Shown here piece by piece: positions 1 through 64,000 of a DNA stretch of 64,000 nucleotides. The number at the start of each line of letters is the position of its first letter. Position 1 is the stretch's first letter. The notes under the pieces were generated by a model that did not search any database, was not told the origin of the DNA, and saw nothing but the letters and a program-made list of their open reading frames with translations. This DNA comes from Microcaldota archaeon (GTDB taxonomy: Archaea > Micrarchaeota > Micrarchaeia > Micrarchaeales > Micrarchaeaceae), in contig JAJZBL010000003.1 of the NCBI GenBank assembly GCA_021798935.1, positions 62,001 through 126,000 of the forward strand. The letters are read 5' to 3'. Position numbers and translations under genes: made by a program.

Positions 1-169
1 GGGTAAACAACCCCATTGGCGCATCAGGGTCATTCATTATGAGCATGTAGTATTTGCCTTCTGCCACCCCACTTACGCTTATTTCAGGTGAAGTATCCTC
101 ACCTTCACAACTATATACCTTTGGTATATAACCTCCATTTTTAAAAGACCTTATAGTTATTTTTTCCAT
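1..169 (-). CDS. PEBP family protein (YbhB/YbcL-like), N-terminal part
   Basis: Only the first 56 residues are inside the window; the gene runs off the left edge. They carry the start of the phosphatidylethanolamine-binding protein fold: IPKVYSCEGEDTSPEIS near residues 14-30 and NDPDAPMG near 46-53, the latter forming the ligand pocket in this family. The family is cytosolic and binds small anionic ligands; a role in archaea is not established. The start ATG (169) was chosen because the conserved strand begins at once. It lies 21 nt downstream of the stop of the channel gene on the same strand and may be co-transcribed with it. Confidence 0.85.
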   Translation of the reverse strand, partial: MEKITIRSFKNGGYIPKVYSCEGEDTSPEISVSGVAEGKYYMLIMNDPDAPMGLFT

Positions 170-190
170 CCATATCACTCAATAATTTTG

Positions 191-952
191 TCATTCGGGC
201 TTGTTGGTCAAGTTGTTTATTATATTGACAGCGACCAAAGAGCTAGGATTTATTATCGTACAGTTGGCAGGAAGATTAAGATCAGCTAAACGCTTTTCTG
301 CTTCTTGTGAATGTATTATTATTATCTTGTCTGATTCTTTTGATATCGAATTTACAACTAAGAACGTGTAAAGGAGCATTGAACTATTTGCCATATCTAT
401 TATTATTTCAAAAGCTTTTTCCAAAGTAAATTTCTTAAGTTCTGCTTCTGAAGTTACATCTACCATAAATGCCTTATATCCGAGATTTTTAAGCTTGTCG
501 ACTTCATCGCTATCAGAACTTAATATGATAAAATTTTTGTTCAGTTTTTTAAGGTTTTCTGCCAATACTAAATTGACAGAATCTGTTCCTATTAAGACTA
601 TATGATTTTTAAAAAATCTCTTTTGAATTCCTGCTATGCTTCCTGTAAGTTTATCCATTCTATCTTCCATTACCTCACCTGCTATCAAGCTAAGTGCACC
701 CAAAAATACACCTAGACCTGATATTATAAGTAGCGTCTCAAATATCATTCCTAAATTGGTATCTGGAATTATATTGCTTCCAACTGTTGAAAGTGTAGTT
801 ACTGTAAAATAAATAGCATCTATATAACTTAATCTTTTTAAATTGAAAACATGGTAGTAATTGCCTACCAGATAGGTGGCAACCGAACCTACAATTATTG
901 TCACTAAGATAAGAATTATATAAACAACCAATTTCAATGAGAATGAAGCCAC
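191..952 (-). CDS. Two-helix potassium-channel-like protein with degenerate RCK domain
   Basis: The 253-residue protein has TM1 at about 7-30, a pore helix and filter at about 44-60, TM2 at about 67-92 and a cytosolic TrkA-N/RCK-like domain from about 115. This is the MthK/Kch layout. Two features are off. The filter reads TVGSN (56-60) instead of TVGYG. The nucleotide-binding loop is IGTDSVNLVLAENL, lacking the usual GxGxxG glycines. It is therefore either a channel with altered selectivity or a ligand-independent or non-conducting relative. The start is GTG; no in-frame ATG lies just upstream. Membrane location and fold are well supported; potassium selectivity is not. Confidence 0.85.
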   Translation of the reverse strand: MASFSLKLVVYIILILVTIIVGSVATYLVGNYYHVFNLKRLSYIDAIYFTVTTLSTVGSNIIPDTNLGMIFETLLIISGLGVFLGALSLIAGEVMEDRMDKLTGSIAGIQKRFFKNHIVLIGTDSVNLVLAENLKKLNKNFIILSSDSDEVDKLKNLGYKAFMVDVTSEAELKKFTLEKAFEIIIDMANSSMLLYTFLVVNSISKESDKIIIIHSQEAEKRLADLNLPANCTIINPSSLVAVNIINNLTNKPE

Positions 953-1135
953 TTTTTCATCATCTTTTTTTTAAATCTATAATATTTTAGCATAAAAAGA
1001 CTTAAATTTACCGTTTGCTTGGCGTAAATATATGGATAGGAAATAGGAGTATTACACCACAAAAGGTTATTTGCTATATCTTAACGTCTATTAACGGATA
1101 TTTGTTACGTCAATAAACATTTTGTCGGGTAGTGC

Positions 1136-1148
1136 TTTTTATATTTAA
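1136..1148 (+). promoter_or_regulatory. TATA-like box for the malic enzyme gene
   Basis: The T-rich element TTTTTATATTTAA is centred near 1142. Archaeal transcription usually starts about 25 nt downstream of the TATA centre, which would fall near 1167. That makes the ATG at 1171, rather than the one at 1162, the likely start of an almost leaderless mRNA. This is inference from spacing only. Confidence 0.45.
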
Positions 1149-1170
1149 CGCATAAGTTATAATGATTTCT

Positions 1171-2433
1171 ATGGCAACTGAAAAAGATATATTAGATGCA
1201 CACAGCATTATGCATGGGAAGATAGAGATAATTCCTAAGGTTAAAATTGAATCAAACCAAGATCTTTCAATTCATTATACACCAGGAGTTGCGACTGTCT
1301 GCAATGCGATAAAGGACGACAAAGACTTGGCTTATGAATATACTAATAAAGGCAATATGGTAGCTGTAATATCAGACGGAACACGTATATTAGGGCTTGG
1401 CAATATAGGTCCCGAAGCAGGACTTCCGGTTATGGAGGGCAAGTCACTATTATTTAAGAGGTACGGAGGAGTAGATGCAATACCAATGTGCATTGGAACT
1501 ACAGATGAAGAGGAGATTATTAAATTTGCAAAGCAGATATCTCCTACATTAGGAGGCATAAATATAGAGGATATAGAGTCACCTAAGTCATTTAGGATAG
1601 TGGATAGGCTTTCAGAGGAATTAGACATACCTGTATTGCACGATGACCAGCAAGGCACAGCAATGGTAATACTTGCAGGCCTCCTAAATTCGCTTAAGTT
1701 AGCAGGAAAAGATTTGAACAATGCAAGGATAGTGGTAAATGGAGCAGGATCTGCAGGAATGGGTGTTGTAAGGCTACTAGCTTTAGCCAAAGTCAAGAAT
1801 GTTTATGTAGTTGATACACATGGCATAATATATGATGGCAGAAAGGAAGGCATGAATGAGTTCAAGGAAGAGATAGCCAGGTTAACAAACCCAGAAAAGA
1901 AGAAAGGAAGCTTGGCTGACGCGGCTAAAGATGCAGATGTCCTTATAGGCCTTTCCAAACCAAACATGTTCACGGCAGATATCATAAAAGCGATGAATGA
2001 TAAGGCAATAATCTTTGCCCTTGCTAATCCCGTGCCAGAAGTAGATTACGATGAAGCCAAAAAGCTAGGTGCATTTATAGTCGCAACTGGAAGAAGCGAC
2101 AAGCCGAATCAGGTGAACAACTTGCTTGGATTCCCAGGCATAATGAGAGGATTGCTTGATGCCAGAGCTAAAAAAGTGACATATAGCATGCTTTATAATG
2201 CAGCTATAGCATTAGCCGATTCAGTAGGGGACAAATTGTCAACAGATTACATACTTCCTTCGGTAGGTAGTCCAAATGAAAGCGTAGGCATATTCGAAAA
2301 GATAGCTTTTGCAGTTGCAGAAACCGCAGTTAAGGAGTCCAATTCCAAGATAACGGATTTAGATATTATAAAAAGTAATATCACGAAAAATCTCGAAAGA
2401 AACAGAAGCTTGCACGAAAAGCTATATACGTAA
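1171..2433 (+). CDS. Malic enzyme, short form (oxaloacetate-decarboxylating malate dehydrogenase)
   Basis: This enzyme oxidatively decarboxylates malate to pyruvate and CO2 with NAD(P)+, linking C4 acids to pyruvate. At about 420 residues it is the short prokaryotic form. Visible motifs are YTPGVATVC with the catalytic tyrosine, the metal-site stretches NIEDIESPKSF and LHDDQQGTA, the Rossmann glycines in VVNGAGSAGMG, and LANPVPEVDYDEA. The longer reading begins at ATG 1162, but the TATA spacing favours ATG 1171 (MATEKDIL). It is monocistronic, followed by a hairpin-rich spacer before pyrG. NAD versus NADP preference cannot be read with confidence. Confidence 0.95.
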   Translation: MATEKDILDAHSIMHGKIEIIPKVKIESNQDLSIHYTPGVATVCNAIKDDKDLAYEYTNKGNMVAVISDGTRILGLGNIGPEAGLPVMEGKSLLFKRYGGVDAIPMCIGTTDEEEIIKFAKQISPTLGGINIEDIESPKSFRIVDRLSEELDIPVLHDDQQGTAMVILAGLLNSLKLAGKDLNNARIVVNGAGSAGMGVVRLLALAKVKNVYVVDTHGIIYDGRKEGMNEFKEEIARLTNPEKKKGSLADAAKDADVLIGLSKPNMFTADIIKAMNDKAIIFALANPVPEVDYDEAKKLGAFIVATGRSDKPNQVNNLLGFPGIMRGLLDARAKKVTYSMLYNAAIALADSVGDKLSTDYILPSVGSPNESVGIFEKIAFAVAETAVKESNSKITDLDIIKSNITKNLERNRSLHEKLYT

Positions 2434-2446
2434 TTTAAAATATGAT

Positions 2447-2511
2447 CCCGCATGCATTTCTGCATGTGGGGTGGATATGGTGTGGTGTTTTGAAAAAAAC
2501 ACGCGCATATC
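2447..2511 (+). terminator. Tandem hairpins between malic enzyme and pyrG
   Basis: The first stem pairs CCCGCATGC (2447-2455) with GCATGTGGG (2462-2470), 9 bp with one G-U and a 6-nt loop. The second pairs GATATG (2474-2479) with CATATC (2506-2511) and, inside it, GTGTTTT with AAAACAC around a short loop. The stems start 13 nt after the malic enzyme stop. They could end that transcript or be part of a small structured RNA. The rest of this 296-nt spacer (to 2729) is AT-rich, with the probable pyrG TATA region near 2690-2705. Confidence 0.45.
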
Positions 2512-2729
2512 TACTTAATATTAACTTATATAAATACTTTTGCCTATTTTATTTTAAGAATTCTTAATAAAATTTAATGGTTTTTGCTAAATTTTGATTA
2601 ATTTTATTAATTTCTTGTTCAATTCTCTCGATAAATCAAAATATTATTTTATAATGGGATTTTGTTTGAATTTCCAGTAACCTAAATTTAAATATTTTAT
2701 ATTTAATTATTTCACTTGGTGGATTGTAA

Positions 2730-4319
2730 ATGCAATATATCGTAGTTACGGGTGGAGTGGTTTCAGGTTTAGGGAAAGGCACAATAGTATCCAGCTTATC
2801 TTACCTGCTAAAAAATAGCGGGTTGAATGTGACAGATATAAAGATAGATCCTTATTTAAACTTCGATGCTGGCACTATGAGCCCGTACCAGCATGGAGAG
2901 GTATTTGTGCTAGATGATGGAGGCGAAGTAGATCTTGACTTAGGCAATTACGAAAGGTTTTTGGATACTAATTTGACATTCAAAAATAGCATAACAACAG
3001 GAAAGGTATACAAAAGAGTTATAGAGAAGGAAAGGAAAGGGGATTACCTTGGAAGCACCGTACAGATAATACCCCATATTACCGATGAAATAAAGCATGA
3101 AATAGAGGATGCGGCAGATGGGTACGATATAGCACTTATAGAAGTTGGTGGTACGGTTGGCGATATAGAATCGATGCCATTCCTGGAGGCTTTAAGGCAG
3201 ATGAGATCAATGCCTAAAAATCAGATGATATTTGGGCATGTAACGCTTGTGCCTGAAATAGGAGATGAACAGAAAACCAAGCCCACACAGCATGGAATAC
3301 GAGATTTGAGGTCTATAGGCATACAGCCGGATATGCTTTTTTGCAGATCGACAAACCCTTTAAGCAAATCAGCAAAGGAGAAAATTTCACTATTCACTGA
3401 TGTAGCAGAATCTGAGATAATAAGCGCTTACGATGTGATGAATGCGTATTTTGTGCCTAAATTGCTCATGGATCAAGGAATTTTAGACTTTATAAAGGGT
3501 AGATTCTCCATAAAAGGCCATGAATTGAAGTACACGCTCGATGAATTTACTAAGAATCTAGAAAATCCAAAGGAAAGGGTCAAGATAGCAATTGTGGGAA
3601 AATATATTGAGATGAAAGATGCTTATATAAGCCATAGGGAGGCTTTCTCTCATGTAACGGGCAATACTGGAATAGGTGTTGACATAAAATGGGTTGATTC
3701 AGATAAATTAAAAAATGGAACTGATTCTATTAAGGACGTTGATGGCATTCTTGTGCCTGGCGGATTTGGCTATAGGGGTGTTGAAGGGATGATAATTGCT
3801 GAGAGATATGCAAGGGAAAATAATGTTCCTTATCTTGGCATATGCTTAGGTTTCCAGGTTGCAGTTATAGAGATATCAAGAAACCTCCTGCATCTTGAAG
3901 GCGCAAACAGTACGGAATTTGACAAAAATACCAAATACCCTGTGATAGACCTTCTTCCTGAACAGGAAGGAATCAAAGATATGGGAGGCACTATGAGATT
4001 AGGATCTAAGGAGATAGATATCAAAGAGGGCACGTTCGCTCATGGATTATATGGAGCGGATAAAATTTACGAAAGGCATAGGCACAGGTATGAAGTAAAC
4101 CCTAAATACATAAGCAAGCTAAATGAAGCAGGTGTCGTATTTTCAGGAACAGATAAGGAAGGAGTAAGGATGGAGATAATGGAATTTCTAGGAAGAAAGG
4201 ATTACATTGCTACACAGTTTCATGCAGAGTTAAAATCAAGGCCTATGAATCCTTCCAAAGTTCATATTAATTTAGTAAAATCCGCACTAGAGTACCAAAA
4301 AGCGAAGCTTAAGCTTTGA
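2730..4319 (+). CDS. pyrG: CTP synthase
   Basis: This cytosolic enzyme makes CTP from UTP, ATP and glutamine. The 529 residues match the family length. The N-terminal synthase domain has the P-loop region VVSGLGKGT and the [19 protein letters not shown] signature. The C-terminal class I glutaminase domain has LGICLGFQ with the nucleophile at about Cys372 and a His-x-Glu pair in QFHAEL near the end. The ATG at 2730 follows a good ribosome binding site (TTGGTGGA). It has its own promoter region and no operon partner on this strand. Confidence 0.98.
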
Positions 4320-4350
4320 TCTTTTTTAGTTTCTGAATTAAAAGGATAAT

Positions 4351-4380
4351 GGAGTTTATAGTGCAACTATAGTATGCTCC
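4351..4380 (+). terminator. Hairpin between convergent pyrG and tRNA-Ala
   Basis: TATAGT (4357-4362) pairs perfectly with ACTATA (4366-4371) around a 3-nt loop, closed outside by GGAG (4351-4354) with CTCC (4377-4380). It lies between two convergent genes, so it could act as a terminator for either. It has no long T-run directly after it. Confidence 0.35.
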
Positions 4381-4426
4381 GTGCTATTTGTGAGTTCAAT
4401 TATTAGGTAAAAATAAAAAAGAAAAG

Positions 4427-4511
4427 TGGACTCTGCGGGATTTTCATTATTATTTTGAACCCGCAACCTCCTGCATGCCATGCAGGCGCGCTACCGTTGT
4501 GCCAAGAGCCC
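4427..4511 (-). tRNA. tRNA-Ala (anticodon GGC) with a T-loop intron
   Basis: The 85-nt gene has acceptor strands GGGCTCT and AGAGTCC, including the G3-U70 pair that is the alanine identity element, and discriminator A73. The anticodon arm is CCTGC-ATGGCAT-GCAGG, giving anticodon GGC. CCA is not encoded. The T-stem GCGGG/CCCGC encloses 20 nt instead of 7. The 13 extra bases fit an intron between positions 59 and 60 (see the intron entry). The D-stem has one A-C mismatch at 12-23. It starts 16 nt after the Sm-like gene on the same strand, so the two may be transcribed together. Confidence 0.92.
4441..4453 (-). other. 13-nt intron in the tRNA-Ala T-loop
   Basis: Read on the minus strand, TTCA of the T-loop pairs with TGAA inside the insertion, forming a 4-bp helix flanked by 3-nt bulges AAA and AAT. 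Cutting each bulge after its second base, as archaeal splicing endonuclease does, removes exactly 13 nt (ATAATAATGAAAA) and leaves the normal loop TTCAAAT. Confidence 0.82.
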
Positions 4512-4527
4512 ACAAAATTTAATTAAG

Positions 4528-4776
4528 TTAAGTAGGAGAGACAAATATTATATTCCCTCCCCTAAGCAGTATTATGCCCAATTTGGCCTTAAGCTCCCCA
4601 TTAGAGTCAAGTTCTTCTGCACCGTCCATCACTATATTCATATGTGCATCAAACGATGTTATCTTTCCTCTTATGCTGAGATTATTCTTTAACCTTACCA
4701 GCACCTGCTTACCTATTGATTTGTTCAACAAGTCAAATGGCCTTTCCTGTGTAAAATTTACGTTTGCATTCATCAT
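4528..4776 (-). CDS. Sm-like archaeal protein (LSm/SmAP)
   Basis: This small RNA-binding protein of 82 residues forms ring oligomers in its family and binds U-rich RNA. The Sm1 motif spans about residues 21-54 (VLVRLKNNLSIRGKI, then DAHMNIVMDGAEE) and Sm2 is ILLRGGNIIFVSP near the end. The ATG at 4776 follows GAGTGAGCAA; the next codon is also ATG. Its stop lies 16 nt before tRNA-Ala on the same strand. LSm genes often sit next to translation or RNA genes, but no functional pairing is shown here. Confidence 0.93.
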   Translation of the reverse strand: MMNANVNFTQERPFDLLNKSIGKQVLVRLKNNLSIRGKITSFDAHMNIVMDGAEELDSNGELKAKLGIILLRGGNIIFVSPT

Positions 4777-4838
4777 TTGCTCACTCTAATCTTTAAAACT
4801 TACTTAATTAAAAAACAAAGAATAAATATTTAAGCCTG

Positions 4839-5897
4839 TCACTCCTCCGCTTTTATTTTTTTCAAATCCTCTTTCTTGATTGCAAGCTTTACAAGCCCTG
4901 TCCCAACATGTATCTGCTTTCCTATAAGGACATTCTCAGATACACCTTTCAAAGGATCTGACTCGCCGAATATGCTTGCATTTACAAAGTGCTTTACAGT
5001 TTCCTCATAAGCAGCTCTTGCAAAAACTGATGCTTTGGTACCTGCCAATCCATGCCTGCCTACGCCTATTATCGTTCCGGTCAATGTCATCGAATCTGCT
5101 ATCAAGCCCATATGCCTGAAATCAACCTTCACACCTTCGTGCTGCATCGTATTTTTAAGCTCGTATGCAATCGCATTCCTAGCTGCCTCTACTCCATAGG
5201 ATTTAAGGACATCAAATGGATCTGTGCTGTATATGCTTTCTGAAAGGACACCCTCCAATTGCATCGCCTCCGATATGTTGCTGCCACTGGTAAATATGTA
5301 GAATGATTCATCATCATTCTGCATTATCACTGCTTTGTTTATGCCTTTTATCCCAGATAGCTGGAAATCCATTATATGTACGAAGGCTATACGTGTAGAA
5401 TGTATGTCCTTGGCTTTCTTCTGGCTTATTATCAGGTGGTTGCTTTTCTTTTCTATGCTTATTCCACTGAACTTTTTGGTCAGCTTTTCTATTATTTGGT
5501 CTTCTGTAAGCATATTGTCCTCCATCTTGGATTTGCTAAGGACTAGCTCAAGCTTTGATTCCTTTAGATTTTCAATATGCTTTAAGATAACATCTTTTAT
5601 GCGAACTTCCTGGAACTTTTTTGCAAGCTTCTTGACTGCATCATAATTCTTTTTTATCTTTGGATCCAGTGGAACAATCATAGTTGGAGAAGCTTGCTTC
5701 TTCCTTGCATCTACAAGCTCTATCACCCTCGGCAAACCAGAGGATATTGTAGTTGCTATACCTGCACTGTGGAATGTCCTGAGGACCATCTGTGTTGAAG
5801 GCTCTCCCATCGATTGCGCTGCGACAACTCCTACAGGCTCGCCATATTGCACATCAACATTTTTTATTGATATTTCATTTTCTTTCTTAGCTGCCAT
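4839..5897 (-). CDS. rpoA2: DNA-directed RNA polymerase subunit A''
   Basis: This is the C-terminal part of the largest RNA polymerase subunit, a separate gene in archaea. The 352 residues begin with the trigger-loop region EPVGVVAAQSMGEPSTQM and TFHSAGIA and continue to the clamp and jaw region (HMGLIADSMTLTGTIIGVGRHG). The ATG at 5897 follows GAGGTATTTAAT. It starts 10 nt after rpoA1 and ends the polymerase operon. The rpl30e, nusA, rps12 and rps7 genes that often follow in euryarchaea are absent here. Confidence 0.97.
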   Translation of the reverse strand: MAAKKENEISIKNVDVQYGEPVGVVAAQSMGEPSTQMVLRTFHSAGIATTISSGLPRVIELVDARKKQASPTMIVPLDPKIKKNYDAVKKLAKKFQEVRIKDVILKHIENLKESKLELVLSKSKMEDNMLTEDQIIEKLTKKFSGISIEKKSNHLIISQKKAKDIHSTRIAFVHIMDFQLSGIKGINKAVIMQNDDESFYIFTSGSNISEAMQLEGVLSESIYSTDPFDVLKSYGVEAARNAIAYELKNTMQHEGVKVDFRHMGLIADSMTLTGTIIGVGRHGLAGTKASVFARAAYEETVKHFVNASIFGESDPLKGVSENVLIGKQIHVGTGLVKLAIKKEDLKKIKAEE

Positions 5898-5907
5898 ATT
5901 AAATACC

Positions 5908-8430
5908 TCATTTGTCTGACTCTACGTTAACATACATAGGGTCTACTCCATCTCCTCCGTATATAGGCTGTATAAGTTCCATTCCAGATCCTCTTACACT
6001 CTTGTCATCGCTGATGTAGAAATCCATCATCGCGTTTACAAGCCTTCTGTACATGTAACCGCTGACTGCAGTTACCAATGATTTAGTAGCTGCGCTATCT
6101 CTTGCTCCCATAGCGTGCTCGAAAAAGTCTGTAGGTGTGAGCCCTTCGAAGAAGCATGATGTCACAAATCCTTTTGCACGAGGATCTTTGTCATTCTTGC
6201 GGAAGTAAGGCAATACCCTGCCTGAATAACCTCTCGATGGCCTCTTTCCTCTTACTGATTGCTGGCCAAGAAGCATGCTCATCTGTATCACGTTCATTAT
6301 CGAACCTCTTGCTCCTATTGATGCGAGGAGGAATGCGTTGTTAGTTGTGTTCATAGTCTTATTTAGATACTTCCCTGCTATATCTCTCGCTTCACTGAGC
6401 TGTGCGAACAGCAAAGTGGTCATCGTCTGCTTTCTCGTATAACCAGGCAACGCATCAAGAGTCCTGTCATTGTATCCCTCAATTATCTTGTTTGCCTTGT
6501 CTTCAACTTCCTTAATTATCCTTTCCCTCTCATTTATCATCTCGTTGGTTACAAGGTAATCTTTAACACTTACAGTCAAGCCTCTCTTGTATACTGCCCT
6601 CAATGACAGCTTCGTGAGATTCAAGATAAACCTCTCTATAAAGTCAGGGCCATAATCTATGAACAGCTTTGATATAAGAGTTGATCCCTTTTCCCCTATC
6701 ATCTTGGAATCCAATATCCCTTCTATGAGCTTGCCGTTCTTTATTACAACAGGGCCTTTTAGGTTGTTTCCTGTAAAATTGAAATCTTTTGGGAATAGCA
6801 TTGATATTATAGATTTTCCATTGTAAAGCCCATTCTCAGATTCTTCAGGAAGATCAAAGATGCCTATATAAGAGAGCATTAAAGCGGCTTCATCTTTCGT
6901 ATAATAGGTATCGCCTTTTGTTATGAAGTACAACCCTGCTATCTCATCTTCTTCAGCATAGAAGACAGGCTGCCCGTGCCTTGCACTTAGCATCAGGTTC
7001 TTCGGCTGCATCATATATATCGCTTCTGCCTGCGCTTCAAGTGTCTGTGGCACGTGAAGGTTCATCTCATCCCCATCGTAATCTGCGTTATAAGGGTATG
7101 CTGCAGAAACCTGTATCCTAAAGGTCTTTCCAGGCATCACTTTTACCCTGTGTGCCATTATGGATAATCTGTGCAGTGTAGGCTGCCTGTTAAATAGTAC
7201 TATATCATTATCCATAAGCTGCCTTTCAACTATGTCTCCAGGTTCTAGGCTTGCGACAAGGTCCTCACGGTTCGTCTCAGTTACCCTCTTCCTTATCCCG
7301 CTTTTTGATATCACATTGAGCGCTTTTGGATAATCCGGGTTCATTATGAATTTTTTGGCAGCCTCAATATTCCACTTCGTTACATAAAGAGGTATGGTCA
7401 TCACTGATGCTATCTTCATAGGTACTCCAACCTGGTTTATTGTAAGGCTTGCATCGGATGATATGACACTTCTTGCTGAAAAGTTAACTCTCTTTCCACT
7501 AAGGTTGTATCTGAGCCTTCCTTCTTTCCCTTTAAGCCTCTGCGCTAAAGTCTTCAGTGGCTTTGTGGACCTGTGCCTTGCTACTGGAACTCCAGGTGTT
7601 TCGTTATTGAAATATGTTGTAACGTGATATTGCAGAAGTTCCCAAAGGTCATCTATTATTATCTGCGGGGCTCCTGCGTCTATATCCTGGGAAAGCCTCT
7701 CGTTTATACGCATTATCTCCACAAGCTTGTGCGTCAGATCATCTTCGCTTCTCTCTCCTGATTCTAAGGTTATAGAAGGCCTTACATTGACAGGTGGAAC
7801 CAGCAGAACACTCAGTATGAGCCATTCTGGCCTTGTTGCTTTAGGATCTATTCCTATGCTGATTAAATCTTCATCAGGTATATTTTCAAGCCAGTCTCTT
7901 ATAGTATCCGGCTTAATAGTTTCCCCATTTAAATAGAAGAAAGTAGGTCTTTCAAACTTGCGCTTGTGCTGCTCCGTTCCGCAGTAAGGGCATTTTTTAA
8001 GTGTCTTTAGTTTCTTGACTATGTCGTTGAATAGAAGCTCCTCCTTCTGCTCGTCAGCATTCAAGTTTATCTCCTTTAATGCCAATTTCACATCATCAGC
8101 TAGTTCTTTGCTAAGCATTACTCTGTTGCATTTCTCGCATGTTGACTGAAGCAGCATATATATAAATCTTGCAAACTCAGGATGTATAACAGGCCTTACA
8201 AGCTCTATATGCCCAAAATGGCCCATGCAGCTCTTTGCCCTGCCTCCACAGGTCTTGCACTTCAGCCCAGGATCTATTACTCCAAGCCTCTGGTCCATAA
8301 GGCCTCCATCTATAGGATAACCATCTTCGTTGTAAGTATCAGCTACTATAAGCTTTGCTACACTCATCTTCTTTATTGTATCCGGACTTAAAGTTGTAAA
8401 TTTTATATTATCTATGATTTCAGCTTGCAT
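5908..8430 (-). CDS. rpoA1: DNA-directed RNA polymerase subunit A'
   Basis: This is the N-terminal part of the largest subunit and carries the catalytic centre. The Mg2+ site is NADYDGDEMNLHVP. Zinc ligands occur in CKTCGGRAKSCMGHFGH near the N terminus and in a CxxCN...CPYCG pair. The lid and rudder region contains RLKGKEGRLRYNLSGKRVNF, and a bridge-helix-adjacent stretch reads GQQSVRGKRPSRGY. The reading can extend to 8445, but the ATG at 8430 follows GAGGGGG, a strong ribosome binding site. That leaves 840 residues and an 11-nt gap after rpoB1. Confidence 0.97.
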   Translation of the reverse strand: MQAEIIDNIKFTTLSPDTIKKMSVAKLIVADTYNEDGYPIDGGLMDQRLGVIDPGLKCKTCGGRAKSCMGHFGHIELVRPVIHPEFARFIYMLLQSTCEKCNRVMLSKELADDVKLALKEINLNADEQKEELLFNDIVKKLKTLKKCPYCGTEQHKRKFERPTFFYLNGETIKPDTIRDWLENIPDEDLISIGIDPKATRPEWLILSVLLVPPVNVRPSITLESGERSEDDLTHKLVEIMRINERLSQDIDAGAPQIIIDDLWELLQYHVTTYFNNETPGVPVARHRSTKPLKTLAQRLKGKEGRLRYNLSGKRVNFSARSVISSDASLTINQVGVPMKIASVMTIPLYVTKWNIEAAKKFIMNPDYPKALNVISKSGIRKRVTETNREDLVASLEPGDIVERQLMDNDIVLFNRQPTLHRLSIMAHRVKVMPGKTFRIQVSAAYPYNADYDGDEMNLHVPQTLEAQAEAIYMMQPKNLMLSARHGQPVFYAEEDEIAGLYFITKGDTYYTKDEAALMLSYIGIFDLPEESENGLYNGKSIISMLFPKDFNFTGNNLKGPVVIKNGKLIEGILDSKMIGEKGSTLISKLFIDYGPDFIERFILNLTKLSLRAVYKRGLTVSVKDYLVTNEMINERERIIKEVEDKANKIIEGYNDRTLDALPGYTRKQTMTTLLFAQLSEARDIAGKYLNKTMNTTNNAFLLASIGARGSIMNVIQMSMLLGQQSVRGKRPSRGYSGRVLPYFRKNDKDPRAKGFVTSCFFEGLTPTDFFEHAMGARDSAATKSLVTAVSGYMYRRLVNAMMDFYISDDKSVRGSGMELIQPIYGGDGVDPMYVNVESDK

Positions 8431-8441
8431 GATAAACCCCC

Positions 8442-10283
8442 TCAACCTTTCAATTTTATCCTTGGCAGTATATGCATCGACTTAAGCTCATCTATAAGCA
8501 GCTTGAATGCATAGCTTATCTCCACTTCTTCAAGGTCGCTGCTGCCACATGTTGGGCATACTGCTGTATTCTTTATGTAATCAAAATAACCAAGATCCCC
8601 ACAGGTCTTGCATATCCATACAGGAGCTTTGTCGCTCTGGTCTAGCATCCTCTCCTTTAAGACTAAGCTAGCGCCATATCCTATAAGGGCTTCACGTTCC
8701 ATCTCTCCGAACTTCAATCCTCCCTTACGAGGCTTTCCTTCTGTAGGCTGCCTTGTCAATATCTGGACAGGTCCTCTGCTTCTCACCTGTATCTTCAGGC
8801 TTACCATATGCCATAGTCTCTGGAAGTATACAACCCCCGTAAACAGTTTTGCATCGAACTTCTTCCCTGTCCTTCCATCATAAAATTCTTCATCGCCGTA
8901 TTCTTCGAAACCGTGAGACTGCAATATGCGGCCATATTCCTTGACTGCATCAGATCCGTTGGTGCTGAATGCAGTGCCATCGAACTTCTTCCCTTCGATT
9001 GATCCTGCCTTTCCTGCAAGCATCTCCAACATATGCCCATAGGTCATCCTATTAGGCAAGCTGTTTGGGTTAAGGAGAAGGTCAGGTATTATTCCATCCT
9101 TTGTAAATGGCATATCTTCCTGTGGAACCAACAGTGCGGTTACTCCTTTCTGTGACTGCCTGCTTGCGAATTTGTCTCCTGCCTCAGGTACCTTTATGCT
9201 CCTTATCCTCACTTTCACTATTTTGGTAGCACCAGGGCTCTCGCTTAACAGTACACTGTCAACTACTCCTGATTCTCCTGATCTCAATTCTGCGGAATTG
9301 TCCCTGACTCTTTCTTCGCTGACACCATAACTTGTCTGCTCTTCTAAGAATCTAGGAGGAGATACTTTTCCTATTATAACATCTCCCTCCTCAGTATCGA
9401 CTTCTGGCTCGACTATTCCATCTTCTCCGAGCTTTGCATATACATGTTCTCCTCTATACCCTTCTGCTGTGGCTGGGGGTATCGTGAACTTGTCCTGCTG
9501 CCCTCCTGGATACCTTATCTCTTCATCTGAATATGTCCTAAAGAATACACTCCTTCCCAGTCCTCTATCAACTGAGGCTTTATTTAAGACCAATGCATCC
9601 TTTATGTTATAGCCGTAATATGTGCTCAATGCAACCACAAAATTTTGGCCTGCTGGATGCTTATTTAAATTTAACGTACGGTATGCAGAACTTGTTACCA
9701 AAGGCTCCTGTGGATAGTACATCAGAAATGCCCTTGCATCATATCTGTAATTGAAGTTAGTTGCATAAAAACCCTGCGACTGCTTCATGAAGTTCCATGC
9801 TATAGGGTGCCTTCCTACATTGTTGAATTCTGGAAAAACACTGCTGCTTACGGTAACCCCGAACATTATCGATGGCTCTATCTCCAAGTGCGTTGTTTCC
9901 TCTGTAATGTCCTTTTCAGAAAGGGCACAATATATGTTTTCCTCCTCCTCCGCATCCAAATACTCTATCACACCGTGGCGGACAAGATAATTAAAATCAA
10001 TTTCTCCTTTCTTTAGCTTTTCTTTCAGCTCAGGCGTATAAAGGCTTTTGCCATTCTCAACGATTATATAAGGTTTTCTGACTCTTCCGTTATCCGCATT
10101 CACGTGTACTTCGTTTATCTTGGCATCGTAGTAAACATTGACTTCATTAGATATCAATCCCACTCTTCTATTCTTCCTTATCTCTTTTACAAATTCGTTG
10201 CCGTCCTTTACATAAGAGATTAATTTGCCGTCTAGGTAAACCGGGCATTTTTCATTTATAGAGGCATTATTTTTACTTGGCAA
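8442..10283 (-). CDS. rpoB1: DNA-directed RNA polymerase subunit B' (C-terminal half of B)
   Basis: The second-largest subunit is split here as in many euryarchaea, and this 613-residue gene is the C-terminal half. Visible landmarks are SRQSQKGVTAL, PDLLLNPNSLPNRMTYG, the RGPVQILTRQPTEGK segment that helps build the active centre, and a C-terminal zinc site (CKTCG...CPTCGSSD). The start is TTG at 10283, preceded at the right distance by GGTGATATA. It follows rpoB2 after 10 nt. Confidence 0.97.
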   Translation of the reverse strand: MPSKNNASINEKCPVYLDGKLISYVKDGNEFVKEIRKNRRVGLISNEVNVYYDAKINEVHVNADNGRVRKPYIIVENGKSLYTPELKEKLKKGEIDFNYLVRHGVIEYLDAEEEENIYCALSEKDITEETTHLEIEPSIMFGVTVSSSVFPEFNNVGRHPIAWNFMKQSQGFYATNFNYRYDARAFLMYYPQEPLVTSSAYRTLNLNKHPAGQNFVVALSTYYGYNIKDALVLNKASVDRGLGRSVFFRTYSDEEIRYPGGQQDKFTIPPATAEGYRGEHVYAKLGEDGIVEPEVDTEEGDVIIGKVSPPRFLEEQTSYGVSEERVRDNSAELRSGESGVVDSVLLSESPGATKIVKVRIRSIKVPEAGDKFASRQSQKGVTALLVPQEDMPFTKDGIIPDLLLNPNSLPNRMTYGHMLEMLAGKAGSIEGKKFDGTAFSTNGSDAVKEYGRILQSHGFEEYGDEEFYDGRTGKKFDAKLFTGVVYFQRLWHMVSLKIQVRSRGPVQILTRQPTEGKPRKGGLKFGEMEREALIGYGASLVLKERMLDQSDKAPVWICKTCGDLGYFDYIKNTAVCPTCGSSDLEEVEISYAFKLLIDELKSMHILPRIKLKG

Positions 10284-10293
10284 TATATCACCA

Positions 10294-11754
10294 TCAGATT
10301 AATTTAAGTTCTTTCAGCTTATTCTGCAAAAAGTTTTCGTCAGCACCTACTGTAACCTTTGACATTATAGCTAGGTATTTGGTAAGTCCGACCTCTCCTC
10401 CTTCAGGGCTTTCGCTGGGGCATATTTTTCCTATCGTTGTTCCATGCACATCTCTTGCTTTGAAATGTGGATGCTTCTTTGCCAATGGGGATTTTACTCT
10501 CCTTATATGTGCAAAGGTGCTCATTATGTTCATCCTATCAAGCACTTGCGATACTCCAGTTTGCCCTGCAGGCCAAGAGCCTGTGCTCATCGAGTAAAGT
10601 ATCTTGTCTGTCAAGCTATCAGGGTTTATGTTTGTTTTAACAGTCAACTTTCTTCCTCTTGCAGTCGTACGTTCTATATGGTACTTTACATCTTTGACAA
10701 AAGCCCTAAATGCAGTATTGAACAGTTCCTCCATCATATCTCCAGCAAGGCGTATTCTCTTGTTGGCATAATGATCCCTGTCATCCTGCTTTATATATTT
10801 ATAAGCAAGCAAAGAGGAGCGCTCTGCCATTTTAAGAAGGAATAACCCCTTTTCCTTTCTTGCTTCAGGAGCAGACCCCAAATGTGGAAGTATATAGGTA
10901 TCAAGCTGCATCTCTGCCCTTTTCTCCTGATAGGAGGATGCTTGGTTAGGTGCGGTATCCTTCCCTAATTTGACTATCGCCTCTTTCTGTGATAAATCCT
11001 TCGAATCGCTCACATCGATATTTACCATAAGGTCATTTTTGACATCTGCATTTGATACTGCTGCTAATATCTCCTCATTTGATAGTCCAAGTGCATGGAG
11101 TACCAAAATAAAGTCGATGCCCTTTGAAAGTGTAGGGAACAGGAGCGTGTATATACCATATTCATCTCTGTTAACAGTGCACTTTGAACGAAAACTTAAG
11201 GTTGTAGAGAATATTCTTGTTGAGTACATATCTTTTTCTTTGGAAGTGAACATCCTATTAGGTGCCAAATCCTCTATTCCTACAAGAACCCTCTCTGTGC
11301 CCTTTATTATAAAATAACCGCCAGGGTCATCCGGATCTTCATGATCCATTATCAGCTGGTTTCTGGACATGTTCTTAGTATAACATAGGTTGCTTTTTAC
11401 CATTATAGGCAACTCACCAACATATGCCTCATCCTGCGAATCGAGCTTCTCTATCCCACTTATCACTGGAACATATGTAAGGTACATTGGTGCTGAGTAA
11501 GTGAGGTTTCTTGCAAGTGCTTCGTGAGGGTAAATCTTTTTTATGGAGCTATCTGATTCTATTACCATTGGTGTTTCCAGGCGTATGCCTTTAAATTTTA
11601 TAGCAAAATCAGCAACATCCGGTTCAACCAACGAATTGGCTTCTATCACTTTGCCTATTCCTATGCTTATAAATCTATTATAGCTATCTATCTGTTGCTG
11701 TGCTATAGATGTAGACTTAAGGTAAGAATCGAGGATTTCGTGTTCATTATACAT
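10294..11754 (-). CDS. rpoB2: DNA-directed RNA polymerase subunit B'' (N-terminal half of B)
   Basis: This is the 486-residue N-terminal half of the second-largest subunit, with the protrusion and lobe domains and the fork region. Family landmarks include GGYFIIKGTERVLVGIEDLAPN (shown here in part), DRDHYANKRIRLAGD and CPSESPEGGEVGL near the end. The split from rpoB1 falls between the fork and the rest of B, as in other archaea with B''/B'. The ATG at 11754 follows a GGTTGGTACA stretch. It lies 28 nt after rpoH. Confidence 0.97.
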   Translation of the reverse strand: MYNEHEILDSYLKSTSIAQQQIDSYNRFISIGIGKVIEANSLVEPDVADFAIKFKGIRLETPMVIESDSSIKKIYPHEALARNLTYSAPMYLTYVPVISGIEKLDSQDEAYVGELPIMVKSNLCYTKNMSRNQLIMDHEDPDDPGGYFIIKGTERVLVGIEDLAPNRMFTSKEKDMYSTRIFSTTLSFRSKCTVNRDEYGIYTLLFPTLSKGIDFILVLHALGLSNEEILAAVSNADVKNDLMVNIDVSDSKDLSQKEAIVKLGKDTAPNQASSYQEKRAEMQLDTYILPHLGSAPEARKEKGLFLLKMAERSSLLAYKYIKQDDRDHYANKRIRLAGDMMEELFNTAFRAFVKDVKYHIERTTARGRKLTVKTNINPDSLTDKILYSMSTGSWPAGQTGVSQVLDRMNIMSTFAHIRRVKSPLAKKHPHFKARDVHGTTIGKICPSESPEGGEVGLTKYLAIMSKVTVGADENFLQNKLKELKLI

Positions 11755-11782
11755 TGTACCAACCTACTTAAAAATACAGGAA

Positions 11783-12016
11783 TTATATACTGCCTTTCTT
11801 TATTATAAGCCTGTAATATGTATACTTTTTGCCATCATCATCTCTTTCAATGGCAACTATTTGCCCTGGTTTGCCTTTTATTTTAAGAATTTGTGGATCA
11901 TTATCGTAGATCTTTGGCAATTTATCTGGGGTAATCTTAAATTTTTTGAGCAACACATCAGCTTCACTATCGCTCAGTATCACATGTTTTTCAACTAAAA
12001 TTGGATTAGAAGACAA
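11783..12016 (-). CDS. rpoH: DNA-directed RNA polymerase subunit H
   Basis: Subunit H is the small archaeal homologue of the C-terminal domain of eukaryotic Rpb5 and contacts the jaw. The reading shows the family core EKHVILSDSEADVLLKKF, then LPKIYDNDP, KGKPGQIVAIER and YYRLII. The frame is open to a TTG at 12034. The TTG at 12016 is better placed behind GGTGAACTAC and gives 77 residues starting MSSNPILVEKH, close to normal family length. It heads the H-B''-B'-A'-A'' operon. Confidence 0.93.
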   Translation of the reverse strand: MSSNPILVEKHVILSDSEADVLLKKFKITPDKLPKIYDNDPQILKIKGKPGQIVAIERDDDGKKYTYYRLIIKKGSI

Positions 12017-12224
12017 GTAGTTCACCGGCAGCAATTATTTAATTTAAAACAAATAAATAAATAACTTTTGCATTAAATCATTTATTTTTATCCTTAAAAT
12101 ATAACTCCTTTTTGCTATAAGTTTATCTTCAATTATAATTTAATCGTTTTAGCATTAGCAGATAACATCCAATTAGCTATAGATTACAATAGCCCTGAAG
12201 TTCATGCCCAAGGAACCTGAATTG

Positions 12225-12250
12225 ATGGCATAGTTCTTGTCCTATGCCAT
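12225..12250 (-). terminator. Perfect 9-bp hairpin after aCPSF1
   Basis: ATGGCATAG (12225-12233) pairs perfectly with CTATGCCAT (12242-12250) around an 8-nt loop. On the minus strand it begins 7 nt after the aCPSF1 stop. The surrounding 12190-12250 is more GC-rich than other spacers. It is not followed by a strong T-run in either direction, so it could be a 3' UTR element or a piece of a small RNA rather than a terminator. Confidence 0.4.
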
Positions 12251-12257
12251 GCCTTAT

Positions 12258-14213
12258 TCATTTTAGGCGTATTGTATCTAGATTCATAGGTGCCCTTGCA
12301 TTTGCATGTAGTGTTCTTCCTAATGTATCTGCCAGGTCAACGCACTTTGATTCTTCTCCGTGCATTGTGAATATATTTTTAGGCTTTACTGTAAGGTGTT
12401 TTGCAAAATCTAAAAGCTGCCTCCTGTCGCTGTGCCCTGAGAATCCCTCTACTACATTTACACCCATTTTTACTTCAGTCGTCACGAATTTTCCATCTTC
12501 ATCAGGCAATGGAACCTCCTTAACTCCGTTCTGTATCTTCCTTCCTAAGGAATTTGCACTATTATACCCGACAAATATCAGGGAGTTCCTTTCATCACCC
12601 GCTAATCTCCTGAAATACTCTACGCTTGCACCTCCATTTAGCATTCCTCCGCTCGCAAGTATTATTGCAGGACCCTGCGAGTCTATCACATTTTCACGCT
12701 CTCCTTTTATAACTTCAAATATCTCACTTTCAAAAGGCGAATTGTTGTTCAGTATCTTCCTCCTTAGGCTTTCCTTAAGGTATTCAGGATAAGCTGTGTG
12801 TATAGCATTTGCCTCTATTATCATGCCATCAAGATAAACTGGCACATCTAGACCATAACTTTTGAAGTATGATTCGATTACAAGCTGTATCTCTTGGCTT
12901 CTTCCTACTGCAAAAAGCGGTATAAGCACCTTTCCGCCGTTATCTGTGGTCCTTTTTATTATGGACATCAGGTTTTTCTCCGAATCATGCCTGTCCTGTG
13001 TTATATCGTGTGGCCCTCCGTAAGTGCTTTCTGTGAAGAATGCATCTATCCTGGGGTAATCTGTAGCGGCAGGATCAAATAGCCTTGTAAATCCATATTT
13101 CATATCACCACTATGGACTATATTGTACATTCCTTCACCATAATGCAGATGCACTGTAGCACTTCCCAATATATGCCCTGCATTGTGATAGGTTAGCTTT
13201 AGCTCGTCTGTGACATTAGTGACCTCCTTGTAATCTCTCGTTATCATATGTGTAAGCATCTTCTTTATGTCCTTTTCATCGTATAAAGGTGTACCGCCGC
13301 TGTGGGCTACCAGCCTTGTATAATCGTTCAGAAGGAGTGCTGCCAGATCCCTTGTAGGTGGAGTGCAGTATACAGGCCCGTCATAGCCATACTTGAACAG
13401 GTATGGCACGAATCCAATGTGGTCCATGTGGCCGTGGGTAAGTATCACCGCATCTATATCATTCATAGTTATATTTGCACTGTCAAGATAGGGAAATGCC
13501 CTGTTCCCCTCAGCACCTGCATTTGCATCCAGTCCTTTTATCCCTGGTTCAGGGCTTATCCCGCAGTCTATTATCACTTTTGAATTAGGTGTTTCTAAGA
13601 GAAGGCTGCTCCTGCCTACTTCCCTAAACCCACCTAATGCGGTTGCCTTAAGCCACTCGCTCTTCATTATTACATTATTGATCTTCTTTCCTACGTTTAG
13701 CAGGAATTTCTTCCTAAATGCACTTTCATTGTAAAGTAATTGCCTCACACCCTTTATCGTATCGCTGTTCATAGTAGGCGATCTCAGTATCTTTGGAGAC
13801 CACTTTGTCTCGTTAACTATACTTTTTATCGTTGATCCTTCCTTCCCTATAACAAGACCTGGTTTTAGGGATTCTATGTATACTTCGGCAAACTCCGGAA
13901 CGAACTTTATGCTGGTAACTCCGGCTTCTTCAGGTATCAGCTCTTTTATCTTCTCTAATGCCTGTTCAGGATTCATAAGAACAGAGCTATCTGAGCGTAT
14001 AATCAGCTTCTTCTTTATCAATGATGCTATATTACGTACAGTTGATTCATCATTATAGACCGCCTTGATATTCTTAACTATTACAACTATATCAGGCCCT
14101 TCGAATTCTGCTTTTACATAATCAGCTGCTGATGGCAGCATGCTCTTTATCTGGTTGAAAATCTCTGCAGCTTTTACCTTTGATGGATCTTCTTTTTTGA
14201 CTTGATCTTCCAA
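12258..14213 (-). CDS. aCPSF1/FttA, KH-domain metallo-beta-lactamase/beta-CASP ribonuclease
   Basis: This is the archaeal homologue of CPSF73, shown in other archaea to act as a transcription termination factor and 3'-end endoribonuclease. The 651 residues have two KH-type domains in about the first 150 (LVIGKEGSTIKSI in the second), then a metallo-beta-lactamase domain with the zinc motif LTHGHMDHIG and NIVHSGD, a beta-CASP insert, and a C-terminal GFSGHSDRRQL motif. The start is TTG at 14213. It sits between psmB and the RNA polymerase operon; psmB next to aCPSF1 is a recurrent archaeal pairing. Confidence 0.96.
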   Translation of the reverse strand: MEDQVKKEDPSKVKAAEIFNQIKSMLPSAADYVKAEFEGPDIVVIVKNIKAVYNDESTVRNIASLIKKKLIIRSDSSVLMNPEQALEKIKELIPEEAGVTSIKFVPEFAEVYIESLKPGLVIGKEGSTIKSIVNETKWSPKILRSPTMNSDTIKGVRQLLYNESAFRKKFLLNVGKKINNVIMKSEWLKATALGGFREVGRSSLLLETPNSKVIIDCGISPEPGIKGLDANAGAEGNRAFPYLDSANITMNDIDAVILTHGHMDHIGFVPYLFKYGYDGPVYCTPPTRDLAALLLNDYTRLVAHSGGTPLYDEKDIKKMLTHMITRDYKEVTNVTDELKLTYHNAGHILGSATVHLHYGEGMYNIVHSGDMKYGFTRLFDPAATDYPRIDAFFTESTYGGPHDITQDRHDSEKNLMSIIKRTTDNGGKVLIPLFAVGRSQEIQLVIESYFKSYGLDVPVYLDGMIIEANAIHTAYPEYLKESLRRKILNNNSPFESEIFEVIKGERENVIDSQGPAIILASGGMLNGGASVEYFRRLAGDERNSLIFVGYNSANSLGRKIQNGVKEVPLPDEDGKFVTTEVKMGVNVVEGFSGHSDRRQLLDFAKHLTVKPKNIFTMHGEESKCVDLADTLGRTLHANARAPMNLDTIRLK

Positions 14214-14285
14214 AAAATCACTACTTTATTAATTCATTTAATCTGATATTTATAAAAAAAGAATATTACAAAATAAAAAGAAAAA

Positions 14286-14930
14286 TTACTTTGATGCAGA
14301 AGCTTCTTTCTCAAGCTCCTTGCCACTGTATTCCTTGTACCCGCTCTTTGTAATAGCGGCTATTGTTATATTATTACCTGTAGCTGAATCCCTGCTCATA
14401 GCTATCGAGACAGCTCTTCTTGCAATTTTAATTCCGTCTTTGACTGAAAGATTGTCTTTGTAAGCTTCTTCTAAATAACCCAAAGCTTCAAGCGATCCAC
14501 TTCCAGTAGATGTGAATTTCGATTCATCTGTGTACCCTCCGACAGGATCAAGGTTGAACAATTGAGGCTGGCCTTCACTATCTACACCACCTACAATAAG
14601 TTGTACCATAAAAGGCATCATCTTGTTCTGCTGCAATATTATGGAAAGCAAATTAGTTACAATCTTAGGGGACATCATCTTGTTCTCATTCATCTTGTAA
14701 ATCTCATTCTGTATCTTTATTACCCTTATTATTTCTTCGGCATCTCCGACGCCTCCAGCTATAGTCATTCCTATGTTCTCATCTATCTGCCATACTTTCC
14801 TTGCTTCCTTGCTGGCTATAAATGTATCCATAGTAGCCCTAGAATCAGCGCCAAGCACTACTCCATCCTTGCATATAATTCCAACTGTCGTTGTTCCCTT
14901 CATGTATTTGATTAACGCTTTTTCGTCCAT
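14286..14930 (-). CDS. psmB: Proteasome subunit beta
   Basis: This is the catalytic beta subunit of the archaeal 20S proteasome. The 214-residue precursor has a 12-residue propeptide ending in Gly, followed by the catalytic N-terminal threonine in G|TTTVGIICKDG. Asp and Lys residues of the active site fall in LGADSRAT and ASKEARKVWQI, and SRDSATGNN lies near the C terminus. The ATG follows GGAGGTATATAT, the best ribosome binding site in this region. The alpha subunit and proteasome-activating ATPase are not in the window. Confidence 0.97.
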   Translation of the reverse strand: MDEKALIKYMKGTTTVGIICKDGVVLGADSRATMDTFIASKEARKVWQIDENIGMTIAGGVGDAEEIIRVIKIQNEIYKMNENKMMSPKIVTNLLSIILQQNKMMPFMVQLIVGGVDSEGQPQLFNLDPVGGYTDESKFTSTGSGSLEALGYLEEAYKDNLSVKDGIKIARRAVSIAMSRDSATGNNITIAAITKSGYKEYSGKELEKEASASK

Positions 14931-15059
14931 ATATATACCTCCACTTTAGATTAAAATAGCTTTCAAAATAAAAAAATCTTATAAGATAACATAAATAAAA
15001 TATAAAAATTATGCTTAAAAATTCAGGTAATTAAAGTTTAAAGATTAAATAAAAAAAAT

Positions 15060-15305
15060 TTACAATTCCAGCAAGCTTCCATTGCCAAAGAACTGTTTGT
15101 CATTATCTACAAGCTGTGCGTATCCAAAGGTCCGGTTAACTTTTATGACCTTTACCTTGTAGCTGGCTCCGACACGAGTTTTTGCGTTCTTTATAAAAAT
15201 TACAAAATCGCCTACTCTGCCTATGCCTTCTCCTCTTGGATCCTTTGCGTTTACTTTAAGGTCCAACTCCATTCCTTCTTCCACTCTATCCTTCAAGTAT
15301 TTCAT
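15060..15305 (-). CDS. TRAM-domain RNA-binding protein
   Basis: The 81-residue protein consists almost only of a TRAM domain, a beta-barrel that binds RNA: DPRGEGIGRVGDFVIFI, then ASYKVKVIKVNRTFGYAQLV. Stand-alone TRAM proteins are abundant in euryarchaea and act as RNA chaperones, cold-responsive in methanogens. The ATG follows GGTGTAG. No partner gene is obvious; psmB lies 129 nt downstream on the same strand. Confidence 0.9.
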   Translation of the reverse strand: MKYLKDRVEEGMELDLKVNAKDPRGEGIGRVGDFVIFIKNAKTRVGASYKVKVIKVNRTFGYAQLVDNDKQFFGNGSLLEL

Positions 15306-15412
15306 CTACACCACTCCATATCCATAGTATATTAACTTAACAAAGATATTTAAGCTTATTATGCAAAAATTTGGATTTTTCGTTAAAAAACGTAATGGTA
15401 GAAAAATGACAT

Positions 15413-15985
15413 TTATTTTTGTTGCTTTGCAGACTTTTTATTGCGGGCTTTAGTGCTCTTTGCAGTATTTTTACTGTGCATTGCTGCTTTCTTTGGCTTT
15501 GCATTTGCCGCTTTCTTGCCATTCCTGCGCAGCTTTTCATCGGGCTTTAGCTTTACTGGCTCCATAAGATGATATAGGTACAATGAGCTCAATATTGTCA
15601 AAACTATTAATATTATAAGTGTTGGCAGGCGGTACTTGCTTATCTTCTTAAGCTGCACACTTGCTGAATGATATGAATTTTCCAGAAGGCTGTATGCTTC
15701 TGCAGGATTTTCCTTTGAAAGGTTTTTTGCCTTTGAAAGGTTTACATATGCACCTTTAAGATTGGGATAAAATACTATGTAGCTGCTTTTATTTACCAAG
15801 TTTACGTATTTCAAAGTTGTATTATAAACTTCACTGAAGTTGCTTAGATTCTTTACAGAATATATGCTCGTATTTATCGATGGCCCATTATAGAGCTTCG
15901 CAGCTCCATACGCATACGCCAAGAATATTACAATCAAAAGCAATATAGCTGCAAAAGCAGCTTTTGATGTATTGGATTTAAGCAT
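15413..15985 (-). CDS. Unknown membrane protein with lysine-rich tail
   Basis: I do not recognise a family. The 190 residues contain an N-terminal hydrophobic segment (about 9-30), an Asn/Ser-rich and probably extracellular middle with many N-x-S/T sites (about 35-115), a second hydrophobic segment (about 122-142) and a strongly basic Lys/Ala-rich tail (about 150-190) that would be cytosolic. The tail could bind nucleic acid or acidic lipid, but that is speculation. The ATG at 15985 follows GTGGTGTTTC. Spacing to TFB upstream is 78 nt and is occupied by a large palindrome. Confidence 0.75.
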   Translation of the reverse strand: MLKSNTSKAAFAAILLLIVIFLAYAYGAAKLYNGPSINTSIYSVKNLSNFSEVYNTTLKYVNLVNKSSYIVFYPNLKGAYVNLSKAKNLSKENPAEAYSLLENSYHSASVQLKKISKYRLPTLIILIVLTILSSLYLYHLMEPVKLKPDEKLRRNGKKAANAKPKKAAMHSKNTAKSTKARNKKSAKQQK

Positions 15986-16018
15986 GAAACACCACTAGCT
16001 ATTTATTAAAATTACTTG

Positions 16019-16051
16019 CCTTTTCCTGCACCAATTGGTGCATCGAAAAGG
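16019..16051 (-). repeat. Two-tier palindrome after the TFB gene
   Basis: CCTTTTC (16019-16025) pairs with GAAAAGG (16045-16051), and between them is the perfect 14-bp palindrome GCACCAATTGGTGC (16028-16041). It lies 12 nt past the TFB stop and about 34 nt upstream of the next start on the same strand. It could be an operator for a dimeric regulator, a terminator or an RNA hairpin. Confidence 0.55.
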
Positions 16052-16063
16052 GAAGATGTAAAA

Positions 16064-17092
16064 TCAAAGATTTACATCTATATTTAGCTGCTCCTTCAAT
16101 TCTCTGTACCTGTTCCTTATAGTCACTTCTGTGACTCCTGCAACATCTGCTACCTCCTTCTGGGTCCTGCGCTCTCCTGCAAGGGCACCTGCTATGTACA
16201 CGGCTGCTGCACTGACTCCAGTCGGGCTTCTTCCTGATACAAGCCCTTTCTTCATCGCTTCCTTCAGCAACTCTATAGCCTTTTCCTGCGCTTCTCCGCT
16301 AAGTTTTAAGGAATTTATATACCTAGGTACATAGCTTATAGGATCGGTAAGAGGTATCTTAAGGTTTAGCTCATGGGATATTGCCCTGTATGCCCTGCCT
16401 ATCTCCTTTTTAGGCAATCCTGATATATTTGCTATTTCATCCAAGGTCCTTGGCATTCCAGCTTTCCTGCATGATGCATATATAACAGCCTGCACTACTG
16501 TTTCTATAGGCCTTCCCCTTATGAGGTTGTTCTGCACACATTTCCTGTACATCAATGCTGCCTGTTCTCTTATATTTTCAGGCAATCCAAGATAACTTGA
16601 TACTCTCGTGAGCTCAGGAAGTGCTATAAGGTAGTTCCTTTCACTTGAACTTGCAATACTTGCCCTCTTATGCCATTTTCTCATCCTGTAAAGCTGTGCC
16701 TGCCTCTTTGAAGGTATTCTTACCCCTCTTATGTCTTTATTGTAAAGATCTATCTCTGTAACTAAGCCCTTGTTTGGCCTTGTGTACTTCATAGGTGCTC
16801 CTGTCCTTGACCTTGAATTCCTTTGATCTGAATCAAAAGCTCTCCATTCTGGGCCTGTATCCGTTATTTCATCTTCTATGACTAAACCACAATTGTTGCA
16901 CACAAGCTCTCCACGCTCACTATCATATACTATATCGGTACTGCCACAACTTGGACAAACCTTTATTGGGCCAGCGGTCACTGCCTCTTCATCAGACAGC
17001 TCTTTTGCTGTAAGCGAGTGGCTACCCTTAGGCCTTCCCCTCTTCTTAGATATCTTTTCGCTATTCTCATTTTTATTTATTTCATTGGCCAT
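16064..17092 (-). CDS. tfb: Transcription initiation factor TFB
   Basis: TFB recruits RNA polymerase to TBP-bound promoters. The protein has a zinc ribbon (VCPSCGSTDIVYD...LVCNNCGLV, about residues 28-58), a linker/B-finger region, and two cyclin-like repeats, the second ending with a helix-turn-helix (TQKEVADVAGVTEVTIRNRY). The reading is open to 17152, but a TATA-like box (TTTATAAATG) overlaps that codon, so transcription probably starts downstream. The ATG at 17092 after AAGGGATGCAAT gives 342 residues. A short basic KKRGRPKGS stretch near the N terminus looks like an AT-hook, unusual for TFB. Confidence 0.97.
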   Translation of the reverse strand: MANEINKNENSEKISKKRGRPKGSHSLTAKELSDEEAVTAGPIKVCPSCGSTDIVYDSERGELVCNNCGLVIEDEITDTGPEWRAFDSDQRNSRSRTGAPMKYTRPNKGLVTEIDLYNKDIRGVRIPSKRQAQLYRMRKWHKRASIASSSERNYLIALPELTRVSSYLGLPENIREQAALMYRKCVQNNLIRGRPIETVVQAVIYASCRKAGMPRTLDEIANISGLPKKEIGRAYRAISHELNLKIPLTDPISYVPRYINSLKLSGEAQEKAIELLKEAMKKGLVSGRSPTGVSAAAVYIAGALAGERRTQKEVADVAGVTEVTIRNRYRELKEQLNIDVNL

Positions 17093-17373
17093 ATTGCATC
17101 CCTTTAATTCTCTTAGAAAGCAGAAACACGAAACCCGAATTTTACAAAACATTTATAAACTTTTCTGCATATTATGGATAATAACAAATAGATATTTAAA
17201 GCTTTCGGTCAATTTCCTTTAGGCAAAGAAATTATTTTATATCTTAAATTATTCATATAACCTTACTTCCTATAATAAAATTTAAAAGTTATTTAGATAA
17301 AAACATTTGTGTTATTGCCAAGAATATAACAAAACATTTAAACTTATTTAACATAAATCTTATCTGTGGTACA

Positions 17374-17655
17374 ATGAAGCTTTCTGATGTATACGAAATG
17401 GATGTCTATAGCGATGGTGGGCAGTTCTTGGGAAACGTTAAGGATGCAATAGTAGATTTAGAGCATGGAGAGATAGGAAGGCTGCTTATGATAGGGTGGT
17501 CGAATGTCTCAGAGGATAATATACAATCTGTATTGAAGGATAAGAGTGTATTGTTCAAAAACATAAAAAATATAGGAGACGTAGTTCTTGTATCTACTTC
17601 GAAAAAGGATAATGAAGAGGCATCTGCTGAACCTCCTGATTTATCTTTCAAATGA
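17374..17655 (+). CDS. PRC-barrel domain protein
   Basis: The 93-residue protein is a single PRC barrel: MKLSDVYEMDVYSDGG, FLGNVKDAIVDLEHGEIGRL and a terminal VVLVS strand, followed by a short polar tail. Stand-alone PRC-barrel proteins are common in euryarchaea. Some influence cell division or RNA handling, but the role of this one is unknown. The ATG at 17374 follows GTGGTACA. It is divergent from TFB across a 281-nt AT-rich spacer that must hold both promoters, and 65 nt upstream of the RFC gene on the same strand. Confidence 0.88.
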   Translation: MKLSDVYEMDVYSDGGQFLGNVKDAIVDLEHGEIGRLLMIGWSNVSEDNIQSVLKDKSVLFKNIKNIGDVVLVSTSKKDNEEASAEPPDLSFK

Positions 17656-17720
17656 TAAGCTGAATTAAATTTTTGGCCCTTTTTGGGCTTTCGTAAGTTT
17701 TATGTTATTGAGGTCATATT

Positions 17721-18689
17721 ATGGATAATTTAGATTTACCGTGGACTGAAAAATACAGGCCCAAGTCGCTTAACGACGTCATAGGCCAGAATGAGATAGT
17801 CAAAAGACTGAAGAGCTTTGTAAAAACAGGCAACTTCCCTAATATGATATTTGCTGGTCCTGCAGGAATAGGAAAAACTACATGCGCCATAGCTATAGCT
17901 AATGACCTTTATAAAGACAGGATTGGGGGGGCATTCAAGGAGTTGAATGCAAGCGATGCCAGAGGCATAGATGTTATAAGAGGAGAAGTTAAGGAATTTG
18001 CAAGGACCATTTCATTGGCAGATGTTCCAATAAAGATAATATTTTTAGATGAAGCAGATGCATTGACAACAGATGCACAGCATGCTCTGAGAAGAACAAT
18101 GGAAAAGTTTTCTTCAGAAACAAGATTCATACTGAGTGCAAACTATGCAAGCAAGATAATAGATCCTATCCAAAGCAGGTGTGTTGTATTCAGATTTAAG
18201 CCTTTGAATGAGAAAGATATGAGAGAGTACATAGACCGGATAATAAAAGGTGAAAGCTTGGACATATCAGACAGTGCAATAGAGGCTCTGATATACATAA
18301 GCGAAGGGGATCTTAGAAAGCTTACAAATACCCTCCAGAGTGCAGCTATGCGCAGCAAGAAGATAGAGGAATCTGATATATATGAGATAGCAGCAAGAGC
18401 AAGGCCAAAAGAGATAGTTAATATGCTTAAATTTGCCCTTAATGGTGAATTTGAGAAGTCTAATGAAGAACTAGACAAGCTTATGATACAATATGGATTG
18501 AGTGCAGAGGACATACTTCTTCAATGCTACAAGGAGATACCTAACATGAATATAAATGAAAAAGACAAGCTTCGCCTAATGGTTGATATAGCTAATTATA
18601 ATTTCAGGATTGTAGAAGGTGCGAATGAAAGGATACAGCTTGAAGCTATGCTGGCACATATAGCCATGACAGGAATCCAAAAAACCTAA
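17721..18689 (+). CDS. rfcS: Replication factor C small subunit
   Basis: This is a clamp-loader AAA+ subunit that loads PCNA at primer-template junctions. The 322 residues have PWTEKYRPKSLNDVIGQ at the N terminus, Walker A GPAGIGKT, Walker B IIFLDEADAL (DEAD box of RFC), the SRC motif DPIQSRCVVF and the C-terminal collar domain. The ATG follows GAGGTCATATT. The large subunit gene is not in the window. Confidence 0.97.
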   Translation: MDNLDLPWTEKYRPKSLNDVIGQNEIVKRLKSFVKTGNFPNMIFAGPAGIGKTTCAIAIANDLYKDRIGGAFKELNASDARGIDVIRGEVKEFARTISLADVPIKIIFLDEADALTTDAQHALRRTMEKFSSETRFILSANYASKIIDPIQSRCVVFRFKPLNEKDMREYIDRIIKGESLDISDSAIEALIYISEGDLRKLTNTLQSAAMRSKKIEESDIYEIAARARPKEIVNMLKFALNGEFEKSNEELDKLMIQYGLSAEDILLQCYKEIPNMNINEKDKLRLMVDIANYNFRIVEGANERIQLEAMLAHIAMTGIQKT

Positions 18690-18879
18690 TTGCTGATCAA
18701 TAGTAGGAATGTTCTCTTTGTAATTGGTTTTGCTTTTTTGTTTTAAAGGTTGCTGATTTTAAACTTTATATTTTTATGCTTCTGGACCTGCAGTACAGAA
18801 TTGTAAAAATTTTATTTTTGTCTCTTATTAATAGGGTATATAATTAAAGTATTTTCTACCAAATATGAGTGGTGAAAAT

Positions 18880-19527
18880 ATGGAAGAAGAAAACTTACCT
18901 AAAGAATTATTGAAAAAATACGAATTGCCGCAGTTGCCATACAAGCTAGATGCTTTGGAACCGTATATAAGCAAGGATATAATGGATTTGCATTACAATG
19001 CGCATCACAAAGGCTATGTGAATAGCAGCAATACTTTTGTTGATAGATTCAATAAAGTGATAAAAGGAGATTTGCCTGCGGGAGATTATGATATGCAAGG
19101 GCTTATGAGAGGGCTTGTATTCAACATAAATGGACACAAGCTTCACTCATTATATTGGAATAATATGGGAGAGCCTGGAAAGAAGGGCGGAGGCACACCA
19201 GGAGGAGAGCTAGCAGATATGATAAACAAGCAGTATGGAAGCTTTGAAAAGTTCAAAGGCCTATTCAATGAAGCTGCAAATTCTCTTCCAGGAACAGGGT
19301 GGACTGTCCTTTATTATGAAACTGAAAACAGCAATTTGCAGATAATGACCTTTGAAAACCATTTCCAGAACCACATTGCGGAATTGCCTGTACTCATGAT
19401 AATGGATGAATTTGAGCATGCATATTACCTTCAGTACAAGAACAAAAGGGCAGACTATGTAAACGCATGGTGGAATATAGTCAACTGGGAAGAAGTTGAT
19501 AAAAAGCTTAGGAAGGTAAAGGAGTAA
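18880..19527 (+). CDS. sod: Superoxide dismutase, Fe/Mn type
   Basis: This enzyme dismutates superoxide to peroxide and oxygen, which implies exposure to oxygen. Metal ligands are visible: His in [13 protein letters not shown], a second His in [13 protein letters not shown], and Asp and His in [12 protein letters not shown]. The last motif has Phe where most homologues have Trp (DxWEHAYY). [10 protein letters not shown] is also present. The frame opens at ATG 18865, but GGTGAAAAT lies directly before the ATG at 18880, which gives 215 residues. Fe versus Mn use cannot be decided by eye. Confidence 0.95.
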
Positions 19528-19571
19528 ACTATTTTTTATTGTTTCTGTTTTTCTTTAATTTTGGTGTTTAA

Positions 19572-19862
19572 TTGATTACTAAAAAAGAAGTTTTAGATGC
19601 GTTATCGCAATGCAAGGATCCTGAGATAGATGCAGATATAGTTAACCTTGGGTTGATATATGGTATAAAGATAAATGGAAACGACGTAGATTTAAAACTA
19701 ACTATGACTTCTCCTATGTGCCCTGTAACTTCTTTGATACTAGCAGATGCACAGATGCATTTGGAGAGTATAAATGGCATAGGCCAAGTAAATATTGAAC
19801 TTGTATGGGATCCTATATGGACGCCAGAAATGATGAGCGATGAACTCAAATATAGGGAGTAA
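19572..19862 (+). CDS. MIP18/DUF59 family protein (SufT/PaaD-like)
   Basis: This small protein belongs to the family used in Fe-S cluster assembly or transfer. The 96 residues show CKDPEIDADIVNLGLIYGI, the conserved Cys in MTSPMCPV, and VWDPIWTPEMMSDE near the end. It starts with TTG at 19572, preceded by GGTG five bases upstream, and no ATG is in a better place. It lies 44 nt after SOD on the same strand and may be co-transcribed, which would fit repair of oxidised Fe-S clusters. Confidence 0.9.
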   Translation: MITKKEVLDALSQCKDPEIDADIVNLGLIYGIKINGNDVDLKLTMTSPMCPVTSLILADAQMHLESINGIGQVNIELVWDPIWTPEMMSDELKYRE

Positions 19863-20036
19863 TATTTTCATTTCATCTTGCTATTCTCGTGTTTCTGTTG
19901 AAATTTATGCTAATTGACACGATATATACTCACTGATAAATCTAGTTTTGTTATAGCCTGCATTGTTAAATAAAATTTAGTTTATCCTTTGCCATAGGTT
20001 TATATAATTTTAATTTAATATAACTCTGTGGTAAAA

Positions 20037-20213
20037 ATGACAAAAACATTTGCATGCAGAGATATAGGAATGGACTGCGACTTTAAAGCAGAAAGTGATT
20101 CTGAAGCAGAGCTTTTAGGAAAAATAGCAATGCACGCTAAGAATGTTCATCATATGAACAATATCGATGAAGGTACGATGAAGAAGATCAAAGGAGCAAT
20201 AAAGGAAAAGTGA
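20037..20213 (+). CDS. DUF1059 small protein
   Basis: The 58-residue protein matches the DUF1059 pattern: FACRDIGMDCDFKAES, then HAKNVHHMNNI. The paired Cys and His residues suggest metal binding, as in zinc-finger-like antitoxin or regulator folds, but function is unknown. A GTG at 20028 is in frame, but it forms part of the ribosome binding site GTGGTAAAA for the ATG at 20037. A TATA-like TTATATAATTT precedes it near 19999-20010. Confidence 0.85.
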   Translation: MTKTFACRDIGMDCDFKAESDSEAELLGKIAMHAKNVHHMNNIDEGTMKKIKGAIKEK

Positions 20214-20330
20214 AAATTTCAAAATAATTGCTTTATTTGATTTTGAATTTTACTTTTTATATAAATTTAACTAATTTTGAAAATCGAAATTATAAAAATA
20301 GCGAGATTAAGCTGAAAAACCTAAAAACAA

Positions 20331-20639
20331 TCAACTTAAGCTTATCTCTATTTGTACAGTATCTGGAACAGTTATCCTAAGTATCTGATGCAATGCCTGA
20401 TCGCTTGCAAAGACTTTAATCATTCTCTTGTGTACACGCAGTTCCCATCTCTCAAATGTATGGCTTCCATCTGCTGCAGGGGTTTTCCTTGTTGTTTGTA
20501 CTATGTGCTTTGTAGGCAAGGGTATTGGCCCTTTTACTTTTATGTTCAGCTGCTGAGCTATGGATTTTATCTGGTTCATTATGCTATCTGCATCTGAATC
20601 TGATATACTTGATAACTTTATTACTGCAACTCCTGCCAT
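20331..20639 (-). CDS. rpsJ: Small ribosomal subunit protein uS10
   Basis: This 30S head protein of 102 residues has family core IKVKGPIPLPTKHIVQTTRK, HTFERWELRVHKR and QIEISL at the C terminus. The frame extends to a GTG at 20648 that overlaps the EF-1A stop. The GTGATCTTG there reads better as ribosome binding site for ATG 20639. It is translationally close to EF-1A (5 nt apart), the usual archaeal order tuf-rps10. Confidence 0.96.
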   Translation of the reverse strand: MAGVAVIKLSSISDSDADSIMNQIKSIAQQLNIKVKGPIPLPTKHIVQTTRKTPAADGSHTFERWELRVHKRMIKVFASDQALHQILRITVPDTVQIEISLS

Positions 20640-20644
20640 CAAGA

Positions 20645-21925
20645 TCACTTTTTAGGTGCTGCAGGTGTTATATCCAGTATTTTTCCTGCTCCTACTGTTT
20701 CTCCCATATCTCTTATGGCAAACCTTCCAAGAGGGGCAAAATCGCTGAATTTCTCTGCAGACAAAGGCTTTGTTGGCTTTATCTTCACTATGGCGATGTC
20801 TCCCTGCTTTATTGTTGTTGGATTCTTCTCCAATGTTTCGCCAGTTTTAGGATCCTTTTTCTCCAGTAATTCTACAAATGTGCATGCTACCTGCGCAGTG
20901 TGTATATGGAATACTGGTGTATATCCTTTGGTTATCACATTAGGGTGGTGAAGTATTGTAACCAACGCTGTAAAGTCTCCTACTACTACAGGTGGGTTGC
21001 TTGCTGGTCCAACTACATCTCCTCTGTGTATATCTTTCCTGTCTACACCTTTTATGTTGAATCCTACATTGTCTCCAGGTTCTGCCTTTGGCAAATCGAC
21101 ATAGTGTTCTTGAATACTCTTTACATCTGTCTTTACTCCAGATGGCATGATTACTATCTGGTCACCAGGCTTCATTACACCTGTTTCTACCCTTCCTACA
21201 GGGACTGTTCCAAATCCAGGTATATTGTAAACATCCTGTATAGGCAGCCTAAGTGGTTTGTCAATAGGCTTTGATGGGACTACAAGGTTGTCCAAGCTCT
21301 GAAGAAGTGTTGGACCATTGTACCAAGGTAATTTATCGGATTTTGCTGCTACATTATCTCCTGTTAATGCAGAATATGGTACTACTTGTATCTTGTCCAA
21401 ATTCTGGTATCCGAGAGATTTTAGCATATCAAGTACTGCTTTCTTTGTCTCTTCATACTTTGCCTGCTCAAAGTTAGCAGCATCCATCTTGTTTACTCCT
21501 ATTATCATTTGGCCGATACCTAATACACTTGCTAGTATTGCGTGTTCTCTTGTCTGAGGCTGAATTCCGTTTACAGCGCTTACAACAAGGACTGCAGCAT
21601 CTGCTTGGCTTGCACCTGTTATCATGTTCTTTACAAAGTCCTTGTGCCCAGGTGCATCAATTATAGTGAAGTAATACTTATCGGTATTGAAATCCTTATG
21701 CATTATATCTATTGTTATACCTCTTTCTCTTTCTTCCTTGAGCTGGTCCATAACAAAAGCAAACTCGAAAGTTGGTTTGTTAAGCTGCTGCGTAAGCTCT
21801 TTATAACGTGCGATATCTCTATCTGTTATTACGTGTGTTTCGTAAAGCAGCCTTCCTACTGTCGTTGACTTACCGTGGTCAACGTGACCTATAAAGATAA
21901 GATTCAAGTGTGGTTTATCTGACAT
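20645..21925 (-). CDS. tuf: Elongation factor 1-alpha
   Basis: EF-1A delivers aminoacyl-tRNA to the ribosome. The 426 residues carry the G1 motif GHVDHGKST near residue 13, DAPGHKDFVKNM (G3), GVNKMDAA (G4), and the two C-terminal beta-barrels with the family stretch PSNPPVV-like region (VGPASNPPVVVGDF) and RFAIRDMGETVGAG. The ATG at 21925 follows AAGGTGAAATAG. It precedes rpsJ. Confidence 0.98.
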   Translation of the reverse strand: MSDKPHLNLIFIGHVDHGKSTTVGRLLYETHVITDRDIARYKELTQQLNKPTFEFAFVMDQLKEERERGITIDIMHKDFNTDKYYFTIIDAPGHKDFVKNMITGASQADAAVLVVSAVNGIQPQTREHAILASVLGIGQMIIGVNKMDAANFEQAKYEETKKAVLDMLKSLGYQNLDKIQVVPYSALTGDNVAAKSDKLPWYNGPTLLQSLDNLVVPSKPIDKPLRLPIQDVYNIPGFGTVPVGRVETGVMKPGDQIVIMPSGVKTDVKSIQEHYVDLPKAEPGDNVGFNIKGVDRKDIHRGDVVGPASNPPVVVGDFTALVTILHHPNVITKGYTPVFHIHTAQVACTFVELLEKKDPKTGETLEKNPTTIKQGDIAIVKIKPTKPLSAEKFSDFAPLGRFAIRDMGETVGAGKILDITPAAPKK

Positions 21926-22131
21926 CTATTTCACCTTATATTTTTATTATTTTTTGCTAATCTATATTTAAGCCTTTTTGTTTCCTCTATATGCACAAGT
22001 CAATAAACTAAAAACCTACGAATAAAAATTTACAGAGAATCCAATAAAACCTAAATATTTCAAGCAATTTTTATTTAACATTAAACTATAAATACTTTTC
22101 GCTAAGTCCTCTCATTTTGCTCTTTCTTTAG

Positions 22132-23895
22132 TTATTTGCTTGGATTATTTTTATTCATAATCCTTATTATTTCATTGAGCGTTGCTTTATCTTCATCACT
22201 TAACAAATATGAGAAATCATTTTGCAGCAGATATTGCATTTCCTTTGTGACTTTTGTATAAAGGATCTGATTCTCCTGTATCTGCCTGCCATAGGTAGGC
22301 TCTTCCATCGATATTGCAACTTCGTCTCCTTTTTTAGCTTCTTGGAGCGGCTGCTTCTCATTTTGTATACCCTTAATCTTCCCTACTGCTACACCTGAAT
22401 CGTTTATCATTATATATCCTGGCTTAATTCTTCCTGCTATCACGCTAACCCCAAATATAGCTGGATGGGAGACTCTGAAACAGTCTCCTGCTATAAGCTC
22501 TATTTTGGATGGGAAGGTAATCCTATCTTCGGCTTCCTTTTTCTTTGCGCTGGTTTTGAGATTTACAAACTCCTTATAGGAATCTATAAGCTTGTATATC
22601 ACATTTTCGCTTATTATCTTTACGCCACTTGTCTTAGCTTCCTCTTCAGCGTCATTATCTATGGATACATTAAATGCCAATATCACAGCATACAGTGAAT
22701 CTGTGCTGTACATTGAGAATGCATCCATGATGTCTCTCTTAGTTACATTTCCTATACCCTTCTTGCTTATCTTAAAATTCTCAGACGACATAAGCTTGGA
22801 GATCGCTTCCAAGCTGCCAATTGAATCTGCTTTTAATATTACACCCGCATTGTCCGTTTTAAAGACGTCTGCCATTTCTGATTTTATTATATTCTTATAA
22901 TCTTCGTCTCCCGTAACTGCAATTATTGGAGAGCCAGGCATAGCATCCTCTATCCCTACCGCTGCTATCTTTATTCCAGAAGCCGCACTTACAGAATCTA
23001 CGTAATAGAATTTATTTGCAGATGTTCCAATTTCGTGCATTGGCTTAGGCTTTAAAAGTGCTTTTACCTTTGTAATTTTTACTTCGTTGTTTGAATCTGC
23101 AAATGCAACTTGATCATTGATATGCAGAGTGCCATCATATATTATTACATCCAATGTGGTCCCCAGACCTTTAATTTCCTTCTTCTCAAGTATGCTTCCT
23201 TTAGCAGGTCCATTTACCTCTATGTTAAGTTTTAGCTCTAAAAATCTTTGCGACAATCCAGATACCACCATAAGTAGCTCTGCTATCCCCTCCCCGGTCT
23301 TTGCGCTGACCGGTATTATAGCAAGTTCATTCTGAAAATTAGACACTCTGCTATACAATTCGCTGTTGAACCCTAACTCGCTGAACCTTCCGATCAATTC
23401 ATAAATTTTATTGTCAAGTAAATCCTGTACCGATTTGCTCTGCTTTCCATAAGATACTTGGAAACTATTAGTCTTATTTACCATCCATCCTGTAAGAAGG
23501 TCTATTTTGTTTGCAGCTACCACAAACGGTGTTTTATACTCCTTCAATATATTTATCGCTTCTATAGTTTGTGGCTGAAAACCTTGGGTTATGTCCACAA
23601 CCACTATTGCCATATCTGCAATGCTTCCGCCTCTTCTCCTTAAATTTGTAAATGCTTCGTGCCCTGGTGTATCTATGAAAAGGAGCCCAGGTATCTTCAT
23701 GTTTGAGGAAGAAAAATTTGGAATATCCTTGCATATATCGGTTATAACTGAAAGCGGCACTTCGCTAGCACCTATATGCTGCGTTATCCTGCCTGCTTCT
23801 TTGGAAGCAATTGCACTGCTACGGATTTTATCTAAGAGGGTTGTTTTTCCATGGTCTACGTGACCCATAACGGTTATAATAGGCTGCCTTATCAT
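22132..23895 (-). CDS. infB: Translation initiation factor aIF5B (IF-2 family)
   Basis: This GTPase promotes ribosomal subunit joining. The 587 residues start with the G domain almost at once: TVMGHVDHGKTTLLDKIR, LFIDTPGHEAFTNLRRRG and VVAANKIDLL, followed by three further domains and the C-terminal helix region. This matches compact archaeal aIF5B without the long eukaryotic N-terminal extension. No intein was seen, although several archaeal infB genes carry one. Confidence 0.97.
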   Translation of the reverse strand: MIRQPIITVMGHVDHGKTTLLDKIRSSAIASKEAGRITQHIGASEVPLSVITDICKDIPNFSSSNMKIPGLLFIDTPGHEAFTNLRRRGGSIADMAIVVVDITQGFQPQTIEAINILKEYKTPFVVAANKIDLLTGWMVNKTNSFQVSYGKQSKSVQDLLDNKIYELIGRFSELGFNSELYSRVSNFQNELAIIPVSAKTGEGIAELLMVVSGLSQRFLELKLNIEVNGPAKGSILEKKEIKGLGTTLDVIIYDGTLHINDQVAFADSNNEVKITKVKALLKPKPMHEIGTSANKFYYVDSVSAASGIKIAAVGIEDAMPGSPIIAVTGDEDYKNIIKSEMADVFKTDNAGVILKADSIGSLEAISKLMSSENFKISKKGIGNVTKRDIMDAFSMYSTDSLYAVILAFNVSIDNDAEEEAKTSGVKIISENVIYKLIDSYKEFVNLKTSAKKKEAEDRITFPSKIELIAGDCFRVSHPAIFGVSVIAGRIKPGYIMINDSGVAVGKIKGIQNEKQPLQEAKKGDEVAISMEEPTYGRQIQENQILYTKVTKEMQYLLQNDFSYLLSDEDKATLNEIIRIMNKNNPSK

Positions 23896-24012
23896 AGTGA
23901 CACTTAAAAATGTTTACATACAAAAAGTAATTAGTATATTTTTATTTGATAAACTATATAAATAATACCTAAATAGTTATACTTAAGGGATTTTTGATTA
24001 ATTGGTGTAAAA

Positions 24013-24573
24013 ATGATAGAAAGAACTCTAGTACTTATAAAACCAGATGGAGTGCAAAGGCAAATGATAGGAAAGTTGCTCAATATATTTGAGGATTCCG
24101 GGCTTAAGGTGGTCGGGTTAAAATTGGTAAAACCAAAGAAAGAAACCGTTGAGAAGCATTATGCAGCAGATGAAAAATGGATGGTTAGCGTTGGTACAAA
24201 GACAAAGGCTTCATATGCCGAAAAAGGAGTAAAATTGGACAAAACTGAATTGGAGATAGGCCAAGAGGTAAGGAACAAACTTCTGTCATATCTAGTAGGT
24301 AAGCCTACAGTTGCAATTGTATTAGAGGGTAATGAAGCTATCTATGCAGTGAGGAAAATTATAGGCTCTACAGAACCAAAAAAGGCAGATCCTGGATCTA
24401 TAAGAGGAAAATTTGGGACTGATTCTTATGCAAAAGCGGATTCTGAAGACAGAGCGGTAAGAAACTTGGTGCATGCATCTGAAGATAAAGAGAACGCCGA
24501 TAGGGAAATCTATATATGGTTTGATAAGGATGAACTTTTGTCTTATCCATCTGCAAATGAGCCTTATCTATAA
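24013..24573 (+). CDS. ndk: Nucleoside diphosphate kinase, long form
   Basis: This enzyme transfers phosphate between nucleoside tri- and diphosphates through a phosphohistidine. The catalytic His lies in RNLVHASEDKENADREI. Other family landmarks are TLVLIKPDGVQRQMIGK, PTVAIVLEGNEAI and ADPGSIRGKFG. At 186 residues it is some 35 longer than typical NDK. The extra residues are mainly after HYAADEKW (about 57-85) and before the catalytic motif. The ATG follows TTGGTGTAAAA. Confidence 0.94.
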   Translation: MIERTLVLIKPDGVQRQMIGKLLNIFEDSGLKVVGLKLVKPKKETVEKHYAADEKWMVSVGTKTKASYAEKGVKLDKTELEIGQEVRNKLLSYLVGKPTVAIVLEGNEAIYAVRKIIGSTEPKKADPGSIRGKFGTDSYAKADSEDRAVRNLVHASEDKENADREIYIWFDKDELLSYPSANEPYL

Positions 24574-24624
24574 TAAGGCTTAAAAATAAATTGATACTTA
24601 GAATTTAGGATATATCATTTATCC

Positions 24625-24933
24625 TCAGTTATATTCACCATAATAACTTATGGTGCTCATATATAGTTCGGATAGACTTGTATCCTGATTTATTACATTT
24701 ATGTAATTCGGTTTGTATTTCAATATTTCGGAATTTACTGATTCCTCTGTTATGAAATCTACGTTTTCAGGTATTTTTCTAAAAGGTATCTTTACCTGCT
24801 TACCAAATAATATTAGCACTTTATATTTGCTTAAGGATACTTCTGAAAGTTCCATAAGCGATTTTATAGTAAGATAATTTTCAGAATTAACCACAAATAG
24901 GATATCAACTTCTTCGGGATGCATATTATTCAA
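24625..24933 (-). CDS. Unknown 102-residue protein
   Basis: No family recognised. The reading is short and mostly soluble, with alternating hydrophobic strands (VDILFVVNSENYL, KYKVLILFGKQV, NYINVIN) separated by helices, which suggests a small alpha/beta fold. It starts at TTG 24933 or ATG 24924; neither has a well-placed ribosome binding site. It is convergent with ndk and divergent from the AAA gene. The protein-like composition supports a gene, but weakly. Confidence 0.55.
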   Translation of the reverse strand: MNNMHPEEVDILFVVNSENYLTIKSLMELSEVSLSKYKVLILFGKQVKIPFRKIPENVDFITEESVNSEILKYKPNYINVINQDTSLSELYMSTISYYGEYN

Positions 24934-25162
24934 GTTTGGGATCTTAACACCTATAGCAAATCATTAAACTTGAATGTATATAATGCATAAAAGATATAAA
25001 AGCTTTTGGTAACCGTTTACATTGTTTATAAATTCAAACCAAAATAACAATAAACCAAATTGGCTATTTACTGTATCAGGCTATTGCTATTTCAGGATTG
25101 GGGCTTTTTATTTTAAAAAATGCACTTTTATATATTTTTATTGCCATTTTAATTTGGTAATA

Positions 25163-26827
25163 ATGTTTGATTCCATAAAATTTGAGGACATCTTGGAGGA
25201 TCTGAAAACTTTAAGATTCGACAAAGCTCTTAAGGACTGCCAAAAATATGAGAGGGGGTTTGCTTCAGATTCTGCACTTAATAAATATATTACAGAATTT
25301 ATAGCAGCTGGGATAGGAATCAATAAGTTTAATTCATCATTAGCAAGAGATTATGCATTTAAGCTTATTAAAATGGATCCAAATGACATATCAAAGATTA
25401 TGCTATCCGCTTCATATCTTATTGAAAGTGATTATGAAAACTCTATAAAATCGATAACTGACATAATACAGAATAACTCATCTGATAGCTATCTGCAGCT
25501 GTCTTATATCAATGAAAGGCCTGCAATTTATATAATGGCAAGCCTTATCATGTTTGGCTCGGGTGACCTCCCTGATTCACTTTCTATGATAAAATATGCT
25601 ATATCAGATGATTCAAGAGGTCGTTTTCTTGGCAATGAGCTGCTAATAGAAGCAATGATATACATATCCAAAAGTGATAATGTAAAGGCTATGGCAGATC
25701 TTACCAATGCTCTACAGCTTGGATATAAATCTAATCAGGATATTATAGACAAATTGCTAAAATTTGCCAGGGGGAACAACAATGAATACAGCAAGCTTAT
25801 GCCAATTTTCTATAACATAAGGACAGATTTTATAAAGGATCTGTCATATGACATGATTTATAATGTTGTTTTCAAGAGCACTAAAAATGATTATTATTCG
25901 GGTGAAATGAACACTAATAGCACTGGTGTTACCTCTTTCGCTTCTGCAGAAAAGCCAAAAGAGAGATACTCGGACCTCGTTGATATGGAGGAACAGAAAG
26001 ATGAACTTAGCAAGTATATAATATACCCCCTTAAATACTCAGATAACCTGTCCAGCTACGGAATAAAGGTTGGTGGGGGTGTACTCCTTTATGGCCCTCC
26101 GGGATGCGGAAAGACCTATGTTGTGATGGCAACCGCAGGAGAAGCCGAAGTAAAATTCATAGATGTGAAGATACCTGATGTAATCGATGCTTTGGTAGGC
26201 AACACTGAAAAAAATATACATAACTTATTTGAATATGCAAGGGAAAATTCGCCATCAATACTGTTCTTTGATGAACTGGATGCTTTAGGTGTAAGCAGGG
26301 ACGAAACTGGAAATGCACCTTGGATGAGACAGGCAGTCAACACGATGCTGAGCGAGATGAATAACCTTTATGATAAAGGATATAAGGTACTCGTTGTTGG
26401 AGCAACCAATGAACCATGGCTTATAGATCCTGCGCTTAGGAGATCAGGAAGATTCGGAAATATAATGTACATTCCTCCTCCTACAAAACCTATCAGGATA
26501 AAGCTTTTCCAAAGTTATCTAAAGGGCAAGCCAATCTCAAATGATATAGATTTCGATAAACTGGGAGATTTGACTAAGGGTGCATCTCACTCTGATATAA
26601 AGTCAATCTGTGAAGATTCTAGTAGGGAGGTATGGGCTAAATCTATAAAAACAAATGTTCAAAACCTGCCTATAAGTATGAATGATCTTTTAACTTCTTT
26701 ATCTAAGATAAAGTTTGTTGTCCCTGAATGGTATAGGTCCGCAGTAAACTACCTGGGAGATGGCTTAAATGATTACCCAGAGTTAAAGGAGGATATGCTA
26801 AGATTTTTCAACAAAGGGCAGAATTAA
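25163..26827 (+). CDS. AAA ATPase with helical-repeat (TPR-like) N-terminal domain
   Basis: The 554-residue reading starts at ATG 25163 after TTGGTAATA; the frame is open further up, but that stretch is aromatic and not protein-like. Residues 1 to about 245 are helical and resemble degenerate TPR repeats. The single AAA module follows: Walker A GPPGCGKT (311-318), Walker B LFFDELDAL with Asp370-Glu371, and the arginine-finger region LRRSGRFG. The module is closest in style to Cdc48/Vps4/PAN-type ATPases. The domain order suggests substrate or partner capture by the repeats; no target is apparent. Confidence 0.88.
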   Translation: MFDSIKFEDILEDLKTLRFDKALKDCQKYERGFASDSALNKYITEFIAAGIGINKFNSSLARDYAFKLIKMDPNDISKIMLSASYLIESDYENSIKSITDIIQNNSSDSYLQLSYINERPAIYIMASLIMFGSGDLPDSLSMIKYAISDDSRGRFLGNELLIEAMIYISKSDNVKAMADLTNALQLGYKSNQDIIDKLLKFARGNNNEYSKLMPIFYNIRTDFIKDLSYDMIYNVVFKSTKNDYYSGEMNTNSTGVTSFASAEKPKERYSDLVDMEEQKDELSKYIIYPLKYSDNLSSYGIKVGGGVLLYGPPGCGKTYVVMATAGEAEVKFIDVKIPDVIDALVGNTEKNIHNLFEYARENSPSILFFDELDALGVSRDETGNAPWMRQAVNTMLSEMNNLYDKGYKVLVVGATNEPWLIDPALRRSGRFGNIMYIPPPTKPIRIKLFQSYLKGKPISNDIDFDKLGDLTKGASHSDIKSICEDSSREVWAKSIKTNVQNLPISMNDLLTSLSKIKFVVPEWYRSAVNYLGDGLNDYPELKEDMLRFFNKGQN

Positions 26828-26828
26828 T

Positions 26829-27995
26829 CTAAATAATTTGTGCAGGCAGTCGGCTTTTAGCTCTGCTGCTTGATAACAGCAGTGGCATTATCAATGACAT
26901 TATTATTGTGCCTACCAGTATTATTGCATAAATTTGGCTATTTATTATGTTATTTTGGAATGCTATAGAAGCGATAACTATTCCTACTGCACCCCTGCTT
27001 CCTAAAATTCCCACAACCTCTCTTTGAGGTATATTTCTGATATGCCTTTTGGCATTGAAGTAATTCATAATGCCTCCAACTAAAAGGCTTATTCCTACCA
27101 ATATTACCAAAAGAACTATGTACTTTGAGCTTGGTATCTTAAACTCTAATCCTGCAATGCTGAAGAATACAGGTATAAAGAAGCTGTCATTTAGCCTTCT
27201 GAAGGTATCTTTAAGCATCCTTGTAGTACGTGTTCCAACTGTAGTTTTGTGTATGAGCATTCCTGCAAATACTGCTCCTAAAACATAGGTTATGCCTATT
27301 ATCTGCAGTATTGCGGACACTAGTAAGCTCATAATCAGCACTAAGGCAAATATAGTATCCTCTTTCCGGTTATCTAAGAGCTTCTTGAAGAATGATCTAA
27401 TAACCCTGCCATGATACCTCAATTCTCTATCTATGTAAAGGAGCATTAGCAAAAATATCAGTACACCCGCAACAGTCAAAATTAGATGCGAGGATTGCAT
27501 TACTGCTGCTAGTATTACAAATGCAATTATATCTGTAAAAATCACTGCAGATAATATCTTTAACCCTCCTTCAGTGTGAATCAATGAATAACGGTAGATC
27601 AGGACAGATATTATAGAGATTGAAGGAACTCCTATTGCAATAGACGCTATAATAGACTCTGATACAGGGATATTCAGTAGGTATATGCTTACAAAGCACA
27701 TCAGTATTACGGGTATTATAAAAGATGAAAGGGTAAACCTTATTGAACTTTTAATGTGATTGGTCAATGTTTCTGTTGTTATCTCTATTCCTATAAAAAG
27801 CAGTATGAAGAATATTGCAACCTCTGCTATTCCTGACAACAATGGAGATGGAGATATGATATTAAGCAGAGATGGGCCTAATATCATGCCCGCAATTATC
27901 TGCCCTACAATATCAGTTATACCAAATCTCTCCAGTAACTTGCCTAAAGATATTGACACTGCTAACAACAATAGGAGTGCTATTAAGATTTCCAT
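26829..27995 (-). CDS. Kef/CPA2-type monovalent cation/proton antiporter
   Basis: The 388-residue polytopic membrane protein has about 12 helices. Family signs are GKLLERFGITDIVGQIIAGMILGPSLL (given in part) at the N terminus, SAVIFTDIIAFVILA with the ion-coupling Asp, and GSRGAVGIVIAS near the end. No C-terminal TrkA-N domain is present. It would exchange Na+ or K+ for protons, a plausible pH or ion homeostasis role together with the channel at the left edge. It is convergent with the AAA gene; the stops are one base apart. Confidence 0.92.
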   Translation of the reverse strand: MEILIALLLLLAVSISLGKLLERFGITDIVGQIIAGMILGPSLLNIISPSPLLSGIAEVAIFFILLFIGIEITTETLTNHIKSSIRFTLSSFIIPVILMCFVSIYLLNIPVSESIIASIAIGVPSISIISVLIYRYSLIHTEGGLKILSAVIFTDIIAFVILAAVMQSSHLILTVAGVLIFLLMLLYIDRELRYHGRVIRSFFKKLLDNRKEDTIFALVLIMSLLVSAILQIIGITYVLGAVFAGMLIHKTTVGTRTTRMLKDTFRRLNDSFFIPVFFSIAGLEFKIPSSKYIVLLVILVGISLLVGGIMNYFNAKRHIRNIPQREVVGILGSRGAVGIVIASIAFQNNIINSQIYAIILVGTIIMSLIMPLLLSSSRAKSRLPAQII

Positions 27996-28182
27996 ATTTT
28001 TATTTTAGATTTCGTATTTATAAATAGTGATGTCTAACACACTTGAATTATTTAGATTTACACCACATTGGATTATATAAATAATTAGCATTAACTTTTG
28101 CAGATTTTGATGATGTGGTTTTAGATTTAGAAACGCAAGCAAGGAAATCTATGCTATTTGCATACGGGAGGACAACACTTAA

Positions 28183-28569
28183 TTAAGGTTTAGACGTATT
28201 AGAAAATCTAAGATCAATTTGTTCGTAAGCCTCCTCTACAGTCTCAAGCAGCCTAATGAGGTTATTGTATATTTCAGGTAAGGGCTCATTTTCTATACTC
28301 TCTGCAAATAAAAGCATTTCTTTAAGTTGTGGGTAAAGAGATGGGTCTATTAAATCTTTTTCTAAAAGGAGATTTGGTATTGAATTTAAATCTATAACAT
28401 TGCCAAATTCTTCAGATAATTTTTTGGCAAGTATGTTGCAGTAGTCCTTTATAATCGGCTTGATATTGTTATTTGAGCAATATTTCAAAAATTCACTCTC
28501 GCTAAGCTTGGATAAATACTCAATCTTGCGGTAGGGGGTTGTATTCGTTATAGATTCCATCTTTATCAT
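28183..28569 (-). CDS. Unknown 128-residue helical protein
   Basis: No family recognised. The protein is acidic, predicted mostly helical and soluble (KLSESEFLKYCSNN, LLLEKDLIDPSLYPQL, IRLLETVEEAYEQIDL), with no signal peptide or membrane span. Two start ATGs are possible (28569, 28560). It is divergent from the next unknown helical gene, separated by 67 nt of AT-rich DNA that must hold both promoters. Confidence 0.7.
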   Translation of the reverse strand: MIKMESITNTTPYRKIEYLSKLSESEFLKYCSNNNIKPIIKDYCNILAKKLSEEFGNVIDLNSIPNLLLEKDLIDPSLYPQLKEMLLFAESIENEPLPEIYNNLIRLLETVEEAYEQIDLRFSNTSKP

Positions 28570-28636
28570 TTTATATTTTTTAATTGATAATTAATCTAAG
28601 TTTATTAATTTTTAGGTTTTATTATAATTGATTTGA

Positions 28637-29017
28637 ATGCAAAATATTTCTGTTTTATCATTAAAAAGCCTATTCGATAAGTTGAAATATGCATTTGATA
28701 ATTTTGGCCAAATCACAGATAAAATGAAATCCAATTACAATTCTATATCTAAAGATGAATTAGTTGAGCTAATAAAATTTACAAGTTCCAAATTGGATAA
28801 TGGAGAGGAGATCGTAGAGAACAAGAAGATATTAGATGCACTTGATGCTTTTTACAATAATGTTACTTTGATGAATCAGCTTGAAGAGAACAAAAAGGAT
28901 CTTGTTGAACTAATAAATTCAATAGAAAATTATTTAGAACAGAATAAAAGCAATGACGATGAATTAAATAGCAAAATATCTGATAAGTTAGATCAAATCA
29001 AAAAATTTGTTAGATAA
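28637..29017 (+). CDS. Unknown 126-residue coiled-coil protein
   Basis: No family recognised. It is a highly charged, helical protein with heptad-like spacing from about residue 60 to the end (NQLEENKKDLVELINS, NSKISDKLDQIKKF), suggesting an oligomerising coiled coil. No cysteine, signal or membrane segment was seen. It is divergent from another unknown helical gene at 28183-28569 and convergent with the lipoate-ligase-like gene. Confidence 0.7.
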   Translation: MQNISVLSLKSLFDKLKYAFDNFGQITDKMKSNYNSISKDELVELIKFTSSKLDNGEEIVENKKILDALDAFYNNVTLMNQLEENKKDLVELINSIENYLEQNKSNDDELNSKISDKLDQIKKFVR

Positions 29018-29073
29018 TAGTTTTCTGAAATTTGAAAGAAATATGATTTTCTAGGATATATTTTTAAATAAAT

Positions 29074-29922
29074 TCAATCAGGCCATAGTAAGCAAAATCT
29101 GGAATCTTTCTTTAATGATATATCTTTCCTATCAATCCAGTTAATATCCTTATATTTTGGCACTTTCTCGGACTTCATTTTATTTATCTCATTTAGTTCA
29201 TCTTTGCTTAGCTTTTTTACATTATCAAAACGGTTATTTATGTTGCTTATAATTTGCTTTATAAGCTCTGATTTATAGTAATCTATACTCTTTCCCTGCA
29301 CTTTATTTATGCTTTCTATACTTGGAAGATCTTTCAGTGCTTCATAATCTTTGCGTACTAGATTTAGGTAATTATTTATCTTGTCAGCGTTCCAATTCCC
29401 AACTGCTATTATGCCATGGTACAAAAATGAATGTGATAAGCTGATATGCTGACCGTTACCTACTATCGGTTTTTCCTCTAATTTTATGCTATAAGCTTTG
29501 CCTAGTTTTATATTTGGGATTAGGTTGTCTTTCGAAATTGATTTTATCGAATCCATTATTATAGTCCCAAAGAAATTGTGTATGCTTTCTCCATCCTTTA
29601 ATAGGTTATTGTCCTTCATCGGACCTATAAAGCTGTATGAAAGTACATTGTCATCTATGTATATAGGTTTTCCTGCACTCAACCTACGGGTTAACTCTAC
29701 ATTTTTGTCTAATGCCTTAACGTTTTCCATAGAATCCGAAAATGCAAGTATTATCGAGTCTTTGTCGAAATCGTATAACCTAAAAAAGAATTTATTTTCT
29801 TTATCAGCTAGCTCCATAAGGGCTTCATCAATCGCCATATTATCAAAAATATTGTTCTTTTGATAACCCAAGTAATAGATATCTGATTTTATTTTTTGTT
29901 TCACACTCAACGTATTTCCCAT
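29074..29922 (-). CDS. Lipoate-protein ligase A family protein, divergent
   Basis: The 282-residue reading follows the biotin/lipoate A/B ligase pattern: FDNMAIDEALME near the N terminus, FFRLYDF, ILAFSDS, RRLSAGKPIYIDDNVLSYSF, and KPIVGNGQHIS followed by HGIIAVG. The usual glycine pair (RR-x-x-GG-x-x-x-x-D) is replaced by RRLSAGKPIYID, while the family lysine in the K-x-I-x-G-x-x-Q stretch seems kept. The C-terminal 80 residues are unlike LplA. No lipoylated partner (E2, GcvH) is in the window, so the substrate is uncertain. Confidence 0.75.
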   Translation of the reverse strand: MGNTLSVKQKIKSDIYYLGYQKNNIFDNMAIDEALMELADKENKFFFRLYDFDKDSIILAFSDSMENVKALDKNVELTRRLSAGKPIYIDDNVLSYSFIGPMKDNNLLKDGESIHNFFGTIIMDSIKSISKDNLIPNIKLGKAYSIKLEEKPIVGNGQHISLSHSFLYHGIIAVGNWNADKINNYLNLVRKDYEALKDLPSIESINKVQGKSIDYYKSELIKQIISNINNRFDNVKKLSKDELNEINKMKSEKVPKYKDINWIDRKDISLKKDSRFCLLWPD

Positions 29923-30128
29923 ATGACATTCCCCAATAAATGCAAGTAGATAGATTTTGTAATCTCTCTATTAATAGCTATTTCTATTATAACATTCAAA
30001 TTTATATGCATTTCATTATTTGTAAAACACTGCATTTTAAACAAAAATATATGAATAATTAACATAAATTAAACATAATAAAGATGGTTGAATAGTTTGC
30101 TTATTTACGCAAGGATAAATAGAAAGCC

Positions 30129-30140
30129 TTATATATTTAG
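30129..30140 (+). promoter_or_regulatory. TATA-like box for the DEAD-box helicase
   Basis: TTATATATTTAG lies about 150 nt upstream of the ATG at 30281. It is the clearest TATA-like element in the spacer on this strand. Other AT-rich blocks nearby (30207-30215, 30240-30270) could also serve, so the leader length is an inference. Confidence 0.4.
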
Positions 30141-30251
30141 ATATAAAATTAGTTTATAGAAGTTAAGTTCAAAGTATTACAAAGTGTTATATCTTGATTT
30201 TTAGTCGATTTATATTAATGAAATGTAAACTTTATTGGGCTTATTCTATTA

Positions 30252-30271
30252 AATTTTAACAATTTAAAATT
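30252..30271 (+). promoter_or_regulatory. Hairpin abutting the ribosome binding site of the DEAD-box gene
   Basis: AATTTTAA (30252-30259) pairs perfectly with TTAAAATT (30264-30271) around a CAAT loop. The very next bases are GGTG (30272-30275), the ribosome binding site of the ATG at 30281. The all A-T stem would be stable in the cold and open when warm, so it could tune access to the site. Confidence 0.45.
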
Positions 30272-30280
30272 GGTGCATTT

Positions 30281-31606
30281 ATGACCTTATTTGAAGAATT
30301 AGGAATAGAAAAGACATTGGTAGATAAATTAAAGGCTATAGGAATAGTTGATGCAACGGAAGTACAGGAAGTATCCATACCTATTATATTAGCAGGCAAG
30401 GATGTTGTTGTACGCTCTAAGACAGGAAGTGGGAAAACTTATGCATTTGTACTTCCAATTCTAAGCAAACTATCGGAGATGGATTACAGGAATCCTATAG
30501 CGATAGTTCTTGCTCCAACAAGAGAGTTAGCCATGCAGACTTATAAAGCAATAGAAAACTTGAATGATCACAGGTTTAGGCCTGTAGTAGTATATGGCGG
30601 TGTGTCTATAAATCCACAGATAAATGGGATAAAGAACGGCTGCAATATAGTTATAGGAACACCCGGCAGGCTTCTAGATATTATGGACAGGGGTGTTCTT
30701 AAATTAGATAAAATCAAATATGCGGTTATAGATGAAGCAGATGACATGCTTAACATGGGTTTTATAGAAGATGTTAATAAAATATTAAGTGAAACAAAAA
30801 AGGAAAGGCAAACTATGCTTTTTTCTGCTACTATACCAAGGGAGTTAAATTCTACAATACACAACCACACAAGAGAACCTGAATTTATATCGATTGGGGG
30901 TACAGATGGCATAACAGTAAAAACTATAGATCACTCATTTTATTTGACTAGAAAAAATAAAAAGTTTCAAACGCTATTGACTTACCTTAAAGAAAATAAT
31001 CCAGGTAAGACTATAGTATTTAGCAAAACTAAATCTGGCGCAGATTTAGTCTGCCAAGCATTGAAGGAAGCAGGGATTAATTCTATGCTAATACATGGAG
31101 GATTGACACAGGATAGAAGGGAGAGAGTTTTAAACAATTTTAAGGTTAATGGCGAAGTTTTGGTAACCACAGATGTGCTGGCAAGAGGAATTGACATTAA
31201 GGATATACAGACTATAATAAATTATGACTTACCAGAGGACACCGATGTTTATGTCCATAGGGTAGGTAGATCTGCTAGGATGGGAAAAAGTGGGAAAGCT
31301 TTTAATATAGTAAGCGATTCTGAGGAGGAGTTAGTACAAGAGATAGAAAATAAGAATAAGATAAGGATGAATGAGATTGTATTGCATATAGACAAGTATG
31401 CAGCTCTTGCAAATGAATCTATAGAAAAAGCGCTAGCTAAGTCAAAAAGGAAGGTAGGATTCAGACCTAATTATAATTCATCAGGGAGATCAGAAGGAAG
31501 ATCTGGAAGATCTAACGGATATAGGAGAGATAATAGCAGACCTACATCTTACTCTAATAACAATAGAAGACATAGTAAAAACAGCAGATACGTATATGGA
31601 ACCTAA
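30281..31606 (+). CDS. DEAD-box RNA helicase
   Basis: This ATP-dependent RNA helicase of 441 residues has motif I RSKTGSGKT, Ia APTRELAM, Ib GTPGRLLD, II VIDEADDML, III LFSATIPREL, V TDVLARGIDIKDI and VI HRVGRSARMG. The C-terminal 60 residues are Arg/Ser/Gly/Asn-rich, a typical RNA-binding tail. Cold-induced archaeal DEAD-box genes (for example deaD of Methanococcoides burtonii) have long leaders of similar size, matching the leader seen here. The ATG follows TTGGTGCATTT. Confidence 0.96.
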   Translation: MTLFEELGIEKTLVDKLKAIGIVDATEVQEVSIPIILAGKDVVVRSKTGSGKTYAFVLPILSKLSEMDYRNPIAIVLAPTRELAMQTYKAIENLNDHRFRPVVVYGGVSINPQINGIKNGCNIVIGTPGRLLDIMDRGVLKLDKIKYAVIDEADDMLNMGFIEDVNKILSETKKERQTMLFSATIPRELNSTIHNHTREPEFISIGGTDGITVKTIDHSFYLTRKNKKFQTLLTYLKENNPGKTIVFSKTKSGADLVCQALKEAGINSMLIHGGLTQDRRERVLNNFKVNGEVLVTTDVLARGIDIKDIQTIINYDLPEDTDVYVHRVGRSARMGKSGKAFNIVSDSEEELVQEIENKNKIRMNEIVLHIDKYAALANESIEKALAKSKRKVGFRPNYNSSGRSEGRSGRSNGYRRDNSRPTSYSNNNRRHSKNSRYVYGT

Positions 31607-31668
31607 ATACTCAAATAATAATCAACCTAATTAGATGACTTTGGCAATTTCCTGCGATGATATTTACA

Positions 31669-31740
31669 GGGTGGCGAATAATTAAACAAATAATTAAATT
31701 TACTTACTTATTTATGCTGCCACCCATATAATTATTTGTT
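31669..31740 (+). repeat. Two interlocked inverted repeats between convergent genes
   Basis: GGGTGGC (31669-31675) is complementary to GCCACCC (31719-31725). AACAAATAATTA (31685-31696) is complementary over 12 bp to TAATTATTTGTT (31729-31740). The order a-b-a'-b' means both stems can form together only as a pseudoknot, otherwise as alternatives. The last arm overlaps the final codons of the zinc-site gene. It lies between two convergent genes and may terminate or stabilise either mRNA. Confidence 0.5.
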
Positions 31741-32004
31741 GAAGTCGTAAAGCATAGTCTTCGCTAATCTATGCCTCATATGGCTCCTCGCCTTGACAGA
31801 ACTGTTTAGATAAGAGTTAGATTTAGTTTTGTTTATTGCCTTTATATAGCAATCTACACAGAGCACGCGCTTGTCTAAAGGCATGCTATTTACGTTGAAA
31901 TTACTAGAAGCTAATACAAATTTAGTGTCGTTATTATTTAATTTTTTACCGCATAACGCACAAGGAACTACTCCCGCACGCATCTTATTTATCTTGTTCA
32001 TCAT
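31732..32004 (-). CDS. Unknown small protein with two CxxC motifs
   Basis: About 90 residues with CALCGKKL and CVDCYIKA separated by some 30 residues, a likely single zinc site, then a basic C terminus (KARSHMRHRLAKTMLYDF). This looks like a small treble-clef or zinc-ribbon nucleic-acid binder, but the family is not recognised. The frame extends to TTG 32016; the ATG at 32004 sits behind GGTGGGTG and is preferred. A second ATG follows directly. Confidence 0.75.
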   Translation of the reverse strand: MMNKINKMRAGVVPCALCGKKLNNNDTKFVLASSNFNVNSMPLDKRVLCVDCYIKAINKTKSNSYLNSSVKARSHMRHRLAKTMLYDFNK

Positions 32005-32154
32005 TACACCCACCAATCCATACTTATTATTAATTTTGAGGTATTTATATGTTATTATTCCTTAAAAATAGGTATATTTCAATAAAATAGCCGGTATTAT
32101 ACTCATATTTTAAAGAATTTTATTAATGCAAAGGTTTTTAAATATTTTAACTAA

Positions 32155-33273
32155 TTATGTTTTTTTAAGCGCCTTTAGGATTGCTGACTTTAATTCAGAT
32201 ATGCCTGCATCGGTCTTTATTGATTCTTTGTTCATATGAGTTTTTGACACTGAGTACCCTTGAGATTGAAGTTCATCTTTTAGTTTATCGTAACTTACTG
32301 ATTCTACATTCATCATTTTAGTAAGAACTGGTATGCTATAGTAAAGGGGTGTGTCTATCTCGTTTGATAGATTAGATATAAAGGTTATTTCATCTTTTTT
32401 GACTTTATCATAAGACATAATTTCTTTAACGCCTTCAATTACCTTTTTATCCTGTATCCTTCCTACCCAAAGAGGTCCTGCAATAGAATATTCATGGCCA
32501 CAGATATTGCAGTTAAGAGAATGTGGAAGGGGGGAATTTAAAGTAAAATTCCCACAAGCTTTGCAGTACAATGCATAGCCAATATTTTCATAGTTTTTGA
32601 CAGCAAATGCTGCCCCATGATTTAGCTTTAGGAAAATTCTTATATAATGCAAGTATGAGATGCTTATCTCCGGCTCAATCCCAAAATTAAATAACGATGC
32701 AGTCCTTGCTATATAACCTAAAAGTATGCGTATGCCAACTTCATGGCAGAGCTCATTGTGCAGTGGTTGCGCAAAATAAGTTTTTAAGCATGCTTTGTAG
32801 TGGGCACCGCATAAAACGGCAACATCTGTTGCAGTTATCATAAGGTGAGATTTATCTTTGGATAACTTCATAATATCTGTTAAATTAGGTGCTGCACTGC
32901 CAAATGGGTCAAGATCTATCAAATCAAAGTTTTCACGCATACTAGAATTGGCAAATTCTTGAATACTTTGGTTATAGTACTTCACATTGCGGTCTTTATC
33001 CATCTTGTTGTAATGAAGATTGCCTTTTAGATCATTAAATGCTGATTGATTAATTTCCAGCATACATATCTCTTTGACCTCTCCCTCTTTGTAATACCTT
33101 ATTCCCCTTATACCTGTTGCTGAAGTTGTATCTATAGCTGTAGCATCTGGATTTACTTTGGTTATATACTTGACAAAGGCCACACTTAAATCTCGAGAAA
33201 GTTGTGCTTTTGGATTTAAGAATGACTTAGAGTTGAATTTGATCCTTGCCTTTCCCTCCTCATATATCTCCAT
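32155..33273 (-). CDS. trm1: tRNA (guanine26-N2)-dimethyltransferase
   Basis: Trm1 dimethylates G26 of tRNAs using S-adenosylmethionine. The 372 residues show the N-terminal SAM fold (TSATGIRGIRYYKEG), the catalytic DLDPFGSAAPN, a zinc site (CKACGNF...CNICGHEY) and a C-terminal winged domain. The ATG at 33273 overlaps the end of the DUF357 gene by 14 nt, so translation is probably coupled. tRNA-Phe and tRNA-Thr in this window both have G26. Confidence 0.95.
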   Translation of the reverse strand: MEIYEEGKARIKFNSKSFLNPKAQLSRDLSVAFVKYITKVNPDATAIDTTSATGIRGIRYYKEGEVKEICMLEINQSAFNDLKGNLHYNKMDKDRNVKYYNQSIQEFANSSMRENFDLIDLDPFGSAAPNLTDIMKLSKDKSHLMITATDVAVLCGAHYKACLKTYFAQPLHNELCHEVGIRILLGYIARTASLFNFGIEPEISISYLHYIRIFLKLNHGAAFAVKNYENIGYALYCKACGNFTLNSPLPHSLNCNICGHEYSIAGPLWVGRIQDKKVIEGVKEIMSYDKVKKDEITFISNLSNEIDTPLYYSIPVLTKMMNVESVSYDKLKDELQSQGYSVSKTHMNKESIKTDAGISELKSAILKALKKT

Positions 33274-33526
33274 TCAATCCCTTTAAATATAATAAAGCAT
33301 CCAAAAGCCCATGTGCATAAGATATACATGAGAAAGAGGTATAAAAATCCTTCTTTTCTAGATAACTTCGAGCATCGGATGCATACATTCCAGACAACTC
33401 ATAAACATACTTTAAGTTTTTGTTTGATTTTAATTCTTCTTGCAAGTTTGAATTGTCAAATTTCTTAAGGTTCTTATAAAAATATTCGATATCTTTAGAT
33501 ATACGCAATTCAATATTCTCATCCAT
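33260..33526 (-). CDS. DUF357 family protein
   Basis: The 88-residue helical protein fits DUF357: LRISKDIEYFYKNL at the start and YASDARSYLEKKDFYTSFSC...YAHGLLDALLYL at the end. The family is archaeal, forms helical hairpins and has no settled function. The ATG follows AAAGGTAATGCAGT. It overlaps trm1 by 14 nt on the same strand, which suggests a joint role in tRNA biology. Confidence 0.85.
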   Translation of the reverse strand: MDENIELRISKDIEYFYKNLKKFDNSNLQEELKSNKNLKYVYELSGMYASDARSYLEKKDFYTSFSCISYAHGLLDALLYLKGLNGDI

Positions 33527-33591
33527 ACTGCATTACCTTTTTATACTTTGAATTTAGAATATTTATAAATTAGTAATAATTTGGTGAGTTT

Positions 33592-34353
33592 ATGGCAGAA
33601 AAATGGAGTGATTTTACCGATGGTATTTTAAATGATAGATCTGACGAGATAAACAAAAAATATGGATTAAATTTGATAGACCTTTTATCTAATCCTGGAA
33701 ATTACACTAACAATTTGGCAGCAAAGGCAAATTTTGACAAAATACGGAACGACATTTATGGATACCTGGATCAGATAGAGGATTCCATAAAAGATGAAAG
33801 AGATGATTTAAATAAAAATTTAAAAAACTGTGATGAGGTTACCTCAAAGATAACTAGTTTCTTGAATGACTTATCAAAAAAATCCAATGTCCCTATAATT
33901 TCACCTGCAAACATGAGATACAACAAAGATTCTGTTGATACTGTTTACATAAATGAGTTCAATGATAGTATATCATTATTATTAAACAAATTAGTTTCTT
34001 CATCCACCTTCATCTTAGATTCTACAGATAAATATGATGATTATTCAATAGGAGAGTGGATATTCTTTAGAGACCATAAGAACTATGATGTTAATTTGTT
34101 GTTGGAGGGCAATACTGCATTAGATCTGGATTCTAGCAGAAATGAGATAAATTACCTATTTGCAAATGCTGAATTTGTTATTGGAATAGAGGAACAGCCT
34201 GTACAAAATCAGAACACAGGTACAACGGATACTAAAACAGCAACTGAAAATAATACTGAATTAACTCCAAATAATACCAACAGCACAAATAATCCTAAGA
34301 ATGGTGTTAAAACCGGCAGCGATGGATCAGCAAAGCCAAGTGGAAATTCATAA
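33592..34353 (+). CDS. Unknown 253-residue protein with Asn/Thr-rich tail
   Basis: No family recognised. Residues 1 to about 115 are charged and helical (DQIEDSIKDERDDLNKNLKN suggests a coiled coil), about 120-195 look globular, and the last 55 residues are low-complexity Asn/Thr/Gly/Ser. There is no signal peptide or membrane segment, so the tail is probably an intrinsically disordered cytosolic segment. The ATG follows TTGGTGAGTTT. It lies 28 nt upstream of the AK6-like kinase, so the two form a likely operon. Confidence 0.75.
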   Translation: MAEKWSDFTDGILNDRSDEINKKYGLNLIDLLSNPGNYTNNLAAKANFDKIRNDIYGYLDQIEDSIKDERDDLNKNLKNCDEVTSKITSFLNDLSKKSNVPIISPANMRYNKDSVDTVYINEFNDSISLLLNKLVSSSTFILDSTDKYDDYSIGEWIFFRDHKNYDVNLLLEGNTALDLDSSRNEINYLFANAEFVIGIEEQPVQNQNTGTTDTKTATENNTELTPNNTNSTNNPKNGVKTGSDGSAKPSGNS

Positions 34354-34381
34354 TTATGCCAAATTTTCAAAGTGCCTTAAT

Positions 34382-35023
34382 ATGAAAAATCATAAAAGTA
34401 GGCGATTCTTAATCGCAATCACAGGCTCGCCTGCTGCTGGGAAATCTTATTTCTCAAATAAACTTTATTTACGTATTTTGGACACCTTTACATCTCTGGA
34501 TGTGAAACTGGTTGAAGTCAATGATTTAGTAAACAAGTACAATAGTTATGATGGTTTAGATGAGTTTGGATCAAAGTTAGTTGATATTAACAATCTAAAA
34601 AAGATTATAAAGCAGGTAATTGAGAATTTAGATGGTGTAGTTATACTAGTGGGGCATCTTTTAGCCGATATAAAATTGCCTTATGACATTGTAATAGTCA
34701 AAAGGGAACATCTCAATAAATTAGAGGCTAGGATGATTAAAAGGAAATATCAAAAAGGTAAGATTAAAGAAAATCTGATATCTGAAGCATTAGATTACTG
34801 CGGAGAAAATATAGAAAAAACAAACTGCCTTTTAGAGGTAAGATCTAATAAAGATATTGAGCAATCAATTGACTTTATAATATGCCAGATTTCAATAAAG
34901 TTTAAAATTAGTAGTGACATAGACTGCAGCAAGGTTTTAGAGTCATATAAAAATGCGTCAAAATTTGATGAGATGAATGAATTACAGGATATGATAACAT
35001 CAGGAAATCCGTATAAGTTTTAA
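34382..35023 (+). CDS. AK6/Fap7-like P-loop kinase
   Basis: In eukaryotes AK6/Fap7 is an adenylate kinase/ATPase needed for late small-subunit ribosome maturation. The 213-residue reading from ATG 34382 has Walker A ITGSPAAGKS, VEVNDLV, LDGVVILVGHLLAD, IVKREHLNKLEARMIKRKY and KIKENLISEALDYCGE, in the family order. About 45 C-terminal residues extend beyond the usual kinase. The frame opens at 34301, but that start would overlap the upstream gene by 53 nt. Confidence 0.82.
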   Translation: MKNHKSRRFLIAITGSPAAGKSYFSNKLYLRILDTFTSLDVKLVEVNDLVNKYNSYDGLDEFGSKLVDINNLKKIIKQVIENLDGVVILVGHLLADIKLPYDIVIVKREHLNKLEARMIKRKYQKGKIKENLISEALDYCGENIEKTNCLLEVRSNKDIEQSIDFIICQISIKFKISSDIDCSKVLESYKNASKFDEMNELQDMITSGNPYKF

Positions 35024-35062
35024 TGGTTTTGAATTTATTGGATATCGAATTTATTGATATAT

Positions 35063-36478
35063 TTACAATGATGTTCTATCTACAAAATTTGCTAAAAGCA
35101 CTAAATCTAAGTTCTTTGGAATATCCTTTTCCGTAAATATCTTAATTTTACTGCCTTCTCTCATGTCTTTAATTTTAATTTTCCCTTTTTTATTTAATTC
35201 TTCTATGACTTCCCTAGGTGTATGAAGATTAGACTTTTCTATTGCATAAAGATTATAACCCTTGATAAATACCTCTCCAGATTCTTTGTGTTTCTCATAA
35301 AATTTCTCTGCCCCTCCACTTATGAATACTTCTGGTCCTTTTACTAAATTGATGCTTTTTGTAATTTTTTCGAATAGGAATGAAAGGTAAGCTTTATTTC
35401 CATCAATCCCCTCCAATGATAGTATAGGATTGAATTCGCGCTTTGAAAATTCGGAATATAACCAGTTTTTCAACTTTATTACCTGTGGCCATATAGTATC
35501 TTCGTGTATGCCATCTGACACTTCAATTGATATCGCATATATAGATAATTCATAGGTTTTAGCAACATCTTTTATAGACTTAAAACGACTCTTCTTATGT
35601 AAACCTAAAAAGTTGGATTTAGTTGGATTAAGTATTAGCTTTCTAGATATAAATATGATTTTTGATAGCGAATCAGGGCTTGTGCTAGCAGCAACATTTC
35701 TATTAGGATCTGTTGGGTCTATTATTATGAAATTTGAATTAAATCTCTTAAGGTACTCTGTTTTAGAATCATCTTCTATAAACTTTTTCTCTTTAATATC
35801 AATGATAACAGGCAATTTTATCTTAGATAATCCAAGCACAGTTTCTGGGAAGGAACCATAAAAGTACACAAGAATTTCGCATTCATATCCTGAAAAGCTG
35901 TGCACTCTTGATTCAGCACCATATATTTTATTCATTTTCAAAAAGTACTTAAATAACCTAACATCATCTTTAATTTTATCGTTTAAGTGTGATGTTATAA
36001 ACTTGTTATGTAAGGGTGTTCTGTCTACTGCGGTTATAAGTTCCTTGGCGTTGCTTATCTTAAATGCAGGTACTATGTCTGCAGTAATCTTTTTAGTTTC
36101 ACTTATAAGCTTCAAATATGGGTGTTCTGCATATTTTATTTCATATCTTTCTCCTTCTTCCTCTTTCACTATCTTTTTTGATAATTTGACTGCCTCCTCC
36201 TCCATTGCTCTTTCATCAGTTGAACGAGGAAAAAGAATAAATATATCTATATCTGAACTTCCCTTTACCTGAGTTCCGTGAGCTGTTGAACCTGCTAATG
36301 TTATAGATGCATTTTCAGGAAGGACTTTCTTAAGCCGGTTAATCAATTCTCTGGAATATTTATTTACTTTCTGGATTTCTTTTTTTGTCGGCTTAACCCT
36401 TTTTATAAATAGCTTTGATAATTTTGACAACTCCTTTAATTGCATTTTGTCTTCATCAGATATTTTTAGATTAAGCAT
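35063..36478 (-). CDS. cca: CCA-adding enzyme, archaeal class I
   Basis: This tRNA nucleotidyltransferase builds or repairs the 3' CCA. None of the three tRNAs here encodes CCA, so it is essential. The 471-472 residues show GSTAHGTQVKGSSDIDIFI with the two catalytic aspartates, a third acidic strand (TADIVPAF), and the class I central domain. The ATG at 36478 directly follows a TTG (36481) that is also possible. The start is 18 nt after an unexplained open frame on the same strand. Confidence 0.95.
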   Translation of the reverse strand: MLNLKISDEDKMQLKELSKLSKLFIKRVKPTKKEIQKVNKYSRELINRLKKVLPENASITLAGSTAHGTQVKGSSDIDIFILFPRSTDERAMEEEAVKLSKKIVKEEEGERYEIKYAEHPYLKLISETKKITADIVPAFKISNAKELITAVDRTPLHNKFITSHLNDKIKDDVRLFKYFLKMNKIYGAESRVHSFSGYECEILVYFYGSFPETVLGLSKIKLPVIIDIKEKKFIEDDSKTEYLKRFNSNFIIIDPTDPNRNVAASTSPDSLSKIIFISRKLILNPTKSNFLGLHKKSRFKSIKDVAKTYELSIYAISIEVSDGIHEDTIWPQVIKLKNWLYSEFSKREFNPILSLEGIDGNKAYLSFLFEKITKSINLVKGPEVFISGGAEKFYEKHKESGEVFIKGYNLYAIEKSNLHTPREVIEELNKKGKIKIKDMREGSKIKIFTEKDIPKNLDLVLLANFVDRTSL

Positions 36479-36729
36479 CAAACCACTTATATTTAATTAG
36501 TGAAAGTATTTTGAACTTTCCATGAATCCCAACCAAACGCGAAATCTTCCTGCTACTTTAATCACAGGCTTTGCATAATATAGTATCTTTGTAGTTCCTC
36601 TTATCTTTAAAGGGGTTGGTTTTACATTCGCATTGGTAAAAGGGCTACAAAAGCATTTAGATTTTATTATCTTAAATACGATTGGAAACAGATAATCGCT
36701 ATTAGGTTAATTTTCTAAAGGTAATAATC

Positions 36730-37659
36730 ATGGATTATTCAAATTCAGACAATAATGTAGAAGAAGATGAAAGTTTGGCAGAGGAAGTATGTAAGATATC
36801 TTATGAAGCACTTTTAAAAGCAAGAGACATGATCAAGCCAGGTGTAAAATTTCTTGATGTGGCCGAAGCTACAGAGTCATATGTCAAAGATAAAGGGTAC
36901 GAGATAGCTTTTCCATTAAACCTATCGATTAATAATGAAGCTGCACATTATACCCCAAGTTACATGGATGATAAAGTTTTTGGTGAGAAAGATCTGATAA
37001 AAGTAGACTTTGGTGCAGCAAAAGACGGTTATCTTGGCGATTGTGCATTAACTGTTGATTTATCTGGAGAATATGGCAAGCTTGTAGATGCTACGAAGGA
37101 AGCATTGGAAAACGCGGTCAGTATTGTAAAAGCAGGAAGAAAAGTCCAAGATATAGGTAAGGTAATTAATGACACATTTGACAAATTAGGCTTTAGGCCA
37201 ATAGAAAATTTGGGGGGGCATGGAGTCAAACTGCACGAGCTGCATGCAGAACCTTTCATACCTAATTATGATAACGGAGATGATACATTACTTGAAGAGG
37301 GTACACGCATAGCTATAGAGCCATTTGCCACATTGAAGCAGAGTAGGGGGTTGGTTACCGAGACTGATGTAGCTGAGATTTATAGCTTCTCTGAAAATAT
37401 AGCACCTCGTCTGCCTGCGGCAAGGAATGTATTGAATAAAATAATCGATAAATACCCAAGCGAACCATTTGCAGTTAGGTGGCTCTCAGAAGGTATAAAA
37501 TCCAAATTTGAATTATATTCAGGGATAAGAGAACTTGAAAAGGTAGGCGCAATAGACTCTTATCCGGTACTTGCAGAGGTTAGCCATGGAATGGTAGCAC
37601 AGACCGAATTTGAGCTTTTGGTTGAAAAAGATAGCTGCAAAGTGCTAACTAAAGTTTAA
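36730..37659 (+). CDS. map: Methionine aminopeptidase, type II
   Basis: This enzyme removes N-terminal methionine. The two-metal ligands are visible: Asp in KVDFGAAKDGYLGD (two), His in GGHGVKLHELH, Glu in RIAIEPFAT and Glu in MVAQTEFELLV. At 309 residues with the insert between the His and first Glu, it is the archaeal type II. The ATG follows AAAGGTAATAATC. The alpha/beta hydrolase gene starts 16 nt downstream. Confidence 0.97.
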   Translation: MDYSNSDNNVEEDESLAEEVCKISYEALLKARDMIKPGVKFLDVAEATESYVKDKGYEIAFPLNLSINNEAAHYTPSYMDDKVFGEKDLIKVDFGAAKDGYLGDCALTVDLSGEYGKLVDATKEALENAVSIVKAGRKVQDIGKVINDTFDKLGFRPIENLGGHGVKLHELHAEPFIPNYDNGDDTLLEEGTRIAIEPFATLKQSRGLVTETDVAEIYSFSENIAPRLPAARNVLNKIIDKYPSEPFAVRWLSEGIKSKFELYSGIRELEKVGAIDSYPVLAEVSHGMVAQTEFELLVEKDSCKVLTKV

Positions 37660-37675
37660 ATAATAGGCATTTATT

Positions 37676-38473
37676 ATGGACTCAGATGATTGGCTCGCAA
37701 CTTACATTACAAGGTATAAAGGAGTACTTGCAACTATCTTATATAACAAATACCATGGTAATGGGAAGCTTATTTTGCTCGCATATGGGATGCCTGGATT
37801 TCCTCCGAAAATATCTGATAGCTATATAATAAAATTAGTTAAATTGGGTTTTGCTGTTGGAATACCTGAATATCTTGGCACCTTTGACAGCTCTGGCAGA
37901 TTCAATTTTGAAAATGCTCCTGAAAGCTTGGTTATTATTACTTCTGGATTGAAGGAAAAAAGGTGCATTGACTTAATTTCCTCTAAGAAAATTTCCCTTA
38001 ATATAAAGCATATTGCGTTAATAGGGGCTAGCTTTGGCGGAAGTGCTGTATTAGTAGCTGGAGCCAAATGCAAATATGTGGATTCAGTGCTGTCAATCGC
38101 CCCGATTACAGATTATTCTAAAAAATTTATGGATTATTATAAGAACGAATCTATAAGCTCTACTATGGAGTTATTATCAAAATTGCAGAAGTTCACTTGG
38201 AAGTTTGACAAACGTGATATAAAACTTTTAAATGAAGGAAAGCTTGATATTAACCCCTTAAAGCATGTCCATGAACTTCATAATAAAAAAATAGCACTTT
38301 GGCATGGAAAATTAGATAAAAGTGTAAATTATTTAAGCTCGGTTGATTTATTTTATAGCTTGAAGTTCTGGGGCTCTAATGCTGAGTTGAGCTTATACCC
38401 AAGATATGGCCATATGGGGCTTAATATGCTAAATAACAAGAACCTTTTCAGTAAATTAACTAAGTGGCTATGA
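37676..38473 (+). CDS. Alpha/beta hydrolase
   Basis: The 265-residue protein has the hydrolase triad order: nucleophile elbow GASFGGSA (Ser in G-x-S-x-G-G), Asp in WHGKLDKSV and His in RYGHMGLNM. An N-terminal strand pair with GMPGFPP supplies the oxyanion region. Substrate is unknown; esterase, lipase or peptidase are all possible. It lies 16 nt after map on the same strand and is probably co-transcribed. Confidence 0.88.
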   Translation: MDSDDWLATYITRYKGVLATILYNKYHGNGKLILLAYGMPGFPPKISDSYIIKLVKLGFAVGIPEYLGTFDSSGRFNFENAPESLVIITSGLKEKRCIDLISSKKISLNIKHIALIGASFGGSAVLVAGAKCKYVDSVLSIAPITDYSKKFMDYYKNESISSTMELLSKLQKFTWKFDKRDIKLLNEGKLDINPLKHVHELHNKKIALWHGKLDKSVNYLSSVDLFYSLKFWGSNAELSLYPRYGHMGLNMLNNKNLFSKLTKWL

Positions 38474-38523
38474 TTTATTTACCCGGTAGTGTAACTCCTT
38501 CTCTCTTTATAAGTAATGGGATA

Positions 38524-39144
38524 TCAGATAGGGGTAGACGCTCTTATCTCTTTTATCGTTTCATCATCATGAGAATATATATATGGTGAAAGATCTAGAT
38601 TTGCGGGGCTATTCTTAAGCTTACATTTATAATTTTCCCTCAGTAATCTATCTACTTCTGTATTATAGCTATCCCATTTCACACCTAATGACTCTACATA
38701 TTCCCTCTCTATGCTAGTAGCTATTTCATGTGCATATGGGTACTCATAATCATCATCAAGAAGCCATTTTTCAGGAAGTTCGTGGTGTCTACCTATGCTC
38801 TCAAGCAAGCTTACCTTAATATTACCTATTACGATTTCAGAGGGCATATTCGCTGATATATAAATAGTTTTACCGTCTAGTGAATACCCTCCTGCATATT
38901 TTATGTCAAATTCATGGCTGATTGATATATCTATACCCGACTTATAAAGGAGAACATTTCCTACCTTTTTGCCATCTATATATACATCTTTGTTATCCGA
39001 TTCTATTATAGATCCGTCTTTAAGAGGCATTGGCAGAAGTAATTTTATATAAGAAGGCAATGCATAAGCAATTGCAGACATCACATAGTTATCTGATTTT
39101 TGAGAAATTCCCTTTTTATTCTCTATTATTTTATAAGATACCAT
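38524..39144 (-). CDS. Unknown 206-residue protein
   Basis: No family recognised. The first half reads as beta-strands (KDVYIDGKKVGNVLLY, KTIYISANMPSEIVIG); the second is helical with GRHHELPEKWLLDDD and YAHEIATSIEREYVES. The clustered His and Glu residues (HHE, AHEIA, ERE) could be a metal site, but no standard HExxH motif is present. There is no signal peptide. The gene is flanked by convergent and divergent neighbours, so context does not help. Confidence 0.75.
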   Translation of the reverse strand: MVSYKIIENKKGISQKSDNYVMSAIAYALPSYIKLLLPMPLKDGSIIESDNKDVYIDGKKVGNVLLYKSGIDISISHEFDIKYAGGYSLDGKTIYISANMPSEIVIGNIKVSLLESIGRHHELPEKWLLDDDYEYPYAHEIATSIEREYVESLGVKWDSYNTEVDRLLRENYKCKLKNSPANLDLSPYIYSHDDETIKEIRASTPI

Positions 39145-39281
39145 ACTTCATATTATGAATCATATAATATAAATTTTTCCTAAAACTTAGAGGTAACCTA
39201 TTCCTATTGCTGAAGGATTTGAGTTTCACGCCCACATAGATAATTATTTAAAAGTTAAACTTCATTATTATACTTGATTTT

Positions 39282-39782
39282 ATGAAACTTAACAATCTGA
39301 GTTATCCAGATTCCAAGATAAATTTCACAGTTAGGCATACTTTATCGCAGTTTAATGGCACTTTCTCTAAATTTGAATTAGATATGGAGGGGGATACAGA
39401 CAATATTGAATCATTGAAAGCTAATTTATCTGTAGATATTAGCAGCCTTGATGCAGGCATACCTTTACTTAATAAGCACCTTACAACAGAAGAGCAATTT
39501 TTCAACATGGCTAAGTATCCAAATGCAACATTTGTATCAACAGAGATAAAGAAGAAAGGTGAAAGTAAGCTTTATGTCAAAGGCAATATGACAATAAAAG
39601 GCATTACTAAGGAGATACATTTGGATGTTAATTATAAAGAGGATGAATCAGGAGTTGAAATAAATTTCAATACAGAACTTAAAAGGAGCGATTTTGGATT
39701 AAGGACAAAGGCTCTTTTAGATCGTTTTGGGATAATATCAAATACTGCAAAAGTATTTGGGGTCTTTAAGTTCCTTAAGTAA
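39282..39782 (+). CDS. YceI-family lipid-binding protein
   Basis: The 166-residue beta-rich protein follows the YceI pattern: SKINFTVRHTL near the N terminus, ISSLDAGIPLLNKHL, FFNMAKYPNATFVSTEI, NMTIKGITKEIHLDV and FGLRTKALLDRFG. Family members form a lipocalin-like barrel that binds polyisoprenoids or similar lipids. No signal peptide is present here, so it is probably cytosolic. The glycosyltransferase gene starts 17 nt later on the same strand, and its family uses polyisoprenyl phosphates; a link is inference. Confidence 0.9.
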   Translation: MKLNNLSYPDSKINFTVRHTLSQFNGTFSKFELDMEGDTDNIESLKANLSVDISSLDAGIPLLNKHLTTEEQFFNMAKYPNATFVSTEIKKKGESKLYVKGNMTIKGITKEIHLDVNYKEDESGVEINFNTELKRSDFGLRTKALLDRFGIISNTAKVFGVFKFLK

Positions 39783-39799
39783 TTTTTGATTGTGATCTT

Positions 39800-40474
39800 G
39801 TGGATTATTCAGATACTGCAATTATATTACCCGTAAAAAATGAGCCTTACGCAAAGAAAGTTCTAAGTGAAATAATAAGGTCTTTGCCACATTCTAAAAT
39901 AATAATTGCTTATTCAGGTAAGGTAGACGATTTGAAGCAGTTTTGCAGAAAAAAACCAAATATAGTATTCTTAAAGCAAAAAGGCAAAGGTAAGGGCAAT
40001 GCATGCATAGATGCATTCAAATTGATAAATACTAAATTTTTAGGGCTTATAGATGCAGATGGCACTTATGAAGTAAAAGATTTAAAGAGAGCAATTAATA
40101 GCTTAAGAAAAGGAGGAGATATGGTAATAGGACAAAGAATTGCTAACGATAATGAGGCTATGCCCCTTTATATAAAATTTGGGAATTGGGTTATTACAGA
40201 GGTAGCAAATCTTATTTATGGCATGCATCTAAAGGATTCCCAAACAGGACTCAGAGCTATAAGAACTGCTGCCTTAAAGACGCTAAACCTTTATGAGCAG
40301 GGATTTGGGATTGAAAGTGAGATAAACATTAAAATGCACAAAAAAGGGTATTCTATTAAAGAGATACACATAAGTTATCATAAAAGGAAAGGAGGGCGCT
40401 CCAACCAGTTCAAGCTTTTGGATGGATTAAAACTGCTTGCAATTGACTTTAAGTTTATATTAAATGATAAGTAA
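39800..40474 (+). CDS. Family 2 glycosyltransferase (polyprenyl-phosphate type)
   Basis: The 224-residue GT-A domain protein has AIILPVKNEP at the N terminus, LKQKGKGKGNACIDAF, the DxD-like GLIDADGTY, and DSQTGLRAIR followed by GIESEINIKMHKKGYSIKEI. This resembles dolichyl-phosphate mannose/glucose synthases without C-terminal membrane helices. It starts with GTG at 39800. It follows the YceI gene closely and probably shares its transcript. Confidence 0.9.
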   Translation: MDYSDTAIILPVKNEPYAKKVLSEIIRSLPHSKIIIAYSGKVDDLKQFCRKKPNIVFLKQKGKGKGNACIDAFKLINTKFLGLIDADGTYEVKDLKRAINSLRKGGDMVIGQRIANDNEAMPLYIKFGNWVITEVANLIYGMHLKDSQTGLRAIRTAALKTLNLYEQGFGIESEINIKMHKKGYSIKEIHISYHKRKGGRSNQFKLLDGLKLLAIDFKFILNDK

Positions 40475-40489
40475 GTTAAATTCTAAATA

Positions 40490-41779
40490 TTAAGGAGAAA
40501 TTCTCTTTCTGTCCCTTGGAAACATTGCACATTCCCTTATGTTCTTCATACCTGTTATCTGCATCGCCAATCTCTCCAGGCCTATGCTCCAACCGGCATG
40601 GGGTGGTGCTCCACATCTGAATGCATCAACATAGGATTTGAAATTGTTTGGATCCATTCCTCTCTCTTTTATAGCATCTACAAGCATATCTGCTATATGT
40701 ATCCTCTGCGCTCCACTTGATATCTCCATACCTTTATATATTAGGTCATAGCTGTGGCTTATCTCTTTATTATTCTCATTTGGCATTGAATAAAAGGCCC
40801 TTACCTTTGTTGGAAACTCTGTTACCAAAACAGATTCTCCAAAATATTTCTCTATTGCCTTTTCATGTTCCCTGGAGAAATCATCTCCAAACTCTATATT
40901 CTCGCCTTTCTCCTTCAGCTGTTTTATCACTTCTGCATATTCTACTATTTTTGTATTAGGTACGTTAAGTTCAATCCCTAATGTTTTGAGATCTTTTTCA
41001 TTCCTATTTATTACTTCACTGATTATGAATTTTAAAGTATCTGCTAGAAGCTTCTCTGCATCATTGTAATCAGAGAAACCAATCTCAACATCCATCTGTG
41101 TTATCTCATTAAGGTGGTATAGGTCGTTTGATTTCTCCGCTCTATAAACCGGCATTATCATAAATACCTTATCAAGCCCTCCAATAACTGCCATCTGCTT
41201 ATATAGCTGTGGCGATTGTGCTAAATATGCTTTTTCTTCAAAATACTGCAATGGGAATAAATCTGCACCACCCTCTGTGGCTTCAGCTACGATTGATGAT
41301 GTACGTATCTCATTAAAGCCCTGGTTATATAGAAAATTCCTGAATGAATTTAGTATCGTTGATTCTATTTTAAAAATTGCTTCTGTCTGGAGCCGTCTCA
41401 AGTCTATATATCTGTAATCCAACCTTGTATCAAGCTCTGCAGGCACTTTTCCTGTAGTCTCAAAGGGTATTACTTTACTTATCGGATTAAGGTTGGTTAT
41501 CTTCGTTGGTATTATCTCGAAGCCGATCTTTGCTTCTGGATTAATCTTGACGGTGCCTTCTACAGAGATTACACTTTCTTTTGGAATATCCATTCCTTCA
41601 ATTATGCTTTTATCGCAGACATCGTATTTTCCTGTAATCTGTATAATACCTGTTATATCGCGAAGAAGTAGGAATGTCACATTTTTTAATTTTCTTACCT
41701 CATGTACCCATCCAGCTAAAGTAACCTTTTGGTTGTCCATCTCAGGTTTTATCTCAGATATATAATTAGAACGAATCAA
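40490..41779 (-). CDS. aspS: Aspartyl-tRNA synthetase, archaeal type
   Basis: This class II synthetase charges tRNA-Asp, and in many archaea also tRNA-Asn. The 429 residues have the N-terminal OB-fold anticodon domain (LAGWVHEVRKLK), motif 2 region VYRAEKSNDLYHLNE and motif 3 GWSIGLERLAMQ. By alignment from memory with the Thermococcus kodakarensis enzyme, position 26 is His, the non-discriminating state, while Lys84 matches its Lys85, the discriminating state. The start is TTG at 41779 behind GTGGTTTT. Confidence 0.96.
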   Translation of the reverse strand: MIRSNYISEIKPEMDNQKVTLAGWVHEVRKLKNVTFLLLRDITGIIQITGKYDVCDKSIIEGMDIPKESVISVEGTVKINPEAKIGFEIIPTKITNLNPISKVIPFETTGKVPAELDTRLDYRYIDLRRLQTEAIFKIESTILNSFRNFLYNQGFNEIRTSSIVAEATEGGADLFPLQYFEEKAYLAQSPQLYKQMAVIGGLDKVFMIMPVYRAEKSNDLYHLNEITQMDVEIGFSDYNDAEKLLADTLKFIISEVINRNEKDLKTLGIELNVPNTKIVEYAEVIKQLKEKGENIEFGDDFSREHEKAIEKYFGESVLVTEFPTKVRAFYSMPNENNKEISHSYDLIYKGMEISSGAQRIHIADMLVDAIKERGMDPNNFKSYVDAFRCGAPPHAGWSIGLERLAMQITGMKNIRECAMFPRDRKRISP

Positions 41780-41842
41780 AAAACCACTAAATTTAATTTA
41801 AAATATTTACAAAATTATTTAAACAATACTTTGGCATTTGGG

Positions 41843-42175
41843 TTATCTCATAAGTGTTATGTTTATTGAACTTACTTTAGATTTGCTGCCATCTTCATTT
41901 GTCAGTTCTTCTGATGCTGTAGAAATGTCCTTTTGCTTTACGTCAGTCAAAAACTTATTTATGACTATTTCTTTTACATCGACGGCTTTTGATATTGAAT
42001 TTCCTCTTGCCTTTATGGAAACCTCATTCATCCCGTTATTGAACTGCGTAACTACAGCCAGTACATAGTTCATTGTAGGCTTCTTTCCTATATAGACAAT
42101 ATTTGTTTCATTTGTTTTTCTGCCTGTTCCTTCATTTCTTGTTTCATCGTTTGCTACGTTTATTTCGTCTGCCAT
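41843..42175 (-). CDS. albA: Alba chromatin/RNA-binding protein
   Basis: Alba coats DNA and RNA and in some archaea joins RNase P. The 110 residues include the conserved NIVYIGKKPTMNYVLAVV (two basic residues that contact nucleic acid), VSIKARGNSISKAVD and a terminal INITLMR strand. The N-terminal 24 residues are a hydrophilic extension. The loop before the last strand is acidic and longer than usual. Several ATG codons are absent upstream, so the start is secure. Confidence 0.95.
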   Translation of the reverse strand: MADEINVANDETRNEGTGRKTNETNIVYIGKKPTMNYVLAVVTQFNNGMNEVSIKARGNSISKAVDVKEIVINKFLTDVKQKDISTASEELTNEDGSKSKVSSINITLMR

Positions 42176-42247
42176 TCTATCATCTCTTTGATGCTTATTA
42201 CTAATTTTAATAATAACCTATTTAAATTTTTTGTAGACATTTCAGCT

Positions 42248-43144
42248 TCAATTAGGTTCATCTTTTGGTTTAAGTAGATTATTTGAAAGCAGGTCTATCT
42301 TTGTTTCCTCATTTTTGATGTCTATATTTACACCTAAATCCTTTAATTCATGCAATGGATAAGCAATTGCAACCTTAAGCATTAGCCGTATCTCCTTCTC
42401 AACTTCTAAATCTTTTGTTATGGAAATTTCATATTTTACCGAAGCTTCAATCAGGCTTAACAGATCCTCGGATATCTTTAAAATCCTGTCATCGCTAATA
42501 TTTTTATTTTTTACCATATTGCGGGTTTCTTCCAACGCCCACCTCAAATCCCCATTTTCATCTATGTATACCTTGCCAAAAGATCTCATAAATTCCGGCA
42601 TTACAAAGTAGAATACCTTATAGAATACTTGGCCAAATATGGCACTGTAAGAATATCTCATTATAATATATAGCGCTACGAATCTCTCTTCCCAAGTGCC
42701 AAGATTCATTATATAAGAGAATACATCTTTTATAATCTGAGGTGATTCTTCGGGCTTTCTCATAAGCCCATCCATAAGGTTTTTTATTGCTCTTAAATGC
42801 CTTTTCTCTACCTTGCTTACGTTAAGGAAATGTTTTACATACTTTACATGTGCAGGATCTGGTTTAGATGACCAGCTTTCAGCCATCAATTCAACTTGCT
42901 TTTCACCATAATAAAATAAGCTCAATATCTTGGAAATATCAGACATGCTGAATTTGGTGCCATTTGGCAAAATTACGTATGTGCTTGTAACTGATCCCCT
43001 CTTGCGTTTTACATTTATGAAGCTAAGTGCCCTTTTCATTGAGTTTAATGGATCCTCCTTGATATATTCATCTACATAATCACTTATCCACATTGGCAGA
43101 TTGTAATTTTTCAATACTTCTTTTATACCATGTTGCATGACCAT
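42248..43144 (-). CDS. Unknown helical protein at the end of the exporter operon
   Basis: No family recognised. About 298 residues, predicted nearly all-helical, with amphipathic and aromatic-rich stretches (YSAIFGQVFYKVFYFVMPEF) but no clear transmembrane helix or signal peptide. The frame opens at a GTG that belongs to the ribosome binding site GGTGAAAAAT for ATG 43144. It starts 19 nt after the surface protein gene, so it is very probably part of the same transcript as the ABC exporter. Confidence 0.8.
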   Translation of the reverse strand: MVMQHGIKEVLKNYNLPMWISDYVDEYIKEDPLNSMKRALSFINVKRKRGSVTSTYVILPNGTKFSMSDISKILSLFYYGEKQVELMAESWSSKPDPAHVKYVKHFLNVSKVEKRHLRAIKNLMDGLMRKPEESPQIIKDVFSYIMNLGTWEERFVALYIIMRYSYSAIFGQVFYKVFYFVMPEFMRSFGKVYIDENGDLRWALEETRNMVKNKNISDDRILKISEDLLSLIEASVKYEISITKDLEVEKEIRLMLKVAIAYPLHELKDLGVNIDIKNEETKIDLLSNNLLKPKDEPN

Positions 43145-43163
43145 ATTTTTCACCAGACTCAGG

Positions 43164-44759
43164 TTATTTTTTACCTTTACTGTTTACTCTCTTTGACAGT
43201 CTGAATATTATATAAATTACTATTATTATGATTATTAAATCGTATATGTAGTTTATAAAACTATTAGATGAACTTTTTTTACTGGAACTATATACTTCCA
43301 CGTAATAGTTATTTGTTCCAGAGAATTCCTGCGTTGGGCCTCCATTTGGCTGCAACCATTCCTCATATATTGTTATTGGATAAGATCCCGGATTCGCTTT
43401 AGAATCAACATTTACGTAGAAGGTAACATTCACAGATTGGCCAGGCTCTAGCTTATTTACATATGCATTAGAATCCACAGGCGTAATTGGGTATACAGAT
43501 TCGAAACTCAGAGTCATTTCCTGTGCTTCTTCATTGCCCGTATTCTTTATCCGCAATGTTACAGGAACATCAGTTCCACCTGGCAACAAAGTATCACTTA
43601 AGTTTCTTATATCAATTATTGCAGATTTCTGCACTGATATGTTTAGTGTCAAGTTCCTTGATGTTGAATTCTTCATATTAGAATTTGAATAGGTTAAGCT
43701 TAAAGGCAGGTAAGTGCTGTTGCCTTCAAATTCTCTCCCTAACTTTATATATACAGATTCGGTATCAGAGCTTCCAGGCTCAAGTGCTGGTATATAGAAT
43801 TTGCTTAGGCTCCCATATGTTATATTAGAGTTTGGAAGTAATGACAAGGTTAGATTTTTAGCTGAACCTAACCCTGTGTTACTTATCACTAAAGTTATCG
43901 TCTGATTTCCACCAGGGTATAGGGTTTCTGGAACTGAAGATCCTGTGCTTATTGATATATCAGGGTTATTGATCAATACATTGATTGGAATTGTTTCATT
44001 TTTCACTGTTTGATTTCCAAACATGTTTTCGTATATCAAAGTTGCATTTATATCTTGTACACCGGAAGTTATTCCTCTTGACACATAAGCTTGTGCGGAT
44101 AAATCTACAGATTGTGAATTTGGCAATTCTGATACACTGAATTCATTTTGCCCTATAAATTTCATATAAGTTGAATTATGCAATATCAATGTTACATTAT
44201 TGGCTACTCCATTTCCAAGATTTGTAAGGTCTACTTTTAAATTGCTATAGGATTCAGGAATGATAGGCTCAATCTGCTGTATACTAGCACTTAGAGTTGG
44301 TTTTCCATAGATATATATGTAGATAGGCATTTCTGATTCTCCTGGCTCTGAGGTTGTAAAGTCTGGGGTTTCTGCAAATTTTGACCTATAAGTTGCTACA
44401 GCATCGATTTCGTATTCACCTGCAGGTATATTTTTCGGAACTTTAAATGTAAAGTAAAATACCCCATCATTGTCTGTACCCTCTCCTATATTGTATATGA
44501 TATTACTATAGACAGGGGAGAAATTAAGCATAGGGTTTTGTGAAAGAAGCTGCAGATTTATATCATACAGCGAATGCGAATATGAGTTATACAGATTGAA
44601 TGATATAGTTGCATTCTCTCCAGGCACTAAAGGTGAAGGTGATATGTGCAAATTGGTTATTGACAATGCCCCACTTACCTGTGATAATCCCTGAGCAGAT
44701 GATATGCCTGCAAAACTCAAAATTATTATGCATATTGAAATCAAGCCTATTTTATACAT
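43164..44759 (-). CDS. Secreted surface protein with CARDB/NEW3-like repeats
   Basis: The 531-residue protein has a signal peptide (about 1-23, ending SSAQG), then four or so tandem beta-sandwich repeats of the CARDB/NEW3 (COG1361) type, each beginning with a strand such as LSPSPLVPGENATISF or PETLYPGGNQTITLVI and ending near SVYIKLG. A C-terminal membrane anchor (about 505-525) is followed by a basic tail. Many N-x-S/T sites fit a glycosylated exterior. It is 8 nt downstream of the permease and belongs to that exporter operon. Confidence 0.85.
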   Translation of the reverse strand: MYKIGLISICIIILSFAGISSAQGLSQVSGALSITNLHISPSPLVPGENATISFNLYNSYSHSLYDINLQLLSQNPMLNFSPVYSNIIYNIGEGTDNDGVFYFTFKVPKNIPAGEYEIDAVATYRSKFAETPDFTTSEPGESEMPIYIYIYGKPTLSASIQQIEPIIPESYSNLKVDLTNLGNGVANNVTLILHNSTYMKFIGQNEFSVSELPNSQSVDLSAQAYVSRGITSGVQDINATLIYENMFGNQTVKNETIPINVLINNPDISISTGSSVPETLYPGGNQTITLVISNTGLGSAKNLTLSLLPNSNITYGSLSKFYIPALEPGSSDTESVYIKLGREFEGNSTYLPLSLTYSNSNMKNSTSRNLTLNISVQKSAIIDIRNLSDTLLPGGTDVPVTLRIKNTGNEEAQEMTLSFESVYPITPVDSNAYVNKLEPGQSVNVTFYVNVDSKANPGSYPITIYEEWLQPNGGPTQEFSGTNNYYVEVYSSSKKSSSNSFINYIYDLIIIIIVIYIIFRLSKRVNSKGKK

Positions 44760-44767
44760 CTTATCAC

Positions 44768-45892
44768 TTATTTTCCTATAGTGGTACTGAACAGCTTAAA
44801 GCTCAATAATAGCATTACCACTGAAAATGCTACCAGAATTGAAAAATCTAATATAGCGGAATTGATTGGATAATAACCATACATCATGATATATCTTATC
44901 CCACTTGCTGAATAAGTAAGGGGATCTATAACACTAAGAGGGTACAGCCATGAGGGCAATGATGATGTAGGGAAAAATGCACCAGATATAAACCAAAGAG
45001 GCAGCGTTATAGCGTTTGCAATTATTGAATAAACTTCTATCTTTGCAATCCTTGATGCTAATATTATTGTTATTGCAGAGAATGCCACCGCAGTTAATGC
45101 GATTAGTACCAATATTATAGCAGCACCTAAGATTCCCATAGCTATTGTAGCTCCATCTAACAGCCCTATCAAAATAGCTATTATGCCGTATATCAAAGCC
45201 TGGGTTGTCCCAGACATAACCTTGCCCAGTATAATTGACATTTTATTTATAGGGGTTATAAGAAATGATTTTAGGTTGCCCAATTGCCTATCTGTTATTA
45301 TAGACATTCCGCCCCCAAACATTGAACCGAAGACAGATACCATCACGATTACTCCCCCAACTAAGAAGGTCTTATAGCTAGCCCCTGCGGCGTAGGCTGG
45401 ATCTAAAACCACTTGATCCGAATTAACGGCTGATTGGTACTGTATGGGCTTGCCTATACTCGATTCATATTGCTGGGCTAATGACTCTATTATATTTACA
45501 GAGTTTCCCAAATCTGCAAAATTATTTGCATAGTATATGTATATTCCGGGATTTTTTGATTCCAGGCTAGGAAAACTTGGAGATATTACAACTACATCAG
45601 TAACCTGGCCTGCCTTCAATGCGGCTAATGCTGCTTGCTGATTTGTAAGCATCTCTACATTTAAATCCGTATTTGACTGCAATGATTGCACAAAGTTGTA
45701 AGCTGAGGGGTTTGAAGCATAATTTACTACACCAATATTGGTTATTATATCAGAATTTGCCCCTAAGTTACCCAACATCAATATAAGCACTAGCGGAAAT
45801 ATTAGTGACCTAAGTATATTTGTCCTAAGTTTGCTTTTGAATATGAGCATTTCCCTTTTATATATGATTAAAGAATCGCTTATTATACTCAT
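44768..45892 (-). CDS. ABC-2 type exporter permease
   Basis: The 374-residue membrane subunit has one N-terminal helix (about 22-42), a long external domain (about 45-170) and five or six helices from about 175 to the end. This is the ABC-2 (DrrB/YhgE-like) layout. LGNLKSFLITPINKMSIILGK is the cytosolic coupling region (given here in pieces: LKSFLITP and MSIILGK). The start ATG overlaps the ATPase stop by 4 nt, indicating coupled translation. The exported substrate is unknown. Confidence 0.92.
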   Translation of the reverse strand: MSIISDSLIIYKREMLIFKSKLRTNILRSLIFPLVLILMLGNLGANSDIITNIGVVNYASNPSAYNFVQSLQSNTDLNVEMLTNQQAALAALKAGQVTDVVVISPSFPSLESKNPGIYIYYANNFADLGNSVNIIESLAQQYESSIGKPIQYQSAVNSDQVVLDPAYAAGASYKTFLVGGVIVMVSVFGSMFGGGMSIITDRQLGNLKSFLITPINKMSIILGKVMSGTTQALIYGIIAILIGLLDGATIAMGILGAAIILVLIALTAVAFSAITIILASRIAKIEVYSIIANAITLPLWFISGAFFPTSSLPSWLYPLSVIDPLTYSASGIRYIMMYGYYPINSAILDFSILVAFSVVMLLLSFKLFSTTIGK

Positions 45893-46866
45893 TTTCTAGA
45901 CCTTATTTGAACTTGAGGCTTTCCTATGGCCGTATCCCTCAATCCTGTACCTGTAAGTTTTATGAATACATCATCTAGGGTTGGAAGATGCATGCTTATT
46001 CCAAGTATTGGTATATTTTTCTTTATCAACTCTTTAGTTATGTCAGAGAACTTTGCAATCTCTCCCTTTTCAATTGATGCAGTTACTACGTCTATTTTAA
46101 TGCTTGGAGACAGGCCAAAATCTTTTAGCACAGATGCAACTTTGCTTGTAGCATCAGATTGCGTCACTATCTCCACTATGTTCCCTGAACTCACCGATGC
46201 CTTAAGCTCTGATGCTGTGCCTATGGCCTTTATCTCCCCTTTATCTATTATTGCTATACGGTCACACAAAGCATCAGCTTCCTCAAGATATTGGGTTGTA
46301 AGCAGCACAGTAATGCCTTTTTTATTTAGACTGCGAATCTTTTCCCACAAAGCTGTCCTATTCTGGACATCAAGGCCTGTTGTTGGTTCATCTAAAATTA
46401 TTATCTTTGGATCTTGTATCATAGATCTTACCAATGCAAGCCTTCTCTGCATTCCACCTGATAATGCACCTGCTTTATAATCTGCAAAATCTGTTAATTC
46501 TGCATCTTTAAGGCTTTGTGCTATTTTATCTTTTATGTTTGCTATGTGGTATAGTTCACCAAATATCTCAAGATTTTGCCTTGGTGTCAAGTCCTGCTCT
46601 ATTACAGTCTCTTGGGTCATAAAGCCTATCATATTCTTTGCCCTCTGTACTTCCTTATGTATATCTATTCCGTAAAGCTCTATGGATCCAGAAGTTGGGG
46701 TAAGTAATGTAAGTATCATATTCAGAGTTGTGCTTTTGCCAGCTCCATTAGGCCCTAGAAGCCCGAAGATTTCACCTTCTTTCACATTGAATGATATATT
46801 TTTAACTGCGGTAAAATCCCCGAATTTCTCGACTAAGTTCTTTATTTCTAAAGCATTTTTAACCAT
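45889..46866 (-). CDS. ABC transporter ATP-binding protein (DrrA-like)
   Basis: This is the nucleotide-binding subunit of the exporter, with Walker A GPNGAGKST, signature LSGGMQRRL, Walker B IIILDEPTTGLD and the switch TTQYLEEADALCDR. A C-terminal regulatory domain (about 210-325) is typical of DrrA/NatA relatives. The frame opens at GTG 46917, but a TATA-like TTTATAAGT just upstream makes that codon too early. ATG 46866 after GATAGGATGCATTCT is preferred (325 residues); ATG 46875 is also possible. Confidence 0.94.
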   Translation of the reverse strand: MVKNALEIKNLVEKFGDFTAVKNISFNVKEGEIFGLLGPNGAGKSTTLNMILTLLTPTSGSIELYGIDIHKEVQRAKNMIGFMTQETVIEQDLTPRQNLEIFGELYHIANIKDKIAQSLKDAELTDFADYKAGALSGGMQRRLALVRSMIQDPKIIILDEPTTGLDVQNRTALWEKIRSLNKKGITVLLTTQYLEEADALCDRIAIIDKGEIKAIGTASELKASVSSGNIVEIVTQSDATSKVASVLKDFGLSPSIKIDVVTASIEKGEIAKFSDITKELIKKNIPILGISMHLPTLDDVFIKLTGTGLRDTAIGKPQVQIRSRK

Positions 46867-46965
46867 AGAATGCATCCTATCTTTAATTCTAATCTTGCAA
46901 GTTAATTGAATACCCACTTACTTATAAATGTGCGATTTAAGGTGTATTATTAAATCCAATATAGA

Positions 46966-47322
46966 TTACTTTATGAGGCTTGCAACTGTCTTTACAAGTT
47001 TATGAAATTCTTTTTTTATTGCGTTTAATGCCTTTTTGCCATCAGGTGTAATATGGTAATATTTTTTTATTTTGCCATCCCTCTTTAGGGCTTCTGATTC
47101 TATATAACCTGCTTTCTCCAATACAGATATTATATTATAAACGTCATTTTTAATGGTCTCCTTATCAGTTAAATTTGATAAAATTGGAGATCTCTTTATC
47201 TTTTTTATAATATCATAGGGGTATACTTTTTTGTCATGGTCGATTTTTTTTAGGATAAATAGCTTTAGGAGTATATTGTGAAATTCTCTATACTGATATT
47301 TTTTAGTCTCCTTATTCTCCAT
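46966..47322 (-). CDS. PadR-family transcriptional regulator
   Basis: The 118-residue protein is a winged helix with PadR features: ILLKLFILKKIDHDKKVYPYDII, then VYNIISVLEKAGYIESEALKRDGKIKKYYHITPDGKKAL (both cited only in landmark form: YNIISVLEKAGYIE and YYHITPDGKKAL). PadR proteins often repress neighbouring efflux pumps in response to a ligand. It lies about 100 nt upstream of the ABC exporter ATPase on the same strand, so it is the natural candidate regulator of that operon. Confidence 0.88.
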   Translation of the reverse strand: MENKETKKYQYREFHNILLKLFILKKIDHDKKVYPYDIIKKIKRSPILSNLTDKETIKNDVYNIISVLEKAGYIESEALKRDGKIKKYYHITPDGKKALNAIKKEFHKLVKTVASLIK

Positions 47323-47479
47323 TAAATAACCATTAATAGTTTTTATTTAAACTAATTAATATTTAAAACAAAGTAATATTAAACTTTACTATTTTTCTGC
47401 TTTAAATTTTTAGTAAATCCGACTTTATTTTTAAATTTAAAAATTAGAAATATTTTAAAATAAAAACAAATACCCATTT

Positions 47480-47500
47480 ACGTCAGATATCATCTGACGT
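47480..47500 (-). terminator. Hairpin over the dnaG stop codon, followed by T-rich run
   Basis: On the minus strand ACGTCAGAT pairs perfectly over 9 bp with ATCTGACGT around a 3-nt loop. The dnaG stop TGA is inside the second arm. Downstream the strand continues into TTTGTTTTTATTTT, so the layout resembles an intrinsic terminator. Confidence 0.55.
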
Positions 47501-48982
47501 ATAAAGTAGCATGGATCCGTATTTGCGTGCTATCTGGCTTGACCTAACTCCGTATATTGATTTAACATTCTTTTTGTTTGCCAGATCAACTAGCCTCTGC
47601 GTTATTATACCATCAAAGACTATAGACTCAATGTTGTCTATATCCTGTATTGACTGTATAAGTTCACGTATAGGTACTTCTGCAATTAACTTTTTATCGG
47701 GGCCATAAATCCTTCCCCTAAGGGTATTTTTCAATTCCGAAAGAGAAGCTATCATTCCATCATCAGGCTTTAGCTTGGTTTTCTCTATAGGCTCTACAGG
47801 TTTTTCTTTGTCCTCCTTTGCTACCTGCTTCCTCATTAATGGTTGTTTTTCAGATGCAAGCTTTGCTACCTCCTCCTCTACTTCTTTTTTGATTGGATTA
47901 GATTCTACCTCTTTATTGATTGAAAGCTGTTCTTTAGTTGTTTCTGCAGCAGTATTATTTTCTATAATAGATACCTGTTGTTCTGGCTCCTTAAATTGTC
48001 TCTTTTGCTCTTGCGGTTCTGCTGACTTTGTATATTGGGAATAGTGATTGCCCTTAAATTTCTGCTTGTCTCTGCTATAGTTGCCATTTGTACTTTCCTT
48101 TCCATTTCCCTTATTGACTGATTGGTTGCTGTCAGGCAGGCTGATCTTGTATATTACAGCTGCCTGCTCTATTGGTATCTTAGACCTCAGTGCTTTTATT
48201 ATCTCTTTCCTTGTAAGCTCTTCTACTTCTTTGCCATCTGGTGCCCTTGCTACATAATCCACATCAGCTACGCTTGCTATATTCTTTACTATCATTGTGC
48301 CGCCATGATCGCCATCTGTGAATACAGTAACCTCTTTTTCGGAAGCTAGTTTTATCAAGCTCTTCGGTATGTCTGTAGTAGCTCCGCCGACTGCAATTGC
48401 ATTAGCTATATCGCTGCGCAGCAAGTTAACCACATCTGCTCTTCCTTCGACTATTATTATGCTAGAGCTCTTGTCTATATCAGGGCCTGCAGGCAAATTC
48501 TCTGGTCCATAATTTATTACAGTGCTTGATTTTACTTCTGACTCTACCATGTCGCTTATTTCTTTGCTATCTGGTATGACATTCTCCATAAGAGATTTCA
48601 GAAGATCTTTTGCACGGTTTATCACATGTGCTCTCTTCTCATTTCTTGTGTCCTCTATTTTAAGGACTTTGAAATTCGTTTCATAAGGCCCTACCCTATC
48701 AACTGATTCTATTGCAGCACCAAGGATACATGTTTCCACCCTATCCAATGATGAAGGAAGTATAAGAGTCCCTGATGTCTTGCCAGAGTTTGATGAGCTC
48801 TCTATTTCTATCCTGCCTATCTTACCATTTTTCTGCAGGTCTCTTAGATCAAGATCTTCTCCTAGCAACCCTTCTGTTTGCCCAAAAATAGCGCCAATTA
48901 TATCAGGCTTCTCTACTGTTCCATCTATGTCAAATTTTGCTTCTATTACATACTTTACAATGTCTATATACGACTTTGCCAT
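47483..48982 (-). CDS. dnaG: DnaG-like primase/exosome subunit, archaeal
   Basis: Archaeal DnaG carries a bacterial-type Toprim domain and is an exosome component with some primase activity. The 499 residues have the N-terminal archaeal domain (KPDIIGAIFGQTEGLLGEDLDLR, cited by its GQTEGLLGEDL core), a Toprim domain with IIVEGRADVVNLL and VTVFTDGDHGG, a long Gln/Lys/Glu-rich linker (about 290-405) and a conserved C-terminal domain. GTG 48991 is in frame but forms the ribosome binding site AAGTGAATTTA for ATG 48982. Confidence 0.95.
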   Translation of the reverse strand: MAKSYIDIVKYVIEAKFDIDGTVEKPDIIGAIFGQTEGLLGEDLDLRDLQKNGKIGRIEIESSSNSGKTSGTLILPSSLDRVETCILGAAIESVDRVGPYETNFKVLKIEDTRNEKRAHVINRAKDLLKSLMENVIPDSKEISDMVESEVKSSTVINYGPENLPAGPDIDKSSSIIIVEGRADVVNLLRSDIANAIAVGGATTDIPKSLIKLASEKEVTVFTDGDHGGTMIVKNIASVADVDYVARAPDGKEVEELTRKEIIKALRSKIPIEQAAVIYKISLPDSNQSVNKGNGKESTNGNYSRDKQKFKGNHYSQYTKSAEPQEQKRQFKEPEQQVSIIENNTAAETTKEQLSINKEVESNPIKKEVEEEVAKLASEKQPLMRKQVAKEDKEKPVEPIEKTKLKPDDGMIASLSELKNTLRGRIYGPDKKLIAEVPIRELIQSIQDIDNIESIVFDGIITQRLVDLANKKNVKSIYGVRSSQIARKYGSMLLYTSDDI

Positions 48983-49075
48983 TAAATTCACTTATCTTTT
49001 ACTTTAGAAATAGTCATTCGGCTTTACAGCATTACTCCTTGCTATGCACTAATATTCCTTGCAATTAAATCAACC

Positions 49076-49096
49076 TGTAGCACTAATTCTGCTACA
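49076..49096 (-). terminator. Hairpin between the pilin-like gene and dnaG
   Basis: TGTAGCA (49076-49082) pairs perfectly with TGCTACA (49090-49096) around a 7-nt loop. It lies about 130 nt past the stop of the pilin-like gene and about 95 nt before dnaG, both on the minus strand, so it could end the first transcript or sit in the dnaG leader. The rest of this 245-nt spacer shows nothing gene-like. Confidence 0.3.
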
Positions 49097-49227
49097 TATA
49101 ATGATTTAGTAATAATTGATAACATTGTAAACGCCATAAAGTTTTAAGTATGACTATTTTCAGTATTCATTAAGGACTAACAAATATAAAAAGGTTTGTC
49201 CAGTTGCAATAAATAAATACCTGTGAA

Positions 49228-50481
49228 TTACTTTGGCTGCCTTTCTAAACTGCCTATCCCCACATAAGGAATTGTACCTGAAGGAGGTAGGTTCCTTGCT
49301 AATATATAAAGCATAGTTGCACTGCTCCCACTTGGATAAATGACAATATAGCCATTAGTGTAGTTGAAATAGTAATCACCTATTTCAGTAAAGTTTTTCC
49401 AGCCATCAGCGGCTGGATATATGTATGCTTCCTTTACAATATAATTATTAAATTCTGGTATACTCTCTATGTACCCAGACCCTGCTGATGAAAAAACAAG
49501 CCCATTATTTACACTATAGACTGCATTTGGTGTTGTTTCCCATTCTGCATTATTTAGTATAACCCCTTTGAAATTGCTGTAAAAATCAAATACCTTTCCT
49601 CCGTTGTCATATTCTCCATAAGATGGGCTAAGTTCTGGGGCCTCCCCAGAATAAATACCGCTATAATTTACAGTTTTTGGCAGGAATTCCATTTGCAATG
49701 GGATTGATTCTCCTTGATATAAAGGTATTGGCAATTTTACCCAAAAGGTAGCTTGTGAATAAGATGAGCTGCAGTTATCCTGGCACCAGCTATACAGCTC
49801 TTTCCCATGGTAATAGAATCGTATGTTTCCTAAATTTTGGGTTTCTGCAATCTTAAAACTTTCAGGGTCTATAGTCACATTAGCTTGATAATCTGCAGGT
49901 ATCTTTCCCCCAGTATTTGTTATCGAGATATTAACATAGTAAGGTATATATGAGTAGTTTAAATCTACTGCCTGTACTCTAAATGCACCATCGAAAGTAA
50001 AATTTGAAGGTTTGCTTAAACAGTTCACATTTGAAAGATTCTGTGGAGGCGCTGAACAATAATTGGATTTAAGGATAAAAAGCCCATTATATTGATTGCC
50101 GATTACAGGAGTAAAGTTAGTGAAATAAGCGTAGCAATATATTTTCTGCCCTCCTTCGCTTACATTAGGTGTGCAGAAACCATAATTGCTTGTATATGTG
50201 CCTACTTTAGCTGAAAAATTTGTTATAGTTACAGATCCCGGCTCAGTATCAGAAGCTATCAGTGTAAATACACTCCCAATTTTTGAAGAGTAATTTACTG
50301 AATACCCAGAGCTAAGGCAATCAAATCCATTATAGAAATCACATTGTGATGGAATTATAGATTTTGGCAATGATATATATGCAAAGAGCAGAGATATCAC
50401 AATACCTATTATCAGAATTACAAATCCATAAGTAGATAAAAACTCAATGGCACTTTGTGATTTCAGCTGCTTAGATAGCAT
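49228..50481 (-). CDS. Class III signal-peptide surface protein with DUF2341-like domain
   Basis: The N terminus SKQLKSQSAIEFLSTYG followed by a long hydrophobic helix (about 18-38) is the archaeal class III (type IV pilin-like) signal, cleaved before the QSAIEFL segment. The exterior part holds about 120 residues of beta-rich sequence, then a DUF2341-like domain (IRFYYHGKELYSW, ATFWVKLPIPLYQG) and a further C-terminal beta domain. At 417 residues it is much larger than a typical pilin, so it may be a minor tip subunit or adhesin. No pilus assembly ATPase is near. Confidence 0.82.
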   Translation of the reverse strand: MLSKQLKSQSAIEFLSTYGFVILIIGIVISLLFAYISLPKSIIPSQCDFYNGFDCLSSGYSVNYSSKIGSVFTLIASDTEPGSVTITNFSAKVGTYTSNYGFCTPNVSEGGQKIYCYAYFTNFTPVIGNQYNGLFILKSNYCSAPPQNLSNVNCLSKPSNFTFDGAFRVQAVDLNYSYIPYYVNISITNTGGKIPADYQANVTIDPESFKIAETQNLGNIRFYYHGKELYSWCQDNCSSSYSQATFWVKLPIPLYQGESIPLQMEFLPKTVNYSGIYSGEAPELSPSYGEYDNGGKVFDFYSNFKGVILNNAEWETTPNAVYSVNNGLVFSSAGSGYIESIPEFNNYIVKEAYIYPAADGWKNFTEIGDYYFNYTNGYIVIYPSGSSATMLYILARNLPPSGTIPYVGIGSLERQPK

Positions 50482-50541
50482 ATTTTAATATTGATGTGCA
50501 ATTATATAAATGTTGATATAAAACCAAGATGGTAGATAATT

Positions 50542-51342
50542 TTGAATCCTGTACACATTAAAAAATCATTAGGCCAGAATTTCCTTAATAATAGAAATAT
50601 AGCAGCCATTGAATCAGAATATGGAATAGGAAGAAATGTGATAGAGATCGGCCCAGGTAGGGGAGTATTGACAGAGGAGCTTTGCAAAAGGGCAAGATCA
50701 GTGCTTGCTGTAGAGAAGGATTCATCGTTATATGAAGAATTGTTAAGTTCTTTTGGAAATAAGCCTAATCTTACCATTTTGAATGGAGATTTCTTTGAAC
50801 TTGATATAGATGCAAGCAAATATGAAATTGTTATATCTAATATACCTTACAATTTATCAAGTAAAACGTTGAAGTGGCTTGCGGACAAACATAAGGAAGC
50901 TTTATTGTGTGTACAAAAGGAATTTGCAGATAGGCTAACTGCAAAGCAAGGAGAAAAGAATTATTCAAAGTTAAGTGTGTTTGCACAATTAAATTTTTCA
51001 ATATATAAAATAATGAAGGTTAAAAGAGGATCTTTTTACCCTGTTCCAAAGGTTGATTCGGAGATAATTTATCTGAAGCCTATAAAAAATAGTGTTTCGG
51101 CAGCTGAATATAGGATATTAGACCTTATAATGGAGCACAAGAAAAAGATCCTTAAGAATGCTATCTTAGATTCTCAGAAAAACTTGGGATTGACTCAAGA
51201 AAAGGTTTCACAGATTATAGAAATTTTGAATAAGGATAAGAATTTTAAGAGCATAGATTTTTCAAAAACCAAGGTATTTAAGATAACTCCTGAAGCATTG
51301 ATTAAAATCTCTCACTATATCAATCAATATTTAACAACGTGA
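50542..51342 (+). CDS. ksgA: 16S rRNA dimethyladenosine transferase
   Basis: KsgA/Dim1 dimethylates two adjacent adenosines near the 3' end of 16S rRNA in late small-subunit assembly. The 266 residues show KKSLGQNFL, SAM motif I VIEIGPGRGVLT, motif IV ISNIPYNLSS, and the C-terminal helical domain. The start is TTG at 50542 behind GATGGTAG. It stands alone on this strand, divergent from the pilin-like gene with 60 nt between. Confidence 0.96.
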   Translation: MNPVHIKKSLGQNFLNNRNIAAIESEYGIGRNVIEIGPGRGVLTEELCKRARSVLAVEKDSSLYEELLSSFGNKPNLTILNGDFFELDIDASKYEIVISNIPYNLSSKTLKWLADKHKEALLCVQKEFADRLTAKQGEKNYSKLSVFAQLNFSIYKIMKVKRGSFYPVPKVDSEIIYLKPIKNSVSAAEYRILDLIMEHKKKILKNAILDSQKNLGLTQEKVSQIIEILNKDKNFKSIDFSKTKVFKITPEALIKISHYINQYLTT

Positions 51343-51503
51343 GCGGGAAACTTTATGTTGCCATTATTTAGTGAGAAACTACAAATAGGTAATCCCTTAT
51401 ACTCAGTATAGTTAATAGAAACTGAATATTTAAGCAATATGTGATTTGTATAGCAAGTTTTTTAAAATTTTGGAAAAAAAGCATATAATAAAGGGGGTTT
51501 TAA

Positions 51504-52976
51504 TTGTCAACCTTGGAGAATAATAATGACGTTACAGGATCTGGGGTGTCAAGCTCAATAAAGTCCGAAATAAAATCTCTTTTAAAATTTTTTTACATAA
51601 ATGAAGTTCCTTCTTATGGAAATAATTTTTTCTTTACAATAGGTGTTTACTTATTAGAACTTTTTGGTATTCTTGCAATTACTGGGATAATAATGCTTAT
51701 ATTTGGCCCTTACTGGTGGGATCTTACTACCATAGGTACATTCATTAGAAGCATACATCTCTGGGCTGCAGAGGCATTTGTTACACTTATGTTCTTACAT
51801 TTCTTTGTGCAGCTTTCGACTTCTGCTTACAAGCAAAAAAAACTTGTATGGATGATAGGCGTAGTTCTACTACTTCTAGTTTTATTGGAATATGCCTTTG
51901 GCATAGGATTGGAAGGCGGTTTCGTATCACAGTGGAATGACAAGGCAGGCGCAGATTTATGGAATGGGTTGGGTTTTGGTTATTGGATAAATCCGCTGAA
52001 CAATGGAGCACTGCTTGGATGGCATGTTGCAATAGTGCCTATATTGCTGATATTCCTTATCTTTACCCATTTTATGCTTGTTAAAAATAAAGGATTGAAT
52101 AAACCATATAGAAAGGAGATTCCTTATACAATGGTTCCGGCTGATCACAGGTCAATGTACAAGCGCATGGTTTACATATTGGTAATTGTACTTGCCTTCT
52201 CAATACTCCTACGCGCCCCTTATATACCACCTTTGACTATACAAAGTGTCGCACAATCAAACCCAAATGTAATGGCAGTAACTTTACTAAGTGAGCTGAA
52301 TCAAAGTTCGCACACTGCAACGTATCTTGATACTATAGATCCATACACATTCAATACTTCATATGTATATGTGGTGTCTCCATACAGCATTTATGTAAAT
52401 TCTTCATACAATGCCAAAAATTACATTGCCGAATATCTATCTGAGAGCCCAAATGAACGCAACATAAGTTTTGCTGAGGCTAATTCATTCTTTAGCAAAA
52501 ATTGGTCGATGCAGGATGCTTCAAAATCTTCTAATCCCTTAATCGTTTCCATAGCAGAATTGGTTAAAATGGCACAGGCAGGTACTTATCAGGAGATACT
52601 TCAGAGTGAAGAGACAAGTGGACTAAATTATACTTATGTAGTAAGATTTCTATCTGATACTCGTGAGCTTCAGAGTACTGCAAGCAGCTATGGCTTAAGA
52701 ACTCAGCAGTGGGGCATGCTGAAGGCAGGTGGAATGTGGTGGCAAGTAGGAAGCTATTGGATGGCGCCTTACAATTATATGGAGATAATCACATCAGGAT
52801 TGCCATGGTGGAACGACTTGGAGAATGGTATTGTTGCAACCGTAGCTCTGCTGTTGCTTTTGCTACTTCCATATTTGCCATACTTAAGAGATATACCAGA
52901 TAAGCTAAAACTTTACAAGATATTTTGGAATAAATATACAATTCCTGAGATGAAGAAGATCAAAAGAAAGAAGTGA
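51504..52976 (+). CDS. Cytochrome b (b6-like) with large extracellular insert
   Basis: This is the membrane cytochrome of bc-type quinol oxidising complexes. Two haem-ligand pairs are visible: SIHLW...FLHF with 13 residues between (about residues 75-89) and GWHVA...THFM with 14 residues between (about 175-190). Four helices form the b6-like core to about residue 195, with a further helix near 215-240. Then comes a non-membrane stretch of some 180 residues, and a final helix near 445-465. It starts with TTG at 51504 behind AAGGGGGTTTT. No Rieske protein or cytochrome c gene is in the window. Confidence 0.9.
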   Translation: MSTLENNNDVTGSGVSSSIKSEIKSLLKFFYINEVPSYGNNFFFTIGVYLLELFGILAITGIIMLIFGPYWWDLTTIGTFIRSIHLWAAEAFVTLMFLHFFVQLSTSAYKQKKLVWMIGVVLLLLVLLEYAFGIGLEGGFVSQWNDKAGADLWNGLGFGYWINPLNNGALLGWHVAIVPILLIFLIFTHFMLVKNKGLNKPYRKEIPYTMVPADHRSMYKRMVYILVIVLAFSILLRAPYIPPLTIQSVAQSNPNVMAVTLLSELNQSSHTATYLDTIDPYTFNTSYVYVVSPYSIYVNSSYNAKNYIAEYLSESPNERNISFAEANSFFSKNWSMQDASKSSNPLIVSIAELVKMAQAGTYQEILQSEETSGLNYTYVVRFLSDTRELQSTASSYGLRTQQWGMLKAGGMWWQVGSYWMAPYNYMEIITSGLPWWNDLENGIVATVALLLLLLLPYLPYLRDIPDKLKLYKIFWNKYTIPEMKKIKRKK

Positions 52977-53036
52977 ATATTTTTCAAAAGTTATTCACCT
53001 GCAATTATAAAGGAATACTTTTTGTAAAAAATAAAG

Positions 53037-53123
53037 TGCCGCTGGCAGGATTTGAACCTGCGACGTTCCGGTATCTGAATTGAATTACTTCAGCCGGACG
53101 CTCTCCCACTGAGCTACAGCAGC
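53037..53123 (-). tRNA. tRNA-Phe (anticodon GAA) with canonical intron
   Basis: The 87-nt gene has acceptor strands GCTGCTG and CAGCGGC, D-arm GCTC-AGTGGGA-GAGC, anticodon stem TCCGG/CCGGA, T-arm GCAGG-TTCAAAT-CCTGC and discriminator A73; no CCA is encoded. Between the anticodon stem strands are 22 nt, which is the 7-nt loop (CTGAAGA, anticodon GAA) plus a 15-nt intron at the canonical 37/38 position. It is convergent with the cytochrome b gene. A TATA-like GTATATATAC lies about 70 nt upstream. Confidence 0.95.
53073..53087 (-). other. 15-nt intron of tRNA-Phe
   Basis: On the minus strand, loop bases CTGA pair with TCAG in the intron. The flanking bulges are AGT and ATA; cutting each after its second base removes TAATTCAATTCAGAT and restores the 7-nt loop. 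This is the archaeal bulge-helix-bulge arrangement at position 37/38. Confidence 0.85.
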
Positions 53124-53285
53124 AAATTTACAGCAACTTTGAATCGGCTATTGCTTCAATAAGTGATTAAGAATTGATGTGCAAAAAAAGTATATATACC
53201 TTTGTATCTTTCTCTTACTGATATAGAACTTATTTTGCCTCTTTTGGCATTACTAATATAAATTATAATTTGCAATTATAGGTAT

Positions 53286-54845
53286 ATGGAAAATGACTTT
53301 TCGTTTGTAGGCCCTTGCTCTAATCTTGTAAAATCAAATGGCCTTGAAGCTAGAGCTTACCAAATAAACATAATCAGGAGCATAATCGATAATGGCAATA
53401 CCTTGGTTGTGCTTCCTACAGGCCTTGGGAAAACCCTAATCGCAGTATTCTCGATCGCATGTGCTCTATACAATGGTAAGAAAGCATTGATGCTTGCACC
53501 AACGAAGCCTTTAAGCGAACAACATTTTAACTCCCTGCGCTCATTGCTCAATATAAATGATGGTGACATACTTCTTTTAACTGGAAAATTGCCCATTGCA
53601 AAAAGGAAGGCATTAGAAGAGAAAGCAAGGATCATAATAGCCACTCCACAGACAGTCGCAAATGACTTGAAATCCTCAAATTTTGAAATCAGCCAATTTG
53701 GAATTGCAATATTTGATGAGGTGCATAGAGCGGTTGGCAGGTATGCATATACTTACGTAGCTGACAAATGCAAGGAAAACAATATCAAAATGGTAGGGCT
53801 GACTGCATCCCCTGGAAATAGCAGAGACAAAGTCATGCAGCTAATTGATACCCTTGGAATAGACAATATAGAAGTGAGAACACCGGAAGACCCTGATGTA
53901 GCACCTTATGTCAAAGAGAAAAATGTATCCAAGATAGATGTTGAGAAAGGGGAAACAGTTGAAAGAATTTCCTTGCTCCTTAAGGGACTAATTGAAGAAC
54001 ACCTATATGCATTATTCCATATAGGCTTATGCCCTTTCAGGAAACTTGAATCGATTTCAAAAATGAGGATACTTGATATTGGTAAAAGCATAGACCAGCT
54101 CAAGAGCAGCAATTACAAATTTATAGCAATATTCCATTACATCTATGTACTGGACCTGCTGCATGCATATGACTTGGTAACTACCGAAGGCATTCAGCCT
54201 TTTGTGTCATATATAGATTCAATAAAGAACAAAGAGAAAAAGAGTAGAAGCGTGCAGAGCATGCTTAAAAACAAAGTATTTTTAAAGGCAATGGATATTG
54301 CAGAGAATGCACTTAAAAATGGAGAGGAGCACCCTAAGATGAAGGCGCTTGTAAAGCTTATAACTGATAAACACATCGATAACAAAATAATTATATTTGC
54401 ACAATATCGCTATACGATATCGAAGATTGTTGAGATCTTGGGCAATGCTGGCTTGAAAGCAAAGGCATTTGTAGGGAAAAAGGACGGAGTTACCCAGGAC
54501 CAACAGATGCAGGTTATAAAGGACTTCAGGGATGGAAAGTTCAATATACTTGTTGCTACATCAATTGGAGAGGAGGGCCTTGATATACCTAGTGTGGATA
54601 CCGTAATTTTTTATGAACCAATAACAAGTTCTATAAGAAGTATACAGAGGAAAGGCAGAACCGGCAGATTTAATGTAGGCAACATATATGTGCTTATAGC
54701 CAAAGGCACAAAGGATGAAACTTATTTTATGGTCTCCAGTTTTAGGGAGAAAAAAATGTATGATATGATACTTAGGATAAAACACAGCTTGGAGAAGATG
54801 CCAAAGCCTACCACATCAAAGGCAGGTCAAAAGCGGCTTTTCTGA
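53286..54845 (+). CDS. Hef/FANCM-type SF2 helicase, without nuclease domain
   Basis: Hef helicases unwind stalled replication forks. The 519 residues give Walker A VLPTGLGKT, motif II IFDEVHRA, motif III GLTASPG, a helical insert between the two RecA domains (about 215-335), and motif VI QRKGRTGR. It ends near KAGQKRLF, a PIP-box-like tail that could bind PCNA. Many euryarchaeal Hef proteins continue into an XPF-type nuclease of about 200 residues, absent here. The Holliday junction resolvase gene follows 116 nt downstream. Confidence 0.92.
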   Translation: MENDFSFVGPCSNLVKSNGLEARAYQINIIRSIIDNGNTLVVLPTGLGKTLIAVFSIACALYNGKKALMLAPTKPLSEQHFNSLRSLLNINDGDILLLTGKLPIAKRKALEEKARIIIATPQTVANDLKSSNFEISQFGIAIFDEVHRAVGRYAYTYVADKCKENNIKMVGLTASPGNSRDKVMQLIDTLGIDNIEVRTPEDPDVAPYVKEKNVSKIDVEKGETVERISLLLKGLIEEHLYALFHIGLCPFRKLESISKMRILDIGKSIDQLKSSNYKFIAIFHYIYVLDLLHAYDLVTTEGIQPFVSYIDSIKNKEKKSRSVQSMLKNKVFLKAMDIAENALKNGEEHPKMKALVKLITDKHIDNKIIIFAQYRYTISKIVEILGNAGLKAKAFVGKKDGVTQDQQMQVIKDFRDGKFNILVATSIGEEGLDIPSVDTVIFYEPITSSIRSIQRKGRTGRFNVGNIYVLIAKGTKDETYFMVSSFREKKMYDMILRIKHSLEKMPKPTTSKAGQKRLF

Positions 54846-54961
54846 TTTTTTAACTACAAGAGGCTTTGGATATATTACTTGACTTACTATAAATTTAGTG
54901 AGTAAAGAATAAATTTATAAATTTGGCTGCTTAATTACTTATTGGCTTTCGGAGTGATCAT

Positions 54962-55345
54962 TTGCACAGATATATAAAAGGAGCTAGAAGTGAGAGAGAA
55001 TTGATAAATTTCTTCTACAAACTTAATTACTCTGTGATACGATCTGCAGGAAGTGGCGTTAACTCATTGAGCCCCGATATAATTGTTATAAAGAACAAAA
55101 AGGGGTTTGCATTCGAATGCAAAGCCTGGGACCGGTCAAGCCTGTCTATAGATAAGGACAGGTACAAAAGTCTTAAGGATTGGGAAAACAATACTGGTAT
55201 GAATACGTTCATCGCTTGGAGAATGAACATTAAAGGCTGGTACTTCATAAAACCTGAAGAGATGAACGAAACAGATAAGCATTACACAATAACCATGACA
55301 AATGCTCTGAAGATAGGAAGAAATTTAAACTCTATAATAATATGA
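54962..55345 (+). CDS. hjc: Holliday junction resolvase Hjc
   Basis: This structure-specific nuclease resolves four-way junctions. The 127 residues have the family active site: KGARSERELINFF with Glu, SPDIIV with Asp, and AFECKAWDRSS with the E-x-K pair. The start is TTG at 54962 behind GGAGTGATCAT. It lies downstream of the Hef-type helicase, a sensible recombination pair. tRNA-Thr begins 9 nt after its stop. Confidence 0.95.
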   Translation: MHRYIKGARSERELINFFYKLNYSVIRSAGSGVNSLSPDIIVIKNKKGFAFECKAWDRSSLSIDKDRYKSLKDWENNTGMNTFIAWRMNIKGWYFIKPEEMNETDKHYTITMTNALKIGRNLNSIII

Positions 55346-55354
55346 ATTTTGTTC

Positions 55355-55426
55355 GCCTCAGTAGCTCAGTAGTAGAGCGTCTGCATGGTAAGCAGAAGGT
55401 CGCGGGTGCGATCCCCGTCTGAGGCT
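55355..55426 (+). tRNA. tRNA-Thr (anticodon GGT) with altered D-loop/T-loop contact
   Basis: The 72-nt gene has a perfect acceptor stem GCCTCAG/CTGAGGC, anticodon arm TCTGC-ATGGTAA-GCAGA (anticodon GGT), T-stem GCGGG/CCCGT and discriminator T, as usual for archaeal tRNA-Thr. No intron or encoded CCA. The D-loop AGTAGTA has A where G18 is expected, and the T-loop TGCGATC has G where T55 is expected; G19 and C56 are kept. It starts 9 nt past hjc, so it is either cut from the hjc transcript or read from a TATA-like stretch inside the last hjc codons. Confidence 0.94.
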
Positions 55427-55488
55427 ATTGGTTTGCAATCGATTGTATATGCAAAGTTTCCTTGTAAGAATTTGCCTTTTCAGAAGCG

Positions 55489-56664
55489 TTACTTCTTCTT
55501 ATCTTTTATAAATATCTTATAGAATATTCCACTTGCACCTTGGAATAGCCCTCCTATTATTAGAGGTATAGGAAAGGATATAGCCATCAGGTACCCACTT
55601 AATCCGGAGCTTAATCTAGCTAACCCACTTGATACACTGTTGAAGCTAGTTGCCGAACCATAATCCTCTCTGTTTATCCCACGTACATTAAGTGCAGACC
55701 TATTTGGGCTTCCAAAACCTGCAAATATTGATCTTAATATGTATATCAATCCAGCTATCATTACAGTAGGAGATAGAGCCATAGCTATAAGTAAAATGCC
55801 ACTTGCTGTCCTAGTAATTGAAGATACATTGAGCACATTGAAACGCCCAAAGGATTTCGATGCTAGATAAGAGCCTAATGCAGTTGTAATGTATGAAACG
55901 CCAAATATTATACCTACTGTTGTAGCACCTGTATTATACATTAATTCTATCCATAAGGGAAGAAGAGGTAATGAAATTCCTACACCTATCCCTGAAACTA
56001 TGTTAATTATCATTATTTTAGATATATATCTGAAGCTCTCTTTCTTCATAATTTTTGATGTTTTCCTAGGTCTCTTGCTCTCTTTTACGAATATTATGCT
56101 TATGAAGGATATTAAAAGTAGTATATCGGCAAACAGGAAAAGATATCTGTAAGCCATCAACGTTCCGACGTAAATAGATATGAATGATTCCGAAGCGAGC
56201 ATAAGCGATCCAAAGATGGAAAAAAGGGAAGTTAACACAGTAAGTATACCAAGTTTCTTTACCCTAATCGATTCGTTTTCGTAGTTGCTTGCTACTAATG
56301 CTGTCAAGCCCGGTGAAAATAAACCTCTCATACCTCCAGCTCCTCCGCTTATCCCCGTAATTATCATAGCCAGTATTATGATATCTAAGCTGCTTGAGTA
56401 GAATAAAAGGAATGCTCCTATGACTGGAAGTATCTCTGCCATAAGCAAGCTGTATTTATAGCCATACCTATCTCCAAACATTCCAAGTGCCAAGGTTTCA
56501 ATAACCATTACAAGCATCATCGCTGCGATTATTATTCCTATAGTTACAAGCTTTAAGTGAAGAACTTTTAAGTATAAAGGAAAGGCGAGAACCAAAAATA
56601 TTATTCCAGCGCTCCTACTGGCTCTAGAGTACTGAAGAAACTTAAATGAATCATCTACATTCAC
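55489..56664 (-). CDS. MFS transporter
   Basis: The 391-residue polytopic protein has about 12 helices in two halves. The MFS loop 2-3 motif shows as MFGDRYGYKYSLL. Other landmarks are GGAGGMRGLFSPG in the first half and GFGSPNRSALNVRG in the second. Substrate cannot be told. The ATG is at 56664; the gene is divergent from the KaiC pair with 151 nt between them. Confidence 0.9.
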   Translation of the reverse strand: MNVDDSFKFLQYSRASRSAGIIFLVLAFPLYLKVLHLKLVTIGIIIAAMMLVMVIETLALGMFGDRYGYKYSLLMAEILPVIGAFLLFYSSSLDIIILAMIITGISGGAGGMRGLFSPGLTALVASNYENESIRVKKLGILTVLTSLFSIFGSLMLASESFISIYVGTLMAYRYLFLFADILLLISFISIIFVKESKRPRKTSKIMKKESFRYISKIMIINIVSGIGVGISLPLLPLWIELMYNTGATTVGIIFGVSYITTALGSYLASKSFGRFNVLNVSSITRTASGILLIAMALSPTVMIAGLIYILRSIFAGFGSPNRSALNVRGINREDYGSATSFNSVSSGLARLSSGLSGYLMAISFPIPLIIGGLFQGASGIFYKIFIKDKKK

Positions 56665-56815
56665 AGAAATCCCTACTCCTTTTGGGTCTTTAAATATTTT
56701 TCATATTACCTTTATTAATACAGCTGCTTTTAATGAATAAATTTTACATTGAATAAATTTTAGTAAATTAAAGAATAATTTAAATAGATTGAATTTCATA
56801 ACATAATAGATTGCA

Positions 56816-57547
56816 ATGAGAGATAGAGTTAAAACAGGTATAAAAAATTTTGATGCTATAATAGCAGGTGGTATACCAAGGGGCAATCAAGTTGCATTGG
56901 CAGGAGGACCAGGAGCAGGTAAGACTCTTTTTTCATTTGAGTATCTTTACAATAATGCAAAAGAAGGAAATGTAAGCTTGATGTTTTCATTAGAAGAAAC
57001 CTCAGATATGATAATTGAAAATGCAAAGGCAGCTTTTCCTGATTTCAATGATATAGATGATTTGATAAGTCAGAACAAACTGGTTATTTATGGATCGGAA
57101 AAAACCGGCCAGTACGTACAGAGGGATACAGATGGAGGGAGTTATTCGTTCAATGAGCTAGTATCAGGTATAGGTTCTCTTGTAAGCTCATATAATGCTA
57201 GCAATCTGGTGATTGACTCAATAACTGTAATCAAGCTTATGATAAAAGACAAATTATCTTATAGGCAACTGACGATGGACCTTATCAATAATCTGCGCTC
57301 ACAAAATGTAACATCTTTGATGACTATTGAATTGGACACTGCTACAAAAGAGGAGATACAATTTAAATCTGAATTCTTCATGTATGATGGCATAATTTCA
57401 CTTTATTTAGAAGGAGAAGGCAACAATAGAGTTCCTATATTGGAGGTTATTAAGATGAGAGGGAGCGACCACAGTTTCAGCACATACCCTTATGAAATAA
57501 AAAGCAATGGTATAAAGGTTTTATCATTACCACAGATGAATGATTGA
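56816..57547 (+). CDS. KaiC-family RecA-like ATPase, first copy
   Basis: This single-domain KaiC/RadA-like ATPase has 243 residues. It begins with the family start RVKTGIKNFDAIIAGGIPRG, Walker A GGPGAGKT (about 30-37), the paired glutamates in FSLEETSDM, and Walker B NLVIDSITVI. Such proteins are common in archaea as stand-alone regulators; ArlH is one relative, but no archaellum genes are near. The second KaiC copy starts 14 nt downstream. The two copies share only the family core, so the duplication is not recent. Confidence 0.93.
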   Translation: MRDRVKTGIKNFDAIIAGGIPRGNQVALAGGPGAGKTLFSFEYLYNNAKEGNVSLMFSLEETSDMIIENAKAAFPDFNDIDDLISQNKLVIYGSEKTGQYVQRDTDGGSYSFNELVSGIGSLVSSYNASNLVIDSITVIKLMIKDKLSYRQLTMDLINNLRSQNVTSLMTIELDTATKEEIQFKSEFFMYDGIISLYLEGEGNNRVPILEVIKMRGSDHSFSTYPYEIKSNGIKVLSLPQMND

Positions 57548-57561
57548 TAATTGGTGTGAAT

Positions 57562-58281
57562 ATGGATAGCGGGGTAATAAATAGGATAAAAACTGGCGTT
57601 AAAGGGCTGGATAGTATGGTTGGCGGAGGACTTCCCGAAGGATCGCAGATCTTATTCTTGGGATCTCCAGGGGCTGGAAAAACCCTTCTTTCGCTTGAAA
57701 TACTGTACCATAATGCGAGGCTTGAAGTCCCATCTACCTTCATAACTAGCGAAGAAAGAAAGGATGCCTTGATTAATAATATCAAAAATGCTTTCTACTC
57801 TTTTGATGATTATGAAGATTACATAAATAGCAAAATGATACAGATAAACCACAAAGCCTTGATAGAAGGATTCAAAAGCAGAGAGAACTTCGAAAAATTC
57901 ATAAGCGATTGCATATCGGATATTCAGGCTAACAAATCAAAGATCGCAGTCTTCGATTCTATAAGCAGCTTAAGGCCTATTATGGAGGATGATAGGACTT
58001 TTACAAGGTCAATAACCTATATGACAGAGGCACTTAGGGACATTGGGGTAACCTCAATATTAACGTATGAAATTAATCAGAGTATAAGCAACAGAGATCC
58101 ACTGAGCATCGGACTTTATAGCACATCTATGTTTGATGGGATAATAGTGCTAAGTATGAATCGCAATGAAGGTGCTACACAATATGCTATAGAAGTAACA
58201 AAGCTCAGAAATTCATCGCATAAATTATCAAGCTTGCCTTACCAGATAACAGATTCAGGCTTTGATGTATTATCAGATTGA
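57562..58281 (+). CDS. KaiC-family RecA-like ATPase, second copy
   Basis: The 239-residue protein has RIKTGVKGLDSMVGGGLPEG at the start, Walker A GSPGAGKT, glutamates in ITSEERKDAL, and Walker B IAVFDSISSLRP. The frame opens at TTG 57544, but ATG 57562 follows TTGGTGTGAAT and is preferred. Its stop TGA overlaps the ATG of the next gene (TGATG), a hallmark of coupled translation. Together with the first copy it could form a hetero-oligomeric ring; that is inference. Confidence 0.93.
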   Translation: MDSGVINRIKTGVKGLDSMVGGGLPEGSQILFLGSPGAGKTLLSLEILYHNARLEVPSTFITSEERKDALINNIKNAFYSFDDYEDYINSKMIQINHKALIEGFKSRENFEKFISDCISDIQANKSKIAVFDSISSLRPIMEDDRTFTRSITYMTEALRDIGVTSILTYEINQSISNRDPLSIGLYSTSMFDGIIVLSMNRNEGATQYAIEVTKLRNSSHKLSSLPYQITDSGFDVLSD

Positions 58282-58772
58282 TGATTTTCATGGAAGAGGG
58301 AAAAAGTTTAACACAGATACTAAATGACGACATAGATTTTATTAAGAATTTGATTTCATTCTTATTAAGCACGCAGGTCAAAAGAGGATTATCAGAGATT
58401 AACAATTTCGTACCTGCAAACCTTGCAGGTAATGTACTTCCTTACTTCGTAGCTGCTGGAATTCTTGATATAACTGGAAAAGATATAAACAAAAACAATA
58501 TAGAACGTCTTTTCAATGCTGCAGGAATTACTGTAAATAGGGATATTCTAAATGGTATCGCAGGCATAAAGTTCAGGAACCATCTCGTATATGTAGTATC
58601 AATATTATTCATATTGACAAGCGGGCAAGAGGTCACAATGAATAAAATAATAAATATGGCTATAGCATTTGATATTGATCCCGATATTGCACTTGCCAGA
58701 GAATCTGTAGATATATTTAACCAAGTAGGAAAACAGTATGGATTCCCTACGATAAAACTCGATACTGCTTGA
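58281..58772 (+). CDS. Protein with two tandem P1/aL12-like domains
   Basis: This 163-residue protein has no named family that I recognise. Residues 53-96 align without gaps to the N-terminal dimerisation domain of archaeal stalk protein P1/aL12: YFVAAGILDITGKDIN matches the EYVYAALLLHSVGKEIN pattern, and LFNAAGITV matches LQAAGVEV. Residues 102-147 repeat the same pattern more weakly (VYVVSILFILTSGQEVT, then a helix and DIDPD). The first 50 residues are helical. It starts by TGATG overlap with the second KaiC gene. The similarity was judged by eye. Confidence 0.75.
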   Translation: MIFMEEGKSLTQILNDDIDFIKNLISFLLSTQVKRGLSEINNFVPANLAGNVLPYFVAAGILDITGKDINKNNIERLFNAAGITVNRDILNGIAGIKFRNHLVYVVSILFILTSGQEVTMNKIINMAIAFDIDPDIALARESVDIFNQVGKQYGFPTIKLDTA

Positions 58773-58783
58773 TTTTGTATATT

Positions 58784-60124
58784 TTATATCAATGCCAAGA
58801 ATAGGTAGTAAGGTATCTCAAACAGGCCATTTTCTTTCTTTAATTTATCGGAATTAAATACTACACGGTTCTTTGGGAATTTCATATGGTAAGAGTTATA
58901 GTTTGATCTTCCGCTTTTTACTTCTATGCCTAAATTTAGGGTTGGAAGGAAGAAATCTACCTCAACACCCTCCTTTAAAGTATATACCTGCCCAAATTTG
59001 CGGGTTAATTCTATACCCACAATATTTTCTATTATTGGTCCCTGAATCTGAATCTCTGTCTTACTGTAATTATTGTAAGAGTTAGAAAACGCAATATATG
59101 TTATAGGATCTGTAAGGTAAGTCTTTCTCAATAATTTGGTTTTTTTATGCTCCTTTATATCAAATTTTAATACTGATTTTATTATACCGAGGTCTGTAAG
59201 CAATCTATAATAATATAGTATTGATTCTTTTGAAATTCCTGTATCCTGTTTCATTGAATCAAGAGTATATATGCTTCCACAGGAATTTGTTATTGCTGAT
59301 AATATTTTCTCCATATCATAATTAGAAATTTTAAGGCTTTCAAATTCTCGCATAAGGGATAACTTGTAATTGTATATGGAATCATATAGGTTTCCTTTGT
59401 TGTTATATTCTGTTATGGAGCTTATGAATCCGCCTGATTTAGAGTAGGAATAGAACATTTCTTTGAATAAATGTTCATAACCTGAATCCTTAATTTTACA
59501 AGCTTGTGAGTACACCTTCTCTATATATTCTGAATCAGATTTTGCTATAATGGGAAGAGTAGCCAAGTAATTTTTCATATTGCGCTTGCCAAATATAGTT
59601 AAATATTCCTTAAAGGTAAGAGGATTAATAGTATAATGATTTGCTCCACCTGCTAGCTTGCTAAGGTGCCTGTTGCTTGCGCTATTAGGCAAAAATCTTG
59701 TCGAAATAAATAATCTCCTTATGCTCTTTGAGTTATTTATTATATTAAACAATGATTTTCCTTTATCTAATGAAAATTTTAGGTATGGATCTATTCCACT
59801 TACAAAGATATCCAACTTTGCTGGACTTTTCTGTATCTCATTGAATATACTAATCACATCTGAGTAGCCTAAATTCTCAAAAGGTATATATACGATGTTT
59901 TCCCTTGATTTTCTAGAATTTACATACTTGTATAGAATTTGCTTTACAGAGCATTCGTTGTAATCAGTATTTATAATTATGAATTTGCCTTTACTTTTAA
60001 GATTTGAAAACTTATAGAATTTGTTGTAATAAGCAGGGAATTTTGATTTATTTATACTGCTATAATTACTGCCCCACCAGGGATTATAAGCAGATAGCAT
60101 ATTATTGTTTAGTTGCTTCTCCAT
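58784..60124 (-). CDS. AAA/DUF4143-type ATPase with lost P-loop and retained nuclease-like domain
   Basis: The 446-residue protein has the archaeal AAA plus DUF4143 layout, but where GPRxxGKT should stand it reads FIIINTDYNECSVKQILY, with no glycine-lysine loop, and the Walker B place has LDIFVSGIDPYL. Middle parts keep family features (FISTRFLPNSASN, HYTINPLTFKEYL, a winged helix near 300). The C-terminal PD-(D/E)xK-like motif is intact: GVEVDFFLP...LGIEVKSGR. The frame opens at 60160, inside dnaJ; ATG 60124, four bases after the dnaJ stop, is preferred. Confidence 0.78.
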   Translation of the reverse strand: MEKQLNNNMLSAYNPWWGSNYSSINKSKFPAYYNKFYKFSNLKSKGKFIIINTDYNECSVKQILYKYVNSRKSRENIVYIPFENLGYSDVISIFNEIQKSPAKLDIFVSGIDPYLKFSLDKGKSLFNIINNSKSIRRLFISTRFLPNSASNRHLSKLAGGANHYTINPLTFKEYLTIFGKRNMKNYLATLPIIAKSDSEYIEKVYSQACKIKDSGYEHLFKEMFYSYSKSGGFISSITEYNNKGNLYDSIYNYKLSLMREFESLKISNYDMEKILSAITNSCGSIYTLDSMKQDTGISKESILYYYRLLTDLGIIKSVLKFDIKEHKKTKLLRKTYLTDPITYIAFSNSYNNYSKTEIQIQGPIIENIVGIELTRKFGQVYTLKEGVEVDFFLPTLNLGIEVKSGRSNYNSYHMKFPKNRVVFNSDKLKKENGLFEIPYYLFLALI

Positions 60125-60128
60125 GCGA

Positions 60129-61241
60129 TTACTTAAACCAAGATTTTTTATTTTTGTCAAGATCCTTAAATTTCTCTATTAGTTCCTTTTGCTCAGATGT
60201 CAACTTCTTTGGAATATCGACTTTTACTTTTATTATGAGATCTCCATAGCCACTTCTATTGAAGTGGGGCATACCTTTTCCTCTTACCAATACTTGCTCT
60301 CCATCTTGGGTACCTGGCTCAACCTCAAATTCTACTTCCCCATCTATACCTTTAGCTTTTTCGATTCCTCCTGTTATAGCGGTATAAAATGGTACATGAG
60401 CTTCCATGTAAATATCATCCCCCTTCCTCACAAATCTCTTATCCTGAATTACATTTATTTCTATATAAAGATCTCCTTGCCCATTTTTTCCATAATCTCC
60501 CATGCCTTTGACTCTGAGCCTATTTCCTGTCGCAATTCCCTTTGGTATATCAACATCTATAGTTTCATTGGCATCTATCCTTCCAGTGCCATTGCACTTT
60601 GTACATTTTTTCTCTGGAATATTCCCTGTGCCACCGCAAGTAGGGCAAACACTTATGGTCTGCATCATACCGAATGGAGTCCTCCTTACATTCCTTACCT
60701 GCCCTGCACCGCCGCAAGTAGGGCATTTTTTAATCTTGTATCCAGGTTCTACCCCTGTTCCATTGCATCTATCGCATTCTTTAATATGAGAAATTTTTAT
60801 TCTTTTTGAGGTTCCGTGCAGTGCTTCTTCAATCGAAATATTTATCTTAGTAATTAAATCTTGGCCTAAATCTTCCCTTTGCCTGCTTCCTCTGCCGCCA
60901 CCAAATATCGTGTCAAAGAAATCGTCACTTTCTGAGAAATTACCTCCTACATTGAAGCCCATATCACGGAATATGTCTTCAAAATTGAAATTCCTGAATA
61001 TGTCATCTTGGCTGTACTGCCTGTTAAACCCTGCTGGACCATATGTATCGTACTGCTTCCTCTTCTCTGGATCACTTAGCACAGCATAAGCTTCATTTAT
61101 TTCCTTGAACTTCTCTTCGGCAGAAGGGTCCTTATTCCTATCAGGATGGTACTTTAGGGCCAGCTGCCTATAAGCATTCTTGATATCGTCTTGCGATGCA
61201 TTCTTGCTGACACCTAATATAGAATAGTAGTCTTTTGTCAT
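60129..61241 (-). CDS. dnaJ: Chaperone DnaJ (Hsp40)
   Basis: DnaJ stimulates DnaK and delivers clients. The 370 residues have a J domain with HPD in [11 protein letters not shown], a Gly/Phe-type region, four CxxCxGxG repeats ([32 protein letters not shown]) and the C-terminal substrate domains. This is a full type I DnaJ. The ATG follows GGTAAAATAG. It lies 69 nt after dnaK on the same strand. Confidence 0.97.
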
Positions 61242-61310
61242 CTATTTTACCTTTGCTATAATTTAAGATTAACGTAATTGATTATAAAAATAAAAAATCA
61301 AATATTTAAT

Positions 61311-63167
61311 TCAATTCTCTTTTTTAAAGTTTGCATCTGCTGTTCCATCTCCCTGACTGTCTCCTGCATTGCTGCTATCTCCTGGATTGCCACCAGAAGG
61401 CCCTTGGCTGTTTCCAGAGGCAGACTGGTACATATGGCTGCTTATATCAGCTAATGCATTTTGGAGCTCGCTAGTTGCTGCCTTTATCGCATCGTAATCA
61501 TCTTTACTTACCAAATCCTGCAGCTTGCTCTTCAGGTCATCTAGCTTTTTCTTGTCATCCTCGGATATCTTATCTTTAAGATCTTCCACTGTGTGCTCTG
61601 TTGTATAGATCATAGATTCTGCATTGTTCTTTATCTCTATCTGTTCTCTTATTTTCTTATCCTTTTCCTCATTTTCCTGTGCCTCCTTTATCTTCTTCTC
61701 TATGTCATCTTTGCTCATCTTGTTTGGCGCAACTATATCTATTGATTGGCTCTTTCCAGATGCTTTATCTTTTGCGGTTACATGCAGTATGCCATTTGAA
61801 TCTATATCAAAGGTTACTTCTATTTGTGGTACGCCGCGTTTAGCAGGTGGAATTCCTGTAAGGGTGAATCTTCCTAAATCTATATTGTCATTGAACATTG
61901 GGCGCTCTCCTTGGCATACATGTATGTCTACACTAGTCTGGAAATCTTCAGCGGTTGTAAACACTTGAGAATTTTTTACAGGTATTGTAGTATTCCTCTT
62001 TATTATCGGTGTAGCTACACCTCCTAGCGTCTCTATGCTAAGTGTAAGTGGCGTTACATCCAATAACAGTATATCCTTTACTTCTCCTGTAAGCACTCCT
62101 CCTTGTATTGCTGCACCAAGTGCTACAGCTTCCATGGGGTCTACGCCTCTCTCTATTTTTTTGCCGATTAGCTGCTCTACATATCTCTGTGTTATTGGCA
62201 TCCTTGTTGGACCTCCTATAAGTATTATCTTATCCAGCTGCTCAGGCTCTATCTTCGAATCTTCTAATGCCTGCCTTACGGGTTTTGCGGACCTCTCTAT
62301 TATAGGCAATACCAAACTCTCAAGCTTTGCCCTATCCAATTTATACGAGAAATTTATAGGCTGCCCTGCTTTTTGTGAAAGGAAAGGCAAGCTTATCTCA
62401 GTTGTAAGCACAGTAGAAAGCTCTATTTTAGCTTTTTCTGCTGCTTCTCTTAGCCTCTGCATTGCCTGCATATCTTTAGACACATCTATGCTATACTGCT
62501 TGTTGATTTCACTGACTAAGAAATCAACTATTGCTTTATCCATATCAGTACCGCCTAACTGTGTATCTCCGCTAGTTGATTTTACTTCAAATACACCTTT
62601 TCCAAATTCCATTATAGTTACATCTAATGTTCCTCCACCTAAATCATATACTAATATTTTCATTTCCTTATCGCTCTTGTCCAGCCCATATGCTAAACAA
62701 GCTGCAGTAGGTTCATTAACCAATCTTACCACATCAAGCCCTGCAATGGCTCCAGCATCTTTTGTTGCCTGCCTCTGGTTGTCATTGAAATATGCAGGTA
62801 CGGTTATTACTGCCTTTTTTACTGGCTCGCCTAAAAATGCTTCCGCATCCCTCTTTATCTTCTGCAGTATCATTGCTGAAAGCTCCTGAGGCTTGTAATC
62901 CTTGTTGTTTATATGGTAGATGTAATCTGTTCCCATTTTCCTTTTAAACCCTGTTATCGTACCTTCAGGGTTAGCTACTGCCTGCCTCTTTGCCGGCTCA
63001 CCAACCAAAATTTGGTTGTCTTTTGTAAACGCTACATAGCTCGGAAATGCTTTCCCATACAATGATGCACCTTCACTGCTCGGTATTATAGTAGGCCTGC
63101 CGCCTTCTAAAACTGCTGCAGCTGAATTTGAAGTTCCTAAATCAATTCCTATTATTTTTTCATTCAT
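61311..63167 (-). CDS. dnaK: Chaperone DnaK (Hsp70)
   Basis: This ATP-dependent chaperone of 618 residues has [42 protein letters not shown] and [10 protein letters not shown] in the nucleotide-binding domain, the linker [18 protein letters not shown], a substrate-binding domain, and a Gly/Ser/Asp-rich tail. Hsp70 is not universal in archaea, and archaeal copies are thought to derive from bacteria. The ATG follows AAAGGTGAAAAC. It lies between grpE and dnaJ in the usual order. Confidence 0.98.
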
Positions 63168-63204
63168 GTTTTCACCTTTTAATTAAGCATAATCAATTTT
63201 TACT

Positions 63205-63909
63205 TTAGTTCTGTTTTGTATTATCCTCAGAGTTTTTTCCATCTTCACTCTTTTCATCTTCTTTTTTATCTTCCTTTGAAATATTCTCTTTCTTTGATAT
63301 TATTACAGATGCAGGTCTTATGATGTTGTTATTAAACTTGTATCCTTTGGTTATAACCTGCAGAATATTCCCATCTGGTTCATCACTATCTTTTATGGCT
63401 GCAATATCGTGCATATATGGATCGTACTTGCCAGTTGATGCAATTTCCTGCAGTCCCTCTTTTCTAAGTGTGTCCATTATATTTTTATATACCATTTCTA
63501 TGCCTTCTTTTACTTCTTTATTATCTGATTTCTCAACAGCTTTTAAAGCCAATTCAAATTCATCTATTACTGGAAGCAATTTCTTAATTACCTCTTGCTT
63601 TCCTAAGCTATTTGCATTGCTTAAATCGACTTGAACACGCTTCTTGTAATTGTCGAACTCTGCAGCAATGCGCAACATCCGCTCCTTGTAGTCTTTTGCT
63701 TCTTCTGTTTTGGCTTTTAAATTTTTCTCCATCTCCATTAAATGATCAGAGATTTCTTTATTATTTTTAGATGCTTCTCCAGATTTACCTATCTTGCCTT
63801 TGGTCTCTTCTTCATCTTTGCTCTTCTCATTATTATTATTTGGTTTCTCCTGCTCTTCTTCATCTCCTTGGTTATCTTTTTTGTCTTCAGGCTCCCTCTT
63901 ATCTTCCAT
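63205..63909 (-). CDS. grpE: Nucleotide exchange factor GrpE
   Basis: GrpE releases ADP from DnaK. The 234 residues consist of a very acidic and charged N-terminal region (about 1-60, probably disordered), a long coiled coil (about 60-110: AEFDNYKKRVQVDL), the GrpE core with DEFELALKAVEK and the C-terminal beta domain (DPYMHDIAAIKD, NIIRPASVIISK), and an acidic tail. GTG codons at 63921 and 63918 are in frame but form the ribosome binding site GTGGTG for ATG 63909. Confidence 0.94.
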   Translation of the reverse strand: MEDKREPEDKKDNQGDEEEQEKPNNNNEKSKDEEETKGKIGKSGEASKNNKEISDHLMEMEKNLKAKTEEAKDYKERMLRIAAEFDNYKKRVQVDLSNANSLGKQEVIKKLLPVIDEFELALKAVEKSDNKEVKEGIEMVYKNIMDTLRKEGLQEIASTGKYDPYMHDIAAIKDSDEPDGNILQVITKGYKFNNNIIRPASVIISKKENISKEDKKEDEKSEDGKNSEDNTKQN

Positions 63910-63921
63910 ACTTAACACCAC

Positions 63922-64000
63922 TTATTCGATTTTTACCTTTTTGAACCTCTTGGCCTCTGATTTGCCCTTTGATAGTTTATCAAATTGCCTGGCTATATCA
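63922..64000 (-). CDS. C-terminal fragment of an unidentified gene
   Basis: Only the last 25 residues are in the window, on the minus strand, ending DIARQFDKLSKGKSEAKRFK plus KVKIE and a TAA at 63922-63924. They are strongly basic and helical. The stop sits 12 nt before the grpE ATG, so it is the upstream gene of the grpE-dnaK-dnaJ transcript. Too little is visible for a family call. Confidence 0.55.
   Translation of the reverse strand, partial: DIARQFDKLSKGKSEAKRFKKVKIE

Follow-up and report, generated by a model that had tools for sequence, protein, structure and literature searches.

The 85-nt gene at 4427..4511 on the minus strand of the window, i.e., the whole 64,000-nt stretch of DNA analysed here, specifies a pre-tRNA-Ala(GGC) whose T-loop is almost certainly interrupted by a 13-nt archaeal intron of the bulge-helix-bulge (BHB) class, located at position 59/60 and predicted to be spliced by an epsilon2 endonuclease and a ligase. 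The gene is identified from its sequence, its cloverleaf, the ARAGORN call on the spliced form and its orthologues; the coordinates given in the initial annotation stand, and the strand had to be corrected to minus. On that strand the cloverleaf reads GGGCTCT-TG-GCAC-AACGGTA-GCGC-G-CCTGC-ATGGCAT-GCAGG-AGGTT-GCGGG-[TTCA AAA TAATAA TGAA AAT]-CCCGC-AGAGTCC-A, which amounts to 72 nt minus the insert, with the CCA end not encoded. The anticodon GGC lies at 4477..4479 (minus), as read from the sequence and as called by ARAGORN on the spliced form, and the acceptor stem GGGCTCT/AGAGTCC contains G3:U70, the alanine identity pair. Upstream lies a gene for what we take to be a small LSm-like protein (4776-4528, minus), and a presumably CTP-synthase-like gene (2730-4319, plus) is convergent with the tRNA gene, both being named from reading their translations; a T-rich stretch follows the tRNA gene on its 3' side.

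The T-loop comprises 20 nt instead of the usual 7, and taking out 13 nt leaves TTCAAAT with no base left over, exactly as the initial annotation had stated. The raw gene is not called by ARAGORN and is called tRNA-Ala(ggc) once the 13 nt (4453-4441) are removed in silico, while the Rfam tRNA model gives the raw gene 17.2 bits, under the gathering score of 29, and skips the T-arm. The intron, A-TAATAA-TGAA-AA (4441..4453, minus), is missing in 18 of 55 orthologues, and its predicted cut sites rest on column variation in the other 37. The central 4-bp helix that in the BHB class joins the 5' exon to the 3' portion of the intron is present: the exon strand TTCA (T-loop bases 54-57; 4456..4459, minus) pairs with the intron strand TGAA (4443..4446, minus), a pairing proposed earlier and borne out by the RNAfold helix and by covariation among orthologues and isoacceptors. 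The T-stem serves as the outer helix of the motif, with its 5' strand GCGGG at 4460..4464 and its 3' strand CCCGC at 4435..4439, both on the minus strand and both evident from sequence and fold. RNAfold of the T-arm yields, at -8.0 kcal/mol, the TTCA/TGAA helix capped by an apical loop of 9 nt and flanked by a 3' bulge of 3 nt, and 3 of 200 shuffled T-arm sequences folded equally well. Of the relaxed BHB motif that had been proposed, the helix and the 3' bulge AA/T (4440..4442, minus) fold as such, the latter as a true bulge, whereas the 5' bulge AA/A (4453..4455, minus) lies inside the 9-nt apical loop, with which it is fused. The inner helix of a strict hBHBh' motif is absent beyond the 5' bulge, the apical part TAATAA (4447..4452, minus) being unpaired in the fold, and such inner helices are seen in longer orthologous introns.

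In the 60 related genomes searched, 55 tRNA-Ala(GGC) orthologues could be parsed, all from one archaeal order. The 18 that are insert-free have a 7-nt loop, TTCAAAT or TTCGAAT, which is exactly the predicted spliced loop, so that the comparison with relatives suggested by the initial annotation came out in its favour. The other 37 carry an insert at the same site, 13-44 nt long and freely variable in its interior, in which a stretch of four bases close to the 3' end is complementary to loop bases 54-57, giving four pairs in 32 genes and three in five. Of the 28 orthologues with A57, 27 have U opposite it, and of the nine with G57, five have C and one has U in that place; for a wider set of 134 introns the association between base 57 and its partner has a Fisher p = 1e-6, uncorrected for relatedness. 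The Lys-CUU genes, that of the same genome included, have C55 opposite G, and one Lys-CUU has UCCG/CGGA. ARAGORN called all 37 insert-bearing Ala genes after in-silico splicing and one of them before. Removal of the insert thus restores a canonical tRNA, as expected of the BHB class, both by ARAGORN and by the 18 orthologues that have the spliced loop in their DNA; the insert is confirmed, and its excision is what we infer. The wider set comes from a 59/60 pattern that gave 134 matches in 52 of the 60 relatives versus a handful for a reversed control. The C55 pattern was mostly noise, with a reversed control about equal, and we retained only those of its matches that in-silico splicing turned into a tRNA.

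At a single locus the helix match is only suggestive as evidence against chance: among random 13-nt inserts that leave TTCAAAT, 0.4-0.5% form four Watson-Crick pairs in one of the allowed registers, a share that rises to 3-5% if G-U is permitted. Chance is excluded because 36 further orthologous insertions keep the helix and because other tRNAs of the same genome show T-loop introns.

The placement of the cuts is indicated by the bulge columns of the 37 insert-bearing orthologues, which agree with the site given in the initial annotation. On the 5' side A58 and A59, the first two bulge bases, are invariant and the next base is variable, and in the 3' bulge bases 1-2 vary, the second being A, T, C or G, with U60 invariant. 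Since A59 is invariant and its counterpart, base 2 of the 3' bulge, is not, A59 would belong to the 5' exon, and the column variation therefore fits cuts that follow the second base of each bulge, at 59/60. Both bulges start with AA, so that cuts one base earlier, at 58/59, would give TTCAAAT too and the sequence of the locus itself is ambiguous; moreover, 58/59 is the site used by a 12-nt T-loop intron in tRNA-Leu(CAA) of the same genome (G000:C6:61510-61606; L039, L266), a gene that lies just beyond the window. The helix of that tRNA is displaced by one pair, with GTTC/GAAT in this genome and GTTC/GAAC in many relatives (L267-L277). The register of the central helix in tRNA-Ala(GGC) fits 59/60, and together with the contrasting behaviour of the two bulge columns this makes a real intron with 58/59 cuts very improbable.

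A decayed pseudogene or an assembly error, with an intact Ala(GGC) gene in the missing part of the genome, is given some room by an assembly that is about 96% complete in 10 contigs. Nevertheless, the two close relatives both carry an insert at this place, of 15 and 16 nt, whose helix is intact, and the genome of one of them is a single contig; the rest of the tRNA is conserved, G3:U70 included, and the insert fits the motif rather than being random, so that we regard this explanation as highly unlikely. The second intact tRNA-Ala(GGC) that the initial annotation had named as evidence against an intron was not found in this assembly. Apart from the GGC gene, the only Ala genes detected were those for UGC and CGC; a GGC anticodon reads GCU and GCC, and the GGC gene must therefore serve both codons. 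That the insert is retained and the tRNA functions with an enlarged T-loop is scarcely credible, since 18 orthologues have none, the length varies between 13 and 44 nt with a free interior and yet the exon helix and the restored loop are kept, and a 20-nt T-loop would disrupt the D-loop/T-loop contact on which the tRNA elbow depends.

The intron at 59/60 is very likely removed by the broad-specificity splicing enzyme of the genome. A single 396-aa protein aligns over the full length with the ARMAN-2 epsilon2 endonuclease (E = 3.5e-158; 4fz2/9w2k), and the catalytic residues Y236, H251 and K282 and the specificity-loop residues Y160 and K161, whose roles in the epsilon2 endonuclease have been described (PMC12397907, PMC6379350), are conserved in the alignment with the ARMAN-2 enzyme. 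The three-unit epsilon2 enzyme with its catalytic triad and the ARMAN-specific loop lysine is thus encoded in the genome at full length, which supports the earlier suggestion of a broad-specificity endonuclease. Its named relatives are nearly all labelled Micrarchaeota, with a few MAGs labelled Marsarchaeota, the best showing 71% identity, and the source of the DNA is therefore very likely a micrarchaeote. The ARMAN-2 epsilon2 enzyme cleaves BHB and bulge-helix-loop pre-tRNAs in vitro, the bulge-helix-loop substrate used being a pre-tRNA-Cys (PMC12397907). In the precursor of tRNA-Ala(GGC), a helix between exon bases U54-A57 and the UGAA close to the intron's 3' end would stack on the T-stem, giving a bulge-helix-loop that retains an intact 3' bulge and has its 5' bulge fused into the 9-nt apical loop. 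The epsilon2 endonuclease of the same genome would then cut each bulge behind its second base, after which a tRNA ligase would join A59 to U60 to give the T-loop UUCAAAU; the transcription, cleavage and ligation of this precursor are what we infer.

T-loop introns occur in 6 of the approximately 44 tRNA genes of the genome, among them 59/60 introns in Arg-UCU (29 nt), Arg-UCG (31 nt), Arg-CCU (15 nt) and Lys-CUU (14 nt). The custom cloverleaf parser misassigns the anticodons of several genes with anticodon-loop introns, and only its results for Ala, the T-loop and the D-arm were used. The D-arm is apparently interrupted by about 21-26 nt in Leu-UAA (G000:C7:19880, L045) and Gln-CUG (G000:C6:140558, L046), and tRNA-Phe(GAA), at window positions 53037-53123 on the minus strand, has a 15-nt insert at or near the canonical position 37/38. 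An identical 87-nt tRNA gene is found at the ends of contigs C5 (G000:C5:172445-172531) and C9 (G000:C9:29877-29963), and these contigs therefore probably join there.

The initial annotation had ranked the intron among the shortest of its kind, which overstates its shortness. T-loop introns of 12-16 nt are recurrent among the relatives, the 134 pattern matches include one of 12 nt and seven of 13 nt, and the published minimum is 11 nt (PMC4090602). The Ala(GGC) gene of relative G032 has its own 13-nt T-loop intron, with intron letters that include CATACG and a predicted spliced junction of GGGTTCGAA joined to TCCCGC. Archaeal tRNA introns span 11-129 nt with isodecoder medians mostly of 12-25 nt (PMC4090602), and 13 nt is close to the low end and not exceptional. 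Length goes along with the form of the motif: an inner helix of at least three pairs is present in 16 of 18 introns of 17-22 nt versus 2 of 26 introns of at most 16 nt, and shuffled intron interiors form about 0.6 inner-helix pairs on average. Because the inner helix is mostly present in the former and rare in the latter, the window intron is read as the reduced bulge-helix-loop form and its longer orthologues as the predicted full bulge-helix-bulge.

Near-identical T-loop introns within one genome were observed in G001, G018, G020, G026, G032 and others (L196-L205). Several such pairs sit in different tRNAs, i.e., Ala and Arg-CCU in G001, where they are identical, Ala and Arg in G018, Ala and Cys in G032, and Arg-CCU and Arg-UCU in G026. 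Eight high-similarity intron pairs were observed within genomes versus 0.37 expected when genome labels are shuffled and 0.24 when letters are, counts uncorrected for relatedness. This suggests that introns may have been copied between tRNA genes, although the inserts are short and AT-rich and some of the genes close paralogues. We tentatively hypothesize, as one possible history, that the 59/60 introns are a family copied among tRNA genes within Micrarchaeota genomes and shrinking from full BHB to bulge-helix-loop under epsilon2, so that a spread like that in Thermoproteales would have been reached independently in a lineage without the known pseudouridine-55 enzymes.

In the same genome, 14 of about 44 tRNAs are without U55 (10 with C55 and 4 with G55; L001-L047). 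Among the 295 phylum genomes sampled, a TruB/Cbf5 domain was detected in 122. All of these lie outside the order, where about 134 sister genomes of the class were covered; inside the order, by our count, none of the 161 sampled genomes gave a match. Strong Pus10 matches inside the order were obtained in only four genomes. As controls, TruB/Cbf5 was found in all 14 named genomes and Pus10 in all four archaeal ones. The order thus seems, from these domain searches, to have lost the known pseudouridine-55 synthases Cbf5/TruB and nearly all Pus10. We considered whether T-loop introns are tied to the loss of Pus10 and dropped the idea, as some sister families that keep Pus10 also match the intron pattern.

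Position 59/60, bulge-helix-loop motifs, epsilon2 cleavage and the 11-nt minimum are all published already, and by position, motif, enzyme and length the tRNA-Ala(GGC) intron therefore joins a known class. The 59/60 position is a listed non-canonical site of archaeal tRNA introns (PMC4090602), T-loop introns with strict and relaxed motifs have been reviewed (PMC6379350), and ARMAN non-canonical introns and their cleavage are cited in PMC4033280. The non-canonical introns of Crenarchaeota and Nanoarchaeota (PMC4090602) share the 59/60 position, the BHB logic and the length range of 11-129 nt, whereas the present one belongs to tRNA-Ala(GGC) of a Micrarchaeota-like genome and has lost the inner helix. 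The ARMAN-1 and ARMAN-2 introns (PMC4033280, PMC12397907) share the lineage and the epsilon2 type, and their bulge-helix-loop substrates were cut in vitro. The intron transposition of Thermoproteales (Fujishima 2010, as cited in PMC4033280) likewise involves similar introns in different tRNAs of one genome; here, by contrast, the lineage is Micrarchaeota and a single T-loop site is concerned. A partial literature search found no paper on a 59/60 intron family across Micrarchaeota.

ARAGORN misses tRNA-Ala(GGC), and likewise almost all T-loop-intron genes tested, so that the tRNA complement of this genome seems to have a gap, which the gene described here fills. Introns of about 12 to 44 nt at one site provide a natural series for mapping the minimal substrate of the epsilon2 endonuclease. 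Introns at 59/60 are found again and again in the order, and different tRNAs sometimes share near-identical ones; the spread of introns thus becomes testable outside Thermoproteales. Pseudouridine at position 55 is the most universally conserved tRNA modification (PMC7912444), and the loss seen in this order, if confirmed, would be a loss of the known enzymes for it.
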